42,575 nt of DNA from an uncultured Acidobacteriia bacterium (GTDB taxonomy: Bacteria; Acidobacteriota; Terriglobia; Bryobacterales; Bryobacteraceae). Position numbers and translations under genes: made by a program. Shown here piece after piece: positions 1-42,575 of the stretch (positions are counted from its first letter, which is position 1; each line of letters begins with the position of its first letter). The stretch spans positions 1 to 42,575 of the forward strand of contig CAIYDY010000456.1 in assembly GCA_903925015.1 (NCBI GenBank), given 5' to 3'. Below the pieces are notes generated by a model. It was not told where the DNA came from. It searched no databases and was given only the letters and a program-made list of their open reading frames with translations.

Positions 1-105
1 CGTTAGCGTCGCCTCCGTTAGCGTCGCCTCCGTTAGCGTCGCCTCCGTTAGCGTCGCCTCCGTTAGCGTCGCCTCCGTTAGTGTCGCCTCCGTCGGTAGC
101 GCCCC
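1..105 (+). repeat. 15-bp tandem repeat coding for VSVAS
   Basis: Six consecutive 15-bp units (CGTTAGCGTCGCCTC) fill 1-90, with one synonymous change (C to T in unit 6), and a degenerate seventh unit follows at 91-105. The array starts at the window edge, so its real length is unknown. The unit is a multiple of three and is in frame with the downstream kinase; it encodes V-S-V-A-S pentapeptides. Units this similar suggest recent slipped-strand expansion, and a change in copy number would keep the kinase in frame. Confidence 0.9.
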
Positions 106-2419
106 CATCAGAGTTGGGGACGTCCTCGCCGGACGGTTCCGACTCGCCGCCCTCCTCGGCGAAGGCGGCATGGGCCAGGTCTTCGCCGCCGAGGACACCC
201 TGGTGGGCTCGACCATCGCCATAAAGGTCATCCACCCGGGTTTCATCGCCCATCCCGAGGCGCGCAGTCATCTCATCGACGAACTCCGGATGGCCCGACT
301 CGTCACCGACCCGCACATTTGCCGCCTCTACGACGTGGTCGAATGTCCGGCGGATTCGGTGTCGGGCATCTCCCTGCTTTTTCTCACGATGGAGTTGTTT
401 GTCGGCGAGACCTTGGCCGAACGCCTTGGCCGGGACTCGCGACTCCCGGTTGGCGAAGCGAAGCTGCTGGCGGGACAGATTACCTGGGCTCTCGCCACCC
501 TGAATTCCTCGGGAGTGATCCACGGTGATCTGAAGCCCGCCAACATCATGCTGACGGTGAAGGATTCGAAACCCCACGCAGTTGTGATGGACTTCGGGTT
601 ATCGTCATCGACGCAGGAAGCCGGGAGCACCCCGGTATCGGGTGGCACTCCGGCCTACCTTGCCCCGGAGAGCCTCGCGGGAGGTCCGCCCAGCCCGGCG
701 GCAGACCAGTGGGCATTGGGCTTCGTGATGGCGCAGATGTTCACCGGTCTGGAACCCCGTTCGATCTTCAACCCGGTCACCGGAGCCTTGAGCGTGGGTG
801 CCCGCGCCGAGTTGAAGCAAATTGGGGAGCCTTGGGCTTCGGCGGTGCAAAGAAGCCTCAGCGTCGACCCTGCCGCGCGCTTCCCCACCTCCGCAGCCCT
901 GTGCGCGGCCACGGCAAGCAAACTGTTGTCGACGGGGAAGCTGTCGGGCTGGAAGATCCTCGGCTTGGCGTTCGCCGCCGTGGTGCTCTCGTTCTGCGCC
1001 GCTTTCGGGTGGTGGCTGGTGATTCCGAAATCCGACATTGCCATTCTTCCGTTCGCCAATGACACGGGGGATCCGGACCTCGCGTACGTGGCGGACGACC
1101 TCCCCGGATCCCTCCAGAAGAGCCTGGCTCACTTGCCCGCGCTCAACATGGCCTCCTGGAACGCCTGCCGCAAGTTCCGGGGGCCGCAATCCGACGCGAG
1201 GCAAGTGGGCAACGATCTCCACACGCGCTCGTACCTGACGGGAAGGTTGAGCCGACGGGGGGCGGAACTGGAGCTGGCGGTTGAGCTGGTGGATGTTTCG
1301 ACCGGCGAGCGCCGCTGGTCCCGCCGTTATCAGAGGCAGAAAACGGAACTGGCGGATCTGGAGGCGGCGCTGGTGAGCGACGTTCAGGCGCGGCTCGCGC
1401 CCGGCTCGCCCCGTTCCGCCGTGCACGCCCCGTCTCCCGCAGCCTATGAGCTCTACCTCCGTGGGCTGAGTTTGTCACACCGGCGCAGCGAGCAGAATCT
1501 GGAGGAAGCGGTGGAATACTTCCGCGAGGCTGTGACGAAGGACCCTGACTACGCCCTCGCCCATGCCGCAATCGCGGAGCTTTATGAGCAAATCGTAGCA
1601 ACCAGGATTCAGGTGGGGGCGGGTCTGCTGCCGCGGGCAAAGTTGGAGGCACGGCGCGCGGTGGAACTCGATCCCGGCCTTGGAGAGGCCCATGCCGCAT
1701 TGGGTGTCGCGCTAGCGGCGAATGATTTCAACTGGACGGATGCGGAGGCGCAGTTCCGGGAGGCTATCCGGCTCGATCCCCGCAATGCCGAGATTCATGA
1801 CCTGTTTTCGCAGCAGGTCCTGCTGCCGCTCCGCCGTTATGAGGAAGCCGTCATCGAAGCCAAGAGGTCGATCGATCTGGAACCGGACTATTACGTCAGC
1901 CGATTCCACCTGGTCTACGTCCTGGTCATGGCCCGTCGTTACAATTTGGTTCTTGCGTTGTTGCCGGCGGCCCCCAAGGAGAAGGCTCCAGAGGCCATCG
2001 AGGCCTTCGCAGTGATCACGAGTATGTTCCGCGCAGGCGCCCTGATGGGTCTCGGCCGCACTGAGGATGCCATCGCGGCCACCAACGGTGTGGCGGCGAG
2101 CCCGTCTTCGGAATCCGTCGCCATGTGGTTCTGGGCCAACCGTGCCATGCGCGCATGCGCGCTGGCCAAGGGGGGGCACCGCCGCGAGGCCGAGGTGCTG
2201 TTGGCGCGGATCGAGTCGACCGGTCGGATGGGCGTTTCCGTCGATATGGCGGCAGCTTACTTGGCGCTCGGGGACAAGGACCGGGCGCTGTCGCTGTTGC
2301 AACGAGGCTACAGCGACCGGGAGGCCGACTTCAGGCTCGTCGGGTCCGACATCCGCTTTGACGGTTTGCGCGACGATCCGCGGTTCCGGGCGTTGATGGC
2401 GAAGGCAAACCTGCCGTAG
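2..2419 (+). CDS. Serine/threonine protein kinase with TolB-like and TPR domains, 5' end outside window
   Basis: A membrane Ser/Thr kinase of the eukaryotic-like (PknB/Hanks) type. The frame is open from base 2 with no start codon before ATG 170, and that ATG lies inside the glycine-rich loop (GEGGMGQVF), so the true start is left of the window. Numbering from base 2: glycine loop near residue 53, catalytic Lys of AIK at 75, HGDLKPAN at 174, DFG at 197, PAYLAPE about 20 residues later. The Arg of the usual HRD is Gly, so this is a non-RD kinase. One membrane helix lies at about 319-342. Next comes a segment starting DIAILPFAND, like the TolB-N/adenylate-cyclase-associated domain, then TPR-like repeats (about 460-700) and a C-terminus of the DDPRF type common in Acidobacteria. 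The kinase domain should be cytoplasmic and the TPR part periplasmic. The substrate is unknown. Confidence 0.93.
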   Translation, partial: VSVASVSVASVSVASVSVASVSVASVSVASVGSAPIRVGDVLAGRFRLAALLGEGGMGQVFAAEDTLVGSTIAIKVIHPGFIAHPEARSHLIDELRMARLVTDPHICRLYDVVECPADSVSGISLLFLTMELFVGETLAERLGRDSRLPVGEAKLLAGQITWALATLNSSGVIHGDLKPANIMLTVKDSKPHAVVMDFGLSSSTQEAGSTPVSGGTPAYLAPESLAGGPPSPAADQWALGFVMAQMFTGLEPRSIFNPVTGALSVGARAELKQIGEPWASAVQRSLSVDPAARFPTSAALCAATASKLLSTGKLSGWKILGLAFAAVVLSFCAAFGWWLVIPKSDIAILPFANDTGDPDLAYVADDLPGSLQKSLAHLPALNMASWNACRKFRGPQSDARQVGNDLHTRSYLTGRLSRRGAELELAVELVDVSTGERRWSRRYQRQKTELADLEAALVSDVQARLAPGSPRSAVHAPSPAAYELYLRGLSLSHRRSEQNLEEAVEYFREAVTKDPDYALAHAAIAELYEQIVATRIQVGAGLLPRAKLEARRAVELDPGLGEAHAALGVALAANDFNWTDAEAQFREAIRLDPRNAEIHDLFSQQVLLPLRRYEEAVIEAKRSIDLEPDYYVSRFHLVYVLVMARRYNLVLALLPAAPKEKAPEAIEAFAVITSMFRAGALMGLGRTEDAIAATNGVAASPSSESVAMWFWANRAMRACALAKGGHRREAEVLLARIESTGRMGVSVDMAAAYLALGDKDRALSLLQRGYSDREADFRLVGSDIRFDGLRDDPRFRALMAKANLP

Positions 2420-2456
2420 CGGGGGGTGGTGGAGGACCATAGGTTGACGCGCGCGG

Positions 2457-2485
2457 TTGACATACACGCGGAGCGTGCGTATTCT
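2457..2485 (+). promoter_or_regulatory. Sigma-70-type promoter of the antitoxin gene
   Basis: TTGACA at 2457-2462, a 17-bp spacer, and TATTCT at 2480-2485. The expected transcription start (about 7 bases after the -10) falls on or next to the GTG at 2492, and no Shine-Dalgarno sequence lies before that codon. This points to a leaderless mRNA and supports the GTG start. Confidence 0.72.
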
Positions 2486-2491
2486 GCGAAT

Positions 2492-2749
2492 GTGAACAAA
2501 CGAATCAATGTATTCCTTCCCGAGGGGACAATCGCACTGCTGGACCGCGTGACGACGAAGGGCAACCGCAGTCGCTTCATTGATGCTGCCGTGCTGCGTT
2601 TCGTCGAGGCCGGCGGTCGCGAAAGCCTTCGGGAGCAGCTTGAGGAAGGATATGCGGCACACGCAGCTTCGGACTTGGCGATTGCGTCCGACTGGTTCCC
2701 GTTGGACGAAGAGGCCTGGACCCGTGTTGCCCCGTTGGAAGCGAACTGA
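2492..2749 (+). CDS. MazE-like ribbon-helix-helix antitoxin
   Basis: An 85-aa protein starting at GTG 2492 (VNKRINVFLPEGTIALLDRV). The N-terminal beta strand (KRINVFLP) followed by a two-helix segment with RSRFIDAAV is the ribbon-helix-helix DNA-binding pattern of CopG/MazE-type antitoxins. The C-terminal half is acidic, with a W-F-x-L-x-E-E-A-W segment typical of the toxin-binding tail. It should bind its own promoter and neutralise the toxin encoded 8 bp downstream, but that mazF is frameshifted. A longer reading from GTG 2426 would start upstream of the promoter and is not preferred. The gene appears intact. Confidence 0.82.
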   Translation: MNKRINVFLPEGTIALLDRVTTKGNRSRFIDAAVLRFVEAGGRESLREQLEEGYAAHAASDLAIASDWFPLDEEAWTRVAPLEAN

Positions 2750-2757
2750 CCACGCCC

Positions 2758-3097
2758 TTGCGGGGCGAGATCTACCCCGTTGACTTCGACCCGACTCGCG
2801 GCCACGAGATCCAGAAAACCCGGCCAGCGAATCGTGGTCCAGAACGACATCGGCAATGCGCGGAGCCCGATCACCATTGTTGCCGCGATCACGTCGAACT
2901 TGGCCTGGCATCCGGTGGCCGTGCCAATCCTCCCGAAACCGGGAACGGGGCTGTCGGTTCCCTCCGCAATCCATTTGGGACAGATCCGATCGATTGACCG
3001 GGAGCGATTGGTCAAGCGGCTGGGGGCGGTCCACGAGGGAACCATGCGCCAAGTGGACCGGGCTCTGATGATTAGTTTGGGCCTGGCAGGTCTTTAG
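2758..3097 (+). pseudogene. mazF-like mRNA interferase, frameshifted
   Basis: The MazF (PemK-like endoribonuclease) sequence is split over two frames. TTG 2758 starts RGEIYPVDFDPTRGHEIQKT-RPA, then the match continues one frame further on as IVVQNDIGNARSPITIVAAITSN up to SLGLAGL and a TAG at 3095-3097. One extra base at about 2830, in the AA of GCGAATC, explains the shift. Removing it gives KTRPA-IVVQND, the usual family sequence, and a protein of about 112 aa. As written, translation ends at 2997 in a nonsense tail, so the toxin should be inactive. A sequencing error is the main alternative. Confidence 0.8.
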
Positions 3098-3179
3098 CGT
3101 TGCGGCTCTCCGTTCGCGAAGCGCCGATCCCAGATTGCGCGGACGGTTCCCAAGGGCCTCGGGGGTGACCTGTTTCCTG
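2991..3179 (+). repeat. Duplicated mazF tail and downstream spacer, copy 1
   Basis: This segment (mazF 3' end, TAG and about 80 bp of spacer, ending TTTCCTG) is closely matched by 3852-4034 in the same orientation. Shared landmarks are GAGCGATTGGTCAAGCGG, the TCTTTAGCGTTGCGG stop region, GCGAAGCGCCGATC and CTGTTTCCTG. The copies differ by scattered substitutions and a 5-bp indel, so the duplication is not recent. Confidence 0.85.
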
Positions 3180-3352
3180 ATCGACATGAATTTGGCCTTG
3201 AATCCGTACACTGATCCGAGGTGGGCGCGGTCAATGCGCCGGATGTCGAAATAGTGGACTATGCCGCCGCGAACGGCTTTACCGTCCTTGCACAGGACTT
3301 GGATTTTGGCGCGATTCTCGCGGGCGATGAACTCGGATCGGGAGCAATCGGC
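3175..3352 (+). pseudogene. DUF5615 PIN-like toxin remnant, N-terminal part
   Basis: This is a decayed copy of the toxin at 4299-4673. It keeps the equivalent of LIDMNL, then lacks about 34 bp present in the intact gene (between two TTTG tetramers there), which shifts the frame. It resumes with VGAVNAPDVEIVDYAAANGFTV and AQDLDFGAILA. Similarity ends near 3352, where a different sequence begins. The antitoxin gene that should precede it is missing: the sequence passes from the upstream spacer directly to the toxin at a TCCTG (3175-3179) that occurs at both corresponding places in the intact locus (4030-4034 and 4306-4310). An open frame through 3221-3748 joins this remnant to the next gene by accident. 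Confidence 0.8.
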
Positions 3353-3502
3353 CTCCCAACAGATCCGCAAGCCAATGGGTTTGGAAACAAGAACGACGGA
3401 AGGCCAGTTGGGGGCCTCAAAAGCAACGCCACCTGTTTTCGCCAGTTTTTGAATTATCATGGGAGTACCGGAAATTCGTTTCGGGTGCCCCGGAAGGACT
3501 CT

Positions 3503-3748
3503 ATGACCAACCAACAGCTCTACCTTGCCATCGGCGTCCCGATGCTCTTCAACGCCATCCTCATCGGTCTTCTGGTCGGCTACATCAACGCCAAGTTCGA
3601 CGCCGTCAACAACAAGTTCGATGCCAAATTCGACGGCATCAACAAGCGTTTCGACGATATGCGCGACCTTTGGCGGGCCGAACTCCGCCGCGTGGAGGAA
3701 GTCTTGGACGCCCGCCTGAAGCACCTCGAAGAGTACGCCAAACACTGA
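3503..3748 (+). CDS. Small membrane-anchored coiled-coil protein
   Basis: An 81-aa protein starting at ATG 3503, with a good ribosome site (GGAAGGA, 3492-3498). Residues 5-28 form one hydrophobic helix (LYLAIGVPMLFNAILIGLLV). After it come repeats of K-F-D spaced 4-7 residues apart (KFDAVNN, KFDA, KFDGINK, RFDDM), then a charged helix with R-R-V-E-E-V-L and LKHLEE, consistent with a coiled coil. A short N-terminal anchor plus soluble coiled coil fits a small envelope or scaffold protein. Similar short proteins are frequent in Solibacter-type genomes (from memory). It sits between fragments of a toxin gene, so it may have been carried in by an insertion. Function unknown. Confidence 0.72.
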   Translation: MTNQQLYLAIGVPMLFNAILIGLLVGYINAKFDAVNNKFDAKFDGINKRFDDMRDLWRAELRRVEEVLDARLKHLEEYAKH

Positions 3749-3814
3749 AAGACCCGCACGGATGACGCATGGATGCGTCAACGGTGCCGCTACGACGCCA
3801 TCGGTCTGGCGAAG

Positions 3815-3855
3815 GAGGGTTCAGCCGTATCCGAATCCCTCCGTTTCGGCTATTG
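3815..3855 (+). pseudogene. DUF5615 toxin fragment, C-terminal end
   Basis: CAGCCGTATCCGAATCCCTC and the following bases match the end of the intact toxin gene near 4632-4668 (CAGCCGTATCAGAATCC). They encode SRIRIPPFR against SRIRILPFR. With the N-terminal remnant at 3175-3352 it suggests one ancient DUF5615 gene later interrupted by the segment carrying the 3503-3748 gene, though separate fragments are also possible. Confidence 0.6.
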
Positions 3856-4034
3856 AGCGGGAGCGATTGGTCAAGCGGCTGGGGGCGGTCGACGCGGGAA
3901 CCATGCGCTAACCGGGCTCTGATGATCAGTTTGGGGCTGGCAGCTCTTTAGCGTTGCGGATCTACGTTTGCGAAGCGCCGATCGCAGATTGCTCGGACGG
4001 TTCCCAACGTGCCTCGCGGGTGATCTGTTTCCTG
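3852..4034 (+). repeat. Duplicated mazF tail and spacer, copy 2
   Basis: This is the second copy of the 2991-3179 segment. The mazF tail here (to the TAG ending at 3951) is only a 3' fragment without start or catalytic part; it encodes RALMISLGLAAL at its end. The rest of 3749-4059 holds no gene: 3749-3814 shows nothing recognisable, and 3952-4034 is the duplicated spacer that leads to the intact DUF433 gene. Confidence 0.82.
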
Positions 4035-4059
4035 CTAGGATGTGGATGGAGACACGACT

Positions 4060-4302
4060 ATGGTTGGGCGGTTGGCTGAATACGACCGGATTACCCGCAC
4101 GGCGGGTGTGATGGCGGGGAAGGCGTGCATTCGGGGCATGCGAGTCACCGTTGGTATGATTGTCGGCCAGATTGGGGCTGGACATACCGTGGAGGAGCTG
4201 CTCGAAGACTATCCCTATCTGGAAAGGGAAGACATCCTGCAGGCATTGCGCTACGCCGCTTGGAAGGTGGAGGACCGGGAATCCGAGCCGGTCGCCGCGT
4301 GA
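4060..4302 (+). CDS. DUF433 antitoxin (VapB-like)
   Basis: An 80-aa protein from ATG 4060 (MVGRLAEYDRITRTAGVMAGKACIRGMRVTVGMIVG). The order I-T-x-x-x-G-V-x-x-G-K-x-C-I-R-G-x-R-V-T-V and then a helix with EDILQALRYAAW is the DUF433 pattern, a winged-helix-like family that pairs with DUF5615 PIN-like toxins. A GTG at 4042 gives six extra residues; ATG 4060 was chosen because it matches the family's usual N-terminus. The stop overlaps the start of the toxin gene by four bases (GTGA), so the two are translationally coupled. It should neutralise and autoregulate the toxin pair. Intact. Confidence 0.85.
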   Translation: MVGRLAEYDRITRTAGVMAGKACIRGMRVTVGMIVGQIGAGHTVEELLEDYPYLEREDILQALRYAAWKVEDRESEPVAA

Positions 4303-4673
4303 AGATCCTGATCGACATGAATTTGTCGACCAAATGGAGTTCGGCCTTGCAATCTTTTGGCCTTGAATCTGTGCACTGGTCTGATGTGGGCGCGGTCAAT
4401 GCGCCCGATGTAGAGATCGTGGACTATGCGGTCGCGAACGGCTATACCGTCCTGACACAGGACTTGGACTTTGGCGCGATACTGGCATCGTCGAACTCGG
4501 ATCGCCCGAGCGTTGTCCAACTCAGAACCGACGATCTGAGTCCCAAAGCCGTTGGAGCGCAGGTGATCGGTGCGATCTTGAAGTGGTCGTCGCAGCTGTC
4601 CTCGGGCGCGATGTTGACCGTGGAAAATGACGGCAGCCGTATCAGAATCCTTCCCTTTCGGCCACTGGTCTAG
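4299..4673 (+). CDS. DUF5615 family PIN-like toxin
   Basis: A 124-aa protein starting at GTG 4299, overlapping the DUF433 antitoxin stop. It begins VKILIDMNLS, with the first acidic residue of a PIN-like fold. VHWSDVGAVNAPDVEIVDYA and VLTQDLDFGAIL carry the further acidic positions characteristic of DUF5615 (related to Mut7-C and VapC nucleases). The likely activity is metal-dependent RNA cleavage restrained by the antitoxin, by family. It is the only complete toxin among the TA genes of this window. Confidence 0.85.
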   Translation: MKILIDMNLSTKWSSALQSFGLESVHWSDVGAVNAPDVEIVDYAVANGYTVLTQDLDFGAILASSNSDRPSVVQLRTDDLSPKAVGAQVIGAILKWSSQLSSGAMLTVENDGSRIRILPFRPLV

Positions 4674-4767
4674 CAGGCCGTGGGGAAGGCACCTAGAGGC
4701 CAGTCACCGCACCGCAACCAAGAATTCATTCCGCTGAAGCTTTGCGCAGCTACTCTGGGAGCGACAC

Positions 4768-7719
4768 ATGCGCATCCGACCCCACGTACTTGCCGGAATG
4801 GCCGTTATTTCGGCCTCCGTGCTTCTCTCCCAGCAGGCGACGCAAACCAAATCGCGCGCCGTTCGACCCCAAATTCATGCCAATGCCTTGGAACCGCAGG
4901 CGGTAACCGTCGCGGGAACGCCCACCCCGACCGGTTTTTCCATCACCCCGACGGCCGCGCCGGGTTCCTCGTTCACCACCATGAACCCCGGCCTGCCTGG
5001 GCTGCCCAACTATTTGGCGGGTCAGCCAATGACCACCGCCACCAGTCCCGACGGCAAGACCCTGCTAGTCCTCACCAGCGGCTACAATCTCCTGAACGGC
5101 CCCGACGGCAAGAACATCAAGAACGCGGGCAACGAGTACGTTTTCATCTACGACATCTCCGGCAACAAGCTGGTTCAATTGGGTGCCGTGCCGCTTCCCG
5201 CCGCCTATGCCGGATTGGCGTGGAACCCGAACGGACGCGAGTTCTACGTTTCGGGCGGTGCCGGGGACTTGGTTTTCGTCATTACCCTGGGAGCCACGGG
5301 CCCGGCCCTCGGCGGCACCATTGCGATGAACCACCCGACCAACCCGAATACACTCGGACCCGGCCTCGGATTGGGCCAGCCGGCACTCGTCGCCGGGCTT
5401 TCGGTGAATGCGAAGGGCGACCGGATGTTGGTTGCCAACCACATCAATGATTCCGTCTCGCTTTGCGATCTTGGTAGCCGGAAGGTGATCTCGGAACTGG
5501 ACCTCCGTCCCGGCGTGATCGACCCTGCCAAGGCCGGTGTCATCGGAGGCGCGTATCCGTTTTGGACCGTGGTCAAGGGCAACGACAAGGCCTACGTGTC
5601 CGTCATGCGCGACCGCGAAATCATCGTGCTGAGCTTGGCGGGCGACAAGCCTGTTGTTACGGGGCGGATTCCGGTGCAGGGCAATCCCAACAAGATGATC
5701 CTGAACAAGGCGCAGAACCTGCTGATGGTCGCCGAGGACAACGCCGACGCGGTGGTCGTCATCGACACCAATTTGGACAAGGTTGTCGACACCATCTTCA
5801 CCACCGCGCCGACCGCCCCGAACGAGAGCCTGACGTACTTCCAAAAGGGCAGCAACACCAACTCGCTGGCGCTCTCGCCGGACGAAAAGACGCTCTATGT
5901 CACCAACGGCGGCACCAATTCCGTTGCGGTGTTGACGATGAATACCTACAAGACGGCCAGCTATACCTACGGTTTGATCCCGACCGGTTGGTATCCGCAG
6001 GCCATCGCGGTGAGCCCGGACGGCTCCACCCTGTTCGTTGCGAACAGCAAGAACGTGCCTGGGCCGAACTCCGCCAACTGCAAGCACATTTTGGGGACGG
6101 GGGCGGATTCGGACCCGGTCTGCCTAGCCGCAAACCAGTACATTCAGCAGCTGCAGAAGGGCGGCATGTCCACCATTCCGGTGCCGGACCGCAAGACACT
6201 CCGCACGTTGACCGCCCAGGTCGCGGCCAACAACAACTTCAACGTCGCAGACAACCACGACGACAATGCGGCGGTGATGGAGCAGCTTCGCGCCAAGATC
6301 AAGCACGTGATCTACATCGTAAAGGAAAACCGCACGTACGACCAAGTGCTGGGTGACTTGGAAAAGGGCAACGGCAGTCCGGCTGTGGCGCTCTTCACCG
6401 AGCCCTACACCCCCAACCAGCACCAAATCGCCCGCCAGTTTGTGACGTTGGACAATTTCTACGACTCCGGCGAAGTCAGCGGCGTGGGCTGGAATTGGAG
6501 CGTCGGTGGTCGTGCGACCGACTATGTGGAAAAGACGGTGCCGCCGTCGTACGCCGGTCGCTTCGGCCCGCTGTTCTACGACTACGAGGGCACCAACCGC
6601 TTTGTCAACATAGGCTATTCGTCTTTAACGGACCGGCTGAAGGCGAATCCGTTGACCCCCCAGGACCCGAATTTGCTGCCGGGCACCGCCGATGTGGCAG
6701 CGCCGGATTCCTCCGAAGGCGATGCCGGAGCAGGGTACATTTGGGATGACGCCATCCGCGCGGGGCTGTCGGTCCGCAACTACGGCTTCTTCCTGGACTT
6801 GGTGCGCTATGCGCTCCCGGCTCCGTTTACCCAGCTGAACATTCCGGCCCCGACCAACCCCTTTGCGGCCAACGTGGTCCAGGCGTATCCGGCGAAAGCC
6901 TCGCTGGTGCCGCTCACCGATCCGTACTTCCGCGGCTTCGACAACAACTATCCCGATTTCTTCAGGTACCAGGAATGGGCCCGCGAATTTGACCAGTACG
7001 TGACCAAGGGCAACCTGCCGTCGCTTTCGATGGTGCGATTCATGCACGACCACACGGGCAATTTCGACACCGCCGGTTACGGGGTCAACACTCCGGAATC
7101 GCAGGTGGCCGACAACGACTACTCGGTTGGTCTGCTGCTCGAAAAGCTTGCCGCCAGTCCCTATGCCGCGGACACGCTGGTGTTCGTGATTGAGGACGAT
7201 GCCCAGGATGGCCCGGACCACGTGGACGCACACCGCAGCATCGCGTTCATCGCCGGTCCCTATGTGAAGCAGGGCGCGGTGGTTTCCAGCCGCTACAATA
7301 CGGTCAACTTCATCCGCACCATCAAGGATGTGCTTGGGATCAATGCATTCGGCATCACGGACGGCACTGCCGAACCGATGGCTGATGTGTTCGACTTGAA
7401 CCAGTCCAAGTGGAGCTATGTGGCTAAGGTTCCGTCGCTTTTGCGCAGCACCAGCACCCTGCCGCTGCCCAAGGCAACTCCGGAGAACAGCCTGGCGGAC
7501 AGCCGCCAGAACCGCCGGGCCTCCAAGCCGACCCACACCGCGCAGTGGTGGGCCAAGCGCATGTCGGGCCAAAAGTTCGACAAGGAAGACGAGCTGGACA
7601 CGGCGGACTACAACCAGACTCTCTGGAAGGGGCTGAAGGGGAACAAGCCGTATCCGACGGTCCGGGACGGCAAGGATCTGAGCAAGGATCGCGAGACCTT
7701 GCTGAAGAACTTGAAGTAG
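4768..7719 (+). CDS. Secreted YncE-type beta-propeller / phosphoesterase fusion
   Basis: A 983-aa protein with signal peptide (LAGMAVISASVLLS) and ribosome site GGGAG before ATG 4768. Residues about 60-500 form a YncE/lactonase-type beta-propeller, with repeated SPDGKTLLV, NPNGREFYVSGG, SPDEKTLYVTNGG and SPDGSTLFVANS blades. Residues about 510-870 match the phosphoesterase family of acid phosphatases and phospholipases C (PF04185 type): HVIYIVKENRTYDQVLGD, NFYDSGEVSGVGWNWS, FMHDHTGNFD and the metal-site-like VFVIEDDAQDGPDHVDAHRS. The tail of about 80 residues is charged. The fusion is common in Acidobacteria and Planctomycetes. It probably acts in the periplasm or outside the cell on phosphate esters; the substrate is unknown. 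It stands alone: TA genes upstream, terminator downstream. Confidence 0.92.
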   Translation: MRIRPHVLAGMAVISASVLLSQQATQTKSRAVRPQIHANALEPQAVTVAGTPTPTGFSITPTAAPGSSFTTMNPGLPGLPNYLAGQPMTTATSPDGKTLLVLTSGYNLLNGPDGKNIKNAGNEYVFIYDISGNKLVQLGAVPLPAAYAGLAWNPNGREFYVSGGAGDLVFVITLGATGPALGGTIAMNHPTNPNTLGPGLGLGQPALVAGLSVNAKGDRMLVANHINDSVSLCDLGSRKVISELDLRPGVIDPAKAGVIGGAYPFWTVVKGNDKAYVSVMRDREIIVLSLAGDKPVVTGRIPVQGNPNKMILNKAQNLLMVAEDNADAVVVIDTNLDKVVDTIFTTAPTAPNESLTYFQKGSNTNSLALSPDEKTLYVTNGGTNSVAVLTMNTYKTASYTYGLIPTGWYPQAIAVSPDGSTLFVANSKNVPGPNSANCKHILGTGADSDPVCLAANQYIQQLQKGGMSTIPVPDRKTLRTLTAQVAANNNFNVADNHDDNAAVMEQLRAKIKHVIYIVKENRTYDQVLGDLEKGNGSPAVALFTEPYTPNQHQIARQFVTLDNFYDSGEVSGVGWNWSVGGRATDYVEKTVPPSYAGRFGPLFYDYEGTNRFVNIGYSSLTDRLKANPLTPQDPNLLPGTADVAAPDSSEGDAGAGYIWDDAIRAGLSVRNYGFFLDLVRYALPAPFTQLNIPAPTNPFAANVVQAYPAKASLVPLTDPYFRGFDNNYPDFFRYQEWAREFDQYVTKGNLPSLSMVRFMHDHTGNFDTAGYGVNTPESQVADNDYSVGLLLEKLAASPYAADTLVFVIEDDAQDGPDHVDAHRSIAFIAGPYVKQGAVVSSRYNTVNFIRTIKDVLGINAFGITDGTAEPMADVFDLNQSKWSYVAKVPSLLRSTSTLPLPKATPENSLADSRQNRRASKPTHTAQWWAKRMSGQKFDKEDELDTADYNQTLWKGLKGNKPYPTVRDGKDLSKDRETLLKNLK

Positions 7720-7736
7720 CTCCAATAAACCTTTGG

Positions 7737-7773
7737 AATGAGGGCCCACACCGCTTCGGTGTGGGCCCTCATT
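7737..7773. terminator. Bidirectional terminator
   Basis: A perfect inverted repeat: 17-bp arms AATGAGGGCCCACACCG (7737-7753) and its complement (7757-7773) around the loop CTT. It lies between the ends of two converging genes (7719 and 7785). The plus-strand side is followed by a short T-rich stretch (ATTGTTTC), so it can end transcription in both directions. Confidence 0.9.
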
Positions 7774-7784
7774 GTTTCTCAGTG

Positions 7785-9647
7785 CTATTGGACCGACAAG
7801 TTCAGCTGGTCGTGGAAGGCGTCGGGAGTTTGGATCGCGATCGGGAGTTCGCCGCTGACTTTCAGCGTCGTCGGGACCGTGAAATTGATCTGGTACAGAC
7901 CCGGATACACGGGGTTGATTCCGGCATACCCCGGCGGGGCCGCCGCAACGCCGCCCACCCACACTGTCACGGGTGCCAACGCGCTGTCCGCGGCTGGCGG
8001 ATTTGGCGCTGTACCGTCGGCAATGGGTTTCTGCAGTGCGCCCAGGCCGGTGAGGTAGGCGGTCAGGATTTCGCCCTTCTTCGCCGGAGCTGCCGGGGTA
8101 ACCAAGGTGCCGTCCAAATGGAGGAACGCGCCATCGCCGCTGCCGCGTTGCGAGTTTGAGAAGATACCGGGGGATGTCTTCGCCAGCGGAACGGTCACCG
8201 TATTGGAACTTGCCGTCCCGTTCGTGACGGTAAGCGTTACCGTGGATTTTGTTGTATCGACCCCGAACGGTACCAGGCAGTTGATTTGTCCGGCGCTCAC
8301 CACATAGAGCGGGGCGGGGAGGCCGCCAATCGAAACCGTAACGCCCCCCAAACTTGCCGGATATGGGGGCGTGGCTACCGCTGTCTGTGCCGCCAAGCCG
8401 GAACCGTAGAGGGCGATGAACTCGCCCGGGGAGATCGCGTCGCCAACCGGTGCGCCGCTCGCGGCATTCACCACGCCGCCGGGGTCGAGGAATACACCTG
8501 TTCCGCTCACGGTTGGAATTGGAACGGCGACCTGAATCTCGTAGCCAGTGGGATCAAGTTGCGACAAAACGCTGGCACCGGCAAGCACGCCCTTGGACCC
8601 CAATGCCATCCCGAGCGCGCCAATTGAGCCGGTTCCGTCTGCCGCAACCGTATAGGGCGAAGATGCCGTCAGATTGAATGCCGGACCTCCACCCTGGTGG
8701 TAGCGGCGCGACGAAATGAGAGTGCTGTCGACGGATACTGCGCTGCCGGAACCCGCATACGAGGCGCTCGGGGCGGCCGAATCCATCCTCAAACCCGCGA
8801 ACCATGACCGGCCCGTGAATGTCGCATTCGAGGCCGCCGTCGACAACGCCTTCACTGCGATGAAAATGTCAAAACCACCGGGAGTTCCGCCCAGGACCAT
8901 GTTGCCGGAATTGGACACGTAGAGGATACGCTGCCCAGGAGCCAGCAGCGCGCTCGCTGACTGCAGGCCAGTCGGAACCGGGAAGGTCACGCTTCCCGAT
9001 CCGTCGCCCGTCATTGCGTAAGTCGCACCAGTCACTGCCTGGAGCTGGGTCGCCCCACCCGCGATGCTCGCTGCATGCCCCTTGATCGCGGCGGATGGGA
9101 TGCCACCCAATCCGTCTAACGATAAAACCGAGGTGGAAACCCGAACCTGCCCCGCAAGTAGCCCGGGCATCTCGAAGTCGGAGCCGAAATACGTCCCCTT
9201 CAGCGACGACACGCCGATTCCCACGCTGGTTGGTGCGGGAATGGCTACGAAAAGGTCGAACGTGTTGTCCGTAGTTTCTGTTGAAGACCCAATCAGGGCC
9301 TCGGTCCCCAATCGCGCATTGATGGTCAGCGCCGATTTCTGAGGGTTTGTCATGCTGACGATGCCAGCCGCACCCACCGAATATGTGCCGTTGACGGTAA
9401 CGGCGGACGCTGTGCCGTTCGGAACAAACTGCTGACCGGTGAAGGTGTAGGTCCCCGTGCTGCTGAACGTCATCAGCCCGATAGCGCTGCGTGCGTCGGT
9501 GACAACGTTGTTGGCGTCGGTGGTGAACTGGACGTGCCGGATGTAATATCGGCCGGAGAGGGAGGCGTTGGTGAGCACCTGTGCCTCGCCAATGCTTCCG
9601 AGACTACACAAAATGATCGACAGGAGTGCGATGGAACGGAGGCTCAC
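7785..9647 (-). CDS. Secreted protein with Solibacter-type C-terminal domain
   Basis: A 620-aa exported protein starting at GTG 9647, with a signal peptide (SIALLSIILCSLGSIGEAQ). The first about 380 residues are Ser/Thr/Gly-rich beta-strand sequence with repeated motifs around GTYTFTG and GSGSVTFPV. The last about 230 residues begin GVVNAASGAPVGDAISPGEF and run through IALYGSGLAAQ, YVVSAGQINCLVPF, SPGIFS and YPGLYQINFTVP. This is the TIGR03437-type uncharacterised C-terminal domain expanded in Solibacter, the best lineage marker in the window. It is co-directional with holB, 19 bp behind, so it may share that transcript. The role is unknown; a cell-surface or adhesive function is only a guess. 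Confidence 0.88.
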   Translation of the reverse strand: MSLRSIALLSIILCSLGSIGEAQVLTNASLSGRYYIRHVQFTTDANNVVTDARSAIGLMTFSSTGTYTFTGQQFVPNGTASAVTVNGTYSVGAAGIVSMTNPQKSALTINARLGTEALIGSSTETTDNTFDLFVAIPAPTSVGIGVSSLKGTYFGSDFEMPGLLAGQVRVSTSVLSLDGLGGIPSAAIKGHAASIAGGATQLQAVTGATYAMTGDGSGSVTFPVPTGLQSASALLAPGQRILYVSNSGNMVLGGTPGGFDIFIAVKALSTAASNATFTGRSWFAGLRMDSAAPSASYAGSGSAVSVDSTLISSRRYHQGGGPAFNLTASSPYTVAADGTGSIGALGMALGSKGVLAGASVLSQLDPTGYEIQVAVPIPTVSGTGVFLDPGGVVNAASGAPVGDAISPGEFIALYGSGLAAQTAVATPPYPASLGGVTVSIGGLPAPLYVVSAGQINCLVPFGVDTTKSTVTLTVTNGTASSNTVTVPLAKTSPGIFSNSQRGSGDGAFLHLDGTLVTPAAPAKKGEILTAYLTGLGALQKPIADGTAPNPPAADSALAPVTVWVGGVAAAPPGYAGINPVYPGLYQINFTVPTTLKVSGELPIAIQTPDAFHDQLNLSVQ

Positions 9648-9666
9648 ACCCCCATCCTAGCCCATC

Positions 9667-10707
9667 CTAGCTTGGACTTGGGATTGCGGAGCGCATCCGC
9701 ATGAGAAGTCCGTCCAGCGCGATGTTTTTCTGGATGTTCCTACGCAGCAGCGCGGCGATTTCGTCCACGCCCTTCACCGCGTTCAGAATCCATGGCCGGG
9801 ACACTTTGGATGCCAGGTCGGTCAAATCCGGGCGGAGGTCGAAATTCCGGATCGTCTTGCCGCCCTCGTGCAGGACCGTGATGTCCCGGAGCAGGTCGTA
9901 CAGCAGCATCAGATAGAGCTCCAGTTTCTCGCTCTTGCTGCGGCCCATGCCTTCGGAAACGGGAAGCCAGGTTCCGAATGTTGCCGCTCCCGCCCCTGTG
10001 CGGATTAGAGCCAGCATTGCGGCGCGGCGTTTCTGGAACAGCTCGATATCGAGCGACGCAGCAACTCCCGGGCTGCCGCCGGACAGTGCGATCCGGCGTT
10101 CGGGGTTGTCCAGTTTCTTGGCGGCGGCGAACGAGCGCATATCCTCGTCGTTCAGCGGAGAAAAATTCAGCACCACGGAGCGGGAGCGGATTGTGGGCAG
10201 AAGATCGTACACGTTGGAGGCCGTCAGGATGATGACCAGATGGTCGGGCGGCTCCTCCAGCGTCTTCAGCAGGGAGTTCGCCGCGTGCTCTCCGGCACGG
10301 TCCGCCTGGTCGATCAAAAAGACGCGCCGGGTACCCTTCAGCGGTTTGAACTGTGCGCGCTCCTTGAACAGGCGCATTTGGGGGATGCCGATTTGGCGCA
10401 GGGGGCCGTCGGGAGGGAAGGTGAGGAAGTCGGAATGGGAGGCGAAGACGAGGGGGTCCTCGTTGCGCTTGTCCGCAGGGAGTTTCTCGCGTGCCGTGAT
10501 CGAATCTGCGTTTTCCGGCAGGCTCAAGTCGTCGCGTTCGATGCGGTCCGGACTGCCCAATAGCCGCGCGGCGAACCTCCGTGCCAGTGTAGCCTTGCCC
10601 AGGCCCTCAATGCCCGCGAACAGCATCGTCTGCGGAATCCGGTCCCGCTGGATCATGCCAGCCAGGGCGGTCTGGACGTGGCGGTTGCCCCAAAAATCGT
10701 TAAACAT
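9667..10707 (-). CDS. holB: DNA polymerase III delta prime subunit
   Basis: A 346-aa AAA+ clamp-loader subunit. The N-terminus (FWGNRHVQTALAGMI, IPQTMLFAGIEGLGKATLARRF) is the delta prime family start. The P-loop is altered (GLGKA, with Ala in place of the usual Thr/Ser), as expected for a subunit that stimulates others instead of hydrolysing ATP. RRVFLIDQADRAGEHAANSLLKTLEEPP and IILTASNVYDLLPTIRSRS are the Walker B and sensor regions. The Cys4 zinc module of many delta prime and gamma/tau proteins is not present. The start overlaps the end of tmk by eight bases; tmk-holB is a classic gene pair. Confidence 0.92.
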   Translation of the reverse strand: MFNDFWGNRHVQTALAGMIQRDRIPQTMLFAGIEGLGKATLARRFAARLLGSPDRIERDDLSLPENADSITAREKLPADKRNEDPLVFASHSDFLTFPPDGPLRQIGIPQMRLFKERAQFKPLKGTRRVFLIDQADRAGEHAANSLLKTLEEPPDHLVIILTASNVYDLLPTIRSRSVVLNFSPLNDEDMRSFAAAKKLDNPERRIALSGGSPGVAASLDIELFQKRRAAMLALIRTGAGAATFGTWLPVSEGMGRSKSEKLELYLMLLYDLLRDITVLHEGGKTIRNFDLRPDLTDLASKVSRPWILNAVKGVDEIAALLRRNIQKNIALDGLLMRMRSAIPSPS

Positions 10708-11335
10708 CGGCGGCCAGCGCCTCCAGGATGCGTTCGGCGACTGTTTCCACCGGTGCGCGACCGTCGATCACGACAAACCGGCCGGATTCGTCGGCTGCGA
10801 GTTCCAGATAACGCTGCCGGACGCTTGTATGGAAGGCCGCCCCTTCCGCGTCGATGCGCGATTCGTCCGGCCCGGTCCGCTGGTTGCGCTTTTTTGCACG
10901 GGCCATGCTAGTCTCAATGTCGATATCGATTAGCACCGTCCGGTCCGGCTTCAACCCCCGGCATGCCACCCGGTCAAGGTCATGCACGGTCTCGGAATCG
11001 AGGCCGCGGCCAGCCCCTTGGTACGCCAAGGTGGAATCCGTGAACCGGTCGCACAGGACTAGCTTCCCCGCATGGATGGCGGGCCGGATTACCTCCTCCA
11101 CATTCTGTGCTCGGCTGGCGAAGTAGAGCAGCAATTCGGTGCGAGGGTGGATGGCGGTGTTTGCCGGGTCGAGCAGGATCTTGCGGATCTGCCGCCCGGT
11201 TTCGGTGCCGCCCGGTTCCACTGTCTCGACAACTTCGCGGCCAGCGGTCCGCAGCGCCTCCGCCAGAATGCGTAGTTGCGTGGTTTTTCCGCAGCCGTCA
11301 ATGCCTTCGAACGTGATGAAACGGCCTTGGCCCAT
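10700..11335 (-). CDS. tmk: Thymidylate kinase
   Basis: A 211-aa dTMP kinase (dTMP + ATP to dTDP + ADP) of the dTTP synthesis pathway. It has a P-loop FEGIDGCGKTTQL near the N-terminus, EPGGTETG for the dTMP site, the CDRFTDSTLAYQGAGRG signature including DRF, and a lid segment RAKKRNQRTGPDESRID with its arginines. Length is normal for the family. Three bases separate its start from the end of the GNAT gene, and it overlaps holB, so it is in the middle of the minus-strand operon. Confidence 0.95.
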   Translation of the reverse strand: MGQGRFITFEGIDGCGKTTQLRILAEALRTAGREVVETVEPGGTETGRQIRKILLDPANTAIHPRTELLLYFASRAQNVEEVIRPAIHAGKLVLCDRFTDSTLAYQGAGRGLDSETVHDLDRVACRGLKPDRTVLIDIDIETSMARAKKRNQRTGPDESRIDAEGAAFHTSVRQRYLELAADESGRFVVIDGRAPVETVAERILEALAADV

Positions 11336-11338
11336 GAA

Positions 11339-11998
11339 TTACGATTTTCGCAGAGGGGTCAGCTGTTTGCCCGTGGCGTCGAAATTGGCCGGATCGAGCC
11401 AGCGTTCAAATGCCGCTTTGACGGTCGGCCATTCCGAATCGAGGATCGAAAACCATGCCGTGTCGCGGTTCCGGCCCTTGATGATCATGTGCTGCCGGAA
11501 GATGCCCTCGAACTGGAAGCCATATCGCAATGCGGCGCGGCGGGAGGGCTCGTTGAGCGCATTGCACTTCCACTCGTAGCGCCGGTAGCCGAGTTCATCG
11601 AACGCATAGCGCATCATGAGGAACATCGCCTCGGTACCTTGGCGCGACCGCTGCAGGGCAGGGCCGTACATGATGGACCCCACTTCGATCACACGGTGGC
11701 GGGGATCGATGCGCAGGAATGAGGCCATGCCCAGCGCCTCGCCGGTCGCGGTATCCACAATGGCGTAGAACAACGGGTCTTCCGACGCCTTCTTGTTCGC
11801 CAGGTTGGTTTCGAAACCGGCACGGTCGGGAAAAGGACCATCCGGCATCCACTGCCAAAGGTGCCCGTTCGCCTCGCCGCCGGACGCCTTCCAAATTCCG
11901 TCCGCGTGGCGGACCGGGTCCAACGGTTCCATGGAAACATATCGCCCGGCAAGACGAATCCGTTCGGGACGCGGCGCGGGTTCCGTGCGAAGGCTCAT
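11339..11998 (-). CDS. GNAT acetyltransferase, RimJ/RimL-like
   Basis: A 219-aa protein of the Acetyltransf_3 type. The core EVGSIMYGPALQRSRQGTEAMFLMMRYAFDELGYRRYEWKCNALNEPSRRAA contains the acetyl-CoA loop (RQGTEA), and the following GFQFEGIFRQH is the usual strand and helix. The family transfers acetyl groups to amines of proteins or small molecules; the substrate cannot be read from sequence. Its start overlaps the stop of the membrane fusion protein by four bases (ATGA), coupling it to the efflux genes, which might hint at modification of a transported or toxic amine (inference). Confidence 0.85.
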   Translation of the reverse strand: MSLRTEPAPRPERIRLAGRYVSMEPLDPVRHADGIWKASGGEANGHLWQWMPDGPFPDRAGFETNLANKKASEDPLFYAIVDTATGEALGMASFLRIDPRHRVIEVGSIMYGPALQRSRQGTEAMFLMMRYAFDELGYRRYEWKCNALNEPSRRAALRYGFQFEGIFRQHMIIKGRNRDTAWFSILDSEWPTVKAAFERWLDPANFDATGKQLTPLRKS

Positions 11999-13371
11999 CC
12001 GCGACCCCTGCCTCCCGGGGCCTCGCTCTTGATTTCGACCGGCTTCACCTTGGTCTTCTCTTGCACGCCGTCGCCGGGGTTGGCAACCAGTTCATCGCCT
12101 TCGGCCAGATTGCTGGTGATCACTTCCATGGTTTCGCCGAAATCGCGTCCCAGGGTGATTTTCTCGTAGTGGATGGTCTTGTCCGGCATGACCTTGGCGA
12201 CCTGCGGCCCGTCGGCACGGATCACCAATGTATCGGCGCGGATCAGCAGCGGTGGCTCCTTGCGCGTCATCTTGAATGCGACCTGCGCATACATGCCGGG
12301 CAAAAGAAACCCCGCCTGGTTGTCGAGCTGGATTTCCGCAAGCAGCGTGCGGCTTGCCGGATCCAGCGCATCGGACGTATGCGTGACTGTCCCCTCGAAT
12401 TTCTTCGACGGCATGTTCGGGATGGTCAGCGTGGCCTTCACGCCGACCTTCATGTTCGACGCCTCCGACTGCGGAACATTGATATATGTGCGGACCCGGT
12501 TGGTCTGGGCAATGCGGAACAACAGTGTGCTGCCTTCGTTCACCAGAGCGCCGGAATCCACGTTGCGCAGCGTGATCACTCCCGCAAATGGAGCCAAAAC
12601 CTTGCGGTGGCTGTCGATTTCATTGAGCCGCGATACATTGGCGCTTGCGGCGTTGATGTTGCTGGTTGCTGCCAGCACTGCCTTCTCCAGAGCGAGCACA
12701 TTGGCCTTCTGTGCTTCCCATTGGGACTGGAAGTTGTCGTTGTCCTGCTTGGCGACAGCGCCCTTTTTTACTAGCGCCGCGTAGCGCTCTGCGGTTGTGC
12801 CCGCGAGTTGGGCGTTGGCCCGACCCTGCTGCAGCGCAGCATTGGCCTGTTCGAGCAGTGCGTTGGCCTGTTCCACGGTGGCCTTTGCCTGCTGGAGCTG
12901 CTGGGTGAGTTCGGGGGCCTCGATTTCGGCCACCAGTTGGCCTTCCTTCACGTGGTCGCCGATATCGACGTAGCGCTTCTTCAGGTATCCGGTTGCGCGC
13001 GCGAGGATTGGTGCCTCCGTGACGGCCTGGATGTTGCCGGGGAGCACAAGATTGTTGGTGCCGGGGGATTTGACGACCTTTCCTACCGTGACCAAGAGAT
13101 CTGAGGTCCCTTCCTCCCTAGAGGATTTCACCAAGTCCGCTTGGCGTTTCGCCTGGGGCAGGTACCCCAGGAAGAACAAACCCACAAAAGCTGCCGCCGC
13201 CACGCCAGCCAGGATCATCACGACCCCAGTCGAGGCCTTGCGTTTTTGCTGATGACCCGCTCCATGCCCAGTGGTGGGCGCCGCCAACATGCGCTCCTGC
13301 TCCGCCACCTTCCGGCGCAGCTGTTCGATCTCGGCCAGCAAGCCGTTTTCCCTCTGTTCCACGTTTTGCAT
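11995..13371 (-). CDS. RND efflux membrane fusion protein (HlyD/AcrA family)
   Basis: A 458-aa periplasmic adaptor. Residues 1-30 form a charged cytoplasmic coiled coil (NGLLAEIEQLRRKVAEQERM), followed by a single anchor helix (GVVMILAGVAAAAFVGLFFLGYL). The lipoyl half-motifs are GYLKKRYVDIGDHVKEGQLVAEIEAPEL and DSHRKVLAPFAGVITLRNVDSGALV. Between them is a long Gln/Ala-rich hairpin (TQQLQQAKATVEQANALLEQANAAL). The C-terminus ends in a short G-R-G-R-G tail. The stop of the RND pump gene abuts this start, so the two form one unit. No TolC-like outer-membrane gene is in the window. Drug or lipid export is likely; the substrate is not determinable. Confidence 0.93.
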   Translation of the reverse strand: MQNVEQRENGLLAEIEQLRRKVAEQERMLAAPTTGHGAGHQQKRKASTGVVMILAGVAAAAFVGLFFLGYLPQAKRQADLVKSSREEGTSDLLVTVGKVVKSPGTNNLVLPGNIQAVTEAPILARATGYLKKRYVDIGDHVKEGQLVAEIEAPELTQQLQQAKATVEQANALLEQANAALQQGRANAQLAGTTAERYAALVKKGAVAKQDNDNFQSQWEAQKANVLALEKAVLAATSNINAASANVSRLNEIDSHRKVLAPFAGVITLRNVDSGALVNEGSTLLFRIAQTNRVRTYINVPQSEASNMKVGVKATLTIPNMPSKKFEGTVTHTSDALDPASRTLLAEIQLDNQAGFLLPGMYAQVAFKMTRKEPPLLIRADTLVIRADGPQVAKVMPDKTIHYEKITLGRDFGETMEVITSNLAEGDELVANPGDGVQEKTKVKPVEIKSEAPGGRGRG

Positions 13372-16300
13372 CTACGCTTCCTGGCCTTCCGTCAAATACA
13401 CGCTCACGTCCTCGTTCTCTTCTTCAATGAGCTTTTCATCAAAGTCCACCGGAGGCTTCTTACGGAGAAGGCTGTAGGTTACCGGCACTGCAAAAAGGGT
13501 GGTGAAGGTGGCGAATGCCAGTCCGCCGATAACCGCCCGGCCGAGGGGGGCATTCTGTTCGCCACCTTCGCCGAAACCGAGCGCCATCGGCAACATGCCG
13601 ATCATCATGGCGGAGGCTGTCATCAAGACCGGGCGGATGCGTGTGTTGCCCGCCGCGAGTGCAGCCTGGCGTTGGTTCATCCCCTCCAAGCGCTGGTCGT
13701 TGGCGAAAACCACCATCAGGATACTGTTTGCCGTGGCAACGCCGATGCACATGATGGACCCCATCAGGGACGGAACGCTGAATGTTGTCTGGGTGACGAA
13801 AAGAATCCAAACGATCCCGGCCAGCGCGCCCGGCAGCGCCATCAGAATGATGAATGGATCGAGCCACGACTGGAAATTCAAAGCCATCAGGAAGTAGACC
13901 AGCAGGATGGCGAAGATAAGTCCCAAGCCGAGACGGTAGAACGAGTTTTCCATCGTCGAAACCTGGCCGCGCAGTTCCAGTGTGACGCCCTTCGCCAGTT
14001 TCGGCGTTTCCTCGTCCACGATCTTCTGCACTGCAGCGCCCACGCTGCCCAAATCCTGGCGCTCAATATTGGCGTACACATCGAAGACCGGTTGGACGTT
14101 GTAGTGGTTGATGATCTGTGGCGAAACGCCGCGCTTCGTCACCGCAAGATTTGCCAGATACTGCGCCGTCCCCACATTGGCGGCCCCTGTATTGCCGTAC
14201 GACGCCGTGGCTTGGTTGGGGCTGGCCCCGGTTGCCGAACTGCTGGCCGACGGCGCATCGCCGGAACGTGTACTGAAATTTCCGATTGGCGCGATTGGTG
14301 ACCGCATCAGCCTGTCCAGCGAATTCATCCGGCGCTGCGGCGTTTGCACCGAAACCTGGTAGTTGATGCCCGTGGCCCAGTTTAGCCACTGGGTTGGAGC
14401 AATCTGGCCGCTGCCCGACAGCGAAATCAGCAAGCTGTTGGAAACGTCGCGCTGCGTCAGGCCAACTTGTCCCGCCTTTTCGCGGTCGACATCGACCTGG
14501 ATCTCGGGATAGTCCATCACTTGGTGGATGTGTACATCGGCGGCACCCGGAATCCGCGCGATCCTCTTTTCCATCTGCTTGGCCAGAGCATAGCCGGTCT
14601 GCATGTTGCGTCCACCGATTTGCAGGTCGATTGGCGCTGGCAGGCCGAAGTTCAGAATCTGGCTGGTGATGTTCGCGGCTTCAAAGAAGAACGTGACGTC
14701 GGGGAAGGATTCCACCAGATGCTTCCGCAACTTGGTGGTGTAGTCCGCCGTGCCGGACTTGCGCTCGGGCTTCAGCGAGATGAGGATGTCGCCGTCGCCC
14801 GGTCCGATCGTCGGGTTGTCGCCGAAGGCCAGGTTGTAGCCGCCGGCGGGTAGACCGGTATTGTCGATGATCGTTTCCAGCTCCGTCGGCGGGATGACCT
14901 TGCGGATTTCCCGTTCGATGCGGGCGAAGTACAACTCGGTTTCCTCCAAACGCGTTCCAGGAGGTGTGCGCGCATGGAGGCGCAATTGGCCGGAATCGAC
15001 GGTCGGAAAGAAGTCGCGCCCAATGAACCCGACGAGTCCGAGGGAGCCGAACGAAAACACCATGAAGCCAGTCAGGACCAACTTCGAATGGTCCAACGAC
15101 CAGTCCAGCAGTGACGTATAGAATGCCCGCAACCGCTCGAACTGGTTGTTGAACGCGTAGTGCATGGCCCAGATCAGGCCCTTGCCGCCGGCCGATTCCC
15201 CGTGGGCTCCTTGGATATAGAGCTTCATTTCCGAGCGGAGCATGTAGTGCGCCATGTTGGGCACAATCGTCCGCGACAGGAAATACGACGCGAGCATGGC
15301 GAAAACCACGGCCATCGCAAGAGGCGTGAACAGGAACCGCGCGGCCCCGGTGAGCAGCAGAACCGGCACGAACACGATGCAAATGCAGAGGGTGGAGATG
15401 AACGCCGGCGCGGCAATCTGCTCGGCACCATCCAGGATCGCGCGCACCAACGGCTTCTTCATTGCCATGTTGCGGTGGATGTTTTCGATTTCCACCGTGG
15501 CGTCGTCCACCAGGATGCCGACCGCCAACGCCAAGCCGCCCAGCGTCATTACATTGATCGTCTGTCCGGCCAAGCTCATGCAAATGATGGAAACCAGGAT
15601 CGAGAGCGGGATCGAGATACAGACGATCACCGTGCTCCGCCAGCTTCCGAGGAACATCAGGATCATGAAGCCCGTCAAAGCGGCTGCGATGATGGCTTCG
15701 CGCACCACGCCTTCGATGGAGGCACGGACGAATACGGATTGATCCGCCAGCAGGCGCACTTCCAGTTCCGGCGGCAGGCCTGCCACAATCTTCGGCAGCG
15801 CCTTTTTGACCCCGTTCACGATGTCAATGGTCGAAGCGCGGCCATTGCGGAGAATCGTCATCAACGCGCCGCGGGTGCCATCGACGCGCACCATGCTGGT
15901 CTGCACTCCCGACCCGTCGTGCACGTTGGCCACGTCCCGCATGTAAACCACCGCACCGTTCACCATCTTCACCGGAAGGCGGTTCAAGTCTTCAAGGATG
16001 CGCGGGCTGCTGTTCATCCGGATGTTGTAGTCCTTCTCGCCGAACTTGGCAGTGCCGGCGGGGAGGATCAGGTTCTGGAGATTGAGCGCGTTGGAGACGT
16101 CGGTGGCGGAAACGTTGTTGGCGTACATGCCCTCGGGGTCGAGATCCACCACCACCTGGGCGAACTTGCCGCCCGACGGTGCCGGAATTGTCGTGCCCTG
16201 GATGGTGGCCAAACCGACGCGGATGAAGTTGGAGCCGTAATTGAAAAGCTGCTGCTCGCTGAGCGTCTTGCTGCCGAGGCCGAGCTGGAGCACCGGCACG

Positions 16301-16707
16301 CTCGACGCGTCATACTTGACCACGTTGGGGGGGAACATGCCAGGCGGCATCATGCGGAGTGCCGACTGCGAAACGGATACCACCTGCGCCTGCGCCAATT
16401 CCACGCGGGCGTTCGGTTGCAGGAACAACTTGATGATGGCGACACCGTTGTAGGACTGCGATTCGATGTGCTCGATGTCGTTGACGTTGGAGGAAACCTG
16501 TCGTTCGAACGTGGTGACGACGCGGTTGGCCATTTCCTCGGTGGAAAGGCCGCCGTATTGGAAGATGACGCTGAGAATGGGGAGGTCAATCGCCGGGAAA
16601 ATGTCCACCGGCATCGTGCTCGCGGCGATCCCGCCCATCAGGGTGATGAGCAGGGACATGATCACGAACGTGTAGGGCCGTCTGAGGGCAAGTCGGACTA
16701 TCCACAT
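13372..16707 (-). CDS. RND efflux transporter, HAE1/AcrB family
   Basis: A 1111-aa inner-membrane proton-driven pump. The N-terminus (MWIVRLALRRPYTFVIMSLL) and MPVDIFPAIDLPILSVIFQY are typical. The proton-relay pair lies in LGGLALAVGILVDDATVEIENIHRN. Two periplasmic loops and a second half with FLMALNFQSWLDPFIILMALPGA and NSILMVVFANDQR follow the usual duplicated architecture. An extra low-complexity stretch (GDAPSASSSATGASPNQATASYG) sits in the second periplasmic loop. It is the first gene of the operon continuing with the membrane fusion protein, GNAT, tmk and holB. Confidence 0.95.
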   Translation of the reverse strand: MWIVRLALRRPYTFVIMSLLITLMGGIAASTMPVDIFPAIDLPILSVIFQYGGLSTEEMANRVVTTFERQVSSNVNDIEHIESQSYNGVAIIKLFLQPNARVELAQAQVVSVSQSALRMMPPGMFPPNVVKYDASSVPVLQLGLGSKTLSEQQLFNYGSNFIRVGLATIQGTTIPAPSGGKFAQVVVDLDPEGMYANNVSATDVSNALNLQNLILPAGTAKFGEKDYNIRMNSSPRILEDLNRLPVKMVNGAVVYMRDVANVHDGSGVQTSMVRVDGTRGALMTILRNGRASTIDIVNGVKKALPKIVAGLPPELEVRLLADQSVFVRASIEGVVREAIIAAALTGFMILMFLGSWRSTVIVCISIPLSILVSIICMSLAGQTINVMTLGGLALAVGILVDDATVEIENIHRNMAMKKPLVRAILDGAEQIAAPAFISTLCICIVFVPVLLLTGAARFLFTPLAMAVVFAMLASYFLSRTIVPNMAHYMLRSEMKLYIQGAHGESAGGKGLIWAMHYAFNNQFERLRAFYTSLLDWSLDHSKLVLTGFMVFSFGSLGLVGFIGRDFFPTVDSGQLRLHARTPPGTRLEETELYFARIEREIRKVIPPTELETIIDNTGLPAGGYNLAFGDNPTIGPGDGDILISLKPERKSGTADYTTKLRKHLVESFPDVTFFFEAANITSQILNFGLPAPIDLQIGGRNMQTGYALAKQMEKRIARIPGAADVHIHQVMDYPEIQVDVDREKAGQVGLTQRDVSNSLLISLSGSGQIAPTQWLNWATGINYQVSVQTPQRRMNSLDRLMRSPIAPIGNFSTRSGDAPSASSSATGASPNQATASYGNTGAANVGTAQYLANLAVTKRGVSPQIINHYNVQPVFDVYANIERQDLGSVGAAVQKIVDEETPKLAKGVTLELRGQVSTMENSFYRLGLGLIFAILLVYFLMALNFQSWLDPFIILMALPGALAGIVWILFVTQTTFSVPSLMGSIMCIGVATANSILMVVFANDQRLEGMNQRQAALAAGNTRIRPVLMTASAMMIGMLPMALGFGEGGEQNAPLGRAVIGGLAFATFTTLFAVPVTYSLLRKKPPVDFDEKLIEEENEDVSVYLTEGQEA

Positions 16708-17043
16708 AGGATCGGGCTGTTTCGCGGTGTAGGAAGAACTGACGTAATTTTAGCGCGGGGGATTACATGGGGCGTGGAACAGGAATCTGTCGGAACCTGG
16801 CTGTGAGCGCTTCATCGGAGTTCGCAATCCCCAACCGGCAAGTCCGGCACCCTTTGGAGCCCAAGTGGACAGGTGCGACCTATACGAAAGTTGTGCGCTT
16901 CCCGTTCCAAAGTTGAGCCGACTTCCGATCCTCCGCCGTATGGCTTCGTCCGCCCGGTTTTGTCACCATCAAACAGTGCCGAGCGCCACAAAACCCAGAT
17001 CCACTTGCTCCACCGCCACCGGGCTTGACGGGGAAGGAATCTA
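16708..17043. other. Divergent intergenic region
   Basis: 336 bp between the RND pump (leftward) and the oxidoreductase operon (rightward). I see no convincing gene here and no clear promoter pair. A ribosome site (GGGGAAGGAAT) is visible just before ATG 17044. Promoters for both operons must lie here, but none stands out against a TTGACA/TATAAT model. Confidence 0.6.
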
Positions 17044-17622
17044 ATGGACTTACAAATGGAGGCGGCGGGAATGGTGCCCGTCACACTCACCATCAACGGA
17101 ACGGTCCACAGTTTGGAGGTGCATGCCCTCACCACCCTGCTGATCACCCTACGCGAACATCTGGGTCTGAACGGAACCAAAATCGGTTGTGGACACGGGC
17201 AGTGCGGCGCGTGCACCGTACTGATCGATGGACAACGCAGACTGTCCTGTCTCACGTTCGCCGCATCGGTACACGGCAAGTCCGTCACTTCGATCGAGGG
17301 GCTCGCCGACGGTCCCAATCTGCACCCAGTCCAGCAGGCGTTTCTCCGCCACGAAGGATTTCAGTGCGGTTACTGCACTCCTGGCCAAATCCTCTCCGCC
17401 ACCGGACTTCTGAGGAACTGCGGACGACTTGGCCGCGAACCGGTTCCTCCCTCACTTGGAGCCGTGCCCCGCGCGGCCCGTCCGCTTCTGAGCGAGCCAT
17501 GCGGACGCACCCGGAGCGCCGTGGCCGAGGCAATGAGCGGCAATATCTGCCGCTGCGGAGCCTACGAACAGATTGTTTCCGCCGTGCTGGAAGCCATGGA
17601 ACTGGAGGACGCACACGCATGA
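17044..17622 (+). CDS. Aldehyde oxidoreductase 2Fe-2S subunit (PaoA-like)
   Basis: A 192-aa electron-transfer subunit of the xanthine dehydrogenase/molybdenum hydroxylase family. The plant-type ferredoxin cluster is held by the Cys in GCGHGQCGACTVLIDG and RRLSC; the second 2Fe-2S cluster by CGYCTPGQI and NICRCGAYEQI. All eight cysteines are present. A linker of about 40 residues between the last two pairs is long, as in PaoA. Unlike E. coli PaoA, no Tat signal precedes the ferredoxin domain, so the complex is predicted to be cytoplasmic. The stop overlaps the FAD-subunit start (ATGA). First gene of the nine-gene run. Confidence 0.93.
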   Translation: MDLQMEAAGMVPVTLTINGTVHSLEVHALTTLLITLREHLGLNGTKIGCGHGQCGACTVLIDGQRRLSCLTFAASVHGKSVTSIEGLADGPNLHPVQQAFLRHEGFQCGYCTPGQILSATGLLRNCGRLGREPVPPSLGAVPRAARPLLSEPCGRTRSAVAEAMSGNICRCGAYEQIVSAVLEAMELEDAHA

Positions 17623-18599
17623 TGTTCGAGCGCGCCGAATTCATTGAAGATGCGATCCATGCCAAGTCGAGCGGAGCAACCCTGCTGGCCGGAGGCACCA
17701 GCGTCGTCGACCTGATGCAATTGGGCCTCGAAATACCCAGCAAGCTGACGTATCTGGAAACACTGGGGCTGGATTTCATCGAGCACCAGCCCAACGGTGC
17801 CATGGTGGTGGGCTCCCTCTGCCACCAAAGCCGTCTCGCCCACGATTCCGGCTGTGCGGAGCGCTTCCCGCTTCTGAGCGAAGCCATCCTGAGCGGGGCA
17901 TCCCCGCAAATCCGAAACATGGCCACGGTTGGCGGCAACCTTTTGCAGCGTACCCGGTGCTCCAGCTTCCGGGATTTCGCCTCCCCCTGCAACAAACGGA
18001 AGCCGGGATCGGGATGTCCCGCTCTCGAGGCTCCTGCGCGCGGATACGCAATCTTCGGGCGCTCCGAAAACTGCATTGCCACATTTCCTTCCGATCAGGC
18101 GACAGCCTTGGTGGCGCTTCATGCGTCGGTAACGGTGCGGGGGCGCGTAGGTCCACGCACGATCCCCTTGGAACAGTTTTTTCTGTTACCCGGCGATACG
18201 CCGCACCGTGACAACGACCTCGCCTGTGACGAAGTCCTGCTTTCCATCCACGTGGCGGCGGAATCGGCGAACTTGAACTCCGCCTATGTCAAAATCCGGG
18301 ATCGGCAATCCTACGTTTTCGCCATCGCTTCCGCCGCTGTTGCATTGCGGATCGAACAAGGCCGGGTCACGTTCGCGAGTATCGTGATGGGCAGCGTGGC
18401 AGCACGGCCTTGGCGCGCGACGGAATCCGAATCCGCCATCTTGAACGGGCCGGCCACCGACGAAACATTCGAGCATGCGGCCCGGTTGGCCATAAAGGGA
18501 GCCCACCGAGTACCGGAAACGGAAGGTAAAATCCGGCTCACCAAAGCCGCTGTTCTGGAAGCATTGTACCGAGCCTACCGGGGAGGCCAGTCACGATGA
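17619..18599 (+). CDS. Aldehyde oxidoreductase FAD subunit (PaoB-like)
   Basis: A 326-aa FAD-binding subunit. LLAGGTSVVDLMQLG near residue 22 is the FAD pyrophosphate loop, and QIRNMATVGGNLLQRTRC the second FAD motif. The Cys-rich insert RTRCSSFRDFASPCNKRKPG followed by SGCPAL, plus the Cys in SENCIATFPSD, matches the extra 4Fe-4S cluster site of E. coli PaoB, which separates this enzyme from xanthine dehydrogenase. ATG 17619 overlaps the previous stop, and the stop overlaps the next start. It would pass electrons from the Mo centre to an acceptor that may be oxygen, giving superoxide or peroxide. Confidence 0.92.
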   Translation: MMFERAEFIEDAIHAKSSGATLLAGGTSVVDLMQLGLEIPSKLTYLETLGLDFIEHQPNGAMVVGSLCHQSRLAHDSGCAERFPLLSEAILSGASPQIRNMATVGGNLLQRTRCSSFRDFASPCNKRKPGSGCPALEAPARGYAIFGRSENCIATFPSDQATALVALHASVTVRGRVGPRTIPLEQFFLLPGDTPHRDNDLACDEVLLSIHVAAESANLNSAYVKIRDRQSYVFAIASAAVALRIEQGRVTFASIVMGSVAARPWRATESESAILNGPATDETFEHAARLAIKGAHRVPETEGKIRLTKAAVLEALYRAYRGGQSR

Positions 18600-20830
18600 A
18601 CCAATACTTGGATAAACCCATGCATCGGGTGGATGGATCGCTCAAGGTGTCCGGACAGGCGCACTACACGGCGGAGACCGCCCCCGGTAGCGTTCTTTAC
18701 GGCGGGATGGTTCTGGCGTCGATCGCCAAGGGGCGGATCACCGCAATCAACTCGGCCATGGCCGAAAGCTTTCCCGGTGTCTTGGGTGTTGTCGACATGC
18801 GCACTGCGCCGAAGATGAATCGCGTGGAAACCTTTCCGCGCGGTCCTGCTGGCGAAACCCTGGTACCGCTGCAAGGTCCCGAAATTTTCTATCCCGGCCA
18901 ACCGATCGGACTGGTAGTCGCAACCAGTCTGGAAATGGCTCTGACCGCAGCCCTCTTTGTCCATGTCCAGTACGATTCCGAGGAGCCTTCCACCTTTGCG
19001 GGAGAGGGCATTCCGGGCGGGGCGGTCCGCACCATGATGGGCGGCGTCCACGGCGACACGGCCGGCGTATGGGACACAGCTGCCGCCCGGCTCGACGCGG
19101 AGTACGACACTCCGGGCAACCACCCTTGTCCCATGGAACTCCACGCGTCGGTCGCCGAATGGAAGGGGGAGATGTTGGAAGTGGCCGACACATCCCAGTG
19201 GCCGCTGGGGGTCCGCTACACTCTGGCCACCATGCTCGGAATTCCCCGCGAAAACATACGGGTGCGCGTTCCGTATGTCGGCGGAGCGTTTGGCGGCAAG
19301 GTCCTGACCTACGCCCACACGATCCTCACCGTGTTAGCCGCCAAGCGGTTTGGGAAGGCCGTCAAGACTATTCTGACCCGTGATCAGGCTATGAATTTCA
19401 CTGGCTACCGGCCCCCTTCGCGACATTTGCTCCGGCTCACGGCGGACGGCGACGGTCGCATCGGGCTGCTCGAACACAAGACGGTATCCCAGACCTCAAT
19501 TTCCGACCGGTACCTTTTGCCTGCGGGCGAAATGTCGGAAGTTCTTTACTCGGCCCATGCGCGGAACATCGAACATTGGCTGGTCCCCGTGAACGCCAGT
19601 ACTCCGAGCATCATGCGCGCGCCGGGCGAAGCTCCCGGAATGTTCGCGTTGGAATCCGCGATGGACGAGATCGCTTGGTCGCTCAAAATGGATCCGGTCG
19701 AATTCCGCCTACGGAACATCCCGGGACAACACCCATCCGGTCTCCGGTGGTCCAGCCATGAGCTCGCGGCTTGCCTGACGGAGGGTGCGAAGGCATTCGG
19801 ATGGACGCAACCCCACGCCCCGCGCGAGTTGGAGGACGGCGACTGGTGGATCGGGCACGGCCTCGCGGCGGCTTGCTACGGAGCTTACCGGTCCCAGGCA
19901 GCTGTGCGCCTGGCGCTTTCCGAGACCGGCAAGCTTGTCGCGTCCACGGCCACCTCGGAGATTGGCAACGGTGTTCAGACTGTCCTCACGCAAATTCTTT
20001 GCGATACCCTGCGGGTGGGCTCCGACCTCGTGGAGGTCCGTTTCGGTGATACCGAGTTCCCTGCCGCACCGGTGGTGGGCGCGTCCCGAACGACGGCATC
20101 CATCGGGCCCGCCGTACTCGATGCTGCGGAAAAGCTTCTTTCCCGTTTGCATGGAATCGCAAAGTCCGACAGCAATTCGCCATTCTTTGGAACGACACCG
20201 GAACTGGTGAGGTTTGAGGGGTTGCAGCTGGTGGGCGGCGGCCATTCCGAGAACGCCGCCGACCTGATGCGCCGCAACGGGCTTGGAACCATCGAGTGCG
20301 AGGGCTTTGCCGGACCGCAGGAACTTGGCAAGGAAGCTTGGGAAACATTGCGCAGCGGTGTGAACACGATTCGCATGCCGCTCGGCCGGGACGCCGCGAT
20401 GTACAGCTTTGGAGCCCATTTTGTCTCCGTCCGCGTGCACAAACGGCTGGGTACCGTGCGCGTGGACCGCATCGTGGGCCGGTACGCGGCTGGCCGCATC
20501 CTCAACCCGTTGGGGGCGCGCAACCAAATCATCGGCGGACTGGTTTTTGGCCTGGGCCAGGCGTTGATGGAGGAAATCGTCTACCACCCTGCGGAGGCGG
20601 GTATACTCAACAACAATCTCAACGACTACCGCGTGCCTACCGCAGCCGATATGCCCGTTTTCGACATCGGCTTCGTGCAGGATTCGGATTCATTTGCAAA
20701 CGAACTCGGCACCAAGAGCGTCGGGGAGCTCGGTTGCGCTGGCTTGGCCGGTGCCATTGGCAATGCGGTTCACCACGCCACGGGCATTCGTCTACGCCGC
20801 CTCCCAATCCATCCCGAAGCCCTCATTTGA
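18596..20830 (+). CDS. Aldehyde oxidoreductase molybdopterin-binding subunit (PaoC-like)
   Basis: A 744-aa catalytic subunit, length as in PaoC/YagR. KPMHRVDGSLKVSGQAHYTAE is the usual start. VPYVGGAFGGK is a molybdopterin-dithiolene loop, and STPSIMRAPGEAPGMFALE and ATSEIGNGVQTVLTQ are further cofactor segments. The catalytic Glu is in KSVGELGCAGLAGAIGNAVHHATG. The enzyme should oxidise aldehydes, often aromatic, to acids using Mo-MCD (family knowledge). No PaoD-type insertion chaperone gene is adjacent, so cofactor maturation would rely on a gene elsewhere. Confidence 0.93.
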   Translation: MNQYLDKPMHRVDGSLKVSGQAHYTAETAPGSVLYGGMVLASIAKGRITAINSAMAESFPGVLGVVDMRTAPKMNRVETFPRGPAGETLVPLQGPEIFYPGQPIGLVVATSLEMALTAALFVHVQYDSEEPSTFAGEGIPGGAVRTMMGGVHGDTAGVWDTAAARLDAEYDTPGNHPCPMELHASVAEWKGEMLEVADTSQWPLGVRYTLATMLGIPRENIRVRVPYVGGAFGGKVLTYAHTILTVLAAKRFGKAVKTILTRDQAMNFTGYRPPSRHLLRLTADGDGRIGLLEHKTVSQTSISDRYLLPAGEMSEVLYSAHARNIEHWLVPVNASTPSIMRAPGEAPGMFALESAMDEIAWSLKMDPVEFRLRNIPGQHPSGLRWSSHELAACLTEGAKAFGWTQPHAPRELEDGDWWIGHGLAAACYGAYRSQAAVRLALSETGKLVASTATSEIGNGVQTVLTQILCDTLRVGSDLVEVRFGDTEFPAAPVVGASRTTASIGPAVLDAAEKLLSRLHGIAKSDSNSPFFGTTPELVRFEGLQLVGGGHSENAADLMRRNGLGTIECEGFAGPQELGKEAWETLRSGVNTIRMPLGRDAAMYSFGAHFVSVRVHKRLGTVRVDRIVGRYAAGRILNPLGARNQIIGGLVFGLGQALMEEIVYHPAEAGILNNNLNDYRVPTAADMPVFDIGFVQDSDSFANELGTKSVGELGCAGLAGAIGNAVHHATGIRLRRLPIHPEALI

Positions 20831-20849
20831 CACCAAGGAACATCCAATC

Positions 20850-21521
<672 letters not shown>

Positions 21522-21530
21522 GGAAACCAA

Positions 21531-22166
21531 ATGTCCAACCATCTCTTCGAGACCCTGACACCGGACAACGCGGTGATGCTGCTGATCGACCACCAGGTCG
21601 GGACGATGAACTTCGGCATCGCCGATATCGATGTCCTGCATCTGAAAAACCAGACCCTGTGGCTTGCCGAGGCGGCGGGCATCTTCGGCATTCCGGTTAT
21701 CCTGACCACTAGCAATCCCGACGGAGCCAATGGCCCCTTGTTTCCGGAATTGCTGGCGGCATGTCCCGGCGCGCCTGTTATTGACCGATTGATCATCAAT
21801 GCCTGGAACGACCCGAATTTTGTCGCTGCGGTACAGAGAACGGGACGCAGGAAGCTGATCATGGCCGGTGTGACAGCTGACGTGTGCCTAACCTTCCCGG
21901 CCATCGGAGCGGTGCGCGACGGCTATGACGTTTATGCCGTGATGGACGCCTCCGGCACGGTCAACCAGCATGCGCTTCAAGCCGCCGTGAGCCGGATGTG
22001 CCAGGTGGGCGTGAAGATTGCGAACACCAATATGGTGATCGCCGAGATCCTGGCGGATTGGTCCAGTTCATACGGTGCACGCCTCGGCAAACTGTATTCC
22101 GAGCGCTTGCCGAACTTCGGCTTTATCGCTGCCCACCTCAAGCACCAAGCGGCACTACGGGCATAG
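21531..22166 (+). CDS. Isochorismatase-family cysteine hydrolase (YcaC-like)
   Basis: A 211-aa protein of the isochorismatase-like family. The N-terminal AVMLLIDHQVGTMNF carries the catalytic Asp, and KLIMAGVTADVCLTFPAIGAVRDGYDVYAVMDASGT the catalytic Cys and the usual cis-peptide region. Length and the extended C-terminus (MVIAEILADW) resemble YcaC, whose natural substrate is not established. It starts 9 bp behind sod and ends 7 bp before the porin gene. In this setting it may hydrolyse an amide or ester product of the pathway (inference). Confidence 0.87.
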   Translation: MSNHLFETLTPDNAVMLLIDHQVGTMNFGIADIDVLHLKNQTLWLAEAAGIFGIPVILTTSNPDGANGPLFPELLAACPGAPVIDRLIINAWNDPNFVAAVQRTGRRKLIMAGVTADVCLTFPAIGAVRDGYDVYAVMDASGTVNQHALQAAVSRMCQVGVKIANTNMVIAEILADWSSSYGARLGKLYSERLPNFGFIAAHLKHQAALRA

Positions 22167-22173
22167 GGTCCGC

Positions 22174-23577
22174 ATGCACCCGATCAGAGCAAACAGGGCT
22201 TGGATCGCCATCCTAGCCCTTCCGCTCCTCCCCCATGCCGCCCCGGGGCAGCTCGCGTCCGACGCAACTCTCCGGCCTCCGCTCACTCCGATTCATTCGA
22301 TGGGCGACTACAGTTTTCTCGTTGATCCGGCGCAAAGGACGGACATATGGGACAGGCTGAAGTTCATCCGGCTCGGCGATTCGATCTTTCTGACATTGGG
22401 CGCGGAATACCGTTTGGAGCACGAGGTGTTCCGAACCAGCAACTGGGGTGCGGGACCGCAGGACGGCACCGGGTATTTGCTGCAACGAATCATGCCCCAC
22501 GCCTGCATCCGGATGGGGAGTGCGCTCCGGGTTTTCGTGTCGCTGAAATTCGATGATGTTTTCGGTCGCAACGGCGGACCGAGGCCCGGATTTGACCGCA
22601 ACCGCGCCGACATCCACGAGGGCTTCGTAGACTTGGGCACCGGCACCGCCAGCGTCACGGCAAGGCTGGGCCGCCAGGAGTTGATCTTCGGAGCTGGCAA
22701 GTTCACCAGCAATAATGAGGGCGTCAACGTGCGTCTCAGCTTCGACGCGGCCCGCGTCACCCTCAAAAATCACGGATGGGAGTCTAATCTGTTCGCGGGC
22801 CGGCCGGTTTCGAACCGGCCCGGAGCCTTCGATGATACTCCCAACCACAGACAGGCATTCTGGGGTGTTTATGCAACAGCCCCGCCACTTCGCCAAATGC
22901 GGGTGGATGGGTACTATCTGGGGCTCGACACGAAGCTCGCCCAATACCAACAGGGCCAAGGGCACGAACTGCGGCACACCGTCGGCTCCCGGTTCTACAC
23001 CAAGCCTGCCCCGGGTGGCATCGATTTCGACGGCGACGCGGCCTGGCAATTCGGAACCTTTGGACCGGACACGATCCGGGCATGGACGGTCGCCACGGAA
23101 ACCGGGTACCGCTGGGGGTTTGTCAGATTCCGCCCGCGTGTCGCGATGAAGGCGGATGTCGCCAGCGGTGACGGCAATCCTTCGGACCATACCCTTGGAA
23201 CGTTCAATCCGCTCTTTCCCAAGGGTGGATACTTTGGAAAGATGGTGCTCGGCGGACCATACAATTTTTATGATCTCCATCCGGTGCTCCAACTCGCGCC
23301 CAGTCGAACTGTGACACTGCAAGCGGATTGGGACTGGTTCTGGCGGCAATCGATCCGCGACGGGATTTACGGGGGCGGGTTTCGCCTCCGGGATGGCCTC
23401 GCCAGCCGCGCACGCGCCATCGGTTCCCAGGGAAATATGGAGGTCCGGTGGTCGCTTGACCGGCACCTGACTCTGGTGCTGAACTTGGCGACATTCCTGC
23501 CAGGACAGTTTCTGAAGGAAACCGGACCGGCAAAAACGGTCCTGTTTGCCAACTCCGGCTTTACCTATCGTTTTTGA
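22174..23577 (+). CDS. Alginate-export-family outer-membrane porin
   Basis: A 467-aa protein beginning at ATG 22174, with a signal peptide (AWIAILALPLLPHAAPGQ). The rest is strand-rich with alternating hydrophobic/aromatic residues: FLTLGAEYRLEHEVF, ARLGRQELIFGAGKFTS and KTVLFANSGFTYRF at the end, which finishes with Phe as outer-membrane barrels do. The pattern R-L-G-R-Q-E-L and the loops agree with the Alginate_exp (AlgE-like) family, which also includes porins for aromatic or other small substrates. Likely role: uptake or release of the substrate of the neighbouring oxidoreductase. Seven bp separate it from the preceding gene. Confidence 0.82.
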   Translation: MHPIRANRAWIAILALPLLPHAAPGQLASDATLRPPLTPIHSMGDYSFLVDPAQRTDIWDRLKFIRLGDSIFLTLGAEYRLEHEVFRTSNWGAGPQDGTGYLLQRIMPHACIRMGSALRVFVSLKFDDVFGRNGGPRPGFDRNRADIHEGFVDLGTGTASVTARLGRQELIFGAGKFTSNNEGVNVRLSFDAARVTLKNHGWESNLFAGRPVSNRPGAFDDTPNHRQAFWGVYATAPPLRQMRVDGYYLGLDTKLAQYQQGQGHELRHTVGSRFYTKPAPGGIDFDGDAAWQFGTFGPDTIRAWTVATETGYRWGFVRFRPRVAMKADVASGDGNPSDHTLGTFNPLFPKGGYFGKMVLGGPYNFYDLHPVLQLAPSRTVTLQADWDWFWRQSIRDGIYGGGFRLRDGLASRARAIGSQGNMEVRWSLDRHLTLVLNLATFLPGQFLKETGPAKTVLFANSGFTYRF

Positions 23578-23605
23578 GAACCCATTTAAGAACAGGAGAG
23601 AACGT

Positions 23606-24361
23606 ATGAGGGTGCTTCCAGCCAACGCGCGCCGTCATTTCCGCCGTGGGCCGTTTGAAATCCACCGGGTCTATCCCGGCTTGGCCTTTTCCGATAGCCC
23701 ATTTTCCGGCGACTCACGCGACACCGGCATTGCGGGCTTGGGCTGTTTCGACCACGCCCATCTGGAACAAGGCCTGATTGTGCCGATGCATGAGCACCGG
23801 AACGACGAGATCGTCAGCTACCTCCGTAGCGGGCAGATGCTCCATGAGGATTCGCATGGTGCCGGGGCTACTCTGACGCCAACCCACCTGATGGGAATGA
23901 ATGCCGGCAGTGGCTTCTGGCACGAGGAGAGCGTGCCGGTGGGGCAAGTGGAGATGCTCCAGATCTTTATCCGCCCCTCGGAAGCCGAGCTTCCTCCTGA
24001 GCTCCAATTCGCCGATCTCGACGAATCGGAGAGAATCGGCGGTTGGCGGCTCGTCGCCGGTCCGAGGGAAGATCTTCCTCCCCTTCGTGTGCGCCAGCAA
24101 GTCCGCCTTCTGGACACCCAACTACCGGTTGGCGGATCGCTTTCGGTGGAGCTCGATGAACCGTTCGACACCGCGTTCCTCTACGTTTTCGCCGGAGCCA
24201 TCCAGATCGACGGCAGAGCCCTCCGCGTCGGCGATGCCGCTGTCTGGACCGCTGATGAGCTCCTCCCGGCAATTCTTTCCGATGCGTCGCCGGCCGATCT
24301 GGTACTTTTCCAAATCGATTCGAGTTCGGCCTACTCCAGAAGTGGAACCATCAGCGGATAA
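23606..24361 (+). CDS. Pirin-like bicupin protein
   Basis: A 251-aa protein starting at ATG 23606, preceded by a strong ribosome site (AGGAGAG). The N-terminal cupin holds candidate metal ligands in PMHEHRNDEIVSYLRSGQMLHEDS and GSGFWHEES, matching the H-x-H...E/H set of pirins and quercetin 2,3-dioxygenase-like proteins. The C-terminal cupin (LYVFAGAIQIDGRALRVGDAAVW) has lost obvious ligands, as usual. Pirins can act as dioxygenases on flavonoids or as regulators; which applies here cannot be read. It is 28 bp downstream of the porin and 12 bp before the sensor kinase. Confidence 0.85.
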   Translation: MRVLPANARRHFRRGPFEIHRVYPGLAFSDSPFSGDSRDTGIAGLGCFDHAHLEQGLIVPMHEHRNDEIVSYLRSGQMLHEDSHGAGATLTPTHLMGMNAGSGFWHEESVPVGQVEMLQIFIRPSEAELPPELQFADLDESERIGGWRLVAGPREDLPPLRVRQQVRLLDTQLPVGGSLSVELDEPFDTAFLYVFAGAIQIDGRALRVGDAAVWTADELLPAILSDASPADLVLFQIDSSSAYSRSGTISG

Positions 24362-24373
24362 CGTCAGGGCGAG

Positions 24374-26785
24374 ATGATGGGACAGATGGATCGGCAAGGC
24401 ATGAACCGTGCGGACCCGCCTAGCGGGAGCATCCACCACGCCGACCCAGCGCGGGCAAACCAAGCACTGCAAGAAACCATTGATGCGCTGGCCGAGGTCA
24501 CGGACTTCGACCAATACGTCCCCCGCGTCCTCGACATCATCGCCCGGACCTTTGGCTCCAGAAGCTGCGCAGCATACGAAAATGATCCCGCTGGCAAGAT
24601 CTGGCTGCGCTTCTGGAGCATGGACGGACGTATGCTTCTTCCCTCCGACCTCTTGGACTTGGATCCCGCCAAATTTGCCGTGGTGCGGCAGTTGGTGGAA
24701 GGCTTCGAAGTTCCCGACAATTATCTTGGCGCGCCCTCAGCCAACCTAATCGGACCCGTTATCCTGGACCACGCTACCGGCACCTCAATTCCAATCTTCG
24801 ACCAATTCGCGGTCGGGAACAATTGGCATTGGGAGCTGAACATCGGGATCGGCAGCGGAGGCTCCCGCACTGCCACGCTCTGCATTTTCCGCGAGCACGC
24901 CCAGCCGTTCACAACCGCTGAAATCATCCTGGGTGAATCGTTGGCAAAGCAGCTGGGAGTCGCCATCAGGACCGCCCGCTTGGCCGCGCAGGCACAGGAA
25001 GCGGCTGTCGAACGGGTGCGCGAGATTCAAGCGAGACGCCTGAATGACTTCCTGGTCCGCACCGTGGAGGGACTGTCCAACGGTTCCGACATCCGCCAAG
25101 CTCTACAGGCACTGGTTACCGAGTTGGCCCGCACGGTCCAGGCGGCCCATCTGTTCCTGTTCCGCCACAATGCGGCGGCCCGGTCCCTCACCTTGGAATT
25201 GTCCTTCGTCGAGGGCCGGGTCCGTTGGGGCCCCTGTGGCGATGAGATGCCCCTGTTTGGCTCCACCTTTCCGGACGACATCACGCCCGCCTGGCACCTC
25301 ATGTGCCAGCACCGGATACTTTTCACGCCCCAAAACACGGTACTGTCGCCCGAGGAGTTTGCCTGGCCCGGAGCCTTTGACTATGCCCGGCGTTTTGAAC
25401 TCTCCGACATCGCCCATACCGTCCTGTTTTCGGGTTCCGTGCCACTGGGATCTCTCGGGTTCGGCTTCCGTGGCGGCACCAAGCTGCGGGCTGAGGACAG
25501 GCCTTTCATCGAGGCAGCCGCCCGCCAGGCGGCCATCGTCATCCGCATGCTGGATTTGAGCGAGGATGTCAAAGCCGCCGCCATCGCAAACGAACGCCAA
25601 CGCGCGGCCGAGGATCGCGCGGCCGAACTCGCCAAGACCAAGGATGCCTTGCGGCGCACCTTGGACGCCGTGGCGGCCGAACCGCTCTTGGAGCGAATTC
25701 CCAGCCGCGTCCTCTCCGCCATCACCACCCATCTGCAGTCGACCTCTTCCGCACTTTGGCTGCTGGACCCCAAGTCCGGCCGGTTCCACGCCCACCTTAT
25801 CTTCCACGAAGGCAGTGTGCTCGATTTGCATGCGGACTCCAATCCAGCTGTGGCGCAGCTCTGGGGCCGGGGACGCGACCTTGCACTCAAGCGCCATATT
25901 GAAAGCCAAAGGCCGACCGTCTACCAAACGGACGAGCTGAAATCCACCAACGGCAAGGCTTTCAGCTTCCTGCAAAGCATCGGTGTCCACACCCTGCTTG
26001 GGATTCCCCTCATCCTGGGGGGCGAGATCTTCGGCAGTCTCACCATTCGGTTCCATCAACGGCGCGAACTAAGTCCCGAGGATTTGGAACTCGCCCAAGC
26101 CATGTCACATCAGGCCACCCTGGCCATCCAGTTGACACGGCTGGCGGCTCTGGCGGGTGAAACCGCCCTCGCCGCCGAACGGGGCCGGTTTGCGCGCGAA
26201 ATCCACGATACGCTTGCCCAAGGATTTACCGGCATCCTGATGCAACTGGGAGCGGCCAGTCTTGTGCCCGGCGATCGACGGAGCGACATCGCGCCTCACA
26301 TCCACGCCGTTACCGACTTGGCCCGCTTCAGTCTTGCCGAAGCCCGCCGTTCCGTGCGTGCTCTCAGGCCGCTCGCGGTGCAGGAACTCCGCTTGGAGCA
26401 GGTGGTGGAACAACTGGCAGGCGGCATCCGCCTGCAAACCAACGCCGAGGTTACCGTCCGCATCCAAGGCGAGGCTGGCAAGTTGGCACCGCATGTGGAA
26501 ACGGAGCTTTGCCGAATTGTTCAGGAGTCGCTCAACAACGTGGTCAAGCACGCTTCGGCAAAATTCATCTCTGTACATGTGGAATTCCAGCATCCGGACT
26601 CCATTCGGATTTCCATACGGGACGATGGTGTTGGCTTTGATCCAGCGGTGCGGACGCACCCGGACCGATTCGGCATCCTGGGCATGCAGGAAAGGGCGGC
26701 ATCCATTGGAGCCTCCCTCACTATCATCAGCGAAGTTGGACGGGGCACCCAGATTGTTGTTCAGTACACAAAGGGGAGGGGCTAG
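24374..26785 (+). CDS. GAF-domain sensor histidine kinase (NarX/DegS type)
   Basis: An 803-aa soluble histidine kinase. Three GAF-like regions can be seen, at about 30-200, 215-395 and 415-605, with a helical linker (ANERQRAAEDRAAELAKTKD) between the second and third. The HisKA_3 motif ERGRFAREIHDTLAQGF puts the phosphorylated His at residue 611. The HATPase part shows the N box (LCRIVQESLNNVVKHA), RDDGVGFDP, the G box RFGILGMQERAASIGASL and a final GRGTQIVVQY. No membrane segment is evident, so it senses an intracellular or diffusible signal. It is coupled to the response regulator four bases later and probably controls the operon it ends. Confidence 0.92.
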   Translation: MMGQMDRQGMNRADPPSGSIHHADPARANQALQETIDALAEVTDFDQYVPRVLDIIARTFGSRSCAAYENDPAGKIWLRFWSMDGRMLLPSDLLDLDPAKFAVVRQLVEGFEVPDNYLGAPSANLIGPVILDHATGTSIPIFDQFAVGNNWHWELNIGIGSGGSRTATLCIFREHAQPFTTAEIILGESLAKQLGVAIRTARLAAQAQEAAVERVREIQARRLNDFLVRTVEGLSNGSDIRQALQALVTELARTVQAAHLFLFRHNAAARSLTLELSFVEGRVRWGPCGDEMPLFGSTFPDDITPAWHLMCQHRILFTPQNTVLSPEEFAWPGAFDYARRFELSDIAHTVLFSGSVPLGSLGFGFRGGTKLRAEDRPFIEAAARQAAIVIRMLDLSEDVKAAAIANERQRAAEDRAAELAKTKDALRRTLDAVAAEPLLERIPSRVLSAITTHLQSTSSALWLLDPKSGRFHAHLIFHEGSVLDLHADSNPAVAQLWGRGRDLALKRHIESQRPTVYQTDELKSTNGKAFSFLQSIGVHTLLGIPLILGGEIFGSLTIRFHQRRELSPEDLELAQAMSHQATLAIQLTRLAALAGETALAAERGRFAREIHDTLAQGFTGILMQLGAASLVPGDRRSDIAPHIHAVTDLARFSLAEARRSVRALRPLAVQELRLEQVVEQLAGGIRLQTNAEVTVRIQGEAGKLAPHVETELCRIVQESLNNVVKHASAKFISVHVEFQHPDSIRISIRDDGVGFDPAVRTHPDRFGILGMQERAASIGASLTIISEVGRGTQIVVQYTKGRG

Positions 26786-26788
26786 CCG

Positions 26789-27418
26789 ATGGCTTTGGAC
26801 ATGATCCGCATTCTGGTGGCCGACGACCACGCCGTGGTCCGAAGCGGCATTACGGGTATTATCAATGCCCAAGCTGACATGCGCGTCGTCGCCGATGCCG
26901 CCGACGGAGCCTCCGCTGTGGCCTGCTTTCTCGCACACCTGCCGGACGTGACGCTAGTCGACCTCCAAATGCCAAAGCTGGACGGCATCCAAGTCATCAG
27001 GAATGTTCGGGCCACCCATCCCGATGCGCGCGTGATTGTCCTCACCACCTACGACACGGACGAGGATATCGAACAGGCGCTCAAGGCAGGGGCCAAGGCC
27101 TATCTACTGAAGGATGTGGAGCCCCAGGATCTTGTCCAGTGCATCCGGGACGTCCATTCAGGGAAGATGTCCGTTGCGCCGGCGGTCGCTGCCAAGCTGG
27201 CCACACGCCTAACGCGGGTCCAGTTGACCACCCGTGAACTGGAAGTTCTGAAGCTGATCGCCAAGGGACAGTCGAACAAGGAGATCGGTGCGGAGCTCTT
27301 CATCGCGGAAAGCACCGTCAAACTCCACGTAAACACCTTGTTCGAGAAGATCGGCGTTACCAGCCGCACCGAAGCCATGCGGGTTGGCTTGGAGCGCGGG
27401 TTGATTCGGCTGCGCTAA
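26789..27418 (+). CDS. NarL/FixJ-family response regulator
   Basis: A 209-aa two-domain regulator. The receiver has the acidic pair in ILVADDHAVVR, the phosphoacceptor Asp58 in VTLVDLQMPKLDG, the Thr of VIVLTTYDTD, and the Lys in AKAYLLKDV. The LuxR-type helix-turn-helix is LTTRELEVLKLIAKGQSNKEIGAELFIAESTVKLHVNT (written in full only as a motif position: residues about 148-185). It is the cognate partner of the kinase directly upstream. The last 26 bases of this gene are repeated at 29867-29892, at the far end of the TA segment. Confidence 0.93.
   Translation: MALDMIRILVADDHAVVRSGITGIINAQADMRVVADAADGASAVACFLAHLPDVTLVDLQMPKLDGIQVIRNVRATHPDARVIVLTTYDTDEDIEQALKAGAKAYLLKDVEPQDLVQCIRDVHSGKMSVAPAVAAKLATRLTRVQLTTRELEVLKLIAKGQSNKEIGAELFIAESTVKLHVNTLFEKIGVTSRTEAMRVGLERGLIRLR
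27393..27418 (+). repeat. 26-bp direct repeat, left copy, within the regulator 3' end
   Basis: The last 26 bases of the response-regulator gene match 29867-29892 in the same orientation at 24 of 26 positions, including a perfect core TTGATTCGGCTGCGCT (27401-27416 and 29875-29890). The copies bracket the minus-strand TA segment. A repeat made from the 3' end of a gene, with the gene left intact, resembles an integration site (att) duplication. Confidence 0.75.
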
Positions 27419-27441
27419 CCGCCAACCCGCCGAGCCGGGAA

Positions 27442-27472
27442 CGCGGCTTGCCCTTTCGGTGCCCGAGCCGCG
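27442..27472. terminator. Hairpin between converging genes
   Basis: A 9-bp stem (CGCGGCTTG with CGAGCCGCG, one G-T pair) around a 13-base loop, 24 bp after the regulator stop and 11 bp from the end of the converging vapC pseudogene. No U-run follows, so termination here is plausible but not shown. Confidence 0.5.
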
Positions 27473-27482
27473 CGAACACGGC

Positions 27483-27926
27483 TCACAAGGGGAATGATGC
27501 CGAAGCTGGGTTTATAGCTTCCGCCAGTTCCCAATCCTCAATCCGCAAGTCCGGCACACGTGAGAACTCGCGAGTATTGTGTGTGACCAAGGTCAAACCC
27601 GCGCTGCGTGCTATGGCCGCGATCATCAAGTCGTTCGGTCCGATGGGTTGACCGATTTTTGCCAGGCATGCCCGAATCAATCCATATTCCCGGGCATCTT
27701 CGTCGCGAAAAGGCAATGAACGGTAAGGAGAGAAGAAGAACTCCAGTTTCGCCATTGATTCCAGAGGGCGGTCGGAACGGATCGCCCCGAAGACGAGCTC
27801 CGCCTTGACGATAGAACACAACCGAATCTGATCCGGACTGATGGCCTCAAACCTGTGCGCAACGGCCAAGGATCAGCCATTGAGGAATTGAATGCACGTG
27901 TTCGTGTCGAGCAGGTACCTTGACAA
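27483..27926 (-). pseudogene. vapC-like PIN toxin interrupted by an in-frame TGA
   Basis: The reading begins at TTG 27926 with SRYLLDTNTCIQFLNG (first catalytic Asp), meets TGA at 27875-27873, and continues in the same frame as SLAVAHRFEAISPDQIRLCS, VKAELVFGA, and later IGPNDLMIAAIA and LVTHNTREFSRV (further PIN acidic residues) to a normal end. Related VapC proteins usually have Arg here (FLNGRS), so one CGA-to-TGA transition explains the stop. The C-terminal 128-residue frame can be read from ATG 27869 but lacks the first active-site Asp. The gene follows the antitoxin by 8 bp. Probably inactive. Confidence 0.8.
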
Positions 27927-27934
27927 TTTTGTAT

Positions 27935-28174
27935 CTACAGGAGCTGGCGATCCTGCAATTCGCCTTGAGGGTGGCGCTCGAAACCTGAATCCCCAAGGGA
28001 ACCAAACAGTTCGAAGTACCCATCCGGCCAAGCACTTGGCGGGGGATTCTTCCAAGTAGGAACAGGATTGACTACGACTAGAACCTCAAGGTCTGAGTCT
28101 GAAAACTCGGTAGGAATGTTCAGCGTGAGAATACCCCCCTCATCCGTCCGGGACAAGGCTGAGATGCTAATCAT
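27935..28174 (-). CDS. VapB-like antitoxin
   Basis: A 79-aa protein from ATG 28174, with AGGAGG in good position upstream. The N-terminal strands (MISISALSRTDEGGILTLNIPTEFSD, residues 1-26) resemble the dimerising DNA-binding part of small VapB-like antitoxins. The C-terminal WPDGYFELFGSLGDSGFERHPQGEL is the type of tail that clamps VapC in acidobacterial pairs (from memory). It is followed by the broken vapC, so it has no working partner here unless it neutralises toxins encoded elsewhere. A longer start at 28210 is possible but lacks a comparable ribosome site. Confidence 0.75.
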   Translation of the reverse strand: MISISALSRTDEGGILTLNIPTEFSDSDLEVLVVVNPVPTWKNPPPSAWPDGYFELFGSLGDSGFERHPQGELQDRQLL

Positions 28175-28416
28175 GCTCCCATTGTCCTCCTGCCCGACGA
28201 AGAATAGCAAGTCCCAACCGCTCGAATGCCTTGTTCGACAGTATCCGCGTCACCAGAAGGACAGAAGTGTTGGGGAGGCGAGGCTCCCCGCCGTTGCATT
28301 GGCCTAGGCGTCGAAGCTGGCTTCCAATAGAGGCCACAGTGCCGAACTCTCGTGCGTGATAGTCCACTCCTTGGAACCGTCCCATCCCGTTCGTCGCCCA
28401 CGCCCCGGGGTAGCGG

Positions 28417-29217
28417 TTACTTATCTGGGGTCAAGTGGAGACCACTCGTCTCTGTGGTTCCGGTTGCTGCATCCACGAGCTTCATGTCCGCCAGGCACGT
28501 TTGTCTTGGTAGGTGCGTCGTTGAATACATCGGTATCGATACCTTCACGTAATAGGTCTTTCCCGCTTCTGCCTCAAACTTCAGCCTACCGCGCGGGGGC
28601 AGTAGTTCGAGGGCTAATTTGACCTCGTCAGAACACCGATCTACTTCTGTCAGGTGCCACTTTAGGGACGGATGGGGACCGCACACACGAAGTCGTTGAT
28701 CCGGAGTTTTTAGAACCTTGAGTTTGCCTGCCTCTCTAAATTGAGCTAATGTTGTCTGGGCAGTGAGCAGCTCGCCTAGGCAGCCACCGACGTTCCCGGT
28801 CGAGCTTGTGCGCTTCCAGTCCATGCCATCGCACCCTGAGCCGGATATCAGCAATCTCGGCCAGTGCATAGCCCCGGTGTGATAGCACAATTCACCTAGA
28901 ACGACGGTCCCTTCGGGCACCTCTTTCGACATGTATGTTCCATTGTGCAGATCCGCAAGATAATCTACGTTAACAAATACGGGCCAGTGAGTGGCCAAAC
29001 CAAGCATGTGTGCTTGCCGGTAAACGTAAACCGTAGCTGACGACAGCGAGAGAGGAGTAGCGGGGGTTTGCGCCTCGGTCCGGCGTCCTGTTAGCAAGAA
29101 CAAAGACCCGCCAACGGCTCCCCAATACAGCAGTCGCGTCGCAATGCCGATGGCTTTGCCGTGGCAGTCGAGCCTCTTGGCGCCTACCGTGGCGGAGAAT
29201 CTGGCTAGGCTTATCAT
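28417..29217 (-). CDS. DUF2846-like exported or anchored protein
   Basis: A 266-aa protein with GAGGAGG before ATG 29217 and one hydrophobic N-terminal segment (LLYWGAVGGSLFLLTG) followed by AQTPA, fitting a signal peptide or anchor. SSATVYVYRQ, VFVNVDYLADLHNGTYMSKEVPEG and LKFEAEAGKTYYVKVSI resemble DUF2846-type envelope proteins: short beta domains with V-Y-R and G-K-T-Y-Y motifs. Between these lies an insertion of about 100 residues with several Cys. The last part is LADMKLVDAATGTTETSG. Function is unknown. It lies inside the TA segment. 28211-28416 downstream holds no gene I can support. Confidence 0.62.
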   Translation of the reverse strand: MISLARFSATVGAKRLDCHGKAIGIATRLLYWGAVGGSLFLLTGRRTEAQTPATPLSLSSATVYVYRQAHMLGLATHWPVFVNVDYLADLHNGTYMSKEVPEGTVVLGELCYHTGAMHWPRLLISGSGCDGMDWKRTSSTGNVGGCLGELLTAQTTLAQFREAGKLKVLKTPDQRLRVCGPHPSLKWHLTEVDRCSDEVKLALELLPPRGRLKFEAEAGKTYYVKVSIPMYSTTHLPRQTCLADMKLVDAATGTTETSGLHLTPDK

Positions 29218-29282
29218 CTTTCCTCCTCATAAAGCAGCATGATAGGTGCCGGGTGCTAAGTCAAGGAGTTTCTGCGTTCCCA

Positions 29283-29444
29283 TCAAATCAGTTTGGGTTC
29301 CGGGATCGGCTGTCGCGGACGCTTCCCCATCTGCGCGCCGGCTAGAACAAGTTGCGCGCACTGCTCGGCGGTAACGCCTTGGGAGTCTGCCATCTCGGTC
29401 AAGATGGCGGCTTGAGCGTCGGGAACATCGATTGTGAGAGTCAT
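29283..29444 (-). CDS. Orphan antitoxin-like small protein
   Basis: A 53-aa reading frame from ATG 29444. The start MTLTIDVPDAQAAILTEMA, followed by a helix GVTAEQCAQLVLAGAQ, resembles the DNA-binding half of short antitoxins (MTLTI-type, RHH-like) common beside toxin genes in Acidobacteria. The C-terminus (KRPRQPIPEPKLI) is short, so the toxin-binding tail may be missing. No toxin follows within the expected distance. It could be a leftover of a TA pair or a chance frame; the N-terminal pattern favours the former. Confidence 0.5.
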   Translation of the reverse strand: MTLTIDVPDAQAAILTEMADSQGVTAEQCAQLVLAGAQMGKRPRQPIPEPKLI

Positions 29445-29526
29445 TCCGAATTCACTCTGCCTTGATTATCGCTCAGCGCACCCGATCCCGATGCGGGCCA
29501 AGTGCACCCTCCGATACACGCTGAGT

Positions 29527-29866
29527 CTACCCCAGTTCCGCCAGAGACCGCAAGACCGCAATCTTCAGCAATGGCAACTCCTGCTCGACAATGAGCCAAA
29601 TCCGGTAGCCATCATTCCGGTCGTACTCGTGCCGGAGTCGATTGCCCAAGGCACGGATCTGGACCAGTCGATCTCGGGACACAGGTCCTCCGCCAGCGGG
29701 CCGATTGCCTTGCTGGCCTCGCTCACACGCTCCAAGCAACGTTCTACTGCATCGTATGTCTTGAGGTCGTCGAGAAGCGAGTCCTCGTTGAAGCCGTCGA
29801 CGTGTACTTCAATCCGGCGGATCTTCTCGGCGATATCCTTAATCCGTTGACGGAGGGTAGGCCTCC
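29527..29866 (-). pseudogene. HepT-like (DUF86/HEPN) toxin, frameshifted and 5'-truncated
   Basis: The sequence LRQRIKDIAEKIRRIEVHVDG, then YDAVERCLERVSEASKAIG, then DLCPEIDW in one frame continues as QIRALGNRLRHEYD and LPLLKIAVLRSLAELG in another, ending at 29527. Loss of one base at the Ser codon after DW (near 29665) explains the break. The order matches HepT nucleases of MNT/HepT modules. No start codon is found at the proper distance: the similarity stops where the right copy of the 26-bp direct repeat begins (29867). The partner nucleotidyltransferase gene is absent. Non-functional remnant. Confidence 0.75.
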
Positions 29867-29892
29867 AGCGCGGCTTGATTCGGCTGCGCTGA
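29867..29892 (+). repeat. 26-bp direct repeat, right copy
   Basis: This matches the 3' end of the response-regulator gene (27393-27418) at 24 of 26 positions. It marks the point where HepT similarity is cut off and so is probably the right junction of the TA segment. Confidence 0.75.
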
Positions 29893-29923
29893 AGGCACGC
29901 CGTTACCTTCCAGGCAATACCCG

Positions 29924-30736
29924 CTAGACCCGGCGGCGACCGGCAACCAAGGCGAAAACGCCAATTCCCACTAAGCACGCAGTTCCCGGCTCCGGGGTAT
30001 CGGTAACACTGCCCTGCATCAGGGGCGCTCCGTTGGCGTCCAACATTTTTGTCACAGTCGTGGTGCCGTCCACGTTCAAGCCGAAGATTCCAGAGCTCAA
30101 TGGCGGATCGGCCCCGCCGGAACTCTTCTCACTGGCACTCCAGAAGGCTGGATCGGGGCTGTAGACGCCTCCCGGGCCGCCGCTGCCGGAACGGTCGATG
30201 GTGAGGCTGAATTCGGCTATCGGATGGTTGTGTGAGTTCAGCACGCTTGGACCAAAGCCCATTGCGGCGTGGAAATTGGCCAAGGTCAGATCCGCCTGGC
30301 TCAACGCGTCCCATCCGGACCCGGCACCCAGCAGGAACGATCCATTCTGGTCCAGCGGCGCAACATTGCCGATCACCCTTTCGAATGCTGCAAAACCGCT
30401 CGGCCCGATCCGCACCAAGTACGCATGGTTGTCCGGCACAACTTCGAAGAAGACGTCAAAGAACGACGCCGGGGTTGTGCTGCCGATGTAATCGTAGATG
30501 AGATAGAGGTTGTTGTCCTGGCCCGGAACACCTTGGTCCACCCCGAGCACCGCGCCGCCGACGCCGTTTACCGGTGGAAAGAGAATCTCCTTGGACGTGG
30601 CGCACGTTACCCATTCGCCGGAACTGGTGAATGCACCGTCGATCACATGGTTGCAACCTGCGGCTTGGGCCACGCCCGCCGCAATAAAAAAGGGCAGCAC
30701 CTTCAGCAGTGCCGCCCTCTGGACCTTCTTTTTCAT
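29924..30736 (-). CDS. PEP-CTERM sorting-domain protein
   Basis: A 270-aa exported protein. It has a signal peptide (MKKKVQRAALLKVLPFFIAAGVAQAA). The C-terminus shows the tripartite sorting signal: TPEPGT, a hydrophobic helix (ACLVGIGVFALVAG) and a terminal RRR. Such proteins are recognised by an exosortase (EpsH-type) and are often linked to exopolysaccharide or biofilm matrix. The central part is Gly/Ser/Asn-rich beta sequence with no known catalytic motif. The exosortase gene is not in the window. A promoter (30779-30807) lies upstream, so it is transcribed alone. Confidence 0.9.
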   Translation of the reverse strand: MKKKVQRAALLKVLPFFIAAGVAQAAGCNHVIDGAFTSSGEWVTCATSKEILFPPVNGVGGAVLGVDQGVPGQDNNLYLIYDYIGSTTPASFFDVFFEVVPDNHAYLVRIGPSGFAAFERVIGNVAPLDQNGSFLLGAGSGWDALSQADLTLANFHAAMGFGPSVLNSHNHPIAEFSLTIDRSGSGGPGGVYSPDPAFWSASEKSSGGADPPLSSGIFGLNVDGTTTVTKMLDANGAPLMQGSVTDTPEPGTACLVGIGVFALVAGRRRV

Positions 30737-30778
30737 GAATACTCCAATCCCACCGCCGTCGGGCAGATGGATGGAGCA

Positions 30779-30807
30779 ACTCTATTCCGTTACGCGGTCG
30801 GAGTCAA
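30779..30807 (-). promoter_or_regulatory. Promoter of the PEP-CTERM gene
   Basis: On the minus strand, TTGACT (30807-30802), a 17-bp spacer and TAGAGT (30784-30779) form a good sigma-70-type promoter. The predicted start is near 30772, giving a leader of about 36 bases before ATG 30736. Confidence 0.65.
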
Positions 30808-30830
30808 GGATTATTTCAATTTCGTTACAG

Positions 30831-32405
30831 CTATTTCTTGATCCCGAAACAGTACAGAATCCCGTCGTAGGTTCCGATGTAGACCCGACCGTTCGCCACC
30901 GAGATACCGCTGAAGTGGTTCCACGACTTGATCTGGTCGCCGCTGGACCACAATTCGGCCCCGGTTTGCGCGTCCAGCGCGTACAGGGTCGCGTGGGTCG
31001 AGCCCGGAATACGCCGTTCCGGAGTATCTTCCAGTCCCGTATCGGCATAGGCCTGTTCCGTATCCTCGCCGCTGGCATAACTGAAAACCACGCCGTTGGC
31101 GATCACCGGCGGCTCGCCATGGTTCATGTCCCGCGAGATCCACGCTGGAACCAGCGACAACTTGCCGCCCTTGTCCTCCAACTTGAACGCCGCCACGCCG
31201 CCGTACTTGGTGGCCCCGTGCTCCACCGGAACCTTCAAGGCCGAATGTTTCGGACCCCAAAAGGGTGAAAGCACCCAACGGGTCCCCTTTGCATCCTCCC
31301 AACTGGCGAGCGAGCCCCAGATTCCGGCCGAGGCGAAGTTCACATCCTCGTTGCAGAACAGGGGAGTCCGGTACATGGGAGTGCGGTGGTCGTCGCCGCC
31401 GATGGACTTGGTGTCCATCAGGTACAACCGGCACTCCTTGCCGCCATCCACCATTAATTCCCGACCCTGGTAGTTGAAAATTACGGGTGTCACCTGCATG
31501 TCGAGATCGCGCTTGACGAGCCACTCGGCGTTGGAGGGACCGTAATAGTCGTTCAGCTCCAGCGACTTGGTGGTCGGATTCTGCTTCACGCCGATGATGC
31601 CGTTTCCGTAGATGCCGTTTTCGGGGTCCCACTTGCCGTCGCCGGTTCCCGTGTACATGGTACCGTCGGCCGAAATCGCCGGACCTTGCCGTCCCCACAT
31701 GCCGCCGCCGGCCGGTCCCCAGGTGCCCACCTTGTTCGTGGCGAGGTCATAGGCATAAACGACATTCGGATTGCCGCCGCAGCCCTGCGCGGTATGGGTG
31801 TAGAGAACGCCCTTGAATATGTTCAGGCCGTACGGTTTTCCGTTCGGGGGCATCCACTTGGCGGGAGGTGCCAAGTCTTCGCCGTCGGAAGCGTTGATCT
31901 GGTGCAAACGACCATCCCAGGATGCGGCATAGATGGTGTACTTGCCTGGGGTCGCCGTCGGAGTGATTACCGGAGTCGCCGTCTGTCCACCGGGGCAGAG
32001 GATGCCGGCACCGCGTCCACCCGAAGCCGGAGGGGTCCACGTATTTTCGAAGTGCTTGCTCCAGATCGTCTTGCCGGTTTGGACATCAATTGCGAACAGG
32101 TCGTCTGAGACTCCCGCGACAATCGCAACTTCCTTCCTGCCGCCAGAGATGTTCAAGTTCGCCACAATCAGCGGCGGGAACAGGTTGTGCATCACCTTGG
32201 GCTGGCTGGGGAGCTTCGAACTCCATAGCAGGGTCATGTTTTTGACCGACGACGGCGAGAGGAGTTTCTCGTCGCGCTGCCAATTGGTTCGCTGGACATC
32301 GTGGCCGTCGGTGAGCCAATCGGCACCCTGGCCGAACGCTTGGACGGCAAAACAACCGGCGGTCAGGGCGGCTGCGGCGAGTAGGATTCTGTGGTTGCGG
32401 GACAT
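30831..32405 (-). CDS. PQQ-binding-like beta-propeller protein
   Basis: A 524-aa exported protein from ATG 32405, with a signal peptide ([20 protein letters not shown]). It starts its mature part with [16 protein letters not shown] and carries propeller repeats such as [47 protein letters not shown] and [14 protein letters not shown]. These W-motif blades are those of quinoproteins. The adjacent-Cys disulfide of PQQ methanol dehydrogenases was not seen, so enzymatic PQQ use is uncertain; it could be a BamB-like scaffold or a quinoprotein subunit. It is divergent from a second propeller gene (32506) and shares its promoter region. Confidence 0.88.
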
Positions 32406-32421
32406 CGGTGAAAACTCCGGC

Positions 32422-32450
32422 TTGAAACGATTCACAACGTCTGGTAGTAT
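32422..32450 (+). promoter_or_regulatory. Rightward promoter of the second propeller gene
   Basis: TTGAAA (32422-32427), a 17-bp spacer and TAGTAT (32445-32450). The predicted start is near 32457, about 49 bases before ATG 32506, which has AAGGAG as ribosome site. Its -10 overlaps the -10 of the leftward promoter. Confidence 0.65.
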
Positions 32451-32473
32451 ACACCCGAACCGGTATCTTGCAA
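32446..32473 (-). promoter_or_regulatory. Leftward promoter of the first propeller gene
   Basis: On the minus strand, TTGCAA (32473-32468), a 16-bp spacer and TATACT (32451-32446). The predicted start is near 32439. The two -10 elements share five bases, so only one polymerase can sit here at a time. Confidence 0.62.
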
Positions 32474-32505
32474 ATTTGTTCGCCGATGCCCCAAGGAGTC
32501 CGCGT

Positions 32506-33996
32506 ATGACATCTCGCCGAGTCGCCGCCGCGACCGCAGTTCTAGCCGCTATTTGCGCCATCCCCGCGTTTTCGCAGGGGCGCGGGGGGGCTGATTGGTC
32601 CACAGGAGGGGGTGATGCCCAGCGATCCGGCTCCATTCGCACCGACCCCAAAATCTCCCCCGCCACCATGGCGAAACCCGGCTTCCAGCTGGCGTGGAGT
32701 GTAAAAGTGCGTAACGATTCCAAGCAGGGTATCGGACTTTCCGAGCCATCACTGATGGACCGCTACATCGGCTATCGCGGCTTCCGCTCCTATGCCTTCG
32801 TTGGTGGCAGCGGCGACAATGTCTTCGCGCTGGATTCGGATTTGGCCCGCATCGAGTGGAGCAAGCATTTTCCCTTGACCGCACCGGCTGGAACTGCGGC
32901 GTGCCCGGGTGGCATGACTGCCTCCGTGGTCCGGCCCGTTTCGGCTGCGATGGCAAATCCAAACGCCGGTCTCGGCGGTGGAGGCGGTGGTCGGGGTGGT
33001 CCGGCGAAATCCGGCGTCGGTGAACCACTCCAGGGAGCGGTCACGCTTGCGGCTATGACGGCACCAGCCGCTGGTCGTGCCGCAGCCGGTCCCGGACGCG
33101 GACCAGCAGCCAACCAGCAGCAGCGCCCGCGCCGCATGCCCAATTTCGTGAATGCTATTTCCAGCGACGGGGCCTTCCACAGCATGTACGTTTCGAATGG
33201 CGAAGAGCCGGAATTGCCCGTCAAGTTCCTGCCAGCCAACGCGAAGGTCTCCGGCCTGATCCTGGTGGAGGATGTAGCCTACGCAGTAACCTCCGGCAAT
33301 TGCGGTGGCGCACCGAACGGCATCTGGGCACTGGACACCGCTTCGAAGGCCGTTGCCTCCTACAAGGCCGACATCGTCGGCGCTCCGGCATTCGGCCCCG
33401 ACGGCGTGGTTTACGTAGCCACAGTCGGCGGCGAATTGGTCGCACTCGAGCCCAAGACCTTGGCCAAGAAGGCGTCCTACTCGGCGGGACAGGGCTTCGC
33501 GTCCCCGGCCGTTCTCTTCCTCAATGGCGAAAAGCCGATGGTCGCCGCGGCCACCAAGGATGGCACGATTTTGGCGTTGGATGCGGGTCTTTCCGCTGTT
33601 GCCGCGAAGTCGTCGGGTGCGAAAGCGACCGGCACCTTGTCCACATGGCAGGATGCGGCAGGTGCCCGATGGATCGCTGCTCCAACAGGGAAATCGGTTG
33701 CCGCATGGAAGCTGAACGGAGCCACCTTGGATTCGGCATGGACGTCGAAGGAAATCGCAGCCCCGATAGCTCCGGCGGTTGTGAACGGAGTCCTCTTCAC
33801 TGCCGCGGCCGGCGGCGCGGGCAAAGCCGTTCTCTACGCATTGGATGCGGCGACGGGCAAGGAATTCTGGAACAGCGGCGCGACCGTCACGTCCCAAGTG
33901 GGCGAAGGCGGAGGCTTGGCCATCGGCGGGAGCACCGTATACCTTGGCACCAAGGACGGCACGCTCTGGGCGTTCGGGTTCCCGATCGAGCACTAG
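32506..33996 (+). CDS. PQQ-like beta-propeller protein with Gly/Arg-rich insert
   Basis: A 496-aa exported protein from ATG 32506, with a signal peptide ([18 protein letters not shown]). The mature start [16 protein letters not shown] is like that of the divergent neighbour. Propeller blades include [51 protein letters not shown] and [14 protein letters not shown]. Residues about 147-215 are a low-complexity Gly/Ala/Arg/Gln insert ([30 protein letters not shown]) that interrupts the blades and is probably disordered. It is followed 4 bp later by the heme/HhH gene, so the two are co-transcribed and may work together in periplasmic electron transfer (inference). Confidence 0.87.
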
Positions 33997-34000
33997 GCGC

Positions 34001-34450
34001 ATGAGGAATTCGATCCTAGTGGCGGTTTTGCTTGGGGGAACGGCCTTTGCGCAGTTCCCCGACGGCCCGGGCAAGGCCGAGACAACGCGCCTCTGCAGCC
34101 AGTGCCACGAAATTGAGCGCGCCATCTCCCAGCGTTTGGACCCGAACGGCTGGCAGGAGACCACCAACAAGATGGTGTCCCTCGGCATGGCGGGCAAGCC
34201 GGAGGAAATTCGGGCAGTGGTGGATTACCTCGCCAAGAACTTTCCCGCCGACGCGGTGCCGAAGTTGAATGTCAACACGGCCACCCAGATCGAATTGGAA
34301 AGCGCTTTGGGACTAAGGCGTTCACAAGCAGCGGTGGTGATCGAGTACAGGACGAAGAACGGACCGTTCCGCTCCATTGAGGACCTGAAGAAAGTGCCGG
34401 GCCTGGATCCCGAGAAGGTCGCAGCCAAGAAGGACCGCCTTTCCTTCTAG
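34001..34450 (+). CDS. c-type heme protein fused to a helix-hairpin-helix domain
   Basis: A 149-aa exported protein. It has a signal peptide (MRNSILVAVLLGGTAFAQ), then RLCSQCHEIERA with a heme-binding CxxCH (Cys32, Cys35, His36) and a helical part with NGWQETTNKMVSLGMAGK that provides Met residues as possible distal ligands. From about residue 90 it becomes a ComEA-type helix-hairpin-helix domain: LNVNTATQIELESALGLRRSQA and FRSIEDLKKVPGLD. A heme domain joined to a DNA-binding-type HhH fold in an exported protein is unusual. It follows the propeller gene by 4 bp. It could be an electron acceptor for the quinoprotein, with the HhH used as a protein- or DNA-binding tail. Confidence 0.85.
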   Translation: MRNSILVAVLLGGTAFAQFPDGPGKAETTRLCSQCHEIERAISQRLDPNGWQETTNKMVSLGMAGKPEEIRAVVDYLAKNFPADAVPKLNVNTATQIELESALGLRRSQAAVVIEYRTKNGPFRSIEDLKKVPGLDPEKVAAKKDRLSF

Positions 34451-34521
34451 GCCCTAAATCATGCCGCCCAAAGCTTCGGCAGGGAAGGTGACTAGTTCGC
34501 CCTCCAGTTCCCCCTTACTAC

Positions 34522-36273
34522 CTACGAAGCCTGCAGCACCGGTCGTAGCTTATGCCACTCCGTAGCCTGCTCATAAGCCAGCGCCAACCGCATCGCCGTG
34601 CCCTCCTCGTACAGCCGACCCGTAAACAGCAGTCCCTGCGGCAGCCCATCCACGAAACCACACGGCACCACAACCTGCGGATGGCCCGTCAGGTTGGTCG
34701 CGGTTAGGCTCTGGCTCCCGGTCGGCGACACAAAAGCATCCCACTGGCCCATCAGCTCCTGGAATTTCTGCATGTAAATTGTCCGAGCCCGCTGCGCGCG
34801 GATATACTCCACCGCCGGGATCAGGCGTGACATGCGGAACTGGTTCGGCCAGTCGCCCGGAGTCTGTCCCGAAAGCTGGTCCAGTCCCCCGGATGTCCGC
34901 GTGAGGTCGTCGAACGCAGTGGCCGCCTCGGCGTCGAGCACGAATCGAATTGCGTTCAACGGAAAATCTGGCAGTTGGATCGGCTCCAACTTGACCCCCG
35001 CCTTCCGCAACGCATCCAACGCGGCATCCAGAACTGGCTTCGTCTTCTCGTTGGCGCGCTCGAACTCGGCAGCAAGATATCCAACCTTGAGCGATTTCAA
35101 CGGCTTGCGCGCATCCCAAGACAAAGGCGCGTTCACCACGGTCAGATCCTTGCCATCCGGTCCGGCAATCGCCCGCAGCACTTCGGCGCAATCGGCCACC
35201 GACCGGCAGATCGGTCCAATCTTGTCCATCGTCCAACTCAGGGCCATTGCGCCATTGCGGCTCACCCGTCCGAACGTGGGCCGCACACCCGCCACGCCGC
35301 ACCGGGTGCTGGGGGATACGATCGAGCCCAATGTTTCCGTGCCGACCGCGAATCCGACCAAGCCCGCCGACGTCGCCGAGCCCGATCCGGCCGAGGATCC
35401 GCTCGACGTCATTTCGTAATTCCACGGCGTCTTGGTCATCCCGCCGAACCACTGCCCCCCCTGGGCGAGCGCACCCATGGAAAGCTTGGCCACCAGCACC
35501 GCCCCGGCACCGCGCAGCTTCTCGATCACCGTAGCATCGGAATCCGGAACTCGTTTGCTGTAAGGTTCCGCCCCCCAAGTGGTCAGAATGCCCTTGGTGT
35601 CGAAAAGATCCTTCGCGCCGTACGGCACACCGTGCAGCGGCCCGGTCCGACGACCGCGGCGGATCGCCTGGTCGGCCAGCTTCGCCTGTTCCAGCGCCAA
35701 ATCCTCGGTCAGCGTGATCACGCAATTCAGTTTCGGCGAGTAGGTCTTGAGCCGCTCCAAGTACATTTTGGTCAGCGCTTCCGACGTGATGCGTTTCGCC
35801 TTGACCATCGCACCCAGCTCCACCGCACTCAGGAACGCAAGTTCTTCCGGCTGTTTGAACCGGAAAATGGCACCCGCCTTTGGGGGATTGTACCTAGCCG
35901 GACCCTTAGGTAACTGAAATCCCGGCAGGATCGGCGAAAAAGAGATCGATGGAGCGGTATCCAGCGGGACATCGATCAGCCGCAGCTGCTCATACGTGAA
36001 CAGCGCCCGGTTGACACCCGGCAGCGCCATATCGAGCTGAGCATCCGTATAGGTCAGGCCGAGGATGGCCAGCGCCGCCACCACTTGTTCCTTGGTCACG
36101 CGCTGGGGAATCTGTTCGCCCCGTCCGCGTCCGCGACCGCGACCCTGTGGGGAAGGCGGGGGAACCGGCGGCGTTGGAGCCTGTTCCGCCATGGACGGCC
36201 CGGCTGCGGCAAGCACCGACACTACCTGCATCAGCGTTCTCCGGTTGAAACTCGACGTGTTTTCGCGTGACAT
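34522..36273 (-). CDS. Exported amidase (amidase-signature family)
   Basis: A 583-aa protein with a twin-arginine type signal (NRRTLMQVVSVLAAAGPSMA). Residues about 35-52 are Pro-rich followed by a G-R-G-R-G-R-G run. The amidase-signature core has the catalytic Lys near 221 (GVPYGAKDLFD), the Ser-rich loop at about 289-300 (TSSGSSAGSGSATSAG) with the cis-Ser, and the candidate nucleophile Ser near 317 (GTETLGSIVSPS). The Ser-Ser-Lys triad therefore looks complete. It should hydrolyse an amide in the periplasm; the substrate is unknown. It converges on the heme/HhH gene, with no clear terminator in the 71 bp between them. Confidence 0.9.
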   Translation of the reverse strand: MSRENTSSFNRRTLMQVVSVLAAAGPSMAEQAPTPPVPPPSPQGRGRGRGRGEQIPQRVTKEQVVAALAILGLTYTDAQLDMALPGVNRALFTYEQLRLIDVPLDTAPSISFSPILPGFQLPKGPARYNPPKAGAIFRFKQPEELAFLSAVELGAMVKAKRITSEALTKMYLERLKTYSPKLNCVITLTEDLALEQAKLADQAIRRGRRTGPLHGVPYGAKDLFDTKGILTTWGAEPYSKRVPDSDATVIEKLRGAGAVLVAKLSMGALAQGGQWFGGMTKTPWNYEMTSSGSSAGSGSATSAGLVGFAVGTETLGSIVSPSTRCGVAGVRPTFGRVSRNGAMALSWTMDKIGPICRSVADCAEVLRAIAGPDGKDLTVVNAPLSWDARKPLKSLKVGYLAAEFERANEKTKPVLDAALDALRKAGVKLEPIQLPDFPLNAIRFVLDAEAATAFDDLTRTSGGLDQLSGQTPGDWPNQFRMSRLIPAVEYIRAQRARTIYMQKFQELMGQWDAFVSPTGSQSLTATNLTGHPQVVVPCGFVDGLPQGLLFTGRLYEEGTAMRLALAYEQATEWHKLRPVLQAS

Positions 36274-36302
36274 GGATTATGTCAGGGTAGCAGAAACACC
36301 CT

Positions 36303-36566
36303 TTATCCCGCCGCCCGGTCAATCCAGCTGCACAACGCAAGCAGTTTCGCGCCGGAATCGGTCGATTGCGTCCGCTCGGCCTCCGACGCAAAGTCAAACG
36401 CGAGTCCAAGGTCACCCCGGCCCAGAGCGCTCCGGGCTTGCGACCGGTACCGCCAAGCAGCCACCGCCAGCAGCATCAGCGGCCGCAGGTCCGCCCCGCA
36501 CCGGGAGCATTCCACGGCCCCCCGGAACTTGGCCCGGCAAACCGGACACTTGCCAGCCTCCGTCAA
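36303..36566 (-). CDS. Small zinc-ribbon protein at the end of the Hsp70 operon
   Basis: An 87-aa protein. The N-terminus holds two Cys pairs (CPVCRAKFRG and CSRCGADL) that form a zinc ribbon. The rest is helical and Ala/Arg-rich (AAWRYRSQARSALGRGDLG, residues about 36-55), reading like one or two TPR-like helices. The start overlaps the Hsp70 stop by four bases, so it is coupled to it. It probably serves the chaperone module, perhaps in client binding, by analogy with zinc-binding regions of J-proteins (inference). Confidence 0.75.
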   Translation of the reverse strand: MTEAGKCPVCRAKFRGAVECSRCGADLRPLMLLAVAAWRYRSQARSALGRGDLGLAFDFASEAERTQSTDSGAKLLALCSWIDRAAG

Positions 36567-38410
36567 TTCGGCCGCCCCTCCATAAAGAACAACAATTCCT
36601 TCAAACCGCGCGCGGCGTCGTTCATGCCAACGACGTCGCCCATCTTGATCGCTTCATGGATCCGTTCATGCAGCTCCACAGCCTCCTCGCGGTCCTCCGA
36701 GTGCATCCGCTCAAGGAGTTTCCGAGAACGATCCACCAGCCCCACCGCCGCTTCCTCGCCCGGCAACGGGTCACGGAACGCGGCCTCGATCTCGCTCAGT
36801 GCCGGGTCAAGCGCCGCCAGCTCTTCCTCGTCCCAGTCCTCGCCGTCGTGATCGTGGTCATGATCATGGTGTTCATGCTCGAACGCCTCCGCACGGGCTT
36901 GGAACATTTCCTCCAGCCGCTTGCGCGCCGCCCGGATCTCCTCGTCGCTCTTGGCCTTCAGCGCGTTGTCGATTGTGATCCGCTTCGATTTGCCGGTACG
37001 CTTCTCGACGGCGGTCACTTCGAGAATCCCGTCCAGATCCAACCGCATGCGGCAAATCATTTCATTCGCGCCGGACATGCCGGTCAGGCCCTCGATGGTG
37101 AAGTTCCCCACCGGGACGTTCTTCAGCGCGTCCTCGTCCTCGCCCTGGTACACCTGAAGATCCACCTCCGTCTGGAACGGATGGCTTGTCGAATATTCCT
37201 CGCTCCGCGTCAGGGGCAGGGGAGTGTTGCGCCGGATAATTGGCTTGTAACAGTGGGGATACGGCACGCCGCCGCGTTCGCCCAGAAACGAAATCCCGAA
37301 CGAGTACGGCGAAACGTCCACCAGCACCCGTCCCGCATCCCGACCGGAAAGCCGCGATGCCAGAACACCCGCACCCAGCGCCACGCACAAATCGGGATGC
37401 ACATCCTGCCGCGGTTCAATCCCAATCCGCTCCCGCAGCATTTCGAAAACCAACGGCGTTCGCGTAGACCCACCGACCAGCAGCACCGCGTCCATGTCGC
37501 TGGGTTTGCGCCCTGAATCCGAGAGCGCCTTCGAAACGCTGTCCAGCGTCGATTCCACCAAGCCCCGGATCATATCCTCGTAGTCTTTCCGGGAAATCTC
37601 CATCTCCAAGTGCAGCGGTCGACCGTTGCGCGTCGTGACGGACTCCTCACGGATCTGGACATAGACCTCCGAACTGAGCTTCTTCTTCGCCTCCTCGGCC
37701 GCCCACCAAAGCCTTGCCTTGGCACCGGGCGTATTGCCTTGGCGAACGTCGATTCCGTGCTGCCGCTCAAACTCCCGGCACAAATGCGCTGCCAGAAGAT
37801 CGTCGAAGTCGTCACCGCCCAGCTTGTTGTTGCCGTGGCTGGCCAGCACCTCCGTAATCTCGCCCTCCACCGAAACTACTGACACGTCAAAGGTGCCGCC
37901 ACCCAAGTCGTACACCAGCGCCGTATGCCGACCGCCGCCCGCGTACCCATACGCAAGGCTCGCCGCCGTCGGCTCATTCAGAATCCGGACCACTTCCAAC
38001 CCTGCCAGCGCCCCCGCCTCGCGCGTTGCTGCCCGTTGCGCATCGGAAAAATAGGCAGGCACCGTGATCACGGCCTTGTTCGGCGTCCCGCCCAACGCGC
38101 TTTTCGCCCAACCCGCCAGTTCCCGCAAAATCAGTGAAGAAACTTCCGTCGGCGAAAACGACTTTCCCGCGATCATCACCGATTCGGAGCTGCCCATCCG
38201 GCGCTTGATGCTGCGTATCGTCCTCTCCGGATACAATGCCAGCTGGTTGCGCGCGCTTTCGCCCACCAATAGTTCGCCACCCGCCGAAAAGCCCACACAG
38301 GATGGAAGAATTTGATTGCCAGGCCCTAACACCTGCACACGACCGTCCAGAAAGCCCGCCACCTCCGAGTTGGTGGTTCCAAGGTCGATACCGACAATTA
38401 GATCTGCCAT
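36563..38410 (-). CDS. HscC-like Hsp70 chaperone with His/Asp-rich tract
   Basis: A 615-aa Hsp70 from ATG 38410. ATPase motifs: LIVGIDLGTTNSEVA, PNKAVITVPAYFSDAQR, ALVYDLGGGTFDVSV, AVLLVGGSTRTPLV. The substrate domain is recognisable (VDVSPYSFGISF, TPLPLTRSEEYST, GNFTIEGLTG). The sequence is shorter and more divergent than DnaK and resembles HscC. At about residues 507-523 an acidic, His-rich tract alternates His and Asp (EHHDHDHDHDGED), a likely metal-binding or disordered linker, then a helical lid. It lies 8 bp after the GrpE-like gene. It should act with the J-like and GrpE-like products on specific clients rather than as the general DnaK. Confidence 0.92.
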   Translation of the reverse strand: MADLIVGIDLGTTNSEVAGFLDGRVQVLGPGNQILPSCVGFSAGGELLVGESARNQLALYPERTIRSIKRRMGSSESVMIAGKSFSPTEVSSLILRELAGWAKSALGGTPNKAVITVPAYFSDAQRAATREAGALAGLEVVRILNEPTAASLAYGYAGGGRHTALVYDLGGGTFDVSVVSVEGEITEVLASHGNNKLGGDDFDDLLAAHLCREFERQHGIDVRQGNTPGAKARLWWAAEEAKKKLSSEVYVQIREESVTTRNGRPLHLEMEISRKDYEDMIRGLVESTLDSVSKALSDSGRKPSDMDAVLLVGGSTRTPLVFEMLRERIGIEPRQDVHPDLCVALGAGVLASRLSGRDAGRVLVDVSPYSFGISFLGERGGVPYPHCYKPIIRRNTPLPLTRSEEYSTSHPFQTEVDLQVYQGEDEDALKNVPVGNFTIEGLTGMSGANEMICRMRLDLDGILEVTAVEKRTGKSKRITIDNALKAKSDEEIRAARKRLEEMFQARAEAFEHEHHDHDHDHDGEDWDEEELAALDPALSEIEAAFRDPLPGEEAAVGLVDRSRKLLERMHSEDREEAVELHERIHEAIKMGDVVGMNDAARGLKELLFFMEGRPN

Positions 38411-38418
38411 AAATTGAA

Positions 38419-39144
38419 TTATCCGTTCCCGCCCTTTGCCACTTTCACCTGCGCCGTGCGGAAGACTTCGCCCTCCCACTCGTAGCCGCTCCGGTAAACT
38501 TCCAACACCGTGCCCTCGGCAACCCCAGCCGAAACCTCGGTTTCGATCGCGTTCATCCGCCGGGGATCGAACATCTGTCCCGCACAATGGATTTCCAGTG
38601 CGCCGAACTCTTCCAACGACTGGTCCAGCCGCTCCAGCCCCAGTTCATAACCCCGGATCAACGCCGCCACCGCGTCCAGCGCCGGATTCGCAGCCTGAGG
38701 GACAATCCCCAACAGCCTCTCCAGGAACCTGGGCTCCGGCGGCGGCACCCGTGCGGCATCCAAACAGGGCTTGGCCGACTCCAACCCGCGCACCAGCCGG
38801 TCCCGCAGATCCACCAGTTGCCCCAAAATTTGCTTCCGCGCACGCCTTTCCGCCTCCGCCTTCAGAAGCTTCTCTCGTTCCGCGTAAACAGCCTTCAACT
38901 CGGCGCCGACTCTTGCCGTCTGCGCCTCCAGCCCGCTCGTCAAATCCTGGAATGCGCGCCCTTGCATCCTTACTTCCTGCGTCAGCGCCGTCGTAGCCGA
39001 CCACAGCATGTAGGAATCGCACCGTGACTCGTCCCCATCGCCTTCGCCCAGCAGTTCCGCCGGAATTCCCGATGGTGCCGCTTCTTCCGATAAAGCCGCG
39101 TCCACAACCCCCTCGAAGCGGCGCAGAATTTCGTCGCGCGTCAT
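38419..39144 (-). CDS. GrpE-like nucleotide exchange factor
   Basis: A 241-aa protein from ATG 39144. The first about 60 residues are acidic and low in structure. A long coiled-coil helix follows (LEAQTARVGAELKAVYAEREKLL). The C-terminal beta domain has the GrpE signature: GQMFDPRRMNAIETEVSAGV followed by GTVLEVYRSGYEWEG and FRTAQVKVAKG. It should release ADP from the neighbouring Hsp70. Its start overlaps the J-like gene's stop by four bases. A longer upstream reading exists, but it would cover the J-like gene in another frame. Confidence 0.87.
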   Translation of the reverse strand: MTRDEILRRFEGVVDAALSEEAAPSGIPAELLGEGDGDESRCDSYMLWSATTALTQEVRMQGRAFQDLTSGLEAQTARVGAELKAVYAEREKLLKAEAERRARKQILGQLVDLRDRLVRGLESAKPCLDAARVPPPEPRFLERLLGIVPQAANPALDAVAALIRGYELGLERLDQSLEEFGALEIHCAGQMFDPRRMNAIETEVSAGVAEGTVLEVYRSGYEWEGEVFRTAQVKVAKGGNG

Positions 39145-39434
39145 TTGGATTTCAGCGCCTCGCGCCAAATCTTCGGCCCGACAAAGTCGCGCTTCACCGG
39201 CAGGTCGTCCACCAGCGTCTCCAGTTTGGGCAACGGATTGCCATCGCGCAGAATGTTCCGTGACCGCGCCCGCCGGTCCCGCAGCGCGGCATAGGCGTCG
39301 CGGATCTTTTCGAACTGCTCCGGCTCCCGGTCCGGCGGAAACTGGGCCACCTTCGCCAAATACGCTGCCCGGATCGCCTCCTCGCCAGCCTCTTCCGGCA
39401 CACCGAGCAGGAGTCGGGCTTCCATTTCCGTCAT
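39141..39434 (-). CDS. J-domain-like protein lacking the HPD motif
   Basis: A 97-aa protein. ARLLLGVPEEAGEEAIRAAYLAKVAQ and PEQFEKIRDAYAALRDRRARS have the spacing of helices I-III of a J domain. Where HPD should stand, the loop reads FPPDREP, so the His needed to stimulate Hsp70 ATPase is replaced. The remaining 45 residues have no known domain. It overlaps the genes on both sides by four bases, which ties it to the chaperone operon. It may be a degenerate or specialised co-chaperone. Confidence 0.78.
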   Translation of the reverse strand: MTEMEARLLLGVPEEAGEEAIRAAYLAKVAQFPPDREPEQFEKIRDAYAALRDRRARSRNILRDGNPLPKLETLVDDLPVKRDFVGPKIWREALKSK

Positions 39435-42121
39435 CGGCGTTTTCCCTTCTTCCCGGCACCGGGCTTCCCCGGGTCCATGTCCCCAACCATTGCCTGCAAC
39501 CTCGCCATCACTTCCGTCGGCGTCTGGCCCGACTTCATTCCGCCCACGAAAACCTCGTACATCGCTTGGACCACGTCGGGAGGCAGTCCCGGCGGGGCGC
39601 GCTCAAAAAAGCCCTGGCGCAGTTCGTCCTCGAACTCGTCCCCGAAGGGATCCATTTCCTCCTCGGCCTCATCCATCCATCTGGATTCCTGCCCTGCGGA
39701 AACCTTTTCCCCGCGCTTCCTCCGGCAAGCAGGGCAATCGCACGGAAGCTCCAGCAGGTCCCCGTAATCAGGGCCCGGATCCCCGTATTTCGGGAATGCT
39801 TTGGCCTGCTTCTCTTTCCGGACCACGTCCTGTGCCTGAGCCAGCGTCATGTTGCGCAGACTGCTCCCCGGCGGCGTCATGGAGACAGCCATCGCGTCCT
39901 CCACCACGGACGCATCCTGGTACTCGCGCCCCAGAACCGCTGCGGCATTTGCGCAAACTTCCACCCGGTCCGGACCGCCCGGAAGGCACTCGGCCCGGTC
40001 CACCAGGAAGCGCGGATCGGCCTCGGCGCTTCTTCCCAACCCTGCCTTGGTCGCCGCGAACGTCAACTCCTCGTAGCTGTAGTCCAAACCCAGCCTGGAG
40101 AGTGCGAGCAAATCCTCGGTTGACAGCGACCCCTCAACCTTCGGAATCATCGCCGTCGCGTCCTTCAAGTCCGGCACGGTAAACCAAAGGTCCAGCATCC
40201 CGAAATCGCGCCCGATTGTCGCAACCGTGCCCAGCATCTTCGGGAATTCCGGGTTGGCCGCCTTCTTGGACCTGTCCGGGGCAAATTCCGGCCCCTCCCC
40301 CAGCAAATGGCAAACCGTGTTCGCCAGCACCCGCACGCCATCCTTGCCAAGAACGGCCTCGATCTCCTTGAGCCTCCGGCCTGCCTCCCCGGAATCGCCG
40401 TTTTCCCGTGCGATCCGCCACGCAAGGGCCGCCAACACCAATGCCCTGTCACCTTGCACCGCCGCCGGAACCTCCGCCAGCAACTGCAGCTTCTCCGCCG
40501 CAAACCCCGGCTTCCCGCGCTTCAAATGCCCCGCCACCGCCCTCGTCAACAACCGCAGCCGCGCCGACCGCACTTTGGGATTGACCTGGTCGATCGCCTC
40601 CGCCCGCTCCAGATATTCCAGCGCCTTCTTGAACGCATTCCGTTCGTCGGCCTTGTCCATCAGCACCAGCAGGGGCTCGATGTCCCCCGGCAGCGCCGCA
40701 TGCCACGCAGTGGCAACCCGTACCGCATCCCGCTGGGCTGCAGCCTTGCCCTTCTGTCGCCGTCCCGTCGGTGCCGCCCACTGCATCCACTTGGCAAACG
40801 CCTCCGTATGCGGATCCATCTGGCATCCCATGCCGAAAAGCCTGTCCGGCTCCAGATAGTAAATGTCCGCCTCTCCCGGACCGTCCCAGTTCGCCCGCTC
40901 CTCCAACTGGACTTCCGCCAACTCCTCCGGTGCCACCCGCGTCAACAGCTCCGCCATGTGCAGGTAAACCGTCGCAGCCTCCACGCTGTCCCGCTCAATC
41001 GACCGGTCCTGGAACGCACCGTGCAGGAACGAGTCCCACGCCATGCACGCGTCCGGGAAGAAATACGGGTCGCGGGCATCCTCGAATCCGCGGGCCAGCA
41101 GCTGGAACAGCTCCGTATCCAGCTTCGCCAGCCCGTCCAAGGCCGCGAGGATACGCTCCTCGTCGTAACCCTCCACCATCGCCCGTATGTAGATGATGCG
41201 CTTGATCTCCTCCAGATGGTCGGGTGCGGCTTTCCGCCCTTCCTTGATCGTCAGTTCGATGGCCTTGCGCAGTTCCGGCTGCCTCGCCTCGTTGTCAAAC
41301 GCCGTCTGCAGGCTCCCCAGTGCCTTCTTCAGAGGACCGGTTTTCCCCGCGAAGGCCGAAAGCAGCTGCGTCGATGCTGCCGGCAACTCGCCATCAGGCC
41401 CGTTCTTACCAGGCCCGTTCTGACTCGGAGTCGCCAGCCGCAGCAACGCCGGCGCAAGCCGCGCTGGCACCGATTCCGGATGGATCAGCCCCGCCGACTC
41501 CCGGCATTTCGCATCGTCGCCGCGATGGAAATCCGCAATTGCCCGGATCAGCAGCTTCCACGGTGCCAGCGGGCTCCGGTGTGAGACTTCCGGCAGCGCG
41601 AGTTCCTCGTCCGTGACACTCCGGCTCGTGACCGCCGTGAACGCTTTGTCCAATGCAGCCGCAGCCACGCGCAGCGGATGTTCCGCCGGAAGCACGGGAG
41701 ACGCCGCGAGCGCCGCCAAGTCCCAAATCTCGCCCCGAATCCGTTGTTCCAGCTCCTTGCGGACTTCGGGTGTGCAGGTCGGATCGGCCATTGCCGTCAG
41801 CACTGCCGTCAAAAGTGTCGCCGGAGACCCTGTGGAATTCCCGTCGCCGTTGGTCCCCCCCAATCGCGACGCCAAGTCGGGAAAGCGCTCCCGCACCAAA
41901 TTCCGCAGCGCTTCGGCTTCCTGCTCCATGCCGTTGCGCGAAAGGGCTTCGATGCGGGCGCAATAGGCGTCCACCAACAGGCTCTCGGAACCCTCTGTTC
42001 CAAGGGCTTTGTGGTGCTCCTTCGCTGCATCGAGCGCCTGCTTGTATTTCCCCTCGGCCATCCAATGGCGGATGGAGTCAGGGGTTGCGACGGGAGTGGA
42101 CGGCTTTGGCGGCTTTTTCAC
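39431..42121 (-). CDS. Large helical-repeat protein of the Hsp70 operon
   Basis: An 896-aa cytoplasmic protein read from GTG 42121 (VKKPPKPSTP); an in-frame start at 42217 is possible but would run through two strong hairpins. There is no signal peptide or membrane helix. The sequence is almost all amphipathic helices with TPR-like segments (MAEGKYKQALDAAKEHHKAL, ALEYLERAEAIDQVNPKV, DRALVLAALAWRIARENG). Near residues 793-800 a CDCPACRRKRG cluster could bind zinc. The C-terminus is acidic (MDEAEEEMDPFGDEFEDEL), then basic (GKKGKRR). I do not recognise the family. As first gene of the operon it may be the client, scaffold or client-recruiting factor. Confidence 0.8.
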   Translation of the reverse strand: MKKPPKPSTPVATPDSIRHWMAEGKYKQALDAAKEHHKALGTEGSESLLVDAYCARIEALSRNGMEQEAEALRNLVRERFPDLASRLGGTNGDGNSTGSPATLLTAVLTAMADPTCTPEVRKELEQRIRGEIWDLAALAASPVLPAEHPLRVAAAALDKAFTAVTSRSVTDEELALPEVSHRSPLAPWKLLIRAIADFHRGDDAKCRESAGLIHPESVPARLAPALLRLATPSQNGPGKNGPDGELPAASTQLLSAFAGKTGPLKKALGSLQTAFDNEARQPELRKAIELTIKEGRKAAPDHLEEIKRIIYIRAMVEGYDEERILAALDGLAKLDTELFQLLARGFEDARDPYFFPDACMAWDSFLHGAFQDRSIERDSVEAATVYLHMAELLTRVAPEELAEVQLEERANWDGPGEADIYYLEPDRLFGMGCQMDPHTEAFAKWMQWAAPTGRRQKGKAAAQRDAVRVATAWHAALPGDIEPLLVLMDKADERNAFKKALEYLERAEAIDQVNPKVRSARLRLLTRAVAGHLKRGKPGFAAEKLQLLAEVPAAVQGDRALVLAALAWRIARENGDSGEAGRRLKEIEAVLGKDGVRVLANTVCHLLGEGPEFAPDRSKKAANPEFPKMLGTVATIGRDFGMLDLWFTVPDLKDATAMIPKVEGSLSTEDLLALSRLGLDYSYEELTFAATKAGLGRSAEADPRFLVDRAECLPGGPDRVEVCANAAAVLGREYQDASVVEDAMAVSMTPPGSSLRNMTLAQAQDVVRKEKQAKAFPKYGDPGPDYGDLLELPCDCPACRRKRGEKVSAGQESRWMDEAEEEMDPFGDEFEDELRQGFFERAPPGLPPDVVQAMYEVFVGGMKSGQTPTEVMARLQAMVGDMDPGKPGAGKKGKRR

Positions 42122-42271
42122 CTGGATACCTATGCCATTATCCCCTTTCCAACCTCTCCGTTGTGGGACAGGATGGTATCCTGCGCGGAGGTCGCTGACC
42201 TCCGCACGCGCCTTCAAGGCGCGGACCGATCACTTGTTTGCCCTCCTCGCGCGCTGCGCACCCCGCTAGTC
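42122..42271. promoter_or_regulatory. Upstream region of the chaperone operon with tandem hairpins
   Basis: This 150-bp gap holds two strong adjacent inverted repeats: GCGGAGGTC-GCT-GACCTCCGC (42185-42205) and CGCGCCT-TCA-AGGCGCG (42207-42223). They may insulate the chaperone operon from CRISPR transcription or be a REP-like element. A GATAAT on the minus strand near the GTG could be a -10, but no good -35 is found. The gap is GC-rich and does not look like a CRISPR leader. Confidence 0.55.
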
Positions 42272-42575
42272 GCTTCAATGGGGCCGGAAGCTTATGCTCC
42301 CGGAAATGAGTTGGGATTTCTTCTCCGCCATCACTCGCCCCCCAGCTTCAATGGGGCCGGAAGCTTATGCTCCCGGAAATGCAAAATGATGGAAGCGGAC
42401 GGCGCTTGAAAACAAATAGCTTCAATGGGGCCGGAAGCTTATGCTCCCGGAAATGTTGAACTTGATACGGCACGTCCTCGCCATCTGAGGCTTCAATGGG
42501 GCCGGAAGCTTATGCTCCCGGAAATCACCCACTACGCATCAAGGGTGACCCTTACCGCCATGCTTCAATGGGGCC
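42272..42575 (-). CRISPR. CRISPR array, 36-bp repeats, continues beyond the right edge
   Basis: Four identical 36-bp repeats at 42272-42307, 42345-42380, 42419-42454 and 42490-42525, and the first 14 bp of a fifth at 42562-42575. On the plus strand each begins GCTTCAATGGGGCC and ends CTCCCGGAAAT. Spacers are 37, 38, 35 and 36 bp and all different. The repeat contains an imperfect hairpin (CCGGAAGC/GCTCCCGG, one mismatch). Read on the minus strand it ends CCATTGAAGC, like the 5' handle (ATTGAAAC/G) of type I and III crRNAs. The array is thus probably transcribed leftward with its leader outside the window. No cas genes are visible, so the subtype is open. Confidence 0.95.

What the first reader, a model, noticed from the sequence alone, without database searches (positions are those of the whole stretch)
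36303..42121. Five-gene dedicated Hsp70 machine with an unrecognised large protein
Large helical-repeat protein, J-like, GrpE-like, HscC-like Hsp70 and zinc-ribbon protein are linked by four-base overlaps or an 8-bp gap. This is a complete chaperone cycle in one operon, separate from a housekeeping dnaK-grpE-dnaJ. The 896-aa first protein, with a CxCxxC cluster and a charged tail, has no function I can name and is the natural candidate for client or client adaptor.
Basis: partly seen in the sequence, partly recalled or inferred. Interest (0 to 1): 0.7.

Follow-up and report, generated by a model that had tools for sequence, protein, structure and literature searches.

The report
Dedicated Hsp70 machine with odd J-protein
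A soil bacterium carries a self-contained five-gene protein-folding machine, also found in the same order in other bacterial phyla, whose co-chaperone lacks the amino acid thought essential for switching the chaperone on and which travels with a large helical-repeat protein that probably brings the clients.

Summary
Five minus-strand genes (896, 97, 241, 615, 87 aa) are joined by three 4-base overlaps and one 8-bp gap. They are a unit: of 35 loci found with the 896-aa family alone, 26 have the same five genes in the same order, in Acidobacteria, Planctomycetota, Hydrogenedentota and a deltaproteobacterium; six of the other nine are cut by contig ends.

The large protein models as an all-helical, TPR-like solenoid (pLDDT 85). 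More distant relatives of the module carry recognised TPR proteins in that place.

Two features were not foreseen. None of 53 J-proteins of this clade has the histidine of the HPD motif; the window has PPD. The Hsp70 has HscC-type indels but keeps the GrpE-contact stretch that E. coli HscC lacks, matching its own GrpE.

Best reading: a GrpE-dependent HscC-type machine whose DjlC-like co-chaperone is split into a J-protein and a solenoid client adaptor. Stimulation without the histidine, and all physical contacts, are untested. A new variant of a known kind.

The parts
39431..42121 (-). gene 1: 896-aa TPR-like alpha-solenoid (proposed client adaptor / J scaffold); GTG start, basic tail
39725..39742 (-). 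CxCxxC cluster (C794, C796, C799) of the solenoid; absent from some homologues
39141..39434 (-). gene 2: 97-aa J-domain protein with PPD in place of HPD and a conserved C-terminal GPxxW tail
39330..39338 (-). P33-P34-D35, the position of the HPD motif
   Evidence: alignment; in the model it lies in the loop between helices 18-31 and 38-52
38419..39144 (-). gene 3: 241-aa dedicated GrpE-type nucleotide exchange factor
   Evidence: (Pfam GrpE 3.5e-21)
36563..38410 (-). gene 4: 615-aa HscC-type Hsp70 that keeps the subdomain IIB (GrpE-contact) stretch
36303..36566 (-). gene 5: 87-aa zinc-ribbon protein (C7, C10, C20, C23 invariant in 27 rows) with a helical-looking tail; TTG start

Best explanation
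It is a dedicated Hsp70 machine of the HscC/DjlC kind in a GrpE-dependent, split-co-chaperone form. Proposed cycle: the 896-aa solenoid binds the client (or docks the machine at a client-bearing structure) and holds the J-protein, perhaps by its conserved C-terminal GPxxW tail; J plus client trigger ATP hydrolysis in the Hsp70 through P34 and D35, without the HPD histidine; the dedicated GrpE releases ADP; the zinc-ribbon protein is a small regulatory or client-contact subunit. Shown here: gene identity, recurring gene order, correlated divergence, J and solenoid folds (as predictions), the His-less motif, the Hsp70 indels and the retained GrpE stretch. Inferred: all physical contacts, client binding by the solenoid, stimulation by J, action of GrpE, and the role of the zinc ribbon.
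For: Order big-J-GrpE-Hsp70-Zn in 26 of 35 loci. From the J side, among 396 Acidobacteriota genomes the two strong hits besides the window's own genome both have all five genes (one, G333, is the same locus as L063). The zinc-ribbon profile hits 3 of 396 genomes, the same three. Pairwise distance matrices of the five proteins correlate at r 0.73-0.96 over 24 loci, permuted maximum 0.37 (shared ancestry alone also gives some of this). Solenoid. In 14 further loci (12 places of the genome set around L053, two of G460) a stop-to-stop frame of 700 aa or more lies upstream of J on its strand, within about 0.6 kb, in all 14; of the seven that lack a strong match to the solenoid family, six have a TPR match above a Pfam cut-off and one only below it. 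One locus (L090) has J fused to TPR repeats. Hsp70: the 76-101 deletion, L1,2 insertion and helix B deletion of HscC, but 28-29 residues at DnaK 269-296 in 33 of 34 five-gene rows (23 in L126, a split gene), where E. coli HscC has 11 and HscA 17 (criteria from PMC8215388, passages). Link to DjlB/DjlC: same short helix II-III loop, and DjlB/C already deviate (HPE).
Against: No interaction or activity data. hhalign finds no similarity between the solenoid family and two TPR proteins of distant loci (L087, L092) or DjlC; the link rests on position, size and fold class, and TM-scores to PDB solenoids are low (0.11-0.25). The J model is of middling confidence (pLDDT 74) and no PDB match reaches E 0.001. 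The J tree has too few columns to place DjlB/DjlC. E. coli HscC sits on a very long branch, so its place in the Hsp70 tree is unsure. H-to-Q in HPD abolished ATPase stimulation in every system tested (PMC8215388). DnaK's L257/M259 are not kept at those positions in the window Hsp70 (G and K).
Confidence: 0.6

Rival explanations
1. The 896-aa protein is the dedicated client: the four downstream genes fold or assemble this one large solenoid, as HscA/HscB serve IscU.
For: It is the first and fastest-changing gene (mean identity 0.40 against 0.67 for Hsp70) and was seen without the chaperones in an uncut locus only as the L073 fragment.
Against: Solenoids of this kind are usually binding scaffolds (general knowledge); one relative fuses J to TPR repeats (L090), and recognised TPR proteins hold the same place beside J in distant loci, as expected of a co-chaperone part.
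Confidence: 0.22
2. The His-less J-protein is an inhibitory or docking J-like protein (Pam16-like), and a canonical DnaJ elsewhere in the genome does the stimulating.
For: HPD histidine absent in 53 of 53 clade rows; Pam16 has a degenerate motif and inhibits (PMC13254874 section 7); the genome holds four other DnaJ-domain matches.
Against: P34 is kept in 53 and an acidic residue at 35 in 52 of 53 rows (one PPQ), unlike Pam16's DKE or DKS; R167 is kept in every Hsp70 row but the two non-canonical own_C167 proteins; no second J gene is in the operon.
Confidence: 0.25
3. It is a phage-defence or CRISPR accessory module, since a CRISPR-type array abuts the operon.
For: Array at 42272-42575, also beside the operon in the near-identical operon of L039.
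Against: In a scan for exact 20-mers repeated three times or more at 50-89 bp, 55 of 59 sequences gave nothing; the four with a hit are the window, its sister locus held twice (L026, L039) and a 3-copy repeat in L051. No PADLOC match at E<=0.1 for any of the five proteins. Among the 30 largest neighbour clusters printed I saw no defence gene, judged by eye.
Confidence: 0.04
4. An ordinary second stress chaperone set with no special client.
For: An Hsp70, a J-domain and a GrpE are all there; the E. coli HscC peptide range is broad (PMC8215388, passages).
Against: Patchy distribution (8 of 61 relatives, 3 of 297 of the phylum sample, own genome counted in both), a recurring large solenoid and a diverged J interface point to specialisation.
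Confidence: 0.15

Closest known systems
E. coli HscC with DjlB/DjlC (ybeQ-ybeR-djlB-ybeT-ybeU-djlC-hscC)
   Same: HscC-type indels; J-domains with a deviating motif and the same short II-III loop; helical-repeat (Sel1) proteins annotated in the cluster (features from PMC8215388)
   Different: E. coli has HPE with the histidine kept, J joined to a large C-terminal part that is membrane-anchored (PMC8215388), no GrpE gene in the 12-kb stretch viewed and no GrpE-contact stretch; here J is a separate 97-aa protein, and a GrpE and a zinc ribbon are included
Canonical DnaK-DnaJ-GrpE
   Same: Hsp70 + J + GrpE parts; R167, N170, D393 and P419 of DnaK are kept in the window protein
   Different: PPD for HPD; Q378 replaced by L or M in 34 of 34 five-gene rows; no full-length DnaJ in the operon; own solenoid and zinc ribbon
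HscA-HscB (Isc)
   Same: dedicated Hsp70 plus dedicated J-protein
   Different: no Isc genes in this operon; the genome's own HscB/HscA-like pair is on C366; HPD kept in E. coli HscB
Myxococcus xanthus MXAN_6672-SglK (GrpE + MxDnaK2 bicistronic operon)
   Same: a second Hsp70 with its own GrpE (PMC11019930, passages)
   Different: SglK is DnaK-like and restored growth of an E. coli dnaK mutant (PMC8265645, passages); no J gene beside it (PMC11019930)
Pam16 / type IV J-proteins with altered HPD
   Same: J-fold without a full HPD (PMC13254874 section 7)
   Different: here xP(D/E) recurs across 52 of 53 rows and the gene overlaps or adjoins its Hsp70 operon

Membership tests
HscC-type Hsp70 | deletion of DnaK residues 76-101 | tested here: met
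   2 of 26 residues left, as in E. coli HscC
HscC-type Hsp70 | 4-8 aa insertion in L1,2 of SBD-beta | tested here: met
   19 residues where DnaK has 11 and EcHscC 15
HscC-type Hsp70 | about 9-residue deletion in helix B of the lid | tested here: met
   10-residue gap in the alignment
HscC-type Hsp70 | GrpE signature/contact region absent | tested here: not met
   28 residues at DnaK 269-296, EcHscC 11
HscC-type Hsp70 | length 550-580 aa | tested here: not met
   615 aa with an acidic, His-rich insert
HscC-type Hsp70 | groups with HscC in a tree | tested here: inconclusive
   separated from DnaK+HscA (those four rows group with 100/100), but the EcHscC branch is 4.1 long
J-domain proteins | J-domain sequence and fold | tested here: met
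   Pfam DnaJ over cut-off; best-ranked Foldseek matches are J-domains, best E 8.5e-3, none at 0.001
J-domain proteins | HPD motif | tested here: not met
   PPD; 0 of 53 clade rows have H
GrpE | Pfam GrpE over cut-off | tested here: met
   76 bits, cut-off 25.8
GrpE | nucleotide exchange on its Hsp70 | not testable with these tools
   needs protein
TPR proteins (896-aa protein) | TPR profile over cut-off | tested here: not met
   none of the listed families suggests it in the 27 members scanned; one member has TPR_14 at E 0.024; window protein none
TPR proteins (896-aa protein) | alpha-solenoid fold of TPR type | tested here: met
   model pLDDT 85.3; 52 PDB matches at E<=0.001; the 50 listed are helical-repeat scaffolds, judged from entry titles and recalled chain identities; TM-scores low, 0.11-0.25
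Known defence systems | PADLOC model match | tested here: not met
   0 at E<=0.1 for all five proteins

The most novel reading that the evidence does not exclude
A whole lineage of bacterial Hsp70 machines works without the HPD histidine: the xP(D/E) J-protein of this clade triggers its own Hsp70 by a rewired contact (Q378 to L/M in the five-gene class), with the co-encoded solenoid supplying positioning or activation that the histidine gives elsewhere. Altered HPD motifs would then be selected variants and not broken J-proteins.
Probability: 0.4. Interest if true: 0.8.

Novelty: new variant of a known kind. Interest (0 to 1): 0.62.

Why it matters
A 2026 review states that HPE seems to be the only tolerated HPD replacement and that it remains enigmatic whether deviations are accidents or selected (PMC13254874 section 7). 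Here is a J-clade with the histidine gone in every member collected, mostly in operons beside its partner Hsp70 and in several phyla, so the question can be tested with natural, co-evolved pairs. It also gives HscC, which in E. coli protects against cadmium and UV by an unknown mechanism (PMC8215388), a form with its own GrpE and a large adaptor that can be used as bait for clients.

Tried and rejected
N-terminal fusion: the frame of the large gene in L027/L041 runs 2,087 aa, but the extra part has weak codon-position bias and reads as a non-coding upstream frame; rejected by judgement. CxCxxC as a key part: dropped, absent in 7 homologues that reach the C-terminus. Treponema L073 tail resembling the J tail (GPxxW): a profile of the tail did not list that frame among its hits in 7,601 frames; dropped. 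Sequence link of the solenoid to TPR proteins of L087, L092 and to DjlC: none by hhalign. A constant sixth gene: of the 30 clusters printed, most are shadow frames of the five genes; a permease-like protein in 5 loci and a kinase-like one in 5 are the others of note, judged by eye. CRISPR or defence link: rejected. J tree for placing DjlB/C: unresolved.

Weak points of my own tests. The two HPD-bearing own-genome DnaJs were extracted by searching for HPD, so they are no control; two others (L133, L134) were not captured and dropped. Rows left out: one search left out own_C167a/b, S_L039, X_L093, X_L126; one search left out S_L039 and X_L093; one search used 24 loci of the 36 large-protein rows. 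L093 and L063 are the same locus and L039 is a 98% copy of the window's operon, so the 53 J rows are 51 distinct ones; the 34 five-gene Hsp70 rows include both. The J-side searches used a profile with invariant PP, which could disfavour HPD-bearing relatives, and scored only the best 12-20 candidates per genome. The scan used two short peptide patterns and is not exhaustive. In one search some zinc-ribbon coordinates are wrong (last domain printed); one search gives the census. In one search frames run stop to stop; in L121, L123 and L125 the coding part looks shorter than the frame.

Papers: PMC8215388 passages; PMC13254874 passages and section 7; PMC8265645 passages; PMC11019930 passages; Rv0991c/Ruc paper PMC7448276 only in a search listing. 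Barriot et al. 2020 and Malinverni et al. 2023, which may treat such J-proteins, are not held and were not seen; Kluck et al. 2002 is known only through the reviews. That this five-gene module was not found in print rests on searches only.
Full report
What is there. The window is one whole contig (G000:C456) of a 6.33-Mb, 459-contig genome. The closest homologous loci come from assemblies titled Acidobacteriia or Bryobacterales. Pfam gives DnaJ, GrpE and HSP70 over their cut-offs for genes 2-4 and nothing over cut-off for genes 1 and 5; NCBIfam gives no match at E<=0.1 for gene 1 and PADLOC none for any.

The housekeeping systems are elsewhere. Own-genome searches found DnaK on C441 with a DnaJ behind it, GrpE and DnaJ together on C122, an HscB/HscA-like pair behind isc-like genes on C366 (named by eye), further Hsp70-like matches on C289 and C449 (at contig ends), C167, C244 and C276, and a third GrpE-like frame on C308.

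Is the operon a unit? I searched with the first gene alone, so neighbours were not selected for. Relatives: 8 of 61 genomes including the window's own; phylum sample: 3 of 297 including own, one of them (G067) a short partial match. The scan of the species-genome collection gave 35 loci. A census with profiles of the five families gives big-J-GrpE-Hsp70-Zn, same order and strand, in 26 of 35; two of these (L058, L062) have the Hsp70 in two frames. Six end at a contig end inside or after the large gene or inside the operon (L046, L056, L066, L068, L071, L072). L059 has a split GrpE and no Hsp70 or zinc ribbon in the 3 kb that follow; L070 has lost the middle of the operon; L073 (Treponema) is a lone 390-aa frame with a short match, and its genome gave no J of this clade. 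From the other side: the J profile hit 9 of 396 Acidobacteriota genomes, of which the window's, G333 and G438 have all five genes; the zinc-ribbon profile hit 3 of 396, the same three. The J profile hit 14 of 246 genomes of the set around L053, whose title says Planctomycetota. One locus (L114) has the same genes in permuted order, Hsp70-Zn-big-J-GrpE. Distances among the five proteins correlate (r 0.73-0.96 over 24 loci), as for co-inherited genes, with the large protein changing fastest (mean identity 0.40, against 0.67 for Hsp70).

What the large protein is. Scans of 27 members gave only scattered Pfam matches of E 0.0027 or worse, each in one or two members, and PDB sequences gave nothing better than E 0.21. 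The model from 27 sequences has mean pLDDT 85.3, pTM 0.61 and only helices. Foldseek gives 52 PDB matches at E<=0.001; the 50 listed are helical-repeat scaffolds such as IFT-A, Ski3, Ctr9, APC/C subunits, Naa15 and TTC7B, judged from entry titles and recalled chain identities. TM-scores are low (0.11-0.25), as for solenoids of different curvature, so the fold class is supported and no closer relative is claimed. No transmembrane-like stretch is seen (highest 19-residue hydropathy 1.14).

A wider class. Weaker J hits (57-76 bits) lead to related modules: J, GrpE and Hsp70 with a 735- to 906-aa frame beside J. Of six Acidobacteriota loci of this sort (L087-L092), five have a 763- to 863-aa protein with TPR matches next to J; one of the five (L088) shows GrpE but no Hsp70 in the stretch held. 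The sixth (L090) has J and TPR in one protein, with no Hsp70 or GrpE in the 10 kb held. In all 14 loci a stop-to-stop frame of 700 aa or more lies upstream of J within about 0.6 kb; seven of them without a strong match to the window's solenoid family gave TPR matches, six above a cut-off and one (L119) only below it, while three others of the solenoid family scanned in the same call (L116, L117, L120) gave none above a cut-off. L119 and L122 give weak matches to the solenoid family as well (E 5e-5 to 4e-3), so they may be intermediates; they also carry a weakly matching zinc ribbon. Direct profile comparison with L087 and L092 found nothing. I read this as one architecture, J plus a large solenoid, with the solenoid diverged beyond sequence recognition; homology is likely but not shown.

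The J-protein. Aligned on E. coli DnaJ without gaps between helix II and the motif, the window protein reads P33-P34-D35. Of 53 clade rows (51 distinct ones), none has histidine at 33: the 31 rows of the first set are 29 PPD and 2 PPE; the 22 others are 9 PPD, 6 PPE, 2 SPE and one each of GPD, PPQ, SPD, TPE and APD. E. coli DjlB and DjlC, HscC partners, have HPE with the same shortened loop and a DPxGFK stretch. The model of the window J (pLDDT 74) has helices 3-10, 18-31, 38-52 and 54-64 with the motif in the 32-37 loop, and its best-ranked PDB matches are J-domains (E 8.5e-3 at best, none at 0.001). In DnaJ-DnaK, H33 bonds the linker backbone at L391, P34 touches P419 and D35 bonds R167 and Q378 (PMC8215388). 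In the window Hsp70 L391, P419 and R167 are kept. Q378 is L or M in 34 of 34 five-gene rows but Q in 10 of 11 rows of the wider class (one E). The His loss is therefore accompanied by other change at the same interface, though Q378 and the motif do not vary strictly together (L119 has PPD with Q).

The Hsp70. ATPase motifs are intact by eye. It has three HscC features named in PMC8215388: loss of 76-101, longer L1,2, shorter helix B. It fails a fourth: 28 residues are present at DnaK 269-296, where E. coli HscC has 11 and HscA 17. R55 with E267, a possible lower salt bridge, is present in the window protein, and K or R at 55 with E267 in most rows, but DnaK's L257/M259 are not kept in the window protein. 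A tree separates the clade from DnaK and HscA, groups all 31 five-gene rows used (100/98) and leaves E. coli HscC on a very long branch. So: HscC-type, not a canonical HscC, with a GrpE of its own and in a form that could bind it.

The zinc-ribbon protein. C7, C10, C20 and C23 are invariant in 27 of 27 rows, followed by a tail that by eye resembles one TPR. It is present also where the large protein lacks CxCxxC (for example L048, L051, L058, L069), so the two metal-like sites are not a matched pair. Its role is a guess.

Mechanism. Most likely the solenoid selects the client and carries the J-protein, J and client set off hydrolysis, GrpE resets. That the solenoid is the client remains possible (about one in five by my estimate). 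That J is only a docking or inhibitory part is about as likely. The steps that would decide are bench tests.

Novelty. The parts are known kinds; the combination (HscC-type Hsp70 with GrpE, separate His-less J, large solenoid, zinc ribbon) was not found in print by searches of an open-licence library, judged from listings and, for four papers, passages; two large surveys of J-proteins that might mention it are not held.

Noticed in passing
window 42272-42575: CRISPR-type array (36-nt repeat, spacing 71-74) running off the contig end beside the operon. The 98%-identical operon in L039 has the same repeat, and none of its 4 complete spacers equals the 3 complete ones of the window, so the array looks live. 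Cas1 matches lie on C91, C264 and C425 of the genome.
   Followed up: partly
window 42154-42226: Palindromic dispersed repeat between array and operon, 14 other matches in the genome at 74-91% identity, folds with z -4.6: REP-like.
   Followed up: partly
L036 (G000:C167) 8-4308: Two adjacent non-canonical Hsp70-like genes (about 556 and 877 aa), matching PF00012 over part of its length and lacking the DnaK interface residues at 167, 170 and 393.
   Followed up: no
G000:C308:5747-6019 (L130): Third GrpE-like match, inside a 503-aa open frame; partner Hsp70 not looked for.
   Followed up: no
L073 8986-10158: Treponema 390-aa frame with the WKLLIRAIA core of the large protein; profiles found no J, GrpE, Hsp70 or zinc ribbon in the 18 kb held. 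The only stand-alone relative seen.
   Followed up: partly
L068 175-3846: Large gene broken into several frames with a repeated segment, in an assembly (QHXW01) that has a second operon with all five genes in L047.
   Followed up: no
L126 and L127 (G460): One genome holds both kinds: a five-gene operon (Hsp70 in two frames) and a wider-class J-GrpE-Hsp70 set.
   Followed up: partly
window about 36566-36600: Conserved LLFFxEG-like end in most five-gene Hsp70s, a possible docking tail for the solenoid in place of EEVD.
   Followed up: no
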